From Blakeslea trispora (lineage: Eukaryota; Mucoromycota; Mucoromycetes; Mucorales; Choanephoraceae): DNA of 64,000 nt. Position numbers and translations under genes: made by a program. Below, in pieces: positions 1-64,000 of the stretch (its first letter is position 1; the number at the start of each line of letters is the position of its first letter). The stretch is taken from the NCBI GenBank assembly GCA_025331445.1, contig JAIWNE010000036.1, positions 62,001 through 126,000 of the forward strand, read 5' to 3'. Under the pieces are notes generated by a model that saw only the letters and a program-made list of their open reading frames with translations, did not search any database and was not told where the DNA came from.

Positions 1-390
1 CTTTTATGTATCGATCCTGGTCAAACTATTGAGCTTACAGCTACTGTTCAGTTGAGATCGTACCTCTATTACCTTTGATCGATCTTCTTTTTTCTATTGC
101 CATCGTTTAAAAGAAATTGAATAATAGAATAGGGTGTCCTAGAAAGTTTTAGAAATTCTATAAAAGGCAATATCTCTTTCACTCAGCCAGGATGTACAGT
201 GCTTCCAACAAGCAATGTCGCAGCCAATCAAAATCGATGTCGCAGGCCAATCAAAATTAATTTCATATTTTCGGAAATAGAAATCGTTATTTTTAGAAAC
301 CATGTCGCCTGCTTAGAAATCATGTCGTGAAGAGTGGTTTTTTTTTCTTCATCAATACTTTACAATTTAACATGAATACAATATTTTTAT

Positions 391-1656
391 ATGAAGATGG
401 GCATGGAAGGGTTGTTGATGAGAATGGCGGGCCCTGAGCCTATGGACTACATTGTTGATCAGAATGAATTTATTGTTGAGACAATTGCTACACATACTGA
501 GTACTTGAAAACTACGGCCTCCAGTGAATCATCTCTGACTTGCCCAATGTTGACAGAAAAGACAAAAGACAAAGATATTTGTATGAAGGAAGCAAACACG
601 AAACAAGATTATGTGCGTTATACTGTTCAGGATAAAGCTAGGTTTTTTGATCTGAAGATCGAAAAGTGCATGAGTGCGTCAGCTGCAGCGAAGCAGTTGG
701 GTATTCACATTCGAACAGCGCAGAGATGGGTTAACCAGTATAATGTGTGTCCTGATAGTATTTTTGAGAGTTGTAAAAAAGTAGGTCGTAAGTGCATCTT
801 AACTGAAGAGCATAAAACGACTGTTATCAACTTCATTGATGCTAATCCCTCTGCTACTGTTGTTGAAGTGACCGAGCATTTATCAACGCAATTTCATGAT
901 CTTAAAGTCTCACGCAGCACTGTCTATAACTTTATGAGAAGTGAATGTAGCCTTTCGTTGAAGAAAGCAGATTTTCATTCTATTGAGAGAAACAGTTCGG
1001 CAAAGATTGAGGAACGACACGATTGGGTTTGCAAATGGGAGAATACCGACATGAATTTCCTGACAAATTGCGTGTTTCTTGACGAGTCTGCGTTTGATAT
1101 TAATATGAAACGCTCACGAGCTTGGTCCAAAAAAGGTTCTCGTGCCATTGTTACCAGACCCACTACGAGAGCAAATACAACGTCTATATTGGGCGCTATC
1201 TCCGCTTCAGGTTTGATTGCAGTTGGCGTGAAAAAACCAAGACCTGTTAAGAAGAGAAAAGCTGATGGATATATAAGCTCAGGAACTGTCACAGGCCACT
1301 ACATCAGTTTCTTAAAAACGACTCTCGATGAAATGGACAAGCATTTGCATATGAAAGGCCATTATATAGTCATGGATAATGCACCCATTCACACGCACGA
1401 AAACATAAAGAAGTATATAGAATATCGAGGATACAAATGTGTGTATCTTCCTACTTACTCTCCTAAGCTTAACCCAATAGAACAATTCTGGGCAGTGGCA
1501 AAGAGTAAGGTTAAGCGCCATAGGTTTTTGCAGGAAGACACTTTATCAAAAAGAATTACAGAAGCCTGCAACAGTGTGGAAAAAGGTCACTTCAAAGGCT
1601 TTGTTTCGCATTCTTACAAGTGCTGGGATAAATGTCGAAACAAGGAGCCTATGTAA
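391..1656 (+). CDS. Tc1/mariner-IS630 transposase, left copy (DD34E)
   Basis: A 421-residue single-exon transposase expected to cut and paste the element in the nucleus. A helix-turn-helix region lies around residues 98-120 (AAAKQLGIHIRTAQRWV). The DDE_3-type catalytic domain shows the first Asp in VFLDES, the second in VMDNAPIH and the Glu in LNPIEQFW. Thirty-four residues lie between the second Asp and the Glu, giving DD34E as in Tc1-type enzymes. ATG at 391 lies 195 bp inside the element, just after an A/T-rich leader. The stop TAA overlaps a following ATG (TAATG). The reading frame is intact and its protein is identical to the copy at 6087-7352, so activity is plausible but not shown. Confidence 0.93.
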   Translation: MKMGMEGLLMRMAGPEPMDYIVDQNEFIVETIATHTEYLKTTASSESSLTCPMLTEKTKDKDICMKEANTKQDYVRYTVQDKARFFDLKIEKCMSASAAAKQLGIHIRTAQRWVNQYNVCPDSIFESCKKVGRKCILTEEHKTTVINFIDANPSATVVEVTEHLSTQFHDLKVSRSTVYNFMRSECSLSLKKADFHSIERNSSAKIEERHDWVCKWENTDMNFLTNCVFLDESAFDINMKRSRAWSKKGSRAIVTRPTTRANTTSILGAISASGLIAVGVKKPRPVKKRKADGYISSGTVTGHYISFLKTTLDEMDKHLHMKGHYIVMDNAPIHTHENIKKYIEYRGYKCVYLPTYSPKLNPIEQFWAVAKSKVKRHRFLQEDTLSKRITEACNSVEKGHFKGFVSHSYKCWDKCRNKEPM

Positions 1657-1888
1657 TGGCATCGACAACCACACCAGAAGCCAATAATACAGCGATTAAG
1701 AAAAAGGTAAGCTACAATCAGATCAGCAACAAACAATTTTAACTTTATTATATATTTTTTTTATGTAGGTCATACAACATTGGCAAGTATTTTTAAGAGG
1801 ACCAAGTGTAGGACACTTCAGAAAAGATATAGAACACTTCAGAATAGATATAGGACACTTCAGAATAGATGTAGGACACCTAGAATAG
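1656..1888 (+). CDS. Small spliced ORF overlapping the transposase stop, reading into the minisatellite
   Basis: ATG at 1656 shares its A with the transposase TAA. Seventeen codons (MASTTTPEANNTAIKKK) end at a consensus donor GTAAGC at 1707. A T-rich stretch and TAG acceptor end at 1768. The second exon (1769-1888, phase 0) encodes VIQHWQVFLRGPSVGHF, then two to three seven-residue repeats of the type GHFRIDI encoded by 21-bp minisatellite units, until a 20-bp unit shifts to a stop. A 56-residue product is predicted. The function is unknown and no family is recognised. Expression could use termination-reinitiation. It may instead be a splice-competent 3' UTR. Confidence 0.35.
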
Positions 1889-2682
1889 ATATAGGACACC
1901 TAGAATAGATATAGGACACCTAGAAAAGATATAGGACACTTCAGAATAGATATAGGACACTTCAGAATAGATGTAGGACACTTCAGAATAGATGTAGGAC
2001 ACGTCAGAATAGATATAGGACACCTAGAAAAGATATAGGACACCTAGAATAGATATAGGACACCTAGAAAAGATATAGGACACCTAGAATAGATATAGGA
2101 CACCTAGAAAAGATATAGGACACCTAGAATAGATATAGGACACCTAGAAAAGATATAGGACACTTCAGAAAAGATATAGGACACTTCAGAATAGATATAG
2201 GACACTTCAGAATAGATGTAGGACACCTAGAATAGATATAGGACACCTAGAAAAGATATAGGACACTTCAGAAAAGATATAGGACACCTAGAAAAGATAT
2301 AGGACACCTAGAAAAGATATAGGACACGTCAGAAAAGATATAGGACACCTAGAATAGATATAGGACACCTAGAAAAGATGTAGGACACCTAGAAAAGATA
2401 TAGGACACTTCAGAATAGATGTAGGACACGTCAGAAAAGATATAGGACACCTAGAAAAGATATATAGGACACTTCAGAATAGATGTAGGACACGTCAGAA
2501 TAGATATAGGACACGTCAGAATAGATATAGGACACCTAGAAAAGATATAGGACACGTCAGAAAAGATATAGGACACTTCGGAATAGATATAGGACACTTC
2601 AGAAAAGATGTAGGACACCTAGAATAGATATAAGACACCTAGAATAGATATAGGACACTTCAGAATAGATATAGGACACTTC
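1806..2682 (+). repeat. Minisatellite of 20/21-bp units, left array
   Basis: About 42 tandem units. Three core variants occur: GGACACCTAGA (20-bp unit), GGACACTTCAGA and GGACACGTCAGA (21-bp units). Each is followed by AAAGAT or ATAGAT and then AT or GT. Units are nearly free of other substitutions, so the array is a mosaic of discrete variants, not a gradually decayed repeat. Confidence 0.95.
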
Positions 2683-2759
2683 AACTGCGCGCAAATGATG
2701 GGAGAAATCTGGCAGTTCATGTTCATAGCATCGTGAACAGTTATTTTTTTTATACATAC

Positions 2760-3269
2760 TTGCCATGCATAATAAGTAGACATCGCTCTCATTCAAATAA
2801 CAAATGTCAGTCGCTGGACAATTGAAATTGATGCTATTGACCAATCAAAATTAATTTTGTATTTTCTCGATTGTTTTTTAGTTGCTTGGAAATAAGCAAT
2901 TCGTGTGATCTCTTATTGTTTTCTCTTTTTTGGCGTTTTATACGGAGTATCAAATAAGCCTTTGGAAATGAAAATGTTAAATATAGCTAAAATTTGTTTA
3001 AATGTACTGACCAAAATGTTGGTATTGAGATAATCGATATAAGTAAAGTGGAGAAATAGATAATTTGAAATAGAATTAAAAAGAGAGGAAAACAAGATGT
3101 GGGATAAAGTGGGTTACTGTGGTTTTATGGTTTTTGAGGTAAGTGGTGTAGCATCGCACAATTACTATGTTATGCTATTGTAATAAGACAGTCATACCAA
3201 AGGTTTTTACCAAAATCAGTGCACCACAGAACACCTTCAATAAGAACTGTTGAGCTTTAATTCCGTTCC
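2760..3269. other. Inner left spacer with a diverged copy of the element terminus
   Basis: Positions about 2817-2900 resemble the subterminal sequence at 212-310, sharing the core CCAATCAAAATTAATTT followed by GTATTTTC versus CATATTTTC. The rest is A/T-rich with no convincing gene. The inverted similarity to 4880-4983 is imperfect here. Confidence 0.5.
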
Positions 3270-4723
3270 ATGGCGTTTTATACGCCATGGATTTGGTGCC
3301 TCCGGTCAGCAAAAGTTTTTTCTCTTTCCTTTTTTTTCAGTTGTAATTCTCTTGCCTTGAAAATGTTAACTTTAGGCCAAGCTTCCTGCCTTGTCCTTGG
3401 ATACAAACCCAATGATCCAGAAGAGAGAAAAAAGGCAAAAGAACATCTAGAAAAAAGTGGCTTAATTGCAGTACACATACGTAATCACGATCCTTTTCAA
3501 CCGATGGCCATTGGTATCAGTGTACACGAGCGAGATCCCTTCAAATTCATAAGTTATCCCGATTCTCCAACAATGTCACCCACAGATTTACCTGATAACA
3601 TTGATGATCACGATGGCAACGACAACAACGGCAATAACGACGATAGCAACAACAATGACAGCGACGATAGCAACAGCAGCATCTATAAAAATAATAATAG
3701 CAACAACAGTAACAAAGAAAGTTCTAAAAAACGGAAGCTTGATGACACGGTTATACCATTCTGCAAGGATCGTCTGCTGAACCTTATGAAAGATATTGCC
3801 ACCGATGAAAATCCTTTGAACGACAATTGTTATTCCAAACAATTCCTAACTGCAGAAGATCAATACCAACTAATGTGCAGTGTGTTCCCGCGTCTTAAAA
3901 ATCATTGTACCGTAAATCAACTTCAATATTGGATTGGACAGGCAAAGATCTGGGGAAAATCAGGACGCTCACGAAAAAATCAGCGAAAACCTGGACGAAA
4001 CTTATGGGTGGTTGATGAACAGCTAAGGGGTAAAAACACTTCACTAAATCTTGGGTTTCCATATTTTAACAATCTATTCTGTAGCGTTCGTAACGGATAC
4101 TTCCGACTCGGTCAAGGCATACTGGAAATATTTACAAAATGATACCAAATACATAACAATTGGATACGCACGTAAATCGCCAACTGACGAAACAAAAGAA
4201 TCACGAATACGTTTATTACAGTTAATGGTGAACAAACTATACTTCCGCGGAAAGTGCGAAGAAGTATTTGTGAGCCCAATTTGCAAAGCAGACCAACCAA
4301 TATTAGAAAGAGACTCGCCAAAGCAGGATGATTTACTGCTGCATTTAAAAGGATCCCATGGCGATATCTCAGGTACATCAAGGTTCAGTATAATAGTTAT
4401 AATAACTGAAGATTTTTCTATAGATTTAGTTGCACGCGTCCATTTCAGCCAAAAACTTTTCCGCCTTGTCATCATTGACTACGCCGGGCTTTCAACGTCA
4501 CCAAATGATATTAGGATTTTTTTGGAGTAAGTCGAAAAGAATACTGATTGCAGCAAGTTTTTTTATGCTAATTAATTTGAATACTAGACAATGCAGCAAT
4601 ATCAAAGAAGTTGTTGTAGACCATGGCTCTTCGTTTGAGATCTTATCACGTTTTGATCTTTTGAAGAATATGAAGCTGGAAAAATTTAAATGTCGACATG
4701 CCAACGTTAAACGATCAAAGTAA
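3270..4723 (+). CDS. Four-exon cargo gene inside the element, unknown; weakly serine-recombinase-like
   Basis: Exons 3270-4029, 4085-4372, 4424-4526 and 4588-4723 join in frame through canonical GT-AG introns of 55, 51 and 61 nt. They give 429 codons including the stop; an in-frame ATG at 3363 could be the true start. Features: an Asp/Asn-rich low-complexity tract (about residues 108-150), a basic KKRKL patch, a Lys/Arg-rich segment (SGRSRKNQRKPGR), then ITIGYARKSP (about residues 277-286) and later IIDYAGLSTSPNDI. The YARKS stretch recalls the catalytic N-terminus of serine recombinases, and IDYAGLS might occupy the place of their DRLSR motif, but I cannot confirm homology. Alternatives are an orphan mucoralean family captured as cargo. 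The coding frame is intact. Confidence 0.55.
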
Positions 4724-5060
4724 TTTTTTTTTTCGTGCTAATGGTTTGTCTAATAAAAAACGAAAAAGAAGTTGTTTATTGCAAGTTTATTTTCCCTTTT
4801 TTTTTTAAAAAAAAATAAAGTGCTTACGCCGCAGTAATCCAATTTGATATTGTAATGACATGTTGATCTTTGGGAAATTTGAAAAGAATACAATTAGGTC
4901 GCTCTCATTGAAAAGATGACGTATGTTATTTTGAATGAGAACGACCATTTTTCGATGCAATGGCTACTTATCATCCATAGCGTGTATGTATAAAAAAAAA
5001 TAACTGTTCACGATGCTATGAACATGAACTGCCAGATTTCTCCCATCATTTGCGCGCAGT

Positions 5061-5937
5061 TGAAGTGTCCTATATCTATTCTGAAGTGTCCTATATCTAT
5101 TCTAGGTGTCTTATATCTATTCTAGGTGTCCTATATTTATTCTGAAGTGTCCTATATCTTTTCTAGGTGTCCTACATCTTTTCTAGGTGTCCTACATCTT
5201 TTCTAGGTGTCCTATATCTTTTCTAGGTGTCCTATATCTTTTCTGAAGTGTCCTATATCTTTTCTAGGTGTCCTATATCTTTTCTGACGTGTCCTACATC
5301 TATTCTGAAGTGTCCTATATCTATTCTAGGTGTCCTACATCTTTTCTGAAGTGTCCTACATCTATTCTGAAGTGTCCTACATCTTTTCTGAAGTGTCCTA
5401 CATCTATTCTGAAGTGTCCTATATCTATTCTGAAGTGTCCTATATCTTTTCTAGGTGTCCTATATCTATTCCGAAGTGTCCTATATCTTTTCTAGGTGTC
5501 CTATATCTTTTCTGAAGTGTCCTACATCTATTCTGAAGTGTCCTATATCTTTTCTAGGTGTCCTATATCTTTTCTAGGTGTCCTATATCTTTTCTGAAGT
5601 GTCCTATATCTTTTCTAGGTGTCCTATATCTTTTCTAGGTGTCCTACATCTATTCTGAAGTGTCCTACATCTATTCTGAAGTGTCCTATATCTATTCTGA
5701 AGTGTCCTATATCTTTTCTAGGTGTCCTATATCTATTCTAGGTGTCCTATATCTATTCTAGGTGTCCTACATCTATTCTGAAGTGTCCTATATCTATTCT
5801 GAAGTGTTCTATATCTTTTCTAGGTGTCCTATATCTATTCTAGGTGTCCTATATCTATTCTAGGTGTCCTACATCTATTCTGAAGTGTCCTATATCTATT
5901 CTGAAGTGTTCTATATCTTTTCTGAAGTGTCCTACAC
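5061..5937 (-). repeat. Minisatellite of 20/21-bp units, right array
   Basis: Reverse complement of the left array in unit type and total length, but not in unit order. Starting from the outer end, a five-unit block of about 102 bp containing the rare variant GAACAC appears twice here and once in the left array. That indicates a block duplication in one arm, offset by other changes further in. Confidence 0.95.
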
Positions 5938-6087
5938 TTGGTCCTCTTAAAAATACTTGCCAATGTTGTATGACCTACATAAAAAAAATATATAATAAAG
6001 TTAAAATTGTTTGTTGCTGATCTGATTGTAGCTTACCTTTTTCTTAATCGCTGTATTATTGGCTTCTGGTGTGGTTGTCGATGCCAT
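5855..6087 (-). CDS. Small spliced ORF overlapping the transposase stop, right copy
   Basis: Mirror of 1656-1888 at the same offsets: first exon 6087-6037, intron 6036-5975, second exon 5974-5855. The first units of the right array match the left array up to the stop codon, so the predicted peptide is the same. No function is assigned. Confidence 0.33.
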
Positions 6088-7548
6088 TACATAGGCTCCT
6101 TGTTTCGACATTTATCCCAGCACTTGTAAGAATGCGAAACAAAGCCTTTGAAGTGACCTTTTTCCACACTGTTGCAGGCTTCTGTAATTCTTTTTGATAA
6201 AGTGTCTTCCTGCAAAAACCTATGGCGCTTAACCTTACTCTTTGCCACTGCCCAGAATTGTTCTATTGGGTTAAGCTTAGGAGAGTAAGTAGGAAGATAC
6301 ACACATTTGTATCCTCGATATTCTATATACTTCTTTATGTTTTCGTGCGTGTGAATGGGTGCATTATCCATGACTATATAATGGCCTTTCATATGCAAAT
6401 GCTTGTCCATTTCATCGAGAGTCGTTTTTAAGAAACTGATGTAGTGGCCTGTGACAGTTCCTGAGCTTATATATCCATCAGCTTTTCTCTTCTTAACAGG
6501 TCTTGGTTTTTTCACGCCAACTGCAATCAAACCTGAAGCGGAGATAGCGCCCAATATAGACGTTGTATTTGCTCTCGTAGTGGGTCTGGTAACAATGGCA
6601 CGAGAACCTTTTTTGGACCAAGCTCGTGAGCGTTTCATATTAATATCAAACGCAGACTCGTCAAGAAACACGCAATTTGTCAGGAAATTCATGTCGGTAT
6701 TCTCCCATTTGCAAACCCAATCGTGTCGTTCCTCAATCTTTGCCGAACTGTTTCTCTCAATAGAATGAAAATCTGCTTTCTTCAACGAAAGGCTACATTC
6801 ACTTCTCATAAAGTTATAGACAGTGCTGCGTGAGACTTTAAGATCATGAAATTGCGTTGATAAATGCTCGGTCACTTCAACAACAGTAGCAGAGGGATTA
6901 GCATCAATGAAGTTGATAACAGTCGTTTTATGCTCTTCAGTTAAGATGCACTTACGACCTACTTTTTTACAACTCTCAAAAATACTATCAGGACACACAT
7001 TATACTGGTTAACCCATCTCTGCGCTGTTCGAATGTGAATACCCAACTGCTTCGCTGCAGCTGACGCACTCATGCACTTTTCGATCTTCAGATCAAAAAA
7101 CCTAGCTTTATCCTGAACAGTATAACGCACATAATCTTGTTTCGTGTTTGCTTCCTTCATACAAATATCTTTGTCTTTTGTCTTTTCTGTCAACATTGGG
7201 CAAGTCAGAGATGATTCACTGGAGGCCGTAGTTTTCAAGTACTCAGTATGTGTAGCAATTGTCTCAACAATAAATTCATTCTGATCAACAATGTAGTCCA
7301 TAGGCTCAGGGCCCGCCATTCTCATCAACAACCCTTCCATGCCCATCTTCATATAAAAATATTGTATTCATGTTAAATTGTAAAGTATTGATGAAGAAAA
7401 AAAAACCACTCTTCACGACATGATTTCTAAGCAGGCGACATGGTTTCTAAAAATAACGATTTCTATTTCCGAAAATATGAAATTAATTTTGATTGGCCTG
7501 CGACATCGATTTTGATTGGCTGCGACATTGCTTGTTGGAAGCACTGTA

Positions 7549-8340
7549 GTTCTCCCTCTTTTTTGTCTTGCTTTGTTTTAACAGTCCCCACTTCAAACTC
7601 ATCTAGCATAATGTCTAACTTGATTGTGCGTTTCCCTGCTTTGTAAGCATTATTCTTGCTGTCGTCGAAATAGCCTTTTGCTTATCAGTTTTATTGATTG
7701 AATAAAAATATAATGAAAACAAAATACAAAGAGAACCGACCCGATTGGTTTTTGTTCTTTGAGAGTGTCTGCATGTGTTTTGTTTCTTGTAGAAATTGAA
7801 ACAAGAGTTTCTATAGAATAGCATTATAGCTATCATTTGTATGTTCTGGATGAGTTACTACATGTCACAGCCATCTGTCTTTTGTTATTAAATTAGTCTA
7901 CTTGTCTTGCATGATCGATTCACCCTCCTCATTCCTTTTGTTTTCATAGCACTTGTCTTGATGAAGAATGCTGATGAGTAGTTGATTAACATTCTGTCTA
8001 TTGAGAACCATAGCAGCTTCACTTTAGTTGCTTTATGCAGTAATCATCTACCGAGGTTGATTTTATTTTATATGATGGCATCACCTTTATGACTTATTTA
8101 GCTTTGGGTGTACCCGTATTGTTATGCTTGAGACTTGAATGTGCCCAGAGCACCACCAAGTTTCACAAACCGCAAATCAAGATATCCAAACTCAAAGCCC
8201 ACAATCAGTTGTATCCCGGAAGAGGGTAACGATACAGTACAGTGATCAAGTACATGAAGAAAATGTCAGCCGTTATATAAAAACGGTTTCGCTTTCTTTT
8301 GATGGGAATAGCGATAACTAAAATCCATTCATACTCGAGT
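7549..8340. other. Non-coding region right of the composite element
   Basis: No convincing gene. A 60-codon ORF at 8139-8321 (+) is open but has no recognisable domain, and could be chance or a leftover terminal exon. No sequence here is obviously continuous with the left flank (1-194). Confidence 0.5.
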
Positions 8341-8344
8341 ATAC

Positions 8345-8602
8345 ACATTGTACAAAAAATAAGATAAAATTTTCCTTCCCCACAAAGGTGGGTCCAACTA
8401 GATATTAGTTGACTACTCATTCAATTATGTGTATGCTTTTAAAAGCAGTAAAAAGTTCAAAAGTAAATCCAGACAATTTCTAATGAATATTTGAGCATTT
8501 CAAGACATTTGGTAGTAGTTTAATGGTGCTTGGTAGGTCAAAACCAATGAAGATGGTAATTTGGATTTTGAAAATTTTATCTTATTTTTTGCAATCCCAC
8601 TG
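8345..8602. mobile_element. MITE, family A copy 1 (TA-flanked, CAGTGGG-type ends)
   Basis: The right end reads GCAATCCCACTG|TA. Its reverse complement, CAGTGGGATTGCAAAAAATA, continues AGATAAAATTTTC and matches the left inner sequence ACAAAAAATAAGATAAAATT at about 8351. The left outermost bases are degraded (TACACATTG). Length is about 258 bp, flanked by TA at 8343-8344 and 8603-8604. There is no ORF, so it is non-autonomous. The same ends occur at 37028-37113. Confidence 0.65.
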
Positions 8603-8604
8603 TA

Positions 8605-8761
8605 CAGTAGTCGCTCGGTTTAAGAGTTGTTTGATATAAGAGTATATGATATAAAAGCAATTCTTTGAACCTATATTGCTTCAAGTGCTAAAATTCCATT
8701 CAATTCAAGAGTATATGGCATTTCTTAAGAATAGCAGCACTCTTAAATAAAGCAACTATTG
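8605..8761. mobile_element. MITE, pogo/mariner-like, abutting family A copy 1
   Basis: The left end CAGTAGTCGCTCGGTTTAAG and the reverse complement of the right end CAATAGTTGCTTTATTTAAG form imperfect ~25-bp terminal inverted repeats, both followed by AGT. TA occurs at 8603-8604 and 8762-8763. It is 157 bp, with no coding capacity. It shares the left TA with the neighbouring MITE, so one inserted at the edge of the other. Confidence 0.6.
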
Positions 8762-9170
8762 TACACATGCCACAGTTTAACTATGTCTTGCATTTCACAA
8801 AAAATAAAAAAGAAGCATATTATATTCTAGGTTTGAATCAACATAGCAGAAAGAAAAGAAAAAATCTTTGAAGTTTCAAGCTTAGTTGCATGTTGCACGT
8901 TTTGTTCTCTGTTTTGGCTCTGTTGTTTACCATCTGTGCAGTCGACAATTGCTTTACGTTCAAATGCTTTTCCTTTTTTTTAAAAAATCTATTTGCCTAG
9001 AGACGAATTACCGAAAACCGAACTAGTTTGATTTGAACGGAAATCCAAAAAAATGTTAATATAATGAAACCTTGCCATGCATTTGTCCAGTTAAATGATC
9101 ATTTTATTATTGCTTGACATAATGATGTATCTTACTTTTCTTTTCTCTCTGTTTTTCATCGCTTTAAACA
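8762..9170. other. Upstream region of the aquaporin gene
   Basis: A/T-rich non-coding DNA. A CT-rich tract (about 9138-9160) precedes the aquaporin ATG, a common arrangement in fungal core promoters. No specific operator is seen. Confidence 0.4.
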
Positions 9171-10108
9171 ATGAGACCTATTCGAGACATTTATCATTAC
9201 AACAAAGGACCTTTACCCAATTTTAATGCTGACATCAAATCTGCTTTTGGAGAGCTTGTAGGAATGGCCATTTTCATCTTTTTAGCTCTAAGCGGCGTCC
9301 AAGTGAGTTTGAATGCACCTGTTCCATCCTCGAGTGATGGTCGATTGACTTTAATGCAAGTGATATTGATTTCTTTTGCAAAGCAGCATTTTCTAATACT
9401 CATCACTTTATTTTTTTCTTATATAGGCAAGTCCAAACAATTGCAATTAGTTTTGGCATGGGAGTGACTGTAGCTCTCTTTACGACAGCTCATGTTTCAG
9501 GAGGGATCCTTAACCCAGCTATTTTATTAAGCCTGGTGCTGATCGGCGATATCAATTGGCAGCGTGGATTATTTTTCTTTCTTGCAGAGATGATAGGTGG
9601 AATTGTGGGTGCTTATTTTGCTTACTTTATTACTCCAAGCACATTCTTGGGTCAAAACGTATTGAATCCCGATTATAGTGATGCACAAGGCGTGTTTGCT
9701 GAAGCATTGTTTACCTGTTCGTTATCTTTGGTTGTCCTATTTGTAATTGTCGATAAACGACTGATGGCTGATTATGCACCTATTGTGATTGGCATTGTTG
9801 TGTTCTTATGCCATACTTTGTGCACAACCATTGATGGTACATCCATCAATCCTGCACGCTCTTTTGCAGCTGCTGTGGTTACAGGAAAATGGAGCAAGCA
9901 ATGGATTTTCTGGGTAGGGCCTTTAATGGGAGGCGTCTTTGCTGTGATTATTTACCTTGCAGCAAAAATTTTGACAGAGGACTCTGTGTTAGAGAACATG
10001 CTTAATCCAACTACAGAGCAACCTAAGGTTGGAGGTATAGGACCTAAAGAATCCAACAATGGTAGTAACAGCAACAATAACCAAAGTGTCAATATTGATA
10101 TCCATTAA
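9171..10108 (+). CDS. Aquaporin / major intrinsic protein
   Basis: Membrane channel for water or small polyols. Exon 1 encodes the N-terminus and first helix (SAFGELVGMAIFIFLALSGVQ). Exon 2 carries the first NPA box (SGGILNPAI), four further hydrophobic segments and the second box (GTSINPARSF) with its pore Arg. The C-terminus is a hydrophilic Asn/Ser tail. Exon joining is uncertain. The natural product ...LMQ-VQTIAISFGMGV would require an intron bounded by the repeated CAAGT at about 9358 and 9426, which is not GT-AG in frame. An alternative in-frame canonical pair is GT at 9344 with AG ending at 9430. Glycerol versus water specificity cannot be read confidently. The next gene starts 83 nt downstream. 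Confidence 0.88.
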
Positions 10109-10191
10109 TTAAATTGATTGATGAAAAAATAAAAAACACGGAGTTTTGTCTTTTTTTTGTTATATTTTTTTTTCTTTATTCAAGGTACATA

Positions 10192-11349
10192 ATGGAAGCT
10201 GTGAGTACAAGCGACATCATCAAGGTGACAGAGGACGGTCAAGTCACGAAAAAAATACTACGAGAAGGCGCAGGACAGCAACCAGAAAAGAACAATACAG
10301 TTAGTGGTACATATTTCCCTAAAAAAAATGATAAAATACACCTGACACGGTTTAATATCAGTTCATTATGAATCTATTCTTTATGACACGAATACTGTTT
10401 TCGACTCTTCTTATGATAGACGATCAGAGTATACATTTAATCTAAATTCAGGTAAAATAAAAGAGAGAGAGAGAAAGAATAAAAGCAGCATGCATTAGAT
10501 GGTCTATCTAACATATATTTATATACAACAGGCAAAGTGGTGAAAGCATGGGAGCTAATCATACCTACAATGAAAGTGGGTGAAAAAGTAGAAATTGTTT
10601 GCACAAGCGATTATGGTAATATCAGCATGGTGTACATAATGATGATTTGATCTAATGCTCAATTTATCATTAGGTTATGGAGATGAAGGAAAAAGCTATA
10701 TTGTTCCACCAAAGGCAAAGTTAAAATTTCATGTCGAATTGTTAGGCTTTTGGGAGGTAAAAGAGAGATAGATGTGAAAAGCCCTTTTGTTAATTCAGAG
10801 TGTTCTCTCTTAGGCAGCTGGGTCAGCAGCAGAACGCATTCAATCAGCCGAAAAAAAGAAACTCGAAGGAAATACATTGTTTAAAAAAGGTGCTATTAAG
10901 GAAGCTTTATTTGCTTACAGAAAAGCAAGAGATTACATTAAAGATCTCTGGAACTGTGAACCACATGAAACAGAACAGTGTCGTGCCTTGATTGTTGCTC
11001 TCAATCTTAATATTGGTGCCTGTTACCTAAAATTAAAGAACTACGAATTTGCAAAAGAAGTCTGTGTGGAAGCACTTAACCGTGATCCAACAAACGTGAA
11101 AGCTCATTATCGTCTAGCTACTGCTCATCTTGAATCTGGTGAATATGATGAAGGTTTGACTTTTGTTGAATTAGGCTTACAGGTAATGATAACAACAACA
11201 AAAACAAAACAAACCGTTCAACTCACCCTCTCAAAACTTAGCTTAAACCAAGCAATCCTGAACTCAATGCATTAAAGTCAACTTTAGAGGAAAAGAAGGC
11301 TAAATGGACAGAAGATAGCAAAAAGATCTACAGAAAGATGTGCTCATGA
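10192..11349 (+). CDS. FKBP-type peptidyl-prolyl isomerase with TPR domain
   Basis: Six exons (10192-10306, 10362-10451, 10532-10615, 10674-10756, 10814-11182, 11242-11349) give 282 residues. Residues 1-130 form one FKBP domain: VSVHYESILYDTNTVFDSS, GKVVKAWELIIPTM (active-site Trp), DYGYGDEG and LKFHVELLGFWE. The second half is a TPR region (AYRKARDYIKDLW, LNLNIGACYLKLKNYEFAKE, AHYRLATAHLESGEYDEGL) of the kind that docks on the Hsp90 C-terminus in FKBP51/52-like co-chaperones. It is shorter than those vertebrate proteins because only one FKBP domain is present. Likely cytosolic proline isomerase and Hsp90 co-chaperone; client unknown. All splice sites are canonical. Confidence 0.9.
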
Positions 11350-11881
11350 TAAAGCTATGCAGCTAGTAGATATTGTAAGATATATAGATCGTGTTAAACC
11401 AAAAAATATATGTAGCATTGATTGAAGTCCAGTTATTAGTTTAAATGATTGTTGTATTTGAGAGTATAGAGGAGGGATTGTTTATAAGTGCAAAAAAAAA
11501 AAATGAATTACTTTTCTTTTCAAAAGAAATAGATATTCTGCATTGTTCAATACAGTGCGAACGATAGACTCTGTTAAGAAGTAGCTACTTTACAATCAAT
11601 GGACAGAAAGACTCTATCTTCAAGTCATAGTTAGAGGATCAGTCTTTGTAGAAGGCAACTTAATTGTTTAAATTCACTACTTTTTCCTTTACATTTAAAA
11701 TCAAATGTATAATAATAATGAGCAGCATTAAAATTTGAGAATTCTGTGGTCAGTTTCAAAGAGCAAAGCCTTATTTCTCTTCTCGACAAACGAGATCGAT
11801 CATGAACAAAGTCTACCAGTCGCACTGTAATCACTTCTTTATTTTGTTCATAGATAAAAGCAAGACCAAAGACCTCTGTCT
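11350..11881. other. Convergent 3' intergenic region
   Basis: Lies between the stops of the FKBP gene (+) and VMA13 (-). A/T-rich with A-runs that may serve polyadenylation. An antisense ORF at 11631-11888 overlaps the VMA13 stop and has no family resemblance, so I treat it as chance. Confidence 0.5.
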
Positions 11882-13716
11882 TTACCATGCTTGATGCATA
11901 TATTTTTGAACAGCCAAAAGGGCTTGGTATCTGACTTCTTGATCTTCATGTGTCATCAATTCCATAATTCTTTGCTTAGCACCAATTTCTTGCAACATGC
12001 TAGAATTCATTTTGTCTTTTAGTTAAAATTTCGTTTGCCCTTGTCTTTCTTTCTACCTACTTTCTTCCAGCTTTAGTAGCATGCTTGACATAGTAACCAA
12101 TATCACTAGCAGCAATAGCCAAGACAAGTGTGTTGGTAGATGTACTTAAAAGACGAGCAAGTGATTTGAGAAGTTGATAGTTGTTTTCTTCAAGCTTTTG
12201 TGCGTTCTCCTTCCAAAAGACTTCAGACTTATGAGGAGGTGACCATTCCAATTTGCCAGTCTCAACTTCAGAGGCATACTGTTCAAAAGTACTAAATATA
12301 TCTCTCTTTTAGCCCCTTTCTTTTCTTAAACAAAGTAACTACTTACGTAAGACTTTGAAAGTTCTCTTGCAATCTTTCTTTAATAAAGTTGATGTCTTCT
12401 AAAATGTCTGTATCTGACCATTTACGAGTACTCAAGTTTTCTGAGAAAGGCAACAACTTGACAACTAACATAGCAGCCAAGTTTTGAGTAGGAGCCTTTT
12501 CAACCAAGTTCTATCAAAGATGATCAGCACATACACACAAACACACACACACACAAATTAGCCTTACTCTCAAAGTAGCGATAGAGACACGAATAACCTT
12601 TTCCTTTACTGCAGACTTGGCGATATCAACCAACAAGGGAATGATATCATACTTTCTAAAAGCCAAATTCATAGTAAGTACTCTCATTCTGCCTTTCTAA
12701 TCATCTATAGTTACTCGTTGATATGAGCGGCAATTTCGGTCTCAAAAGTAAGAAGCCAAAGACAGAATATGATTTGGTATTGAATTTGAGGAGTAGAAGC
12801 TGTCTTGTTCAAGAAGAGACGATGTGTCAATCTACACGAGAAATTCAATGATATAGTTCTTTCTGGATTTTCCCCCTTTTTTCAACATACTCTTTGGTAA
12901 TATCTTTCGTGTTCCACACAGCCAATCGGTAAGCATTGATACGAAGTAAAGACTCTAATTCTTGAATGGCTAAGCTGACAATGTCATTGTTTGAGCTAGT
13001 CAATTTGTTTCCGATCCAGTTGAAGAAATATGAAAGATCCACATGAGATGGTGAAGGAGCGGAACTAGAAAAAGAAATAACTTTTTTTGTCACAATCAAG
13101 GAGAATCCATCATTTTCACTTTCTCTCTCTCTCTCTCTTACCAAGCAAGTACAGTCAACAACTTGGAAGCCTGTAAAGCCATAAAGTCATCATCTGTCTC
13201 GAGAATCTTGAGGAATGGTCTAAAAGGGAATTCAGCATCTTCCTTTGAAGTTTCATGAAAATAACGTGCATGATCCTCGCTAGCTATACAATATATATAT
13301 ATGATTCAACGCGTGAACTCGTCTTTGACCGGATCTGTTCCTTACCTGTAAAGATATCATCAGTCAATAAGCATACATATTGAACAGTATCTGGTCTGGA
13401 TAGGCTTTGCAACAGATACATGATAAGAGAAGCATATGCTTGGCCCTTTTCATTCATAACTTGTTGAATAACATTGGTAGGCTTTTTGTCGATAGCCTTA
13501 ATAAGTTCTACTTGGTCGTGATTTAATAGACTGGCGCGTTCATAGCCCTAAGAAGATGATGTATAGGTTTTGGCTATTGCTTTTTCGAGTTTAGATAGAT
13601 TTTATAAAATAATTTACCTCCCAAAGGATAGGCTTTTGTCGAATAGATGCAGTTTTCTTTTCCAAGTATGGGTTGCTAACATATACAAGAGGAACTTCAA
13701 GTACTTCTTCAGACAT
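11882..13716 (-). CDS. VMA13: V-type proton ATPase subunit H
   Basis: Regulatory V1 subunit that couples V1 to Vo and is needed for activity of the vacuolar/endosomal proton pump. Nine exons were traced in frame: 13716-13618, 13547-13346, 13283-13142, 13064-12891, 12831-12715, 12655-12568, 12510-12347, 12291-12061 and 11999-11882. They give about 444 residues, near the family length of 440-480. Recognisable blocks are the N-terminal MSEEVLEVPLVYVSNPYLE, the armadillo-like helices (LSYFFNWIGNKL, KYDIIPLLVDIAKSAVKEKV) and the C-terminal MLQEIGAKQRIMELMTHEDQ, which aligns with the yeast C-terminal block. An intron near 13110-13141 contains a CT-repeat. It is transcribed away from the FKBP gene, and MIC60 lies upstream on the same strand. 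Confidence 0.9.
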
Positions 13717-13927
13717 GATAAACTTTGTTCAGTAATAACAATATAAAAAGAAAAAAAAAGAAAAGAATAGAAGGGAAAAAAGATGTAGAAAAGACTTGTA
13801 ACTGCTGAGTACTAATATGACGCTCAAAGAGTCGATTTTGATATACTAATTCGGACACATAGTTTAAGAATGAATTAGGAAATAAACTTTATTTTTCTTG
13901 TAAAGAAGCATGCAAAAAACCTATGAT

Positions 13928-15738
13928 CTATTTAGCTTGTAACATACTAAGTAAAGAAGCTTGAGAACGCAAAATTTCCAAGGCTTGCTTCACTTCCAAA
14001 TGACGACGAGCAGCTTCTAACCAATCCAAAGAAAGACGCTTGGGCCAGCCAGTCAATTGGTTGATCTCTCTAGCTGCACTCTCTAAATCCTTTTCTGTAT
14101 TCAAATAGTGTTCTGCACGAGCTAATCTGGATTCAACATCATCACCAGCAACAAGGCCCTTCTTGGTAAACATGAAACTACTCAAGATAATAGAGAGCAA
14201 ATGAGAAATCATGGATGCATCTTCCTCAGGTATTAATGAAGCGCGGCGTACTTCGCGTGCGACTGTCTGAAAACGTTCAGAGAGAGCAGCAATGGATGTA
14301 ATCCCATGTTGAGCGACATGTTGCTGAATGCTTGATGTAACCAGTTGAATCAGTTCATCACTCTGACGTTCGCCCAACTTGCCAAAAGGAGTCTTGGCAC
14401 TGAGGCGCTTCAATGCTTCAAGTTCTAATTCAAATTGCTTTTGTTGACCAGAGAGAGCAACCTGCTTCAAAGCATCCATGGCAGCAATCAGTTGATGAGC
14501 CTTACGAGCATCGTCCAAGAGTTCGGCATCAGCAGTAGCCAACTTTTCCAATTCGGCTTGCTTTTCAGCAACAGCTTCAATCTGTGATAAACGACCACCA
14601 CGCTCAGTCTCAACTTGCTTCTTTACTTGAGCAATATAGTTAGCTTGAATCTCGACGGCCTTGTTCTTCAATTCAGATTGTAATTCATTCAAGTGATGTT
14701 GACGTTGAGAGGAGAGTTCCTTGTTGTGAATGGCTTGCATCTGCTTTTCCAGATCAGCTTTTTGAGCAGCAAGAGCAGACTCAATTTGCTTTGAACGACT
14801 ACCTAAACGGGCAGAGGCTTTGTCTTGTGCCTCCTTTACCTTCATACCTATTTGCTGACGGTGTTCTTCAATCTTGGCTTCGACTGTTGCCAATTCTTTC
14901 TTAAGAGCCTCAAGCTCTTGGTTAGCCTTTTGTTCTTCTGACTTGATCAAAGCAAAGGCCTTATCGAGGCTCTCCATATCGCGAGTCGAGAAATCAACAA
15001 GACATTTGGCATGACCAGCCAAGCCGGCTTCGTTCAACATGACAACAAGGCCTTGCACAGTCTTTGCGAATTCGTTCAAACTGTCCTCATTCCATTTGGC
15101 AAATGTGGGAATAGGCTGTGGTTCGGGGCTATGGATGACATTGGCAAAGAGGGATTCTTGTTTTCTCTTGATACGCATACGCTTTGTGTTTGAAGGTGTA
15201 GGACCTGAACCAGGTGCCATAGGTGCTTCCTTTTCACCTGTCAACTGAGCAATAGCAGTGGCAATGTATTCATACCAATCTTGAGCTGTTTCTGAAGTCT
15301 GAGAGGCGTACTTCTTTAACTGTTCTGTTTGCGAAGAAGTCTTTTGTTTCATGTCGTTTACTTGCTCATAGTATTGTTGGAAGCGTTTATCGGAAACCCA
15401 GTCCTCTAATGTGTCCAAGATCTTTTCACCGCCTGGGATATAATTAGTGTAAGTATCATAAAAAGCCTCATTCTTAAGAGCAAGGTAAGTAGCACCAGAA
15501 TAAGCAGTGCCAGTCAACAAAGTCAACCAAAACAATTTTTTTCCAATCGATCCTGTTGTTGCTTCTTCGGCTTCTGTTGTATAAAAACGTTGATTGAGCT
15601 ATTTACCAACAACAAAAGAAAAGAGACATGAGCTCATTGTTGTATAGACAGCAAGTATCATCTTACACGAACTAAGCGAGTAGGCTTATTGGCAGCCAAG
15701 CGGGCTGTTGATCGGATAGCAGAGGCGCCTCTCAACAT
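13928..15738 (-). CDS. MIC60: MICOS complex subunit MIC60 (mitofilin)
   Basis: Inner-membrane organiser of mitochondrial crista junctions. Two exons (15738-15667 and 15598-13928) join in phase 0 to 580 residues. The N-terminus MLRGASAIRSTARLAANK is an Arg/Ala/Ser-rich presequence. One membrane span follows (LFWLTLLTGTAYSGATYLAL, about residues 46-65), then a long coiled coil in the middle (about residues 190-370, Glu/Lys/Gln-rich). The C-terminal mitofilin region includes LLSIILSSFMFTKKGL and ITSIAALSERFQTVAREVRRASLIPEE. Length and order match fungal MIC60 (about 540-680 aa). The 84-nt first intron separates the targeting signal from the body. Confidence 0.9.
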
Positions 15739-17017
15739 GATTAAAATAGAATAAAAAGTTGTGTTCTTTTTCTTGCCAGACAAACCCAGGGCGTTTGTTT
15801 TGTGGTGTTTTTTTACGTCACATTTTTAGTTTCCGCTTTGTTTGTCTGCTTTTTTTTTGTCTAAGAATTGAAGCTACTCGAAATACTTTTTTTTTTCAGG
15901 TATATGCTCTCCATTGTCATCATCTTCATAGTCAGTATCAGCTTCACTTCTGCTTTGACCTTGTGCAAGCTAGAGTATATTCGTCCAGATGAGATCGGAT
16001 AATAAATCGCTGAGAAAAGCTAATTGCAGGCTTTCCTACTAGACTGTGTTATATGAATTCAGGAAAATAAAGGATTGGAATATAGTAGTGACCCATGGAT
16101 CGCTAAAGCGCAGAATCCATCTGTTTTTTTAGATAGATCTTCATAGATTTAAGCCTAAATGCCATTAATTTTTTTTTCAAAAAGATTGTTAATCTTGTTT
16201 GGGGGTTGTTCCTTAAAAAAACTAAGGGGATATTGATTCATCCATCAAAATAATCAAACAATGTTCAAAAAGCCTCAAGTTTTTATTGTATGCTATGCTT
16301 AAAGTCTCTTTAGCAGTAAGATTCAGATGTATTTTGAGTTGGCTTTAAGGTCTTGCATTACAGTCATTTCTAGAATCGATATTAAGATCATGATGAGCAA
16401 ACAGAAAAGCCTAGTAGGTGCATTACTATTAAAAGCGTTCACATGCAACTAAAATGAAGACATGCCCAACCATCTCTTTTCCTTCAATACTATTGTTAAA
16501 TTGCTATATATGCATTGCAAGTTATCTATTCAAATTTTCGAGACAAGTCAATCTATGACTTTTCTTGTTGCTTGTCTTGCCTGAGTCATGTCTTTGTGAG
16601 TTTATTGCCCCACTGTATAATGCACGGCTGATGGAGGTGCAAAAGGCTCTTGTCGTCCGGCAAATGCTTATAAACATTGCTTATTACTCATTCTTCTCTT
16701 TTTTGTATGCTATTCATTATATCATGCAACTGACTCTATTAGAAATATAGCACATCTTATCACTCACTGCTATTTTTGTATCAACACTCTTCTGGTACTC
16801 TAACTCAACTTGCAGCCTACTCCATGCTTTATTCTGTATACCATTTAATACCTATTTTTTAACCAAATTGATTTTCATCCATTTCCGAATAAAGTGCAAA
16901 TAGTTCTTAGCTGCATAATTGAAGCATGCATAAAAAATTAAAATCAAGATTAAGAAAATTTAAAAAAGCGTTCAAATTTTTTTATCTTCTTTTTACCTTT
17001 TATTTGACATACAATTT
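15739..17017. other. Divergent intergenic region between MIC60 and the aminopeptidase gene
   Basis: About 1.3 kb holding both promoters. T-rich tracts occur at 15850-15900 and 16975-17010. Short ORFs (15759-15992, 16565-16750) have no family features and are not called. No tRNA or repeat was recognised. Confidence 0.45.
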
Positions 17018-18818
17018 ATGTTACTTTTGACACGAAAAAGTTTAATTAAAGCTGCTAGATTAACTAGCCTTCGTCGTTGTTTTTCCAACAAGCAGGGCTT
17101 TGATAGTCTTGTTGCTGGTGCTTATTCAGATAAGGAGCCCTTTCTGACCAATCAACATGTATCTCAAGAGACCAGAAATCTTATCCAGAACCAGCTAGCT
17201 TCAAGCAATTTCAAGAAGCTAGGAGATACACGCATATTTTACAATATAGATGGTATAAGTCAAGTAGCTGTTGTATCTTTAGGAGAAAAGCAACAAGACC
17301 GGACTAAAGGACAAGAGAATGTTCGTATGGCAGTAAGTAATTTTTTGGTAGCTTCAAAATACTTTTTTTTTTTGCTAACAACAGCAGACAGCTATCGGCA
17401 TTCAGGCACTTCAGAAACAAAATGCAATGTATACTGGTGTAGATGTTTCGGTAGATGTTCAAGGAGCCGCCGAAGGAGCTGTATTGGCTCAATTTTCGTT
17501 CGACAAGCTGAAGCAAAAAGAACAAAAAGATCAAGTGGACCGAGTAGTCGAGCCTTATATGCCAGAAAGGAACAAAGCAATTGAAGATGCATGGGAAATT
17601 GGACAGATCTACGGTGCCTCTCAAAATGTAGCCAGAATGTTAATGACTTCACCTGCCAATTTGATGACACCTAAACTCTTTACTGACGAAGTTGCCTATT
17701 TGTTAGCAGGATTGGAGAATATTGATATTCATGTACGCAACGAAGAATGGGTAAAAAAGCATAATATGAATGCATTTCTTTCTGTTTCTCGAGGAAGGTA
17801 AATATTAGACAAGAGAGAAAAATAAAAAAAAGGAGGGGAGAACATTATGCTCAATAGTAAGTAACCCTTCTGCTAACTATATATGTTCTAGTACAGAACC
17901 ATTGAGATTCTTGGAAATTCATTATAATGGTACTAAAGATAGGCAGCAAAAGCCTTATGGCCTTGTTGGGAAAGGCGTTACATTTGACACTGGTGGTATC
18001 TCACTGAAGCCTTCAGCTAACATGGCATTGATGAAGGGTGATATGGGTGGAGCAGCTACAGTGGCTGGCGCCTTATATGGCATATCCAAACTAAAGTTGC
18101 CTGTAAATATTGTTGCCATGATTCCCTTGTGTGAAAATATGCCATCGGGCGTTGCCACAAAGCCAGGCGATGTTTTTAAAGCCATGAATGGAAAGTCTAT
18201 CGAAGTATTAAATACCGATGCTGAAGGAAGATTAATTTTGGTAATTATAATTGACAACTTGTTTTAAAGAAGGGGGGAAAGACAAAAACTAACCATCTTT
18301 TCTTTTTATAGGCGGATGCGCTATATTATCTTTCCTCTCAATTTGAGCCTCGATATATCATTGATCTAGCTACTCTTACGGGTGCTATGGATGTAGCCTT
18401 GGGCCAAGTCTTTGCAGGCGTATTTACAAATTCCGATAGTCTCTGGAAAGAGCTTGAGAGAGCTGGAAAGACAGTATCAGATCCTTTTTGGCGAATGCCT
18501 CTTCATCCAGATTATGTAAAGGAAATGAAGCAGTCGTTAGTTGCCGACCTTAGCAATGTAGGTCTTCGTCGTTCAGGCGGGTCATGTGCTGCAGCTGGTT
18601 TTTTGCAGGAGTTTGTTGATGAGAACACTCCTTGGGCACACATTGATATTGCAGGCGTTATGGAGTGCCATAGTACGAAGGGGCATCATATTAAAGGCAT
18701 GAGTGGTAAGTAAATCTCTCTGTATTAAACTATGTCTGAATGTATTTTCATTATCATTATTCTAGGTCGACCCACTAGAGCATTAATTGAATTGATGAGA
18801 AAGCAATCAGAAATTTGA
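17018..18818 (+). CDS. Leucyl aminopeptidase, peptidase family M17
   Basis: Metallo-exopeptidase that removes N-terminal residues using two metal ions. Exons 17018-17332, 17388-17797, 17892-18240, 18312-18705 and 18766-18818 join to 506 residues. The catalytic half contains [15 protein letters not shown] (metal-binding Lys and Asp), [15 protein letters not shown] and the family signature [10 protein letters not shown], followed by DLATLTGA. The N-terminus ([22 protein letters not shown]) is basic and lacks acidic residues, so mitochondrial targeting is likely. The exon 2 acceptor is a NAGNAG (ACAGCAG at 17381-17387), so two in-frame forms differing by one Gln are possible. Confidence 0.93.
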
Positions 18819-19300
18819 TTCAAGAAAATAAACAAAGAATCTTGCAATACTACAAGTGTCTTTGTGTGATTCCTTTTCTTATAAAGAAGAGAAGGATAAC
18901 TTCACTTTTTTTCGTTTTAAAGAAGACTCACGGTTCATGTGTTCGTATGGATAAGGGCATAAATAATAATGCTATTATTAAAAAATATATGCATCTCTGC
19001 GCTTTTTTTGTGCACACAAATAATTTAGAAATAATCAGGAATGCTCAAGATTCTCTCTTATTTAAGGGGAATTGCCACAGTTGCTTTGCTGCAGATGTTG
19101 TATTAAAAAAGAATACATTACCATCTCATTTGCAGCTTTTTTTTTCTTTATCTTTTTTTTTTGTTTCTTTTATAAATAATATCCATTAAAAGTTTCTTCA
19201 TTTTTTCTAATATTGTATAAATAGCTTATACTATTTTCTTAATATTTTCTTTTTTTCACAATTATAGTAAAACATTCTTATTACGAAAAAATAATTGTAA

Positions 19301-20462
19301 ATGCCAATACCATCCAAAAACCCACTTGCTATTCTGACTTGTGTACTTGCTATTGTAAGGAATAAGATGCGACACAATCACTTAAAATGATACAACAGAT
19401 TAATGCTTTACGACTTTTTTTTAGACAGGTTGGATCATTGCTTTTATTGGTCTGTGCACTTCGCATGCATTTGCTGCATCACTCTCTTGGTGGATTATCA
19501 TCATTGACCTTTTTATTATCTGCTTGTCTTGTGCTGTACTATGGGCTAATGCACTCAAGACATATTATCCTGTTGTAAGAAGAAATCTACAAAGACGGTT
19601 TTCCACTGATTAACACCATATATGCTTAGATTTTGTGTTTAGTATCCATAAGTATACCTTACAATACCGATGAGATTGTAACATATCTATTTGCTGGAAA
19701 AGTCTCACTGTCTATTGCTGCTTCGGGCTATATCATTATCACAGCCGTCCAGGTACATATGCCCTTTTTTTTTATTGTTACTTCAGAGAAAGTGGTGTAA
19801 ATGGATTGATGATTTGTCTTTTGTAATAGTTTGGTTGGATTTTCATTTTCGGTATACAATGTGACTCTACTCTTCTGCCACCCTCTAGCAACTTGGTACA
19901 TGACCGTACTTGCTCAAGTAATACTCGTCAATACCATAAAGACAGCTTTCCCTTTGATAATTCTGCCATGGACCTGAAAGTTTCTTCAAACTACCCTGTT
20001 TCGCCGCAATCATCCTATGCCAAAACTGTTGCTGCTGAGCATGCTTCTATACCTATGTACATTCATACAGATGATTTGCAAGTGACTCGAGAACCAAATA
20101 CCATCATACTATCTCCTCATCTAGAATATATGATTCCTGTCTCTGCCATTCATAACTGTAAGTGAAATAGCCAACATACTTTTAAAAAGCTAAATTCTTG
20201 CATAAAAAAAAAATAGATAATGCTAGTAAAGATGATCCAAATGAATTGTCATTCTCGAAAGGGGAGCTACTTTATGTTCATGAAAAGAGAGGGAGTTGGT
20301 GGCAAGCAAAAAAAGCCAATGGTATGATTGGTATGATACCAAGTAACTACGTAAGTGATGTTGTAATTTTTAGCTATGCGATTTATAACTTTGGCCTAAC
20401 TTTTTCTTTTTTTTTTTTTTTACTATCATAAAAAAAAGGTTACTGATAATGTATCTTTATAA
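19301..20462 (+). CDS. SHO1: SHO1-type osmosensor, four-span membrane protein with C-terminal SH3
   Basis: Plasma-membrane adaptor that feeds hyperosmotic signals to the HOG MAPK pathway. Exons 19301-19354, 19425-19574, 19630-19752, 19830-20157, 20217-20350 and 20439-20462 give 270 residues. Four hydrophobic segments lie in the first ~130 residues (LAILTCVLAITGWIIAFIGL, WWIIIIDLFIICLSCAVLW, ILCLVSISI, IAASGYIIITAVQFGWIFIF). A ~100-residue polar linker follows, then an SH3 domain with YNASKDDPNELSFSKGELL, GSWWQAKKANGMIGMIPSNYV. This order and length match fungal SHO1. In yeast the SH3 binds Pbs2; here that is inferred. All introns are GT-AG. Confidence 0.9.
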
Positions 20463-23436
20463 AGACAAGCCTTTGTCTCTCTTACTGTATTATAGCTTCT
20501 CTAGTTACTTGCTACTTAATAATAGTCATTTTAATCTTGCCATTAATACCAAATAAATACTTATCTAGATGATATATATTAAAGTAAAATAAAAGGAAAG
20601 GGACCAAAAGGTTGTTTTGGCTGTAAGATGACAAAGAAGAATACGATTTTTATATCTCTGAATCGCAAATAGTGTCAGAACCTTTGCTTCAAGCCAAATT
20701 TCTTTTTCTTTGTAATCGATTCCAGAAAATGTACGAAATTATTGGAAAAGCTTATTGTCTGCAGCCAGTTTTTGAATAATTGTTGCACTAAGGGCTCAAG
20801 TTTCTAACATCATATGATCAACATGGTTCAGTTTACCAAGAAAAAGCTTTTAGCATTCAAATCTTTCTATGACTATACACAAAGAAAGCTATATTCTGCA
20901 ACTTATCCGAGTGCTTTTAAATGACACTCTCGAAATTATTCTATAATAATCTGTACATGTAAAATCATGCATCAATTCCAAGTGTTGTGTAAGAAACAAG
21001 AGGAATCAGTAAATGAACTGTGGACAACTAGCTGATATAATTATGGTGCTCTTGATACGAATTTGAATAAAACATTAAAGATTATAGGAAGGAGAAGGAG
21101 GGGGGAAAATAAATATAAAAGTTCATCCTGTTGTTATAAACGATTATTTCAAAAAAATGCATAGGCATTGTATTTTTGCTGATACTCTCCAACGAGGTAC
21201 AGATTTACTCAGGTTCCCATTTACAATAAAGGGACCACAATTGCCATCAGCATCAACGTTATGAATAGCAGCAGCAATTTCAATTGATTTAATATATGGG
21301 TACGTACAAACGCACTTATTGAGATCAAGGCGTGTATGCATGATAAAAAGGTAATTGTCAGCAACTTTTTGATCGCTTCAAAAGCATATAAAACAAGCCT
21401 TTTTCTGTCATCTCTGTCATTTTTTCTTTCTAGTATGAGGTGCTGCTCTCTTTTAACTATAATACTTGTTTTCTTCTTTTGCCTTGATTATAATTTTTTC
21501 TTCAAATTTGTCTTCGAGGGCTTCCACTCTACTAATACTACTGTATTCAGACAGGTGGTACATCACGTTATGAAAACTGTCTAAATGTGTGGCAAAGTAC
21601 GCATGTGCTGCTTAAAAGCTGTATTAATGGCAACATGCCAGAACAAAGATGACAGTTGGCTCACAGATACAGCAGTATTCGGTGTCTGTTACTTTATCCA
21701 TAAGATTACTTATCTGTCAAAAAGAGAAAAAATGCTGAGTTTGATTCGGAAAAATATTTTTTTTTGCGGGGGAAATGATACAAAGTCGTACATGATGGAT
21801 AAGCCTTTAGGCAGTCAAAACCAATTGCTCCCGCTAGTTTGAGATGTTTGTATCACCACATGTCTATCTTTGTGACATCATGAGTTTGACTGGATTGTCA
21901 AGACAGAATTCTTCCTGTTTAAGACTCCTTCAACAGAGACAACCTTTGTTTATCTTGTTTCTTCCTTCTGATGAATAGAAAAACAGAGAAAGAGGCCCAA
22001 CATGACTTTCTAGAAAACAACTATACACATTGTTGAATAGGTTTGCTGAATGTCTTTGGTCAAGATACAACAACCATTTTGAGGATATTATCTAATGCTG
22101 AATGGAGATACAGTTACATGTGCAGCCTTTCTTTTTCTTTCGCCTCAGAAATAAGGTCATTGCAATCTGGCATTTCGTTTCTACAGTCTTTCCGAAAAAA
22201 AAAAAGCAAGTATTCTTCATTGTTTAGTCATGTGACTGGATTAGTGAATTATGTATGCAAAACGAAAAGTTCGAGTCTGTCGATTGAAGCAACTTGAGCG
22301 GCTCTCATTACACCATTTACACTATCAAAAAATCAATACAGATTTACGTAAGCCACTTGGCTGAATAGAAATTTTTTTAGAAACACTTAAAAAGGTACTC
22401 AGAAAATCGTTATAAGGCTAATCATACCATCTAGCTCGATGTATAGGCTTTTTCTAATGTCAGGCGTCTCTTTTTTGTCTGAGATGTAATAAGGATATTG
22501 AAGCCAAACTGTGGCATCATCGGCAAATGTCACTCTCAAAATTCATAGTGACTTTTCTCAGGAACAAATTTTATCCTAGGTCCCATTTTCCCCACATTAT
22601 TTTTGGTCATTTTTTATTACAAATTTTCTACTGATAGTCCAAAAGAAGGCGATTTGGAACGATCATTTGAGGAACTGAAGATTGATAGACATGTGTCATT
22701 GTTTGTATATTTTTGTGAGACAGACCCAAATCAGATAAGATCAGTACACATCTTCTGTTTTTGAGCCACTAGAGCTTACAAAATACTTTTTCTTCTTTTA
22801 TCAACAAATCATCTTTTATTTCACACTGAAATAAATAAGAGGTAGACAGTCCATTGCAGTTGGACATGAACTAATAGCCGAGCGGGAAATTCATGATTAG
22901 TACGGGGGTGGGGGACAAGCTTTCTTTTTTTGGTAAACGATTGATTGCATGTTTGATATGATGTTGTTGCACATTAGTTAGTGATATACTGACATTAATA
23001 AATGTTATTTAAATCCTCTGTTTAAAGCATCGCGAACCAAAACGCTAAAAGAGCGTTGAGTTGAATGTTTCAAATGTGTTGAAAGGAATGATTTAAGAAA
23101 ATAAATAAATAAATAAACAAAAAAAAATTGAAATTGAGATTTTAGTACACTTCTTGTATCAGATCTGACTCTACCTTTAGAATGGTTTACTACTTGTCAT
23201 CAGTGACTTTCTTTTTTCTATCAAGATTAGCACTTCTTGCAGTTGTCTATACAGTTTATAGAGACTATAAGGTAACATAATCGGGGTCCCCCTGCATGAT
23301 TTTCCCCGTCATTGAAACACAGAATTGGATCATACCGGGCATTTAACTTATATAATCATATTTCATATTTAAACTCTCAAGCGCGTATTGAGTTTCATTT
23401 TCCTTTTTTTCTTTTTTTTTCTTTACATAACTCAAA
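20463..23436. other. Long intergenic region upstream of citrate synthase
   Basis: About 3 kb of A/T-rich DNA without a convincing gene, terminal inverted repeat or RNA gene. Short ORFs (21336-21584, 21585-21842, 22043-22297) show no family resemblance and biased low-complexity composition. A short AAAT-type run occurs at about 23100-23118. The final ~80 bp before 23437 are CT-rich, typical of a strongly expressed fungal gene. Confidence 0.45.
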
Positions 23437-25133
23437 ATGTCTGCTCTTCGTGCATTCACCTCTCTCAAGGTTAGATGCTTAAACAGAAGCGATGGTAGAG
23501 CCTTTACTTAATTGTTATTTTATCAAATAGGCTGCCACTCGCCAAAGCTCATTCCGTTTCGCACCTGCTACCGCTATCGGTGCTACCCGTGCTTATTCTT
23601 CCAAGGTTAAGGTAAAGAGAAATTTTTCAAGTTATTTTTTTGAGAAAAAAAAATTGATGTCATCTCTTGTGTTGTAGTCTTTAAAGGAACGTGTTGCTGA
23701 ACTCGTCCCAGAAAAGCAAGCTGAAGTTAAGGCTTTCAAGAAGGAATATGGTTCCAAGGTCCTCGGTGAAGTTACCGTTGATATGGCTTACGGTGGTATG
23801 CGTGGTATTAAGGGTCTTGTCTGGGAAGGCTCAGTCCTCGATGCTGAAGAGGGTATTCGTTTCCGTGGTATGACCATTCCTGATTGTCAAAAGGTCCTTC
23901 CTGGTGCCGAAGAAGGTGGTGAACCCCTCCCTGAATCTCTTTTCTGGTTGCTTCTTACTGGTGAAGTCCCCACCAAGGAACAAGTCAAGTCCCTCTCTGC
24001 TGAATGGGCTGCTCGTTCTTCTATCCCTGAATTTGTTGAAGAGCTCATTGACCGTTGTCCCAAGACCCTCCACCCTATGTCTCAATTCTCTCTTGCCATC
24101 AACGCTCTTCAACACGAATCTCACTTTGCCAAGGCTTACTCCCAAGGTATCCACAAGTCTCAATACTGGGATCCTACCTTTGAGGATACCATGGATTTGA
24201 TTGCCAAGCTCCCCAAGGTTGCTGCCCGTATCTACCGTAACGTCTACAAGGATGGTAAGCTCCCTGAAATCGATCAAGATAAGGATTACTCTTACAACTT
24301 CTCCAAGCTCTTGGGTTTCGAAGACAACAAGGACTTTGTTGAATTGATGCGTCTCTACCTTACCATTCACTCTGACCACGAAGGTGGTAACGTCTCTGCT
24401 CACACGTAAGTTCATATTTGTTTGGAGTCAACCGAGAGCAATATTTGGTATTAATCTAAACTTCATTACTATAGTACCCACTTGGTTGGTTCTGCTCTTT
24501 CTGATCCTTACCTCTCCTTCGCCGCCGGTTTGAACGGTTTGGCTGGTCCTCTTCATGGTTTGGCTAACCAAGAAGTTCTTCGTTGGACTTTGAAGTTGAA
24601 GGACTCCATTGGTGTTGATGCTTCCGAAGAACAAATCAAGAAGTACCTCTGGGATACTCTTAACGGTGGTCAAGTTGTCCCTGGTTACGGTCACGCCGTC
24701 TTGCGTAAGACTGATCCTCGTTACACTGCTCAACGTGAATTCGCCTTGAAGCACTTGCCCGATGATCCTCTCTTCGGCTTGGTTTCCAAGTTGTATCACA
24801 TCATTGTAAGTATATGTCCCGTTTGAGATGCGAATGGCTTGAAAAATATTGCACTTTAAAGTCCTTTTTATTAACTCGATCTTCTTTTAGCCCGGAGTTC
24901 TTACTGAGCACGGTAAGACCAAGAACCCTTGGCCCAACGTTGATGCTCACTCTGGTGTTCTCCTCCAATACTACGGTCTTACTGAACAAGATTACTACAC
25001 TGTTCTCTTCGGTGTTTCTCGTGCTCTCGGTGTCACTGCTCAATTGATCTGGGACAGAGCTCTCTTGTCTCCCATTGAGCGTCCCAAGTCTTACTCCACC
25101 GCTCATTTGAAGAAGATGTTTGGTGCCAACTAA
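23437..25133 (+). CDS. CIT1: Citrate synthase, mitochondrial
   Basis: Condenses acetyl-CoA and oxaloacetate to citrate, first step of the TCA cycle. Exons 23437-23469, 23531-23611, 23678-24405, 24475-24805 and 24891-25133 give 471 residues. The N-terminal ~38 residues ([24 protein letters not shown]) are a matrix-targeting presequence ending near the RAYSSK processing-type site. Catalytic regions are present: the His in [10 protein letters not shown], the His in [15 protein letters not shown] and the Asp in PNVDAHSG. Codon choice is strongly biased toward C- and T-ending optimal codons (AAG, CTC, GTC, GGT), unlike neighbouring genes, which indicates high expression. This bias also creates a long antisense ORF that is not real. 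Confidence 0.95.
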
Positions 25134-26602
25134 ATTTTGTAAATAATAATAAAATAATTGAAGAATATACAGAAATTCAAAACCATATACAAAACACACA
25201 AATTTCTTTAAGCCTAAATACTTGGCCAATGAGACTTTTTCTTGTAATCAAACAAGCGAGCTTCTCAAGGCTTTTTTGTCGAAGAAGTGATTTTAGCAGA
25301 TCGTTGGGAGTGGATTAGAGGGATAATCAAAGCAATACAAGAATGAAGAAGAAGCGAGGCAGATGGGCATTTCATTGTAGCAGTGATCGATGGATGCTTG
25401 GCTTTGCAATTATGCATCAAATGCTTTGACTGCTTGTTACTACCACTAAAGTCATATAGCTAAAGTGTTCTGGAATGCAAAACTTGCCAGAAAGCAAGGG
25501 TTCATGTTGCTCATTCATACATTCTTAGCCTCTAGCAAATAGCTCCTCAGGCATCTGACAAAAAACAAAATCAAACGATTGTCATTTATAACACTAATAC
25601 GCCCATCTGTACAGGATGTGATATATTCTCTGCAAGCAAAGTAGCTAAAAGGATTACCATATAACTATTGAAATCCTAACAACTTTAAAGTTTTGAAGTG
25701 TTTGCTGGAAAGCAAATAAAATAATTTACACTCATCTCTATCAAAAACCAAATGCTGTCACTTTTTAGAAGTTCATTAGATACCAAAACTTATCGTTTCA
25801 ATCGTATATAATTCCTTACCTACAGAATTTATCGACTTATGGCCGCGTTCATCATCGACAAGACCTTATTCACCCTCACAAAAGAAGGTCTCTACTCATC
25901 TTCAGGATCTAGACTGTGAATAGAAAGAATAGAGCAAAATGGCATAGAAAATCGCTCACTTTTATGACAATTGAAAATAAACAAAATGTGCGACACGTGA
26001 GCAAGACTTTATTTTTGGATCAACATCCCTGCTAAACATATCAAAATCAGCAACTGTGCCTTCTAAGTGATCACATAAGCGTATTAATGCTAGGAGTACT
26101 GCTTGGCTTTGAAGATTGCACGCGTAAAAACAATGAGGGTATCGTGACACAGACTTGTAAATATTGAAGTTAGCATTTATGCAAAACCTAAAGTTTGTCC
26201 AGACTGGCTGTTCGCCTTTCTCCTTATGAGCCATGATCAACTCGCTTCTGGAATAACCAGAATATAAATTAGAAAAAAAAAAGTAAGAAGGAGCAACATT
26301 GGGTTATATTTCAGAAAAAAACTAAAGAAAAAAAAACGTACGACAATATAAACCTTCATTGTTCAGCATCTATTGGATAATGTAGACTCTTCTTGTGTCA
26401 TGATGTCAACAAGTAATTGCCTTTCCATTGTGAAAAAAATTGCTTTATCGTGTGGGAAATGACTAAGGTAACAGGTTGCTTATCAAGATGCAGTCCATCA
26501 GCTGAAATTTAGAAAAGTAAACAAATACGACACGCCTTTTCTTGTGTTTATTTTTCTCTCTTTTCTCTCTCTCTCTTTTCTTTAACTAAATCAGATATAG
26601 AA
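25134..26602. other. Intergenic region between citrate synthase and glycogen phosphorylase
   Basis: About 1.5 kb without a supported gene. The ORF at 25962-26240 (-) has no family features. The ~50 bp before 26603 are CT-rich (TTTTCTCTCT repeats at about 26560-26585), a likely core promoter feature. Confidence 0.45.
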
Positions 26603-29251
26603 ATGACAGTATCTCCTGCTCCTACTATGCCGCGTCGTTTATCGATGCCTAAGCTTACTCGTCGTCTCACTAACGTGGTTATTCATGTCGATGATGATGC
26701 TAATGTTGAACCTGTAACTCCTACCAGTGTCCCTTCTCGTCCTTCCCATCATCATGAGTTGGATGAAAATGCCAAGGCTGTCTGGAAGAAACATATCAAG
26801 CCTGAAAAGAATGATGTTGAGACCATTGAAAATGACATTGTTCATCATACAATCACTACCTTATGTCGTGGTGTATATAATGTAGATAAGCTAGCCATGT
26901 ATCAAGCAACAGCTCACTCTGTACGCGACCGTCTTCTAGAAGACTGGAATGTGACACAAGAAGCGCTTCATAAAGAAAATCCTAAGCGATGCTACTACAT
27001 GTCAATGGAGTTCTTGATTGGTCGTGCCCTTGACAACGCCTTAAACTGTCTCCATGTGAAGAAAAACTATAAGGACAGTGCTGAGCACCTTGGATTCAAT
27101 TTGGAAGACTTACTTGAGGAGGAGAAGGATGCTGCTTTAGGTAATGGTGGCCTTGGTCGTCTAGCCGCCTGTTACATGGACAGTGCAGCCACTCAGGAAA
27201 TACCTACTTGGGGCTATGGTCTACGTTATCAATACGGTATTTTCAAGCAAATTATCAAAGACGGTCATCAAACTGAAATGCCCGACTACTGGCTTAACTT
27301 TGATAATCCTTGGGAGTTCCCCCGTACTGACATTCGTTATGAAGTCCGCTTCTATGGCTATGTGGCTACTAAAGTGAATGAAAAAGGTGAATCGCGTATG
27401 TCTTGGGAAGGAGGTGATAGAGTGCAAGCTATGGCTTATGATGTGCCTATTCCTGGCTTCGACACAAGAACCTGTGGTAACATTCGTCTCTGGTCTTCCA
27501 AGCCATTAAACACATTTGACTTTGAGTCCTTCAATGCTGGTGATTACGATCGCTCTGTCGCAGAACAGACGAACGCTCAAAACCTGACATCAGTACTTTA
27601 TCCAAATGACAATCATCTAGTTGGTAAGGAGCTTCGACTCAAGCAAGAGTATTTCTTTGTAAGTGCATCTCTGCAAGATATTATCCTTCGCTTTAAGCGC
27701 GCCAAATGCCCTTGGAAGGATTTCCCTGATAAGGTCGCAGTCCAGATGAATGACACACATCCTACTTTGGCAGTTCCTGAATTGCAGCGTATTTTGGTTG
27801 ATGTTGAAGGCTTGGATTGGGATGATGCTTGGGATATTGTGACACGTACCTTTGCCTTTACTAATCATACTGTGCTTCCAGAAGCTCTTGAACGCTGGTC
27901 TGTCCCTATGATGGAAAGAGTGTTGCCTCGCCATATGCAGATTATCTATGACATCAACTTGTTCTTTTTACAAAAAGTAGAAAAAAACTTTTCTCCTGAC
28001 CGTGATTTGTTGAAACGCATGTCTATTATTGAAGAGTCATCTCCTCAGCAAGTTCGTATGGCGTATTTGGCTGTTGTAGGATCTCATACTGTCAATGGTG
28101 TAGCAGCTCTTCATTCTGATTTGATCAAAAAAGATCTCTTTAGCGATTTTGTTGAATACTATGGACCCAAGAAGTTTATCAACATCACTAATGGTATCAC
28201 GCCTCGTCGCTGGCTCTATCAAGCTAACCCTGGACTTCGTGATCTGATAACAAAGACATTGGGATCTGAAGAATGGGCTACCAAGTTGGATCTGCTTCAA
28301 GGGCTCAAGAAACATGCAGACAATCTTGAATTTCAAAAGGCTTGGTCTCAGGTGAAATTTGAAAACAAGAAACGCTTGGCGAAATGGATCGAGACCAATC
28401 TCGATATAACTGTAGATCCTCATGCACTATTTGATATTCAAGTCAAGCGTATTCACGAATATAAACGTCAATACATGAACATACTAAGTGTCATTTATCG
28501 ATACAAGAGTCTCAAGAGAATGTCTCCAGAAGATGTGGCCAGCATTACTCCTCACGTTGTCATTATGGGTGGCAAGAGTGCTCCTGGTTACTACATAGCT
28601 AAGCTTGTCATCAAGTTGATTAACAATGCAGCTCAAGTAATCAACAACGATCCAGATATTCAAGGCAGGCTCAAAGTGGTTTTCATTCCAGACTACAATG
28701 TTTCTCTTGCTGAGCTTATCATTCCAGCCTCAGATATTTCTCAACATATATCTACAGCTGGTACTGAGGCTTCAGGAACATCTAACATGAAATTCGTTCT
28801 CAATGGAGGTCTGATTCTTGGAACAGTAGATGGTGCTAACATTGAGATTGGAGAACAGATTGGCAAGGAAAACATCTTCTTCTTTGGTGTTGAAGCTGAT
28901 GAGGTTGAAGATATCAGACACAATCAAAAGTATCATGGTGTTCTTATGGATCCTAGCCTACAGGTTGTCATTGACTCTATTCAAAATGGGGAATTTGGCG
29001 AAGCATCTGTCTTTGGTCCATTGATAAACACGTTGACGTATGGTGGTGACTACTATCTGATTTCTGCTGATTTTAAATCTTACCTTCAGAAACACACTCA
29101 GGTTCATGAGGTTTACAGGGACCAAGCTGTTTGGACAAAGAAGTCAATTATGTGCACTGCTGGCATGGGATTCTTCTCCTCGGACAGAGCTATTCAAGAG
29201 TACGCTGACAGAATTTGGAAGCTGAGTCCCTTCAAGATTGAAAGCATTTAA
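26603..29251 (+). CDS. GPH1: Glycogen phosphorylase
   Basis: PLP-dependent enzyme releasing glucose 1-phosphate from glycogen. It is an intronless 882-residue protein, as expected for the GT35 family (about 840-900). Visible blocks: YYMSMEFLIGRAL, GNGGLGRLAACYMDSAAT, NDTHPTLAVPELQRIL, QVKRIHEYKRQ, and the PLP-lysine region GTEASGTSNMKFVLNGG, with the Schiff-base Lys at about residue 730. The N-terminal extension holds two basophilic kinase-type sites, RRLS (Ser14) and RRLT (Thr23). That matches the position of regulatory phosphorylation in animal (Ser14) and yeast (Thr19) enzymes, so PKA-type control is likely. The LINE lies 160 nt past the stop. Confidence 0.96.
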   Translation: MTVSPAPTMPRRLSMPKLTRRLTNVVIHVDDDANVEPVTPTSVPSRPSHHHELDENAKAVWKKHIKPEKNDVETIENDIVHHTITTLCRGVYNVDKLAMYQATAHSVRDRLLEDWNVTQEALHKENPKRCYYMSMEFLIGRALDNALNCLHVKKNYKDSAEHLGFNLEDLLEEEKDAALGNGGLGRLAACYMDSAATQEIPTWGYGLRYQYGIFKQIIKDGHQTEMPDYWLNFDNPWEFPRTDIRYEVRFYGYVATKVNEKGESRMSWEGGDRVQAMAYDVPIPGFDTRTCGNIRLWSSKPLNTFDFESFNAGDYDRSVAEQTNAQNLTSVLYPNDNHLVGKELRLKQEYFFVSASLQDIILRFKRAKCPWKDFPDKVAVQMNDTHPTLAVPELQRILVDVEGLDWDDAWDIVTRTFAFTNHTVLPEALERWSVPMMERVLPRHMQIIYDINLFFLQKVEKNFSPDRDLLKRMSIIEESSPQQVRMAYLAVVGSHTVNGVAALHSDLIKKDLFSDFVEYYGPKKFINITNGITPRRWLYQANPGLRDLITKTLGSEEWATKLDLLQGLKKHADNLEFQKAWSQVKFENKKRLAKWIETNLDITVDPHALFDIQVKRIHEYKRQYMNILSVIYRYKSLKRMSPEDVASITPHVVIMGGKSAPGYYIAKLVIKLINNAAQVINNDPDIQGRLKVVFIPDYNVSLAELIIPASDISQHISTAGTEASGTSNMKFVLNGGLILGTVDGANIEIGEQIGKENIFFFGVEADEVEDIRHNQKYHGVLMDPSLQVVIDSIQNGEFGEASVFGPLINTLTYGGDYYLISADFKSYLQKHTQVHEVYRDQAVWTKKSIMCTAGMGFFSSDRAIQEYADRIWKLSPFKIESI

Positions 29252-29413
29252 TCAAGCAATTGTGTTTACAGGATGCTTATAATAAAAATCAATTTTTGTT
29301 GTTAATTTTCTTAAGACTGTAGCCTTTCAAGACATTTTATTTGCTTTCATTCTTCTGAAATTGCCATTTTTTTTTTTTTTTTACTAGCCCAACATTTAAG
29401 GTTAGAGTATATC

Positions 29414-30877
29414 ATGGCTTCCTCCGCTAAAAAACATAACCTGCCTAATAAGGCAATATCATCTGTCATTCTGCCCAGAGCATGGGCTTCAGTTGTCAGA
29501 GGTACTGATACTTCTCAGACCTCATTGTTTTCGCAAAACGCTCCCCAGGAGGATAGTTTTGCACCAGGCACCCGAAATCCTTTTCTGAAGGGCTCGCTTC
29601 CAGAATCAGTTTTCATCGACATCACGAATGTCAAAGACATCAAGCTCTTCTTCAGCGATCTTACGGCTCTTTGTTCGCCGAATGATCAACTTTGGGGTCT
29701 CGACGAAACTCCTCGAGCTGAGGGCTCTCGTTCATTTATTGAATGCGTTCTTGCAGGACCTTTGGCCACTGAGGTTACTACCAACGGTCTTCGTCTTCCT
29801 TCTTTTCAGGCACCGTTTTCAGCCTTTGATGCTCTGTCAGCGGACGTTAAAATTCTGAAAATTTCGATTTCCGGCTTACCTCGTCAGTATGGGCGAAATG
29901 ATGGTGGTGCAGCCGAATTGAAGTCAGACATAATGAGCAATCTCTCCCCTTTTGGTAGGGTGGTTGATTGTGGCCTAGTTCGAGGTATTGCTGGCACCTT
30001 TACCGGTAGAGGTTTTGTTGTCTTGGAGGTTGATCCATCCTCATCCAACCAAATCCAACATGAAGTTCACTGGCAATACAATTATCTGTCAGCTCGTGGT
30101 AATCTTGCCAATTCCTTCTCTGACGCCATCAAGGTGTACGCTACTTGGGCAAAGATGGATCCATATTGTCGCTATTGCCACAAGCAGGACCATGTCATCA
30201 CAGATTGTCCTACAAGACATGCCTCTTTAGTTTGCTACAACTGTCACGAACGAGGCCATATAGCCAAGGACTGTCCTAGAAAGAATGCTGCTCGAAGCGG
30301 CTCTTCTAACAAAAAGCCTAGAAAAACACCTCTGGATAAACCTTCCAGTTCGGAGGTTCATTCACGCCCTTCTGAGGGTGTCCATCTGTCTGTGGTTGCT
30401 AAACCTGTTGAGCCACAGACGTCCATCGTCTCTCATGTGCCTTCTGTGGTCTCACCCGTCGAACCCAGGGCCAACATTGCTTCTGGTTCTTCTTCGGTAC
30501 GCACTCTTCCGCAACTTGTGATTCGTACAAGGGCGCAGGCTTCAAAAGAACGTGGACCCGAGTCCGCTCCTTCTGAACCCTTGCCCCCAGTTGCGGTCAG
30601 TGCCATAGATCTGTCGACCTCTAAGTCAGACGCCACTAATTTAGATTTGACCAGATCAGCTCCAGTTTGTACTGCCTGTGGCCAATCAGGCCATAAACGT
30701 CGCAACCACAATAGCTGTCCCTTGAACCCCAAGAATGTCAATGCTGCATTGCCTGACGAATCCTCCTCCTCTATAGATGTGCCTCAGACGTCTGGCATGG
30801 AGCTTGACCTTCACAGTTCTCTATCTGATCATCACATTACAGGTGATAGTGACGCTTGTCACCAACAATTACTCTAA
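29414..30877 (+). CDS. LINE ORF1, gag-like protein with zinc knuckles
   Basis: A 487-residue nucleic-acid-binding protein of a LINE, expected to package the element RNA. Two CCHC zinc knuckles (CRYCHKQDHVITDCP and CYNCHERGHIAKDCP) lie around residues 253-290, with a basic segment after them. A third Cys/His motif, CTACGQSGHKRRNHNSCP, lies near residue 420. The region between is rich in Ser/Pro/Val. The stop codon (30875-30877) lies five bases before the ORF2 ATG, so ORF2 is probably reached by reinitiation. No stops or frameshifts are seen. Confidence 0.9.
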   Translation: MASSAKKHNLPNKAISSVILPRAWASVVRGTDTSQTSLFSQNAPQEDSFAPGTRNPFLKGSLPESVFIDITNVKDIKLFFSDLTALCSPNDQLWGLDETPRAEGSRSFIECVLAGPLATEVTTNGLRLPSFQAPFSAFDALSADVKILKISISGLPRQYGRNDGGAAELKSDIMSNLSPFGRVVDCGLVRGIAGTFTGRGFVVLEVDPSSSNQIQHEVHWQYNYLSARGNLANSFSDAIKVYATWAKMDPYCRYCHKQDHVITDCPTRHASLVCYNCHERGHIAKDCPRKNAARSGSSNKKPRKTPLDKPSSSEVHSRPSEGVHLSVVAKPVEPQTSIVSHVPSVVSPVEPRANIASGSSSVRTLPQLVIRTRAQASKERGPESAPSEPLPPVAVSAIDLSTSKSDATNLDLTRSAPVCTACGQSGHKRRNHNSCPLNPKNVNAALPDESSSSIDVPQTSGMELDLHSSLSDHHITGDSDACHQQLL

Positions 30878-30882
30878 ATACG

Positions 30883-33800
30883 ATGATCATGAATTTAGAC
30901 AACGATATGGCCCATTTATTCTTACACGATGGTGTATCCTCGGATACCCAATTTAACCCCCCGGACTCCTCTTTTAAACCCTTTCCTCTCAAAATCGCAA
31001 CCCTGAACTGTCGTGGTTTGCGCAAATCCGCTAACCCTACCACTAGCTCTCAGTTCATTCGTTATCTTCGTACTCTCTCCTTAGACATTATTGCTCTTCA
31101 AGAGACACATGCTATTTCCACTGATATCGAAGCTCGATTTCATACACAGTTTCAAGCTGTGGATAGCATTTGGACTCCACACTGTGGTCTTGTCTCTTTC
31201 TCTCCAAGTATCTCCTTTTCTGAGATCGTTAAGAGCCCTTGTGGCCGTCTCATTACCGCAACTGTATCGCATGTCTCGAATCTGTTTGATCCTATCGCTA
31301 TCAGTGTCCTGTATGCTCCAGCGGATCGTAGGGCGCGGTACCCTTTCTTACAGAATTTAATCCAGTCGCTTTCTTCCTCTCGTATCTTACCTTCTCAACC
31401 TTTACGGCATATTCTGCTTGGTGATTTCAACTATTCTGTCGCCTCAAGCACTAATGCTAGAACTCGACGAAGCAAAGCTCCTACCCCTTGGCTGCATCAT
31501 ATCGATCAGTACTATGCCGACGCCATCACTCCGCGTAAGCACTCGCCTCAGGCCACTTTTTGTCGGGGATCGTCACAATCATGCATTGACTACATATACG
31601 TTTCAAATGACCTTCTCCCCTCCCGCACCTATGGATCTGTCTCATTCATGAACCCCGTTTGGACGGATCATTTCTTGGTTAAAGTTCACTTACAGCTAAT
31701 ACCATCATCTGTCTCTGACTCCATGAAGCAGACTGGTAAGGGTATCTGGCGAGCTCATCCAGGCCTAGCTAAGGATCCGGCTTTTGGCACAAGGCTAGCT
31801 GCAGCTCTCTCGCAGACAGTCTCTTCCTTTCCTGATTGGTATTACCCCACTTTGCAATGGGAATCTATCAAGAACACCGCACGATCAGTGGCTCAGTCCT
31901 ACTCCCGCCAGAAGTCGTATTCGTTTAAAAAAGCCGAACAAACACTTCAGGTAAGACGTAGAATTTTGTTGAAGCTCATCAATCGCTTTCCCGAACGCAC
32001 TAAAGATGTATCGCCTCAACTCCGGGTGATTGAAGGTCAACTCCAGCAACTGCAACAGTATCATACTGAAACATTGGCATTGCGTGCTGGCATTCGTTGG
32101 AGAGAACTGGGCGAGACATCCGCCGGGTACTTAAAACGGACTGTCCAACAGAGGGCATCTCGCAGCCTTATCCCTCCTTTGCTGCATCCTGAGACAGGAG
32201 CTCTCAGCACGTGTCGTGAAGACATGCTGGATGCTTCTGCCTGCTTTTATCGAAATTTGTACACTCCAGATGATATTGACCAGTCGTCGGTGGATGATCT
32301 CCTTTCTCACATCCCTGACTCGGTCAAACTTTCTGCTGAGGCCCAAGAAGACTTGACGACTCCTTTCACCATCAATGATCTCTTGGAAGGTGTTAACCGT
32401 TCCCCAAAGAAGAGTAGTCCTGGTACTGACGGCCTACCGTATGAAATATTACAATTAATTTTTCTTCACCCTGACTGTCAATCGATTGCTCTCCGTGTTT
32501 TCAACGATGTTTTGGCATATGGATTCTTTCCTTCCTCATGGATGGATACTTCTGTCTCTCTCTTGCCAAAAAAGGGGTCTTTAGCTGATCTTCGAAACTG
32601 GCGTCCCATCTCTCTCATCAATACCGATGCAAAGGTCTTTACCAGACTCATCAACAGTCGTGTCGTTGAGTGTGCATCTTCTCTGATCACGCCATATCAA
32701 ACTGGGTTTGTTCGAGGCCGTTTCATTGCCGATAATGGTCTACTAATGAAACTAGCCATGGACTATGCTCGCCAAACAAGTTCTCCTGCAATTGGACTGT
32801 TTCTTGACCAAGAGAAAGCATATGACAGAGTACATCCCGACTACCTTCGACAGGTGTTGCTCCGGTTTGGCTTTCCTCAGAGCTTAGTCACCTCTTTGAC
32901 GACATTGTTCTTTGACACACAGCTTCGACTTAATGTCAATGGGTTTCTTTCGTCTCCTGTTCCGCAGCTCCGTGGCCTTCGTCAGGGTGATCCAATCTCC
33001 CCTGTTCTGTTCAACCTCGCCTTTGAACCACTGCTGCGAAGTGTTCTCAATGATCCTGGCTTCACTGGACTGCATCTTCCACGACCACGCCCTTCTTGCT
33101 CTGGCGCCCCCCTCAAACTGTTGGCTTATGCTGATGACATTGTGTGTTTTCTGAACAACCCTAATGACCTCACCATTCTTCAGCACCTGCTGCATAAGTA
33201 CTCGAAGGCATCCAACGCTGTAGTCAACTTTCATAAAACTCAAGCATTCTCTCTTTCTGGTCGGCCTCTGTCTTCACCTACCTCTATTTGGAGAGAACCC
33301 TTAACGTCACACCATATTTTGCAATGGCACGATTGCTTGGCAGCACAACCTTTGGTTTATCTGGGTTATCCACTGACTACCTCGGTCCAGCAGCGGGATG
33401 CTTTTTGTGCCGAGTTGCTGTCGAAAATCCAAACAGCTTGCTCCTTACACTCCCATCGCTCTCTGTCATTTCGGGGTAGAGCCCTTGTTGTCAATTCTTT
33501 GATCCTCTCTCGGTTATGGCATATTCTTCGGGTGACCTCACTTCCTGCTGCCTTATTCACCAAAGTTCGATCTCTGATCTCCCAGTTCATGAATCGTCAG
33601 GTCTTTCCCAAACTGAGTTTTGCCGTCATGTGCCGCCCACGTCGCCAGGGTGGCCTCGGTCTACTTGATCCGCGAGTGCAACAGCACACACTTCAACTCC
33701 GTTGGCTTAAACCCCTTTTGCTGCCTTCTTTAAGTTGGGACGATTCTATTCTTCTTCCTCGTCTGGTCGATTGGCTGATTCATTGTTCCTCCTCCTCTTC

Positions 33801-34893
33801 TCTGGTCGCAACTGATCATTGGTCTCACCTGGATTGTCGTCTGGCTTTTGTATTTCCTTCCCTTCGACATCCTTCATTAACTGGATTCCATAACGTTTTC
33901 TCTCTTCTTTTCAAAGCGTTAGATGCTCTACCCCGATCGTTTGAGTCGATAGTAGTGAGCCCTGCCACTTGCCTTTGTCTTCCACTCTCTGCGGTGATCA
34001 TACCCCCACAGGATCTTGTGATATCCCCTACCCTCCTCCGATTGTCTTGTTCTATGCTCTACTTCTTCGATTCTGCTACTCAACGGTTGCAGCCAAAATC
34101 AAGCCCTCAATTGACTGCTCATCCGACACTCTGTCGACGTTTTTTGAACCAGGTCCGCTCGAACCTCATCAAATTACAATCCTTTTTTGTGAAGGCATGT
34201 ATTCCACCAGCCTACGCATCCATCGGATCCAGGCCTTTTGTCCCTCTCACTACCCCTCTGCTGGTGGCAGCTGACCCATTTCTCATAGCCTTAGGCTTTA
34301 TCCCAGATGGTGACGATCTCCTAATGTCCTCAAAGGATTATCGATCACTTCTTGAAGTTCATGCAAATGTGTCTCGTTTGTCCTCGAGAGTGTGGAAGTT
34401 CTTTTGGAGGCTCCCTCTTTCCCATTCTGGTCGCAATATCTGGTATCGTCTCCTCTTGGGTAAGATCCCTTGTCGGGCAGTTCTGCACAAATTGGTCCCA
34501 TCTTTCTTTGACTCTCCACTCTGCCTACTATGTGGCACAGATGATGATACTCTCGACCACTTTCTCTGGCTTTGTCCCATTAAGCTCACAGTGTGGTCAA
34601 CCTTATGGTCTCTTTTTTTCAAGGACTCGTTCTCTATTGATGCACTCTCCAGGACTTTTACTTCTTGCACCTTTCCTGTCACACTTGCTTCATCACCCAT
34701 AGCGGACTCTAGCAGTGTCTTTGGCTCTATACTTGTTTGTATCTGGCGCGCACACTGGGCCTTTGTCTTCTCAAACAAACCCTTTGTCTCATCATCTGTG
34801 GTGGCTGATGTCATAAGGCAAGTTTCCGTCTCTCAACAAGAACACCTTATCAAATCGGGCTCATCTCACGCTCCGCTTTTTCTACTTGAATAA
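30883..34893 (+). CDS. LINE ORF2: AP-type endonuclease, reverse transcriptase, zinc-binding C-terminus
   Basis: A 1336-residue replication protein for target-primed reverse transcription. The N-terminal AP-type endonuclease shows TLNCRGL, IALQETHA, LLGDFNY, IDYIYVSN and WTDHFLV. The central RT shows FLDQEKAYDRVHPDYL, GLRQGDPISPVLFNLAFEP and the catalytic LLAYADDIVCF. The C-terminal zf-RVT-like motif is CRAVLH...CLLCGTDDDTLDHFLWLCP. The first ATG in frame is at 30883; the frame is open upstream to 30856 without ATG. Lack of RNase H and presence of the CCHC tail resemble L1/Tad-type LINEs; the exact clade was not determined. Intact, so possibly active. Confidence 0.93.
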   Translation: MIMNLDNDMAHLFLHDGVSSDTQFNPPDSSFKPFPLKIATLNCRGLRKSANPTTSSQFIRYLRTLSLDIIALQETHAISTDIEARFHTQFQAVDSIWTPHCGLVSFSPSISFSEIVKSPCGRLITATVSHVSNLFDPIAISVLYAPADRRARYPFLQNLIQSLSSSRILPSQPLRHILLGDFNYSVASSTNARTRRSKAPTPWLHHIDQYYADAITPRKHSPQATFCRGSSQSCIDYIYVSNDLLPSRTYGSVSFMNPVWTDHFLVKVHLQLIPSSVSDSMKQTGKGIWRAHPGLAKDPAFGTRLAAALSQTVSSFPDWYYPTLQWESIKNTARSVAQSYSRQKSYSFKKAEQTLQVRRRILLKLINRFPERTKDVSPQLRVIEGQLQQLQQYHTETLALRAGIRWRELGETSAGYLKRTVQQRASRSLIPPLLHPETGALSTCREDMLDASACFYRNLYTPDDIDQSSVDDLLSHIPDSVKLSAEAQEDLTTPFTINDLLEGVNRSPKKSSPGTDGLPYEILQLIFLHPDCQSIALRVFNDVLAYGFFPSSWMDTSVSLLPKKGSLADLRNWRPISLINTDAKVFTRLINSRVVECASSLITPYQTGFVRGRFIADNGLLMKLAMDYARQTSSPAIGLFLDQEKAYDRVHPDYLRQVLLRFGFPQSLVTSLTTLFFDTQLRLNVNGFLSSPVPQLRGLRQGDPISPVLFNLAFEPLLRSVLNDPGFTGLHLPRPRPSCSGAPLKLLAYADDIVCFLNNPNDLTILQHLLHKYSKASNAVVNFHKTQAFSLSGRPLSSPTSIWREPLTSHHILQWHDCLAAQPLVYLGYPLTTSVQQRDAFCAELLSKIQTACSLHSHRSLSFRGRALVVNSLILSRLWHILRVTSLPAALFTKVRSLISQFMNRQVFPKLSFAVMCRPRRQGGLGLLDPRVQQHTLQLRWLKPLLLPSLSWDDSILLPRLVDWLIHCSSSSSLVATDHWSHLDCRLAFVFPSLRHPSLTGFHNVFSLLFKALDALPRSFESIVVSPATCLCLPLSAVIIPPQDLVISPTLLRLSCSMLYFFDSATQRLQPKSSPQLTAHPTLCRRFLNQVRSNLIKLQSFFVKACIPPAYASIGSRPFVPLTTPLLVAADPFLIALGFIPDGDDLLMSSKDYRSLLEVHANVSRLSSRVWKFFWRLPLSHSGRNIWYRLLLGKIPCRAVLHKLVPSFFDSPLCLLCGTDDDTLDHFLWLCPIKLTVWSTLWSLFFKDSFSIDALSRTFTSCTFPVTLASSPIADSSSVFGSILVCIWRAHWAFVFSNKPFVSSSVVADVIRQVSVSQQEHLIKSGSSHAPLFLLE

Positions 34894-35303
34894 CCAATCC
34901 ATTTACTTTCACAAAACCAAAAACCCTTAAAAACATTTTAAAATTTAGAAAACCCAAAAACATGCATGTGACTTGATATCCATCGTCACTTAATAAACAA
35001 GAGCTTGATGCTCCATATAAAAAAAAAAAAAAGGTTAGAGTATAAAGTATCCATAGGATCAAACGCCGCAGAGATGTGCTGATTCATCATGTTTCAAAAA
35101 CCAAAATTATGCATCCTTTTTGGCAATTGCATTTACTCCGATGAAAATTTGTATGACTTTCAAGATGAGAAATAGATGCTTTTCTTTCTTTTATTAATAT
35201 ATGTATATATAGATAGAGAGATATAAATTATGTATAGAAGGCATATAGACATTAAAGGATTTCGTATAGTTGTTTACATATTAAATTAGGGTGAATTAGG
35301 TGC

Positions 35304-36065
35304 TTAGATTTTGTTTAGTTTCTGTTGTAGTAGCATTTTACGTTTAAACTCCTGGACTCGATTGTCTGCCTCTCTTTGAACTCTTCTGGCCCACTCATCG
35401 TCAAGACGTGAAGGATCGCTTATCATTCTTTCGACAATATCATCAAACCGGCTTCTGTATTTGGATTTCAAAATATCGAAATTACGCTGATATTCAGCAA
35501 TCATGCGTTCTTTCTGTAGCTCAAACTGCTCAATGCATAGTGTCAATTGTTGGTCATATTGTTCTTGTTCGACTTGCTGTCGATACAGTGACATTGCTTG
35601 AGGATATTGATCAAGCAAGAAAAGCATAGCTTCTCGGTCATCATCAACTGGTAACTGCTGTTGCTCTTGTTCCTTCAACGCTCTCTCTAGTCTCTTTATG
35701 CGCATTGATTGTGCTCCAAGTTGCCTTTTTATTAATTCTATGTAAGCATCATCTGTTTTTGTTGAGTTAGGTGAGGCCTCTATCACATCTGCAAACACAG
35801 CCTTTAGTTTTGCTAATAGATCCTCTTGCCGGGTTTCGCTCGATAATTGAGCAGGACTAAAAGGTGTTGGTTTGGCTTTGTCTTGTTGTTCAATTGTCGC
35901 TGTCTTACTCGGCCTTGCTATTCTCGTCGGTTTTTTTAGTAGACTTTTGTTTGATGACCTGTCATCTCGACTTGAAGATCTCTGTGTGCTTCTGTCCGAG
36001 AAATCTGAATGTGGTGATGCCGAGGGTTCAGCTCTTTTGACATTCATATGTACCAAAATGGACAT
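35304..36065 (-). CDS. Coiled-coil protein of unknown function
   Basis: A 253-residue single-exon ORF. Residues 1-95 are Ser/Arg/Lys-rich and probably disordered (DFSDRSTQRSSSRDDRSSN). Residues about 120-250 are Gln/Glu/Arg-rich helix with coiled-coil character (RIKRLERALKEQEQQQ, READNRVQEFKRKMLLQQK). No enzymatic motif or membrane segment is seen, and I do not recognise the family. The ATG at 36065 is the first in frame, preceded by an A/T-rich leader. The downstream LINE insertion ends about 270 bp past its stop and does not interrupt it. Confidence 0.6.
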   Translation of the reverse strand: MSILVHMNVKRAEPSASPHSDFSDRSTQRSSSRDDRSSNKSLLKKPTRIARPSKTATIEQQDKAKPTPFSPAQLSSETRQEDLLAKLKAVFADVIEASPNSTKTDDAYIELIKRQLGAQSMRIKRLERALKEQEQQQLPVDDDREAMLFLLDQYPQAMSLYRQQVEQEQYDQQLTLCIEQFELQKERMIAEYQRNFDILKSKYRSRFDDIVERMISDPSRLDDEWARRVQREADNRVQEFKRKMLLQQKLNKI

Positions 36066-37025
36066 AATAAGTAAAAAGATAAAAGTAAGAAAAAAAAAGT
36101 ATGAATAGGCCCTTACACTTTCAATTTTTTTTTTTTTTTTTGAAAAAATAAAAGGGATCTTTTGACACGTGTTTTTAGATCATAACTGCTGAAAGATTAC
36201 CGTTTTGGTCATTTCTTTTCTTTTTTCTTTTTTGTGAGAATAATTTGCTTCATGTTCCTATCAATGTCAGGAACTTTGCAATAGCCAATCAATGCATCAC
36301 AATATTATAAAGCATATACGGGTTATGTCTTCATTTATCCATACAAAAAGGAGGAACAAAGGGGAGGCAAAATTCAATCAAGTACAAGTTATCCAGCATA
36401 GTCTATGTGGTGCATTATGCTTTGTTTGAGAATGCTTTGTTCATAAAAAGAAAAAAAAAAGAGAATATGTTTATCAGGACCAAGTCAAAAAATGAAGATA
36501 AGGGATTTAAAGAAGAGTTGAATAGACTCAAACTGTTAGCAAACTTTAGGCTTTGACAATCAAGAAAACCAGACTTAGCGAGAATTGTAAACAAGACATT
36601 GTTACCAATATTTTAGACCTCCCGTTTAAAGGGATCTTCCTCTTTTGAAGCTAGTCTTTTCTACGAGTCAGAATTATTCAATTTGAATGGATGAGCAAAA
36701 AACCAACATGGTAATATCAAAAACTCATTAGGAATCTCTGGAACTCTTTGCATATGAAGGCTTTGTTCTCCGGGCAAACAGTTCATAGCAAAAATACATG
36801 TAGTGTATCAAATAGTAGTAATGCATCCAAGATCTTCTGTTTGGGACAAATCTTTATGGTGGTTCATCAAAATCGCTGTCTTGAATAAGGACAACCTATT
36901 CGTTTGCATTTTAAGTAGCTCCCATTTCCTGCATCATCAATAGCATCATCTAGTCTTCAAATAAAACTCAGAGTAGTAACAACATCACAGCTACTGACGA
37001 TACCAGCCATATATGCACCAGTGCG
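36066..37025. other. Intergenic region
   Basis: No gene, RNA or repeat could be supported. A/T-rich, with a long T-run at about 36126-36141. Confidence 0.4.
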
Positions 37026-37027
37026 TA

Positions 37028-37113
37028 CAGTGGGGTTGCAAAAAAATAAGATAGAAATTTGGACTAAGTTCAGTCGAAGCTTTTATCTTATTTTTTGCAG
37101 CTCGGTTGCACAA
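37028..37113. mobile_element. MITE, family A copy 2 (short)
   Basis: The left end TA|CAGTGGGGTTGCAAAAAAAT continues AAGATAGAAA. The right end TTTTATCTTATTTTTTGCAG, followed by CTCGGTTGCACA, is the inverted counterpart. The ends match the family at 8345-8602. Only about 25 bp of interior remain, so this is an internally deleted copy. The right-hand TA is lost. Confidence 0.6.
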
Positions 37114-37992
37114 CAGCAACAATATGCATAAAAGAATCAAACGTAATCATGATTACTATCAATAGCGCAACACAAAGCTAAATAACATTGTCTGAATCAT
37201 CTTTCTAAGAGTCAGCAACCCACTACCATTACCGCAGCACACCTGGTTCAAATTACTAAAGAAATTATTCAAAAAGTCTTGTTGCCCTATATACTGATAC
37301 GTTTTTACAATATCATGATTTCAAAATTTCATATCTAATAAGCTTTTGACTTTTATTACAAAAGTTAGTCAAGTCCTTTTTTTTTTGATAAAGAAATAGA
37401 TAGAAGTCGAATTGAATAAAAGGATTTGATCAAACATCAGGAGTTGGAAATTCTGTAAGGGGGATACCATTTGGATTACTTTGATTTGATTTAATGATGA
37501 CTTCTGTTCCTAAGTAGTATACGTGATCTACTTTAGACATTTTATAAAGATCCGGATTGGCTGGCGAAAAAAGAGTGTAAACTTCAAGTCTGAATCCATA
37601 TTACCAAAAGTTAGAGTTTTGACCTTTTAACGGCTGCATACAGGCAAGACTCTCTTAGAGAAGCTCTGCATTTTTCAGTGTTTCTGCCTTTGCTTTGGTT
37701 AAGATTACTCTATGCAGCTTGCCTCATCAAATGAATTGGGGTCATTTGTTTTTTATGAAAATCAATTTTCTTATACTTTTTCAGCACGCTTTTTGTAATA
37801 TCATTCTGTATTGTATTTGTGGCTTTTAAACAGATAACTAAATTGAGAGAGAGGTAAAGTGAAAGCAAAATAACAGAACGTTAGACCAAATTGAAAAAAA
37901 TGCAGGAACAAACTATAATCAATAAAGATTCAAAAATGATTTTTCTTTTAAGAAGCGAACATTGGGTATTCGACTAAAGCAAATTTAGACTG
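37114..37992. other. Intergenic region upstream of the transporter gene
   Basis: Nothing supported beyond A/T-rich DNA. A GAGAGAG tract lies near 37846. Confidence 0.4.
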
Positions 37993-39803
37993 ATGAAAAG
38001 CAAACATGAGGGGGTAAGACTACTGCAGAATCCTTTTCTACTCATATTATATACCTCCTTTGTTTTGCCGTTTGTTCTTTCTTTCCTTTTCCTCCTTTCC
38101 TTCAGAGAAAAGAGACTACTTGTCAACAATCCTCATGACCTACCATATTGTAGCCAAGATGCTTTATGTTACTGTCTATCCAATACAAGGCTCATTTACA
38201 GCATTCATGCCTTTGCTCTATAGTCAAGTGCTACACATGAACTATCATCAAATTGGTTTTCTTTTAGCTGTTACACCTTTTGTTCAGATGGTGGCATGTC
38301 CCTTTTGGATTCAAGCGGTCGATAGATATCCCAAGTGGCACGGCTCGCTGATGGGTATGTTAACAATGATAGGAGGACTAAGTATCTTCATCATTTGTTT
38401 TTTGCCAGAATGGATAACTATAAGCGATAGTTCTCAGTCACTTGTCATGATGATAGTGTTTATCTGTTGCTTTGTGTTTGCCTTTACTACAAGCCCTTTA
38501 CCTACCTTGGTTGATAGCATCGTTGTCAAAGTTGTGGACAATCATTTTGTTTTTTATGGTAATCAAAAGAAAGAGAAAATACATTCAGTGTCTTGTTTCC
38601 CTCCAAAATATTTGTAACAAAAAACAATCGAAAATCACAATCATATGACTCAGGCAATCAACGTGTATTGGGAACAATATCGACCATCTTTCACATCTTG
38701 ATGATTGGAGTGACGGTTTCTATGTACAACTTACAAGTCGCTTTTGGTATTTTTTTTGTGGAGCTAGTGTTATTCGTATCACTTTCGGTAGCTGTTCATA
38801 TGATAATAACAAGCAAAGAAACACATGATGACGAAAGCACTCTGCTTAGCAACAACCTACCAAGCTATCATCTAATAACTCAGCCAAACACTTCCAGAGC
38901 CACGGGTTCGTTTCCAGGCACGGCACTTCGCATCGCATTTAATATACAAACAAAAGCCAATGAAGCCTTACATATATCAGGTGTCTTGCCCTCTCTGGGA
39001 CTTTTATTGTCTTCGGTTCCAACTACAAATCTTTCGCTTTGTGCTATAGGAGCTTTGTATCGAAAAAGCAATTGGCCTGAAAAAAGGATCTTGATGTCTA
39101 TGCTTGTCTACACCTTCATGATTTCGACTTTTCTCTATAGCCTGGCTCATGCTATGATAAATCAGTTCCTATTCTTATTATTAACCGATCTAGGTATCAA
39201 TCCATTGTTGTTAGGGTTAACCAAATCTATAGGTAGTTTAGTGGAAATGTCAGCTTTTTGGCTCTCTAGAAAAGTATTGTTTTTGTTTGAGAAAAAAAAT
39301 GACAACAACAAAGATACAGACCTAACTTCTTACGCTGTATGCTACGTTAGTTATTGGATAAATTTAGTATCAACTTACTCATGATCATGGTTTACCTGGC
39401 TTTCTTTTTTCACGCTGTAATCTACACGTGTTTAAGTGCTTATGATACTAGAACGACGAGTATTGTTTTTATGCTTCAGATTTTAAATGGTACGTAGCAC
39501 TTTGGTTGTTTTACATATATATCCGCTAATGATCGTTTTCATTAAAAAAAAAAAGATTTCGCATATGCCATGACTTGGGCCATCGCAATGACTGAGATTG
39601 ACAGTTTTTTTCCTATCGACCAACAACTTGTAGCGAAAGGTATTTTTGCTGTCCTCTTTTGCGGTCTCGGTTGCGCTATAGGTTGTTTGTCAGGCGGGCT
39701 TGTTTATGGTTCTTATGGCTCTATAAAATTATTTCAAATAGCTGCCTTCACAGGAAGTGTAAGCTTAATAGTGTTTCTTACAGGAAGACGTCCAGCTCCT
39801 TGA
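37993..39803 (+). CDS. MFS-type multi-span transporter (MFS_1-like)
   Basis: Polytopic membrane protein with about twelve expected spans. The likely start MKSKHEG (37993) joins after an intron to KRDYLSTILMTYHIVAKMLYVTVYPIQGSFTAFMPLLY. A second intron (about 38560-38653) joins FYG to NQRVLGTISTIFHILMIG. The last exon starts near 39556 and ends ...FLTGRRPAP. The segments GFLLAVTPFVQMVACPFW and the pairs of hydrophobic helices resemble the MFS_1-like group. Around 39340-39390 the reading frame changes from SYWINL to INLLMIMVYLAFFFHAV, and no canonical intron restores phase. Either an unusual intron or an indel is present. Substrate is unknown. Confidence 0.6.
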
Positions 39804-40628
39804 TGTTTTTGTGTCACAAGAAAATAAGGAGAATTGAGGGAGAAAACCTAAAATTTCTTCCTGGTCTTTTACGAATAAAGTAATTTTCGAGATCTCATAC
39901 AAACATGCATTTGCATCTATAGATACATACACTCACATTGATTTATCTAAATGGCACATAGACTTACCAAGCCACCTTTTCATCAAATGGCACTACAATC
40001 TCATCTGTTTCTTACATATAGACAACTATCATTGTATAAAGCTATCCTTTGCCTTTTGTTTTTTTTCTCGATTTCTGCAAGCTGTACTACCCAATTTGGG
40101 ACTAAACTTTTGCTATACAAACGGACTTTTTGCGAATTTCCTAATAAATCTTGGCAGGTCCCCATTTTTTTTAGGTTCTACATAAAAGGATAGCTCATGC
40201 TTATAAGAAAATACATCTATCTTGAATGAGAAAAATCAGCTAATTTGTTCTTTTCCACTTTAACTTATTTGTAAATATATAATATACCCATTAGATTAAA
40301 ATGTTTTATATATGCTATAGTAATTGGCCCAAATTAACAGTTGTGTGTATACTTATAAATCATGACCAAACCTAAATAAGAAGGATTCAGCCAAATTGTA
40401 TAGCGATTAATCTGTTGGTTGAAGGTGTTAAAAAGTAACGAATAGAGGGCTGCATTATTTGGATTGGACATTCATCAACAAACGCATGCGATCATGAATG
40501 GTAACATAATATCTGTGTGAAGATCGATTCGCTTCAACTTCACTTTGTAACATTTGACTATGCCCCCCCCTCAAGGCAATTTTTATTTGTATATAAATAG
40601 GTTGACTAGTCATTCTTTCTTACCTTTC

Positions 40629-40660
<32 letters not shown>

Positions 40661-40782
40661 TTCTCTAACTCTCTCTAACTCTTTCTTTTCTTTTCTTTTT
40701 TACTTTCTTTTTCTCTGTTCATTTGTTCCTTACCATTTCTTTCTGATCTCTGTAAAATAAATAGGAAGAAAAGAAATTTCCT
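39804..40782. other. Intergenic region with CT-rich leader
   Basis: No gene supported. A pure CT-repeat at about 40628-40652 and further CT-rich DNA to 40740 precede the zinc-finger gene and probably belong to its promoter or 5' leader. Confidence 0.45.
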
Positions 40783-41467
40783 ATGTCCATCATACCTCCT
40801 CAGCTATTTGTTTCTTCCGAACTTTCATTGGAAAGGAAGGGCTTTGAAAATCAAAAAAGATATAGTTGCGACCAATGTCAAAAGCAATTTACTCGACCAA
40901 GTGCATTGCAGACACATGTATATACACATACAGGCGAAAAACCGCATGTGTGTGACATGTAAGTGTACATGAAAGAAACACCTGTAAACAAGCTGTTTAA
41001 CCTTGATTTACAGTGTCGGATGTGGTAGACGTTTTGCTGTGATCAGCAATCTTAGAAGGCATCTGAGGATACATAAGCCTACACATATACGAAGACGATT
41101 GACTGCTCAGGAGAGACGTGTATGCGTTGAAAGGCTCATCCAGAAATCAGGTGGTATGGTTGAAGATCATAACAATTATTATGGATCTCATCCCTCCAAA
41201 TATTATATTTTTTCATCGGCTTCGTCTTGTTCTTCAGGATCTCCATCGCCTAAATTATCGCCAACAACATCACCCACAACCTCGCCTTTGATAGAAAGCA
41301 ATGTTTATCGTTTCATTAAGCCCAAAGAAACCCGCCCTCTACCTCTTACAGTCAAATATCTATTAAGTAACAATACAGTGGTACCTCAACTACCTACCAA
41401 TCATCGTCTAACGAAGCCCAAACAAACAAGGTCATTGTACCTATCTGTAAAGAATATCCTGAATTAA
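40783..41467 (+). CDS. C2H2 zinc-finger protein, two fingers
   Basis: Exons 40783-40958 and 41014-41467 give 209 residues. Finger 1 is [20 protein letters not shown], then the linker TGEKPHV, then finger 2 [20 protein letters not shown], the intron splitting finger 2. Tandem TGEKP-linked fingers bind DNA, so a transcription factor is likely. The C-terminal half is Ser/Thr/Pro-rich ([14 protein letters not shown]) and carries a duplicated ~20-residue motif: R-[FL]-x-KPK-[EQ]-TR-x-L-x-L-[ST]-VK-x-[IL]-L, at residues about 155-175 and 187-207. Target genes are unknown. Confidence 0.85.
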
Positions 41468-42130
41468 GCTATCTTATTGTTTATGTGGCTATGTCATACC
41501 CTGTAGCTGCTGTTTATTTATTTATTTATTTCTCTTTTACTAAGTCTGCTTTCTCAAAAGAAGCAATCGTTATTTCACATATACACCTTGTTTCGTCCCG
41601 CCCTTTCGGATGTCTTTTTTCTTTCTTTCTCCTTCACTTCTCTTTGTCTCGTTAATATTGATTACCCACACTTCCCCTCATTGAATGATTTGATTTAGCG
41701 GGAGCTCAAAACAAACTTTCTTTAAGCTTTTGTATGACATGCAAAAGAAAAAAAAAAGATTCTCCTATACGCATTTACAAGTTCCACACCCTCTCCATAT
41801 GTACACCAGTATTCTCTTCCGACTTACTAAATAACAATAAGAAATCGTATCCCCCACTCTCTCTCTCTCTCTCTCTTTTTACCCTACGCTAAGTTAACGA
41901 TTTGCTCTACAAAAAATTCCATGTTCATTTGTCCTATGCAACAATGGCTACTTTTCTTATTTATTAGAGTGAATAACTGTATGTCTATATTAAACGCTTA
42001 TTTGCTTCTCTTTATTTTTTGACTTGTGTTTAGAGTTTGTCTAATTTTTTTTTTTTTTTTTTTTTTAATTTTTCTCTTAAAGATAACTAAGAGTTAACGT
42101 GCACACACACACAAAAAGCACAGAGACGAG
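41468..42130. other. Intergenic region
   Basis: CT-repeat at about 41857-41876 and a long T-run at about 42049-42066. No gene supported. Confidence 0.4.
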
Positions 42131-43367
42131 ATGGCTGAACGCTTTGGTCTATTCCACACAATGGCTATCACACCAAGAAACTTCCCTTCTATAAGCCTGT
42201 TTGACGTAGAAGTAAGTGTTGGCTGATCTCGGTTCTCTATTTCTTTTTTATACAGGTTAGACTCACTTTTATAAAAGGGAAATGAACTTGATATAAATAC
42301 ATTGACACTAAGATACCATTTGATTCTCATAACCATTAAAAGTACTGTATGTCCAGCATGTCCAGAGCTACTCAAACTGCTTAATATGTATGGCTTGGAT
42401 GCAAACACCAATTCCTATCTTGATCCTTTTACCCATCAGGAGCATTCAGTTGACCCGATTCAAAAAAAGGTTTTTTTCTGATAGACATACGTGTACAGAT
42501 AATGAGATATAACCGATGCGTCAAACATAGTTTTTTAGATTGTTACTAAAGTATGATACGTATTTTATTATCTTATGTCCTGGTACAAATTCAGAGGTTA
42601 GAGAAGTACAGCACAGAACACCATTTTTAGATTATCCGTTCGTATCCACTGAAGGTGGTGCAAACACATTAGTCAAGGCTCTTAAAGTTCAGCTTTCAGA
42701 AGAAGAATTCATGCCCGCTATTCTAGAAGTCAGTCCACGTACACTTTCGGTTAATTCAATCTATATCGGCCGTGGTCCCGGCCAATACTTTCATCAACAT
42801 CTTTTGAAGCATCTGGCTGAATTACGTTTCAGGCAAGAGTCTTTAGGGATCTCGGCTATTCGACGTGCAAACGAAACGATTCAGTTGCTCAAACGGAGGC
42901 AAGTAAGGTGTCAAGAAGGCAAGCTGGTAGTTGCCCGCATCAGTCTATCTACACCCTTATCATCCAAAACATCTCTTGAAGCTCAAGCAGAGGTTTCTCA
43001 CAAGTCATTTTTTGACCAATTACCTCCCGAATTAGTTGAATTGATCCTATTTTCTTTTGATATACCTGATTTAGTAAAATCTTCTGGAGCTTGTCGTTTA
43101 TTTTATCGTGCAGCTTGCAATGTGGCAGTGTTGCAGCTCAGGGCCCAGATGACCTTGCTTGCTTCTGCCATGCCTCAGCTTGATGGCGAGATGATAGAGA
43201 GCGCATTAGATATTCAAAACATAGACGTAGATCGATGGTCAGATGCACATCCAGAAGGTGCTCCATTCGATTATCTCTCAAGCTTAGTTTCAAATTTGTC
43301 AAATACACTTTCGCAAATTGATCGATGGACAAAACACTGGAGTCCTCGCCGAACAAGATTAAGATAG
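42131..43367 (+). CDS. Thioredoxin-like (AhpC/TSA-type) domain fused to an F-box
   Basis: Exons 42131-42211, 42278-42469 and 42531-43367 join in phase 0 to 369 residues. The N-terminal part (residues ~20-200) has a thioredoxin-fold pattern: SLFDVEGNELDINTL, a beta strand LILITIK followed by VCPAC (Cys52 and Cys55, CxxC), YFIILCPGT, and the cis-Pro-like region MPAILEVSPRTLSV. Residues ~250-290 form an F-box (FFDQLPPELVELILFSF...). The combination suggests an SCF substrate adaptor with a redox-type or degenerate thioredoxin domain. The exon model is mine, chosen because it gives continuous thioredoxin-like sequence with canonical splice sites. Substrates and redox activity are unknown. Confidence 0.65.
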
Positions 43368-45469
43368 AATTTATCACCATTCCTTTTCAAACAAATAAAC
43401 ACAAAATAAAATCCAGGCTTATATGAGTAAAAATAAGATCAGTCAATTGCTGGTGACTGTAATCAGAATTTTTTTTGTTTTTATTGTATCATGTCGTACA
43501 TAACTAATAAAAGAAGGCTCACGACAAGTCTTTGAAACACATAAGACATATACATATGTACACAAAAACACAGTAGCTTTAGCGTAGAAGTTGTAAAAAG
43601 AGATATACGGTTCAACCTATGTTACCATGCTGGCATCATCTGTTGAACAAAGCTTAAATCAAACACGCTTTTGGTTGTTTTTGTTTTTGTTTCCGTTGTA
43701 TTATCGAGTCGGCAAAACAATCCTCCTTTAAGTATTCTCATTTGGGTTTGATGTGTTTGTTTAAAGAGCGTGAATACCTTCTAAAGTCACTGCCTTGTTT
43801 AACAATTTGCCGGCTTCCTAAAATATATGGCAGGTAAAACAAGGTTTGTTTCATACCTTGAAGTAAATATTGAGAAATGCCTTACAACATTACATTGTGA
43901 AGGGCTAATTACCGAAAAAAAATTAGGCGATTTAGACTCTCTAGGAAAGCAAGTACTACAGCATTGCTTAAATATTTGTGTATCGCATTTTGTCTAAAAC
44001 CGTTACTCAAGTACAGACAAGTGCAAATTGTCATTGCCAGGTTATTCTATTTTTATGGTGTAGAAAGGTGACTCCTAAACTATACAGAGAATTTACAAGG
44101 AAAAAGCTTATTTTGATTTACAAAAAAGGATCAAATGCACTAATTTCAAAAAATAGCAACAAAGTTTAAATCTATTCCAAACTTGCATCCTCTACCACTT
44201 TAATGGATTTCTGGTAGTACTACACTAACTTGCCCCTTTAAAAGAATAGGAAATAGAATATTCCAAAAGTACAGAGGACACTCATATTTCATAATAGACA
44301 GCCATTCGGGAAAAGAAGAGCCATTTAGAGTATGGCAAAGAGAGCTTTACAAGTCATGCATTACGGTAAACACTAAGAGAATTGTTGCTCTCAGATTGAA
44401 TAGATTGTTTCTTATTATGGAGAGTGATTACTTTTGTCAATTACGCCCTTTTTTATTATGACAACATAACGAGTTGATTTCTTATTCGAGGAATTTTAAT
44501 GTTTGGAATATCCTTGGCAATCTGTGTTTATCGATTTGGTACTGCAACAAGAGTCTACTAGCTCATTTTGCTGTCTGTTCCTAATATCAAATTTACAAGT
44601 ACAATAATAATGAAAGCTGTGAGTCGAACAGCGAGAATTGGATCGAGTCTCATGGGTGTAGTATCTACTAGAGAAAGATACTTTCAACAGCTATATTTTT
44701 AAATGAAAAATAAAATGTTTTCAGCAAGGAGCCATTATCTCATATCTGTTTCGTGTTCAAATCTTTCAAGATTTTAACCAATCAATAGACCAACTAAAAG
44801 TCATGCATTGTGCATTCTTTTCTTGGATTCTGAAAGCAGTTTAGATTGATTTGCTTGTCTCCTTTAAAAAAATACAAGTTCAGGTGTTCTTTTTTCTATG
44901 AAAGACTAGGCTGAAATGATTTACTACCTCAAAAAGATGCTCCTGACAAGACAAGACAGAACAGGAGAAAATCAGCTAAGAGCCAAGGACATGAGAATCA
45001 GTGTCAAACAGTGATAAACCCAACTTGTTGAATGTTTGGTAGCATATCAACATAAAGTTTTTCTAGCATTTCACGTAGGCTACAAATAATTCATGTATGT
45101 CTATCATAAAGGTCTCCTCTAAAAAGACGATCGAACTATAGTAGCGTGCCTCCAGACTTAGAGCCACGAAAAAGTCATAAGTTTTCAAAACGCTTCGCGT
45201 AAAAACTTTTGCATGCAAAAACTTGTGAAGTAATGTAAATGTTATCTGTATAACCTTTCTCAACAATATTGACGCATCAAAAGTCATTTTTTATTATAAA
45301 AGTTTTGAGCTGTGATATATGTGGAGCTAGTTATAACTAGGATGGGATAATAATAGCTTTATTGGGGGTTAATAACATAATGAATAAAAAGAGTATATAG
45401 TTTAGCTTACTTTTGCTCACATTTAGCAATTGAACCAAAGAGAAAAGCAAAAGTAGAGGTACATTGGAT
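43368..45469. other. Intergenic region before the DIRS element
   Basis: About 2.1 kb of A/T-rich DNA. Short ORFs (43978-44169, 44496-44687, 45063-45287) have no recognisable domain. No tRNA or repeat recognised. Confidence 0.4.
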
Positions 45470-45586
45470 AATTGACTATTTAGACCAGAGAAATTACAAG
45501 AACGAATTACATTGCTTAATCATCTTTCTTTATTTAAAACAGCGAAATAAAAACAAAATTTTTATCACTATTATACAATTGATCAT
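45470..45586 (-). repeat. DIRS 3' inverted terminal repeat
   Basis: Starts AATTGACTATTTAGACC. From about 45498 it is the reverse complement of 49656-49750 (shared core GAACGAATTACATTGCTTAA and the following ~80 bp). The outer edges of the two ITRs differ, as is usual for DIRS. Confidence 0.9.
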
Positions 45587-45629
45587 GAAGTGAGCTCAGG
45601 TCACAAGAAAAAGGGAGGGAGGGAGGGCC

Positions 45630-45745
45630 GTAATTCGTTCTTGTATAATTTCTCTGGTCTAAATAGTCAATTCAAGGTCGAACGAAATTCTCGTAGAATT
45701 GAGTGAGACCGTCGAAATTATACAAGAACGAATTACATTGCTTAT
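45630..45745 (-). repeat. DIRS internal complementary region
   Basis: The first half (45630-45673) is complementary to the outer edge of the left ITR. The second half (45670-45745) is complementary to the outer edge of the right ITR (GTTCGACCTTGAATT end). The halves meet at AATT. In DIRS elements this region aligns the ends of the linear cDNA for circularisation. Confidence 0.9.
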
Positions 45746-45761
45746 TCAGAGAAACAAAATA

Positions 45762-48641
45762 TTATTCTTGAAATTCAGAAGAAGCATCCTCAAACAAATC
45801 TTCCGAGTCACTCTCCTGGTACATATGGCGGTCCCCTAAGACAACAGATGTAAAGTCAGTCTTGAGCATGGAGTGGCGTTTGTAATGGTTCTCAAAGGTA
45901 GTGGAAGAAGACCAATTACCAAGAGTAACAATGTCTTGAAGGGGTAGACCATTAGAGAGGGCCAATGAGGCCGCGATGGAGCGGAGAGAGGCATTGCGCT
46001 CAGAAGTGGACAAGCGAATCAAACGACGAATCCAAGAGGAAATTGTAGTCACCAGCACCGGTTGGCGGGGAAGTCGTGATTTCACAAAGAGGGAAGAGGG
46101 TGGTCGAACATTCTTCGCCAAAAAATGGTCCCGCAGTGCGACGAATGCGGCCACAGGACAAAGTGATGGATCTGATGCGTGTGGGTGGATGTTCAACTGC
46201 TTGATAATGTGTTGCTTCTTACGGCGTTCCTTGGGGGCAACAACATTGAATGAGAGGATACCGGCAGAATCAACCGAGCAGGAACGAAGATCTATCCGAT
46301 GTAAGTCCGAAGGACGAAGAAAAGCAGCCATGCCCATTAGAAAGGCAACTTTGCTTTGTAACGAAGATAATGGCGCAGTGGTTGATGAAGGAATACTGGC
46401 CAAGTACTTCAGGGTTTTGGACAAATCAACTGCCGGCTTGTATTGAGGACGAGGGGCGGCCTGTGTTGCCAATGAGTCCAATAGTAGAACAACAGGGTTA
46501 TCAGATTGCTGGCGAATAGTAGAGGGTGAGTGGTGAAGGTGTGTCACAGCAGCACGAATAAGCTTCAACGTACTAAGTTGATAGCCACGGCTGTGGTAGA
46601 GGTGGGACAGGAAGTTAGTCAGATCATTGACTGTGTAATTACTGATGTCAATGTCATGCTCAAGTGCCCAGACCACGAAAAGCTCTTGACCGCGACGATA
46701 TGACCTGTTGGTGGTGGAGTCAACCAGGCGAGGATGGCGAATGATAGCCATAGATTCCAAAGACAAACCCTCGCTTAGAGATGAGGAGGACAAAGCATCC
46801 AAACGGAGAGAGTTGATTTGGTTGGAGTCAAGGGACATCTGGTCAGGGGAGACCGCAGCTCGATGTCCTGCGCTTGGAGTAAGATAGGGTCGTAGATTGC
46901 CAGCTGCTTCACCAAGGGGAACCAAGGCGCGCTCGTCCAATGTGGTGTCACGACAATGGATGGGAGTGAGGGCCTCTCCCGCTGAAGTTTTTCGATGCAC
47001 CTCATTAGTAAGTTCCATGGTGGGTTGATCCACGGCAAGTGGAACTGTGACCAGTCTAGGGAGAATGCGTCGATTTGCCATGCGCCTGGGTCGCGCTTCC
47101 AGGAGACGTATCTTGTACACAGGTTGGTTGTTCTGTCTGCGAATAGGTCCACATCTGGGTGAACTGTCCAGGACTGAAGTACCAACTGGAAAACCGTGGG
47201 CTTTACTTGCCACTGGTTCTTGTAGAATAGGCGTCGTGATTGCCAGTCTGCCTTGTGGTTGTCTATTCCCGCTATATGCTTGGCTGACAGTGTCAGACCT
47301 CTCCGTAGACACCATTTCCAGATGGTGGTTGCCAAGGTCATGAGATCGTAAGACCGGGTGCCGCCCTGTTTCTGGATATATGCCAGTGAGGTCGTGTTGT
47401 CTGTTCTTATCAGCACATGTTGGTTGCGAACGTCTGGAAACGATTGTAGGGCCAGAAACGCAGCCATCAACTCCTTCCAATTGATATGCTGCTTGCTCTC
47501 CTTGTGAGTCCAATGACCGCAGGCTGTCTGGTTTCGGTATGTGCATCCCCATCCCGTGTTCGATGCGTCGACGTATAACGTTGCTGATGCCGTTGAGGGA
47601 ATCATGGAACGGCCGTTCCAAATCGCCAAGTTGTCGATCTACCATTTGATCTCTGCCAGCGCTAAAGGGCTCAAGGTTTGCGGGATGTCCCATCGAGGGT
47701 CGGATCGCATCCATCTGTTCTTCTGGTACAGGAGGTGTCGCGTGTACAGACGGGCCGGAAACAGTGCAAAGGTTGCTGCCTGAAGCCGCATGATTAGGCT
47801 CTGCACTTTGCGAGGTGTTTGGCGAGGATGGCGGTAGACTTGTAGCAGGGATCTCTGTAGGTCCCGTAGTTTCTTCCCAGGTAAGGAGTCCTGCATTGTG
47901 CTTGTATTCAACATAAATCCCAGATGTTCGATCTGTTGAGTGGGTTGTAGATTCGATTTCTCGTGATTCACAATCCACCCTAGGTTGTTTAAACAAGACA
48001 AGACTGTTGCAGTATGCCTGCGAATTATGTCCTTCGATTCTCCCATGATAATCCAGTCGTCGAGGTAAGCAGCTAGACGGATGCCCTGACCCCGAGCCCA
48101 CTCCACAATTGGTCGTGTTATCTTGGTGAACCAATACGGAACGATGTTTAGACCAAAAGGAGTGGTTCGAAATTGATAGAGTTGATCTTGCCAGCGGAAG
48201 CGAAGATATTTGCGAGAATCTGGATGAAGAGGAAGGTGTAGAAAAGCGTCTGACAGGTCTATTGAAACTAAATAATCGTTGGGTTTGATCATTAGTGCAA
48301 TATCTTGTATTGTCTCCATTTTGAAATGGGGACAGTCTACATATTGATTTAAGGTCTTCAAGTTGAAGACCGGTCTCACTCCGCCCGTCTTCTTCGGGAC
48401 CGTGAAGATTGGACTGATGAAGCTGGAGTGAGCTTCCGATGCTGGAACTAGTTCGATTGCTCTTTTCTGGACAAGATCCATCAAAGCTATGTCGAGATCG
48501 GTAGGTTGATTTCCGGATTTGGCGGCGGAAATTGATGAGTGGTAGGAAGTGTTTTGTAGTGGCGGATGTTGATGAAAGGGAATGCGGAATCCGTGTTGAA
48601 CGGCGTTCAGCAGATAGTGGTGTGGGAAGAGTTGAATCCAT
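45762..48641 (-). CDS. DIRS tyrosine recombinase ORF, overlapping pol
   Basis: A 959-codon frame, open from ATG at 48641. Its first ~600 codons overlap the RT/RH/methylase frame and may be coding only in part. The integrase is the C-terminal ~320 residues: a SAM-like N-terminal region (SYRRGQELFVVWALEHDIDISNYTV) and the catalytic part with Arg in MGMAAFLRPSDLHRI, Arg in NASLRSIAASLALSNG, and Tyr in TFENHYKRHS. It integrates the circular cDNA by site-specific-type recombination. Long dual-frame overlap between pol and YR is known for DIRS-1. Confidence 0.8.
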   Translation of the reverse strand: MDSTLPTPLSAERRSTRIPHSLSSTSATTKHFLPLINFRRQIRKSTYRSRHSFDGSCPEKSNRTSSSIGSSLQLHQSNLHGPEEDGRSETGLQLEDLKSICRLSPFQNGDNTRYCTNDQTQRLFSFNRPVRRFSTPSSSSRFSQISSLPLARSTLSISNHSFWSKHRSVLVHQDNTTNCGVGSGSGHPSSCLPRRLDYHGRIEGHNSQAYCNSLVLFKQPRVDCESREIESTTHSTDRTSGIYVEYKHNAGLLTWEETTGPTEIPATSLPPSSPNTSQSAEPNHAASGSNLCTVSGPSVHATPPVPEEQMDAIRPSMGHPANLEPFSAGRDQMVDRQLGDLERPFHDSLNGISNVIRRRIEHGMGMHIPKPDSLRSLDSQGEQAAYQLEGVDGCVSGPTIVSRRSQPTCADKNRQHDLTGIYPETGRHPVLRSHDLGNHHLEMVSTERSDTVSQAYSGNRQPQGRLAITTPILQEPVASKAHGFPVGTSVLDSSPRCGPIRRQNNQPVYKIRLLEARPRRMANRRILPRLVTVPLAVDQPTMELTNEVHRKTSAGEALTPIHCRDTTLDERALVPLGEAAGNLRPYLTPSAGHRAAVSPDQMSLDSNQINSLRLDALSSSSLSEGLSLESMAIIRHPRLVDSTTNRSYRRGQELFVVWALEHDIDISNYTVNDLTNFLSHLYHSRGYQLSTLKLIRAAVTHLHHSPSTIRQQSDNPVVLLLDSLATQAAPRPQYKPAVDLSKTLKYLASIPSSTTAPLSSLQSKVAFLMGMAAFLRPSDLHRIDLRSCSVDSAGILSFNVVAPKERRKKQHIIKQLNIHPHASDPSLCPVAAFVALRDHFLAKNVRPPSSLFVKSRLPRQPVLVTTISSWIRRLIRLSTSERNASLRSIAASLALSNGLPLQDIVTLGNWSSSTTFENHYKRHSMLKTDFTSVVLGDRHMYQESDSEDLFEDASSEFQE

Positions 48642-48712
48642 TTGGGGGCAAATTGTTGAAGGCGACCCCCGACTAAACCGGCCTTTGTTGAGAAAGACAG
48701 GTTGGAGTGCAA
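46775..48712 (-). pseudogene. DIRS pol: RT, RNase H and DAM-like methylase, interrupted by one stop
   Basis: The frame has two open parts, 48712-47639 and 47638-46775, in the same phase and separated by a single TAG (47641-47639). Part one holds the RT: LVSIDLSDAFLHLPL, RTTPFGLNIVP and the catalytic AAYLDDWII. Part two holds RNase H (LYVDASNTGWG, NWKELMAAFLALQ, IRTDNTTSLAY) and a methylase-like region (VDLFADRTTNLC, INPPWNLL). The TAG follows a Trp codon and looks like a point mutation from TGG. The pol frame begins without a nearby ATG, in a different phase from gag, so frameshifting or reinitiation is implied. This copy is probably non-autonomous for RT. Confidence 0.8.
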
Positions 48713-48714
48713 GC

Positions 48715-49617
48715 TTACTGGCGCTTTGTGTATGTCTTCGAAAAAGGTTTCTTGTTTTGAAACGAAGTGTTCGGTTGGGAAGGCGTGCCCTGCCGAAAAG
48801 ACGACTGGGAGGGGCCAGCGGAGGTAGAGGAAGACGAGGGATCGATAGTGGATCTCTGTCTAAATCTACGAGCTTGCTTGCCTTTGTTTGGAGAAAAGTT
48901 CTTGGCTTCCTTCAAAGACTTTTCTGCAGCGGTCTGCTGAGTGATTGAAGAGTTGAATTCACTCAAAGACATAGTATATTTGGTGTCAGAGGATTGCGAA
49001 GGCAAAGAGAAGGACTGATTGATGCTACGCATGGCAATGTTATTACGATGATGATTCAACGTGCGAGTAACGTTCAGTAACAATGAACGGACATCATGAA
49101 TCATATGCAAAAATCGCTGAGCATCACCGTCAGGAATATTGGCCGTGTAGATTTCGTAGCCTAAAATGTCCAAAGGACGAAGGATACCAGTTAGTTGATA
49201 TTGCGTATCTTTCAATACAGCATCCTCATGCTGTTGGCCTTTGTTCATCTGTTTCTGGGCAAGTGGCAATGTTGATGGTGCCTTGTACTCCATGTGGCGC
49301 ATGGGCGGATATGACTCAATTAGTTCTTTCCTTTGAGTGTCACCAAGTGGCGTCAAAAGGAAAGGGGATTGTTTGAGATCAAGAATCTCGGCTAATTCCT
49401 CGGGAGGTGTCCAGTCAAACTGTTGACGAACAGCAATTGAGTGAACAGGGGTACTGGTGTCTACTTCCTCCATCTCAGGGGAAGGGGTAGCGCTGATATT
49501 GGCATCTTCAGCGGGTGTGTTATGTTGTGTTTGTAACACAAGTTTTTCCAGGAGTTGTTGGGTAGCTAACAACTGTTGTTGAATTCCAGTAATAGTCTCA
49601 GGTGTAACTTCTGACAT
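48715..49617 (-). CDS. DIRS gag-like ORF
   Basis: A 300-residue ORF at the 5' end of the element. The N-terminus (MSEVTPETITGIQQQLLATQQLLEKL) is a short coiled-coil-like helix. The C-terminus is Ser/Gln/Arg/Lys-rich and basic (GKQARRFRQRS, FSKTYTKRQ), consistent with nucleic-acid binding. No zinc knuckle is present, as in other DIRS gag proteins. The stop at 48717-48715 is followed two bases later by the pol frame. Confidence 0.7.
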   Translation of the reverse strand: MSEVTPETITGIQQQLLATQQLLEKLVLQTQHNTPAEDANISATPSPEMEEVDTSTPVHSIAVRQQFDWTPPEELAEILDLKQSPFLLTPLGDTQRKELIESYPPMRHMEYKAPSTLPLAQKQMNKGQQHEDAVLKDTQYQLTGILRPLDILGYEIYTANIPDGDAQRFLHMIHDVRSLLLNVTRTLNHHRNNIAMRSINQSFSLPSQSSDTKYTMSLSEFNSSITQQTAAEKSLKEAKNFSPNKGKQARRFRQRSTIDPSSSSTSAGPSQSSFRQGTPSQPNTSFQNKKPFSKTYTKRQ

Positions 49618-49655
49618 TTTTGAAAAATCTAATTTGACGGTAAGTGACCTGAGCG

Positions 49656-49805
49656 AAAAAGATGATCAATTGTATAATAGTGATAAAAATTTTGTTTTTA
49701 TTTCGCTGTTTTAAATAAAGAAAGATGATTAAGCAATGTAATTCGTTCTTGTATAATTTCGACGGTCTCACTCAATTCTACGAGAATTTCGTTCGACCTT
49801 GAATT
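49656..49805 (-). repeat. DIRS 5' inverted terminal repeat
   Basis: Pairs with 45470-45586. The outer edge (ATTTCGACGGTCTCACTCAA to GTTCGACCTTGAATT) is complementary to the second half of the internal complementary region. Confidence 0.9.
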
Positions 49806-50021
49806 TATAGATAGTCAATAGTAGTACAAAAGAAGAACAAGATTTGTAGGGTGTACCTAAGCTTCCCCTCATATCACACCCAAAATATCTGCCCTCCACT
49901 GGCAAAGGTTGTGTGACTATTCTCAGTTAAAAGTCACAATATTTCAAAGTCAAAAATTTGATTCAGTCTAAGCAAAGCAGTTTTTTCTACAACTTGCACA
50001 ACCATAAATTATTCTTTAACC

Positions 50022-52079
50022 ATGTCAAGCAAGAACAAGAAAGGTGACTAGCAAAAACAAAAGTGTTTCAACTTAGAAAACGTAGAGTTATTTCGCTAAA
50101 TAGATACTATTTTCTCGGCTCTTAGGCGGACCTTCTCAGGTACAAACAGATATTATAAGCGCTAAGCAAGAATTAGCCAACAAATAATATATTCATTTAT
50201 AGGCCGAGTTGTTAGTCAAAACATGCTCAGAAATTGTTGCAGAGCTTGTAGCAGCTGTTGAGGCAGGCAAAGACGTCAATTTGAACGGCGTTAAAAACAG
50301 AGCAGCCCGTAGAAATAAGCTACAGAACCAACCCAAGCTTGTCGAAATTATTGCTGCCATTCCAGAACAACACAAGGCAGCTTTGCTTCCCAAACTCAAA
50401 GCAAAGCCTGTTCGTACAGCTTCTGGTGTAAGTTCTTGAAGCTGAAGGAGAAAGTAAGCGACTGACATTTCTACTTTTGAAATAGATTGCAGTTGTGGCA
50501 GTCATGTGTAAACCTCACCGTTGTCCTCACATCGCAATGACAGGAAACATTTGTGTGTAAGTTATGCCTGGAAAGAGAGAGAGAGAGAGAGAGAGAGAAA
50601 TATAGTGTTAATTGTTTGGGAACATATTAGCTATTGTCCCGGTGGCCCTGATTCTGATTTTGAATATTCAACACAGTCATATACAGGTTATGAACCTACC
50701 TCTATGCGTGCTATCCGTGCTCGTTATGATCCTTACGAACAATCACGTGGACGCGTCGATCAGCTTAGAAGTTTGGGTCATAGTGTAGACAAAGTCGAGT
50801 ACATCATTATGGGTGGTACATTTATGTCATTAGCAGAGGATTACAGAAATTGGTTTATTCAAAACTTACACGATGCTTTGTCTGGCCATACTAGTAACAA
50901 CCTCGATGAAGCTGTTCGGTAAAGAAAAAAAAGAAAAAAAAGAGGGATGTAAAGCTGACATGCGACTAACTTCCTAAATCAACATAACAGATATTCTCAA
51001 CAAAGTCAAACGAAATGCATTGGTATTACGATTGAAACACGTCCCGATTACTGTTTGAAGCCTCATTTGAGTCAGATGCTTCGTTACGGTTGTACTCGTT
51101 TAGAAGTGGGTGTTCAGAGTGTGTATGAAGATGTGGCTAGAGATACCAACCGTGGTCACACTGTCAAAGCTGTGACTGAATGTTTCCAAATGGCAAAGGA
51201 TGCAGGCTTCAAGGTTGTATCCCATATGATGCCTGATTTGCCCAACGTGGGTATGGAAAGAGATATTGAGCAGTTTAAGGAATATTTTGAGAATCCAGCC
51301 TTCAGATCAGATGGCCTCAAAATCTATCCTACACTAGTTATTCGTGGCACAGGTCTTTATGAATTGTGGCGTACAAAGCGTTACCAGAATTACACACCAA
51401 ATGCCCTTGTTGATTTGGTAGCTCGCATCTTGGCTCTTGTGCCACCATGGACTCGTATCTATCGTGTTCAGCGTGATATTCCTATGCCATTGGTCTCTTC
51501 CGGTGTTGAACACGGTAATTTGCGTGAACTAGCTCTTAACCGTATGAAGGATCTGGGAACAGAGTGTCGAGATGTTCGTACCCGTGAAGTAGGAATTACT
51601 GAAATTCATCAAAAGATCAAACCGGATCAAGTAGAGTTGATTCGTCGTGATTATGTGGCAAATGGAGGCTGGGAAACCTTTTTGTCTTATGAAGATCCCC
51701 ATCAAGATATTCTTGTTGGTTTGCTTCGTTTAAGAAAATGTTCATCTCAAGCATTTAGACCAGAACTGACAGCTGGCCCTACTTCGATTGTAAGAGAATT
51801 ACACGTCTATGGCTCTGTTGTGCCTATGCATGATCGCGATCCCACCAAGTTCCAGCATCAAGGTTTTGGTACTCTATTGATGGAAGAAGCTGCTCGTATT
51901 GCTAAGGAAGAGCATGGTAGTGTTAAGTTGAGTGTTATTTCCGGTGTTGGTGTCAGAGATTATTATGCAAAACTTGGTTATGAATTGGATGGTAAATTCT
52001 TTTTAGTACATTTTATACAGCATTCGGTGATGTATTCATCTTTTTTCTTTTAGGTCCATATATGTCAAAGATGCTCTAA
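50022..52079 (+). CDS. ELP3: Elongator complex catalytic subunit ELP3
   Basis: Radical-SAM/acetyl-CoA enzyme that makes the cm5 side chain on wobble uridines of tRNA. Seven exons (50022-50043, 50126-50139, 50203-50427, 50486-50556, 50631-50918, 50991-51991, 52054-52079) give 548 residues, the usual ELP3 length. The 4Fe-4S cluster Cys lie at about residues 100, 110 and 113 ([14 protein letters not shown]), followed by [11 protein letters not shown] and GVQSVYEDV of the radical-SAM core. The C-terminal GNAT domain shows [16 protein letters not shown] and [11 protein letters not shown]. Exon 2 is a 14-nt micro-exon. Intron 4 contains a GA-repeat. A DIRS element ends about 216 bp upstream of the ATG. 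Confidence 0.96.
50575..50598 (+). repeat. GA microsatellite inside an ELP3 intron
   Basis: About 12 GA dinucleotides between exons 4 and 5 of ELP3. Confidence 0.9.
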
Positions 52080-52366
52080 GTTTGCTATTTGTTTATTTCT
52101 TCATTAAAATGTAAATATTTATCAGAATATATACATGTGAAATCAGAATGACAAACAAAAGTGTATGCATTCAAACAAATGTTTCATACTAGGATGGACA
52201 CACATATTCAATTTCAGAAGCAAAGAGTAATAGCTGTTTTATTTGTTTGTAAAATTTGGCTTAATGGAATCAGATTAATTCCATGCATAAATCAGTTTGC
52301 AAAGATAAAAAAAAAAAAAGTATTACATCAGACAGATGAGTTAGATCATTTTGGAGTCATAATTTC

Positions 52367-53197
52367 TTAAGCCTCATCATCATCACTATGGTACAATGCG
52401 TCACGCAATTTGTCAAAAGGACCCATCATGATGTTGGCAGCTTGTGCAGCAAATCCTTCTTTGGGGGCATTGGGATGTGGCCTAGTAGTAGCGAGCTTCT
52501 TGTGCTTCATATAGGAATCACCTGCTTCAACAAGCTGCTTTTGGTCAACATGCTCCTTGATCATTGGCAACACATTTTGTTCTTCGGTATCAATATGTTT
52601 GAATGCAGAATCCATAGCAGCTTGTAACTTGGAATCAAAGTCAGAGTCATTTTCCATGTCTGCATAACGGATCTCGTATAACAAACTGCGCAACTCTTGA
52701 TGCTCATCCAGGCTTCTTTGATATTCATGGTTGGCAGCCTCACCTGGTACTTTATCACGCAAAAAAGGATAGGCAGTTACCTGTTCACATTCATCATGCA
52801 AAACCAATACCTTGACTAGTTGATTGCGAATCTTTTTCTTTTGCTTCATGTCCGTAGTCTTCTTGTAATCTTCATAAAGATTTCTGGCTTCATCATGATC
52901 ATTGATGATGAGATCGGTTATGGGCACATGGCCAGATTCAGCTGTAGGAATCATGTCACTTTCTTTTGTTTCAGAAGACTTGTCACCTTCTTGGTGAGAG
53001 GATTCTTGACTCTTTGGCCTTTCTTTTCCTTCAAGAGTTGTAGCAGGCGTTTCTTTTGACTCTTCAGTCTTACCTGAGGGAAGAGAAGGATCTGCTGGAG
53101 TTGGGGGTGCTTCAGGGTTGGCACTGATATCCATTGTAGGAGCTTCAGCGAGCTTAGGGTCTTTCTCTACTTGAGTAGGATGGTCTGTGCTTGACAT
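52367..53197 (-). CDS. Hemerythrin-like HHE domain protein
   Basis: A 276-residue single-exon protein. Residues 1-90 are Pro/Glu/Ser/Lys-rich and likely disordered. Residues ~92-230 form a four-helix hemerythrin/HHE domain with the expected metal ligands: LIINDHDEARNLYEDY, VLVLHDECEQVTAYPFL, SLDEHQELRSLLYEI and FKHIDTEEQNVLPMI. Such proteins bind a di-iron centre and may sense or buffer oxygen, NO or iron; the specific role here is unknown. The C-terminus is acidic (HSDDDEA). No targeting signal is seen, so it is probably cytosolic. It converges with ELP3. Confidence 0.88.
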   Translation of the reverse strand: MSSTDHPTQVEKDPKLAEAPTMDISANPEAPPTPADPSLPSGKTEESKETPATTLEGKERPKSQESSHQEGDKSSETKESDMIPTAESGHVPITDLIINDHDEARNLYEDYKKTTDMKQKKKIRNQLVKVLVLHDECEQVTAYPFLRDKVPGEAANHEYQRSLDEHQELRSLLYEIRYADMENDSDFDSKLQAAMDSAFKHIDTEEQNVLPMIKEHVDQKQLVEAGDSYMKHKKLATTRPHPNAPKEGFAAQAANIMMGPFDKLRDALYHSDDDEA

Positions 53198-54461
53198 GGT
53201 TTGATATGAAGAAAAGAAAAAGAAATGATGGATAAGCTATTCGTGTTTTCTTTTAAGGATGTAAAGCTGTCTGATAAAATCGAAATTACAACAAGTGACA
53301 TCAATTCTTGTCATTTCATTTTTTTTTTTTAAAAAAAATAAGGTTGCATGAGCATTGGTTTTGAAACTGAAGACTTATATTTTGCACATCTGCATTCTGT
53401 TTTAACCAATAGAATTTGAGGAACTGTAGCCTAGAGATGATATGATTGCTTATGAATGACTTGTGCAGTTTACACAGGAACAACCAAAAAGTTAAATGTT
53501 TTTGATCTACATAATGTAGCACAAGAATATTTTCTGTAACTGACAGGCCATCATGTCACAAGTTTTTCCCAATAGTCTTCTTTCCTTCTATTTTTTTCTA
53601 AGCTTGATAGTCCCTCTGTATTAGTTCCTCCGTATGTTTGCAGAGCAGTTCCGTAATAGAGATCAACCGCTACAACCCAAAAAGTAGGTTACACAAGCAG
53701 AAAGTGTCCCATACAAAATGATTTGAGTATATTGTAGCATGAGTCTATCAAATAATAGATATAAAGAAACGTTAATGGTCGTGATTTCTTTCGGCATTCC
53801 TTAAGAATGGTCTGCATTTGATTGACAAAGGTTTGAAAGTTTTTTCAAACTTTCATTAATAACCAGCATATCTTCAAATGCCTATAGAGTTGGCAAACAT
53901 TGCTTTGTACAAAAAGGTTGTCTTTTCTCCTGGAACTTCTTTATTTTGTCAGTAGTTTTAGCCATTTTCAAGAGCTTCTTAATATCGGCTCACCCCCAAA
54001 CACGCTTCATGTGCTAGATTATCAACGTCATTAAAGGATGCACACATTGCTGTTATTTCAACATAATATTGAGACTAGTAAGAGATAGGCCTAACTACAA
54101 CTTTACTCGACAAGAAGACCTATACCCAAATCCAGCTTTTAAACACCAAATCACTATTGTAAATTTCCTTCTCGACTGTAAATCAGTCTGATGACGTGGA
54201 ATTTTTTTGTTAAAAAAGTCTTCACTATGATTATTCACTTTTCAGGCGACACAAGAAAAAAAAAATATGTGTATTTAATCTAACAGGAAAAAGACACCCC
54301 CCTTTAGCAAAGCAGTACAGCACTTTTTTTCCCTCCTTTTTTTTTTCTTCTTCTTCTTTTTTTCTTTCTTTGCCTGCTTTCTCTTTCTCTCGCCTAAGAT
54401 ATACATACGTACACACACACATATATATATATATTATCGAAATATATAGATACCCAGCAAT
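53198..54461. other. Intergenic region
   Basis: About 1.3 kb with no supported gene. CT/T-rich DNA at 54325-54395 and a TA-repeat at about 54419-54434 lie just upstream of the next ATG. Confidence 0.4.
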
Positions 54462-56210
54462 ATGTCACAAACATCCAACCTATACAGTGGATATACAGAA
54501 ACTGAAGAGACCCAGGACCAAGTCAGACAGCCACAACAAACTATCATACAACCTAGCTCACCAAGCAAGTCTGATAACGTCCAAGGATGGCTGTTGAATG
54601 TGCATACATATAGGAGCCCTAACAGCTTGGAGCAAGTAACGTCTGTTGTCGATGCAGACAATAATAGGTAAAGACTCACTGGCTAGTTATCAAAGATAGG
54701 GCTTTTCTTAGTTTATTAATTCACCAGTTGCTCTTAATGCACGTGTCATTCTTTTTATTTTTTTGTAGCATACCTATAGAAACTCGAAAGTCAAAAAGTG
54801 GCAGAGCTGGATCGATCACATCCGAAGACAGTGTTAATCTAGATGACCTTATCAATGCCAACTTTACTACCGACATGGACGACGAGACAGATTTGCCAGA
54901 CTTGGCTGATCTTGATTTAGATGACTCTACAGATGACTTTTGGAAATTAGATGGTGTAAGCTTCAACATGTGTACAGCTTTTTTTTTTTCTCTCTCTCCT
55001 TTTTTTTTTTTTTACGTTGAACTCATGTTTCTCTTTCCTTTTTATTAAAAAACACGCAGGCAGAACCACTTGGTAGCTTGGATACTAGCTTTAAAGAATT
55101 TATGTCTAAGGTAAGTCAAGTTTGAAACAGGAGTCAAATGAAGAAAATCAATAAATCTGAATTCTTTGGTTGCTTTTTAGAGTGACAATGATAATTACGA
55201 CTTGAACTGGAGTCCTACAGAGACAGGCACAAGTCCTATTAAGACCTCGTTACCAGGTAAGCAGGAACAATAGAAAGGCAAATAGAACAGCGTTGCTCAT
55301 ACGATATAAAGTGACACCTTCTTCTGATATAGCATCTAGATACACAAGATCAGGCAGCATAAGTAGCGAAAATAGCTTAAACTCGCAATCGACTATCACT
55401 CAGTACGCAAAATATGGTCTTGCACCAGTCACTTATCCATCCGAATCCTCTTCCACTTCATCTCGCTCACTCAGTCGATTAAGTAATTATTCTACCGCCT
55501 CGTCAAACACAACTTCCGGTCTACCTCACCCACGTACCAACACATCGAACAACAATAGCAATCCTCAAAACAGTAACAGCGGTGGCATACCTACACCTAG
55601 TCGATCTTATACCTTGAGAGACAACAAATCGTCCCATCTTTTATCACCACCTACCAAGAAGGGAGCTCAGCCTCGCTCACAACTGGCAAAGCGTGCATCC
55701 CACATACCTGCACCTGTCTCTTCTTCGTACTCACCTCCTTCCCCTCAGCGCACTATCTCCTCTTCTTCTACAGGATCTAAACTATTCCATCCTCGCATCG
55801 CCTCGCCTTCCACTCAAAGCCATCAACAAAAAAGAATACCCCAGCGTGCAAGTCACATACCCACTGTCAGAGAGTCAATACATCGCCCTGGATCTCCTCT
55901 TCAACATAGTACATCGGGTAGAGCTTCCGCTACACCATCGCGAATAGGAATGCGAAGCCCCACACCAGGTGGTCCTAGGAACAGTCTGTTTGGTCCCTCA
56001 AAAACAACATCAGCAACAAGCCAACCAGCTTCACAGACACCAGTTAGGTCAGTGACGCCTACTTCCTCATCACATCTAAATCAAAAGAGAAGCATGACGC
56101 CCCTTGGGACACGACCAAGTGGCCTTAGACCTCCAGGAAGTGTTGCTAGTGCCTCTTCATCTAATGCAAGAAGTGCAAGCCGTATAGGGGCATTCAAGAA
56201 ATCGTTTTAA
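54462..56210 (+). CDS. Ser-rich basic protein with SxIP motifs, candidate microtubule plus-end protein
   Basis: Exons 54462-54667, 54769-54955, 55060-55110, 55181-55256 and 55333-56210 give 465 residues with canonical introns. The N-terminal third is acidic (VNLDDLINANFTTDMDDETDLPDLADLDLDD). The C-terminal two thirds are Ser/Thr/Pro/Arg-rich and disordered. Two near-identical motifs, RASHIPAP (Ser296) and RASHIPTV (Ser347), fit the SxIP rule for EB1 binding in basic Ser/Pro-rich context. SRIG repeats (TPSRIGMRSPTP, ASRIGAFKKSF) also occur. No globular family is recognised. A plus-end-tracking role is inference only; a generic disordered phosphoprotein is the alternative. Confidence 0.7.
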
Positions 56211-56981
56211 AGAAAAAAAAAAAGAACTTTGTTATATCATGCTCTTTTTTTCTTTCTTTTTATATATTCCAATGTGAAAATATATATTTATACACATAAT
56301 TGATATACATGTATACACTTTTCTTTCTTATCACAGGCATCTACCTTGTTTCAGAAATGAGTAAAGAATAAAGGTTGCATTATTAAAAAAAAACCAATTG
56401 TGCATCCATGTATTGTTAGACACATATTTTGTTCCAGCACATTTGTTGCTTTGGGCTGGAAAGAGAGAGAGAGAGAGAGAGAGCGATAAAAACTCACAAA
56501 AGATGATATTGTCTATCTAATCTGCTCTGAAAATTTGTTTTTGTTTAAAATCAAACAAAGTGATTCTTTACTTTAATTTCATTTTCTCAGGTTCTCTGTA
56601 CTAGATGCAAACAAGCAAGAATAATTTGCGCTGCATGTATTCACATGCGTGTTCCTTTTGATGCTGTTGATTAGATTCAAGATGCACCTCTTTTAGTTTT
56701 AATAGCTTTCTCTTATAGCTCATTTGCTTGGAGGACTCCTCTCTACTCTACTGATTGACCTGTTTAAAACACATAGAAAGTATGGACTTGCTCATTCACT
56801 TTCAGTAGTAAGGAAATAGAAATTATTTCACATCTCACTCAAGATTATAAAAAGGAGAGAGAGAGGGGATTAAAAAAAATTACTGTCGTACGAATTTCAT
56901 CATCAACCATTCAAATTTACATCCATGGCTTTTTCTTTTTTTTTCTCTCTTTTGTATTTATTTTCATTTAGGCTCTTGTCA
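56211..56981. other. Intergenic region upstream of the lipase gene
   Basis: A/T-rich, containing the GA microsatellite and no supported gene. An upstream in-frame ATG at 56925 would add a very hydrophobic stretch; the sequence TTTCATTTAG there looks more like leader or intron than coding. Confidence 0.45.
56462..56483 (+). repeat. GA microsatellite
   Basis: Eleven GA dinucleotides in intergenic DNA downstream of the Ser-rich gene. Confidence 0.9.
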
Positions 56982-59061
56982 ATGAAAAACAGCAGTAACT
57001 TCAAGCTTCTAGTACAGATCGTTCTGTTGCTAGCTTTGATCCCTGCTCTTATTGGCTATTATGCTCATTCTAAAGGACATTGGGTCTTTGGCCTTTTTTG
57101 TTATTTTGGGGTTGTCTTTGTATTGACAGTTCCCATCATAGCCTATACAAGCATAAGAATATTGCAACATTGCATGCCATTTGTGCTTCGCTTGTTGAGC
57201 ATATTGAACAAGAGATTGATGCCAATAGCTCGCTTTGTATCGCATAGCAGGATCCTTGGACCACTCATCAATTTATTCATCCGAAGTCAATTCTTTATAT
57301 CCTTCATTGGGCTATTGATGTGCGATCAACTGATACGCGTTGCCCTGGGACGATTTGCTGGCCAGCATGCAACAAACCGCTATCTGTGTAAGAAGCATTC
57401 TTTATCTTGCTATTTTCTTTAGAGGTAGATGGTATACTAATCCATTCTGTCTTGTAGCTTTAATCAATGTTGGAGATGTGCGCTTCTTTCCTCAGGATAG
57501 TTTGGATGACTCATCAACAAGATATGAAACAAAAGCAATTGATTCAGCTTACAGAGACAACAAAGATGATTATAAAAGACCTCAGTACTCTTTAACAGTA
57601 GCACATACGTTGTCAGTAGCCAGTAAACTAGCTTACGAAGATGTTGCTGTAGTCAAATACGAATTAGAAATGGCAGGCTATGAAGTTGAACGTACATTTA
57701 AAGCTATTGGCTATAAGGTGAGTCACTTTTGTTTCATGCAGATTCAACAGTTCTAAGCCCATTTTTATTCAACATGGCACTAGAATGTATGTGCTTATGT
57801 TGTAGAAAAAAACGACTCAATTATACTTGTGTTTCGAGGGTAAGTTAGACAACATAACTTTCTGTCTGTCAGAGAGTGACACATTATCTCTCCTTTTTTA
57901 TATATATTTATCTATATATTCATATACAGCACAAATCCTCTCAACATTCAAAATTATGTTACCAACATTGATGCCGGCCTTAGCAAAGTAACTTCACACA
58001 CTAAAGGCTATATGGGTAAGGTACACAAAGGTTTCTGGGATGCAATGGGTGCAACTGAGATAAATCAAAGCTATTCTTCCGAATCGAGCATTCACATTGA
58101 ATTAAACAATACTTCGCTCTACAAATCAATTACGTCTTCTCTGATCGGTGTTCTCAAACTTATCAAGATGCTTTCGCTCAATATCTTTACGAATGTCACT
58201 GATCCTATTGACGCCAGTTGGGTTGGTAACGATTTAGCTATACTTCGTCATCAAAGCGCCTATACACAAGCAGAGAATCATGTTCTAGGCTTGATCAGGG
58301 ACCAAAAAGATAAAAAGCTTTATGTTACTGGCCATTCATTAGGTGGAGCACTAGCTACTGGTGAGATCATCTTGAAATATTTGTATATAATGACTAAACT
58401 TACTTTTTTTTTTAAAAGTATTTGTGGCCAAAATGATCCAAATTGACAGTCCATTGATTCAACATTTTGAAGGTTTGTACACCTTTGGTCAACCAAATAT
58501 TGGTGATAAAGACTTTGGTAAATCATTTACTGCCGACATCAATTGCAAAATCTTCAACCATACATACAACAATGGTAAAGTGAATCAGATGTAACTCTAT
58601 GCGAGATTTTTCATTGTTTTTTTTTTGCTGTAGATGTTGTACCTCGTGTTCCATTTTGGTATAGTCCACCACCAGGCACACTTGTGTTTATTGATTCCTC
58701 CTACAAAATCTCAATATACCCACCCAGTCAAAACACACAAGATCCTGTGCCAGTTCGACCTATTTCCTACCTTCATTTGTCTGGTCTACTGAATAGATCT
58801 GTCATCCGAAGACTAAAGTCAGAAACATCCACACGTATCCTATTCCGCATTCTGTTCCCATTTTTCATCAATGATCATTTTCCAAGTGATTATAGCGATG
58901 CCTTACTGAATGGACATGTTGAGTGGGTCATTTTGGATGAAGAAGGAGAAGGAGGCAACATAGACGATGATGATGAGGGCTACGATTCAAACATCTCATC
59001 AACAAAAACCTTGAAATCAAAGACACAAGATGAAGAACATGCTTCTTCTTCTTTCCGATAG
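56982..59061 (+). CDS. Membrane-anchored class 3 lipase
   Basis: Exons 56982-57387, 57458-57717, 57784-57839, 57930-58360, 58419-58574 and 58634-59061 give 578 residues. The N-terminus has three or four hydrophobic segments (FKLLVQIVLLLALIPALIGYY, GLFCYFGVVFVLTVPIIAYT, FFISFIGLLMCDQLI). The alpha/beta-hydrolase core follows, with IILVFRGTNPLN, KVHKGFWDAM, the nucleophile elbow KLYVTGHSLGGALAT, the GLYTFGQPNIGD strand, the Asp in DVVPRVPFW and a late GHVEW that may supply the His. This is the lipase_3 (Rhizomucor-type) fold. The acidic C-terminal tail (GNIDDDDEGYDS) is unusual. Substrate is likely an acylglycerol. It is neither truncated nor frameshifted. Confidence 0.9.
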
Positions 59062-59354
59062 CCCCAAAGTGTTTGCACCTACAAAATCAATCACTCGATT
59101 GAAATAAAGTGTATTTTTTGGCCTATAATATTCATCTCACTTCTATGCTGTTGATAGGGTCATTTGAGATAATTTCACAGAATTAAAATAAGTTTATTTT
59201 AGCTAAAGTATACGTGACAAAAAGCTTTTATCTGATTGGAGTATCTAATGTAAGGTTTTTGGCAGTTGCCAATATTAGAATTTATAGGTTTATTTTTAGT
59301 TGATAATAACTATAAGGGCTCCCACTTTTTTCTTTGTTAAGAAATCGCTCTTAT
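59062..59354. other. Convergent 3' intergenic region
   Basis: A/T-rich DNA between the lipase stop and the stop of the Kre9-like gene; nothing else seen. Confidence 0.4.
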
Positions 59355-59893
59355 TTAGCATTTAGGAAATGTTGAATTATCTACAGTGATAGAGAGAGGA
59401 ATAGTGATGGTATCCTGAGGAGTACCTATGGCATTAGACTCAGCATACAAAGGTGTGAATTTCAATGAAAAGTCAAAAGAGGTAGGTGGGTAGCGAGAGA
59501 AGAAATGACATCCAGGAACTCTCCAAGATTCTTGATGTTGAACAGTACGAGTACCTCCTGGATAAGCATTTGTCTTTAGTCCAGAGGCAACATTGAATGA
59601 ATAGCTGTTAGACTGATTGGTATGCTCTGTCCAACTGAAGCTGGCAGTAAGCGAAGATGGATAATAGCTACTGACAGAAGGACTCACTAGGCATAGTAAT
59701 CATTATTAGTATATTCACAACATGAGAGATGAATGAATTTACATGTCTGACTACCGATAATGGAGTATTTGATGACAAGCAGTTCTTTACTCTTGATCGT
59801 ATCATTTGGTTTGGGTGCATCTATGCTAATTAGGTTTTGAGAACAAACAAAAGTAGACAAGATAAACAGGATAAAGCAGCAAAGCGTTTTCAT
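59355..59893 (-). CDS. Small secreted Kre9/Knh1-like (Ser-Thr-rich GPI-family) protein
   Basis: Two exons (59893-59743 and 59686-59355) join to 160 residues. A clear signal peptide (MKTLCCFILFILSTFVCS) is followed by ISIDAPKPNDTIKSKELLVIKYSI, which fits the beta-sandwich pattern of the Kre9/Knh1 and Ser-Thr-rich GPI-anchored family (I-x-x-P-x-x-x-x-x-x-x-G/K...I-x-W/Y). The rest has alternating Ser/Thr strands. Cys residues near residues 54 and the C-terminus (FPKC) might pair. No GPI-anchor signal is seen at the C-terminus. Likely extracellular or cell-wall associated; exact role unknown. Confidence 0.6.
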
Positions 59894-60627
59894 TTTCTCT
59901 TGATTGTAAAAAAGAGTTAAAAAGAAGAGAGAAAAAAAGAAGAGAAAACAACCTTTTTTTTTAAATAAAATCTATCGTTCATACTATTTCCTCAAAATCT
60001 GTTTGTGGTCTTTACTCATTGAATTTTAAAGTGGAGACACCTGTTTTGAATAGACTCGAGCCATATATCTACTCAAGCAAAGATAGTGCAAACATCATTG
60101 CTTTAAATCAAACAAGCTCAGTCTTTTTGTTCTGAGGCCATAGTTACATTTGCACAATAGTAATTTCTATATGACAATAGTACAGTGTGGTTACATGTCA
60201 TGAATTACTAAATTTCGCTTTTGTGCGTCATTTATACTGATTGCTAAAATTGTCTTACAAGTGTATCATTACTTTTTTCTTAGAAATCTATCAATCTCAT
60301 GAATTAAATGAACGCATACAAAGCTGTACTATTGTCAAGAAGAAGAAACAAGGGACATTTGTTTCAATTGCTCTTATTTTTCTTACTGGTTAAACATTTA
60401 TCCTATTTTGAAATAAGGTAGTAATCATGCCAAGATTTCGGGCTTTGCTTAATTGGCATCATCCATTAAGCTATTCGTAATTTTAACATAAGAATGTGAC
60501 TAGTTTACATAAACAAGATAAACAAAAAGGCAGAAACTAGTTGATTTTAGTCCCTTTTGAAAAGAAGAACAAGGTGTATCGTGGAAGGAATAGGATGAGA
60601 TAAACAGTAGAGAGAAACAAGCTATGC
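59894..60627. other. Intergenic region
   Basis: Upstream of the Kre9-like gene and downstream of the GH8 gene. A/T-rich, nothing else supported. Confidence 0.4.
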
Positions 60628-62001
60628 TTATAAAGGTACATTTGCATTGAGTAAGCAAAGCATAGCAATACTTTCGCCGAAATAAGTAGCCTCCATTTGT
60701 CTCATATCATTCAAAATCTGGTCCAATTGAACACGCCATTCCAAAACCCAAAACAAAAAGCAAGCAGGAGCAACAAAAGCCATATCTGTATAATCCACAT
60801 AACAATGACCGTTGAGCTTATACCCTGCCTTAATGCCGCAATCACCATGGCCACCACCTCGGGCTAATTGATTTGCAAAAAACTGTACCTGTGTTTCCAA
60901 AAGAGGTCGCACACGTTCATCGCGGGTCAACATGTAATAGTGTCCAATACGCCAAGGCACTCGGCAAGAATTCCAATTGTAGTCAGGGTCATGGTCGCTT
61001 TCCAATACTTGTCCCTGAGCAGGATAGTAACCCCCACTGTGTTGATCTAGCTTGAGGAAATCCGCAATAAGTCCAGTCTGAGGGTTTAAGCTATGCTGTG
61101 TCATGATACAGTTCAAGATGGCATTGATCACATTGGCCCATTGTTCTTTTCTTTGAGTGTCTTCCTAACATATAATAAGATGGTTAAACGGCAATCGATG
61201 TTTGCTTATTGCTTGGGAAAATAAGCTTACATAGTAAAAGATGAGATAGCCACTCAAAATGAAATCACTTGGTCTTGTCAATAAGTAAGCATCATCTCCT
61301 GGGTCTGCCCAATCACCAATCAGAGGCATGTGTGTCTGATGATTGATACAGTGCTGGTAGATACAGCCTGCTAATTCGACAGCTGTCTGTCGGTAATCAA
61401 TTTCGCCTTGATATCCGCCTCTTCCCCAGACCTTGGCAGCAACAAAAAGAGCAGTACAAACATCTACATCACCATCAGTGGCACAGTTTTGACCTCCTTC
61501 GTCACCAGGCACAAAGCGGCCATGGCTATCGGTCTTTTGTTGCCATCTATGCGTACCAATAAGTCATGGTTCCTATCCCCAGTGTGTGTATGTGTCTTAT
61601 ACTTTACTGCATTAACCCTTTACTATTTCTGAATCGCATAAAGTACCGATAAAGACCTAGTCTCAAGTAGGATGTGTTATATCACAAGTTGGTAAAGAAA
61701 TTTTTTCTTAATTACCATCAAAATCCTGTTGGTTTCGTTTCAAGACAGAGATAAGCATACCATAGCCTAAGAATGAAATGGATTGAATAAGCTGAATTTG
61801 TCCAAAAACAAATTACCTTACCATGCGCCTCTGAACAGGTCATTTCTTTCAGCCCTTCGCTTTGTTCTTTGTAATAAACATAAAGTCCATCTTCATAAGA
61901 ACGTAGATACCTTGTGTCGAATGAGCTGATAATTATTGAGTGCAACAGAGTCTTACTTACTTGTTTCGCCAAGTGACATAGTTGTGTTCAATATCAGTCA
62001 T
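60628..62001 (-). CDS. Glycoside hydrolase family 8 protein
   Basis: Hydrolase of beta-glucans, xylan or chitosan by family membership. Exons: 62001-61961, 61910-61822, 61766-61716, about 61546-61231 and 61164-60628, giving about 344 residues. Typical blocks: EMTCSEAHGYGMLISVL with the catalytic Glu, CATDGDVDVCTALFVAAKVWG with an acidic residue, DDAYLLTRPSDF, and NWNSCRVPWRIGHYYM. The third-to-fourth exon join reads DFDG-WQQKTDSHGRF only if the intron boundary is moved one base from a canonical GT-AG. No signal peptide is visible (MTDIEHNYVTWRNKYL). GH8 is mainly bacterial, so transfer into fungi is a reasonable inference. Confidence 0.8.
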
Positions 62002-62269
62002 TGCAAAATAATGAAGGAAAGAAAAGGAATTTATTTTTAAAAAAAAAGTGTTACTGTTTTTTTGTTTGTTAAGTACAAAAAGTAAACTCGCTGATTTTGA
62101 ATTTCTGTTGTACAAAAGAAAGAATAGCGCGTTGGAGAAACAGTGACAGTTTTCAATAGCAACAGAAACCAGATAAAGGTTATCTTATGAGCAATACTTT
62201 CCATCTCAAGTCGAGAAAAGATTTAGCACTGCAAGACAGATGGAGTTTGTGTAACACTTAGAGCCTTGC
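62002..62269. other. Upstream region of the GH8 gene
   Basis: Short A/T-rich region with a T/A-rich stretch at 62035-62065; no gene seen. Confidence 0.4.
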
Positions 62270-62355
62270 TCATTGGGCTTCGCGTGCAGCCAGTACACCG
62301 CTTCTTGAACAAAAGGATGCTGTTCTGTGATTAAATTCAGTGTTGGAGTGACTGA

Positions 62356-62524
62356 TGGTTCGAGAGAAAGCAGGAAGAGTTTGTTGGAACAGCAAAGTTG
62401 TAATTCCGGAAATGGCAATAGCCAAAGCAGTAAGTTTGTCACGGCCGTTTACACCACGACCATTCCTGACAGATGGGCATTCAGGGTTTAAACAGTGGAA
62501 TGCGCCTTTCATTCTGTCAAACAA
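62356..62524 (-). pseudogene. Possible TnpB/Fanzor-like C-terminal remnant
   Basis: Minus-strand reading MKGAFHCLNPECPSVRNG, then GVNGRDKLTALAIAISGITTLLF, resembles the Cys-containing zinc ribbon plus the RuvC-III Asp segment (NRDxNAAxNI type) at the C-terminus of OrfB/TnpB/Fanzor proteins. Only this end is recognisable. No upstream RuvC I/II motifs are found in any frame to 62860, and the frame breaks soon after. The resemblance is by eye and weak; alternative is a chance Cys-rich ORF. Confidence 0.35.
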
Positions 62525-64000
62525 GTCAGAAGGTCCTCAAAATGCTCATCCAAAACGATGTTACTCGAAAGCATGTCTTTCATTGACTCCTCTAATAGTG
62601 TTCCTTAAACGAAATCCAGCTCTTGTAAGGATTGCAGGACGTTACTGGCTTCGTCTCTGAGACAAAGCTTACTTTATTAGCTTGGTTGTTTAAATCACTT
62701 TCGTTTCTTATTTTTAGTCGAACAAGTTTGCAATCACTGGAGCTTTCTTGTTGAATCTCTTTGGTAGAAGAGAGAATTTTGATGGTTTGATGTTTTGTAT
62801 TGTTCTTTATGAGCCCACTCATCAAAAATCATTGTATGCAAAAGCTTAAATGAGCGACGGTAATAACAACTTTTTATTGGCTAGCAGTGTCCAATTGTAT
62901 TTGCTTATTACCAGCGGAGTAGTTCCCCAGGTACAGCAGCCCCGCCCAAAAAGAATTCACATCGGAGGTCAAAAAGTAGATATAAAGCAAATCCAAACTT
63001 CAAAATCTTAATTACAATTCTTCTGATGAATTCATGTTGATATGAGTTTTCGGCTTGAAGCACTCAGACAGCTTAAAAAAATTATACATCAAAACTTAGC
63101 AAATCATTGTTAGTAACTTGTTAACTCCTTTTGTATTTTGCAATATCTCTAGCTCATAGAAACGTACTATAAATTGCTTGTAGCGTAGAAAAGATATGGA
63201 AAGAGGTCTAGTTGAAGGAGAAAACTCTGATTCTAAGAACAAATGATACTTGCAGCCGTGTCTATTCAGAAGCTTGGTTTGACTTTTATTGTTGGTCTGA
63301 AATGACAGATGTGTTCAAATGGAGCGCTCTTCTCCAGTATGGTTTCCAAGGGAACAATATTGGCTCATTTGGTTTAAAGAAAATAGACAAAATGCACAGA
63401 TTGAAGTCCGCAACTTTGTGTGGAAGTACGGAATGGCATCCGATTTACAAATCTTTTTTTCAATTTCAGGCAATTCAACAAATAGAATTGTCTGATTAGA
63501 AAATTAAGGTTAGACAAATAAGCATGGATGCTGATGACTAACCAGTACCAAAGAGAAGAAAGACCTTTTAGTCTTGTACAATGAAAGAGTGACAGAACCA
63601 TTTAACGCTACCTGCTTGGAAGCTCCAAAAAACACAAACAGGGAGAGTACAGCATTGGATGTAGCACTTTGTCTCTTTCATTATCTGAATTTTGCACTTC
63701 ATTTGGCTTAATGTTGCTCCCCCTTTAAAATCATCAAATTCTTTCAAATCGATAAAGTATTTCGATTATTCTGAACAACAGACTTTCTTTAATAATCCTA
63801 GCCTTTTTTCCCCGTTTCTAAAAAAGACAGAAAAGAGTAAATGTGGAGTAACATCAAAAAAGAAGATATGACTGTGAAACATTGCTTTTCTTCAGAATCA
63901 TAATTTGCACCTTTTTACTTGAGGCAACTCTTCTTTCCTGATTTAAAGTGTCTAGAACTAGGCTATAAATCTTATTGTACTAATTTAAGTTTCTGCTGAG
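62525..64000. other. Non-coding end of the window
   Basis: No gene, tRNA or repeat could be supported. Short ORFs (62355-62660 +, 63212-63499 +) lack recognisable domains. Confidence 0.4.

Follow-up and report, generated by a model that had tools for sequence, protein, structure and literature searches.

A 7.35-kb Tc1/mariner-type element in Blakeslea trispora with transposase-bearing inverted arms and a central gene for a protein resembling serine recombinases

The Tec elements of the ciliate Euplotes combine a Tc1/mariner-type transposase with terminal repeats of about 700 bp and a site-specific recombinase, according to the portion of the article available to us (PMC7325037), in whose reference list a title assigns that recombinase to the tyrosine family. 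Mariner elements with extra genes, such as those with Fanzor1, are also described, the accessory genes named in the accessible text being those for a nuclease, a methyltransferase or Fanzor (PMC3627910). TnpA of the IS607 family joins a serine-recombinase domain to an N-terminal DNA-binding part and binds subterminal repeats cooperatively, and IS607 elements have neither terminal inverted repeats nor a target duplication, as the available sections of one article put it (PMC6188088). Among titles and abstract openings of the open-licence literature, we found no earlier description of Tc1/mariner elements that carry a serine-recombinase gene or whose arms bear transposase genes. The stretch of B. 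trispora DNA analysed here (64,000 nucleotides, hereafter the window) contains at positions 197-7546 a single TA-flanked element of 7.35 kb in which two transposase (tnp) genes point inwards at a predicted spliced gene. This unusual build raises the question of why one transposon would keep two kinds of DNA-handling enzyme.

The left arm (197-2759, plus strand) and the right arm (4984-7546, minus strand), each 2,563 bp long, were recognized as inverted matches of one another, and the whole lies between two copies of a TA target duplication (195-196 and 7547-7548). The original prediction, which was made from this sequence alone, reported an exact inverse match of the termini with TA on each side, and the alignment confirms it: positions 195-1808 and the reverse complement of 5935-7548 have 0 differences over 1,614 columns, TA included. 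Both ends of the element read TA followed by CAGTGCTTCC. In five of seven other copies in the genome (C220, C281, C1, C146 and C112) the start is TA followed by CA(G/A)TG; of the remaining two, C245 has TG at this place and the end of C68 is unalignable. Together, the arm alignment and the comparison of ends support one TA-flanked unit whose arms carry the tnp genes.

The proposed hunt for empty TA sites also succeeded, in that three related places in the genome read through the TA in the manner expected of empty sites. The two flanks, joined at one TA, match G000:C253:497609-497744 at 96%, its inverted twin G000:C253:466318-466453 likewise at 96% (as reported by the search, unaligned) and C157:355438-355567 at 92%, in each case across the junction. 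On alignment, the first C253 site and the C157 site each have one TA. The left match at C253 is short (27 bp, compared with 351 bp at 81% on the right) because the insertion is near the edge of that repeat. The C253 and C157 sites are related repeats, not alleles; the two C253 copies are inverted relative to each other and lie about 31 kb apart.

Inwards of the identical outer portion, each arm carries an array of 42 units, delimited by unit comparison and, on the left, also by a genome pattern scan: the left array (1809-2683, plus strand; units of 20-22 bp) and the right array (5061-5934, minus strand), in which the units follow another order, align with 811 matches, 53 mismatches and 21 gap columns. 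When the units are classified by type, ABCDDE opens and DMF closes both arrays and the middles differ; near its outer end the right array runs on BCDDEFCC where the left has FCC, which looks like a duplication of five units. A 34-base unit pattern, searched with up to 3 mismatches, has 41 matches genome-wide, every one of them in these two arrays. The arm alignment continues past the arrays into an inner segment (2684-2759, plus strand; 4984-5060, minus strand) that is identical between the arms except for one 1-base gap, and beyond it arm similarity decays gradually inwards with no sharp end. At G000:C248:165135-165323 the inner arm survives on its own as a relic that includes about three array units. 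Between the left arm and the central gene, the element also contains two repeats (2971-3234 and 3243-3336), which are likely later insertions; of the first, nine further copies occur at 87-93% identity and more at 71-79%. Elsewhere in the window, 29315-34893 is a non-LTR retrotransposon in which a CCHC ORF (zf-CCHC) precedes an ORF containing the domains Exo_endo_phos, RVT_1 and zf-RVT. Overlapping minus-strand ORFs, one with RVT_1, occupy 45762-49665, which we take to be possibly a DIRS-like element; the ORF at 45762-48911 has zero Pfam matches, and on reading its end resembles a tyrosine recombinase.

Each arm encodes the same 421-aa transposase, identified from its ORF and Pfam domains at 391-1656 (plus strand; also by alignment) and at 6087-7352 (minus strand). 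Pfam finds DDE_3 (2.3e-29) and HTH_23 (9.2e-07), and the triad D231, D329 and E364 has the 34-residue spacing of DD34E between its second aspartate and the glutamate. A DD34E triad in a DDE_3-type domain, an N-terminal HTH and a TA target duplication, double around the element and single at the empty-site-like places, place the element within Tc1/mariner. It departs from the usual plan of one transposase and short terminal inverted repeats, which is not strictly defining, by having two tnp genes in 2.56-kb arms. Comparison with six relatives from the same genome (C281, C146, C112, C1, C220 and C43) shows that the tnp frame of the window is shifted from that of every one of them just upstream of the motif PEPM(D/E)Y, which in C43 reads VEPMDL; the annotated ORF therefore begins at a different ATG, with the HTH and DDE domains downstream of it, and the natural start may be altered. 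C146 has a separate frame shift of its own, farther upstream. The shift is identical in the left and right arms, indicating a history shared by the arms since that change. Thus, of the two identical, intact transposases originally predicted, identity stands, and intactness does not extend to the frame-shifted start region. Compared with five other copies of its lineage, the transposase gene has dS of 0.50-0.93 and dN/dS of 0.12-0.25; a sixth compared locus, C253, which lies outside the lineage, is saturated. An ATG overlapping the tnp stop codon (TAATG) opens a short, probably spliced ORF (1654-1800) that begins MASTTT, and this beginning is also present in the Rhizopus arrhizus gene model P0125. 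We took P0125 itself, in which a peptide from the arm is joined to the central gene in another frame, to be an annotation artefact.

The central gene is predicted to comprise four plus-strand exons: exon 1 (3363-4029), which from comparison with relatives and a structural model would encode an N-terminal part, a D/N-rich linker and a winged-helix-like part; exon 2 (4085-4372), with the YxRxS motif of the serine-recombinase fold; exon 3 (4424-4526), with IIDYAGLS; and exon 4 (4588-4723), with the stop codon. Consistent with the spliced gene expected in the middle of the element, these exons, joined at GT-AG introns whose positions were set from relatives such as P0124 (two alternative splice pairs exist), would yield a protein of 397 aa. 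This protein looks like a DNA recombinase with the fold of the serine-recombinase catalytic domain, its recombinase activity being putative. In a 30-row alignment, the 25 rows with letters at the YxRxS motif have Y in 25, R in 25 and the nucleophile S in 24. The arginines of DRxxR are missing, the matching motif, as read off the sequence rather than from a residue-level superposition, being DYAGL; the central protein is therefore not classed as an active serine recombinase. Searches of Pfam with the central protein gave nothing at a credible score, and in a sequence search of the PDB, likewise without a credible match, the best E was 0.26. A first full-length model was of low quality (pLDDT 57.4), and a Foldseek search with it had no serine-recombinase title among the 50 matches listed; Foldseek alone gave no significant match. 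Scans of viral contigs with P0124, with the transposase and with a 27-base terminal pattern found zero relatives, as did a scan of bacterial and archaeal genomes with the transposase.

The central gene occurs in the same genome, itself or as relics, at seven loci (the window, C43, C79, C222, C224, C234 and, weakly at E 0.002, C245), and in five of them (the window, C43, C234, C79 and, again weakly, C245) a transposase gene or a piece of one converges on its 3' side; around C222 and C224, the DNA examined holds a central-gene relic and no tnp. The original prediction treated the central gene as cargo; this is corrected here, since the gene belongs to the transposon lineage, rather than being a chance acquisition, and encodes a protein with a serine-recombinase fold. 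C43, as an old relic, shows the same arm-cargo-arm plan in reduced form: inverted arms (94.9% identity over 214 columns and 92.1% over 114) with a tnp start in each and a central-gene relic between them. The tnp pieces of C43 share 53-57% identity with the window transposase; for its central gene, identity is 35% and 44% over the two best long pieces but 22% over the middle. Because only about 35-40 tnp codons are retained on one side of C43 and the other tnp is gapped, its arms may never have spanned an entire transposase gene. C234 has a tnp piece on each side with unequal divergence (45% and 77%), and at C79 a tnp start faces the central gene. A perfect 361-bp inverted repeat surrounds the central-gene relic at G000:C224:240799-242837; we dropped this locus as an arm-cargo-arm copy, its boundary having neither TA nor CAGTG.

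We examined 27 tnp loci (L004-L030) of the 102 genome matches. Sixteen of these are bracketed, in the style of ordinary elements, by terminal repeats of 37-185 bp with one transposase; five (L007, L011, L024, L027 and L029) belong to the lineage of the window, and none of the five is bracketed. Two relics, C146 and C112, are single-ended: the roughly 4.5 kb downstream of them hold neither a second end nor a central gene. The DNA examined around C1, C281 and C220 yielded no central gene. C1 was considered as a two-ended copy with a single transposase and dropped, a reading of its sequence placing another Tc1-like relic between the ends (a 27% piece, E 0.007). The genome search for arm-cargo-arm copies therefore bore out the prediction in the reduced form of C43, and not in the single-ended C146 and C112 or in the 16 ordinary-like loci; there is no second complete copy of the element in this genome. 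Two opposed tnp loci about 10 kb apart (G000:C215:235710-236786 and 246332-247408) are 99.7% identical over 1,426 bases. In a tree of 37 transposase rows (the window, 20 genomic loci and 16 database proteins, with C79 left out as having no usable match), the lineage of the window separates from 14 other genomic loci and P0119 (FastTree 0.925, UFBoot 98); the split of C43 from the remaining lineage is weaker (0.833 and 78).

Comparison with other species suggests that the two genes adjoin in R. arrhizus, where the central gene and tnp have the adjacent tags G6F29_011779 and G6F29_011780, and in Gilbertella, where one transposase and one central protein are both listed with an 89,436-base contig. 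A protein search with the transposase was considered for the best 120 of 428 matches, and the named genera among those listed are, we presume, all Mucorales. In Circinella minor, two relatives of the central gene (INT45_013247 and INT45_013249; P0135 and P0159) are two tags apart, both being listed with a 140,244-base contig.

The reading that we favour, and hold to be probable though well short of assured, is that the element is a two-gene Tc1/mariner transposon of a Mucoromycota lineage, whose terminal repeats have spread inwards over the transposase gene, the array and a further 76 bp. Transposase from either arm would cut at the outermost CAGTG ends and move all 7.35 kb; gene conversion, i.e. 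repair copying between arms, would maintain the identity of the outer arms, with the arrays rearranging independently; and the second protein would bind DNA and assist in the pairing of ends or the resolution of intermediates, possibly with reduced catalytic power. In favour of this reading count the identical outer arms with their common frame shift, the inward fall in similarity, the plan of C43, the convergence of tnp on the central gene at five of seven loci, the tags and contig listing in R. arrhizus and Gilbertella, the tree split, the recombinase fold and the empty-site-like places. Against it stand the lack of a second complete copy, the single-ended C146 and C112, the absence of a central gene (C1, C281 and C220) or of a tnp (C222 and C224) in the DNA examined, the reduced arms of C43, the short left match at C253, the missing DRxxR arginines and the lack of a significant match by Foldseek alone.

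The strongest alternative, which we consider unlikely but by no means negligible, is that an element with one transposase and the central gene gained its mirror arm once, in a recent inverted duplication without lasting conversion, so that the arms are simply young. The 0 differences over 1,614 columns and the frame shift common to both arms agree with this, as does the apparent five-unit duplication in the right array, which fits fast array reshuffling; tandem arrays can reshuffle quickly. A single recent event is harder to reconcile with the gradual inward fading of similarity, with an old relic (C43) that has tnp starts at both ends and with the C79 tnp start that faces the central gene, and for these reasons we favour conversion. 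Indeed, the identity of the outer 1,614 bp stands against dS of 0.50-0.93 among other tnp copies of the lineage, and homogenization of the arms by gene conversion appears the more likely process from these sequence comparisons.

A composite transposon, in which two ordinary inverted elements flank a host gene by chance, is highly improbable. It would account for two complete inward-facing transposase genes around a gene and for a terminus-like stretch on the left (2841-2866, plus strand), which has 24 of 26 bases as in 247-272, in direct orientation, a score reached by 0 of 500 shuffles. The inner right side (4736-4960), searched on both strands, has no terminus-like sequence (scores reached by 31 and 70 of 200 shuffles), so that the arms are not each a complete element with both ends, and the central gene recurs beside tnp at other loci and probably in other species too. 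That one arm is a misassembled duplicate is the least probable explanation of all: perfect 1.6-kb repeats are difficult to assemble, but unit order differs between the arrays, which makes a duplicated contig piece unlikely, the flanks meet at a TA matching the empty-site-like copies, both ends begin like independent copies, and C43 has the same plan in reduced form.

Within the favoured reading of a two-gene transposon, the 20/21-bp arrays are a candidate target of the central protein by analogy with IS607-family TnpA, which binds subterminal repeats cooperatively; since no array was seen in C43, such a target would be a later gain. The central protein might even act on the inverted arms, perhaps at the 42-unit arrays, and flip the centre, a conjecture to which we give little credence. 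The yeast 2-micron plasmid, with a recombinase and inverted repeats, is the model for such flipping, which if true would help to keep the arms alike and could multiply an excised circle prior to its reinsertion by the DDE enzyme.

If the favoured reading is right, a mucoralean transposon lineage pairs a DDE transposase with a protein of serine-recombinase fold, and its terminal repeats swallow whole genes. The element would then be a natural system in which to study how inverted arms undergo gene conversion, and it would caution that fungal assemblies built from short reads may collapse or misread elements of this kind. It shares with Tc1/mariner (IS630-Tc1-mariner) elements of the DD34E type the TA target, the CAGTG ends, the HTH and DDE_3 transposase and the D-E spacing of 34, and differs in its two full tnp genes within 2.56-kb arms, its second, spliced gene and its length of 7.35 kb. 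Mariner elements with Fanzor1 and other genes likewise have Mariner ends, TA and accessory ORFs, whereas the part of the source available to us describes no mirror-image pair of transposase genes like that present here (PMC3627910). IS607-family TnpA resembles the central protein in its serine-recombinase domain, and its N-terminal DNA-binding part may have a counterpart in the winged-helix-like part of the central protein, as far as the accessible sections describe it (PMC6188088); the central protein, in contrast, lacks the DRxxR arginines, and mobility here would depend on the DDE enzyme. The nearest precedent, on the available text of PMC7325037, are the Tec elements of Euplotes, which likewise have a Tc1/mariner-type transposase, long terminal repeats and a second recombinase enzyme. 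The B. trispora element, which if correctly interpreted would be their fungal counterpart, differs in having a serine-recombinase fold in place of a recombinase of the tyrosine family, and terminal repeats that contain the entire transposase gene.
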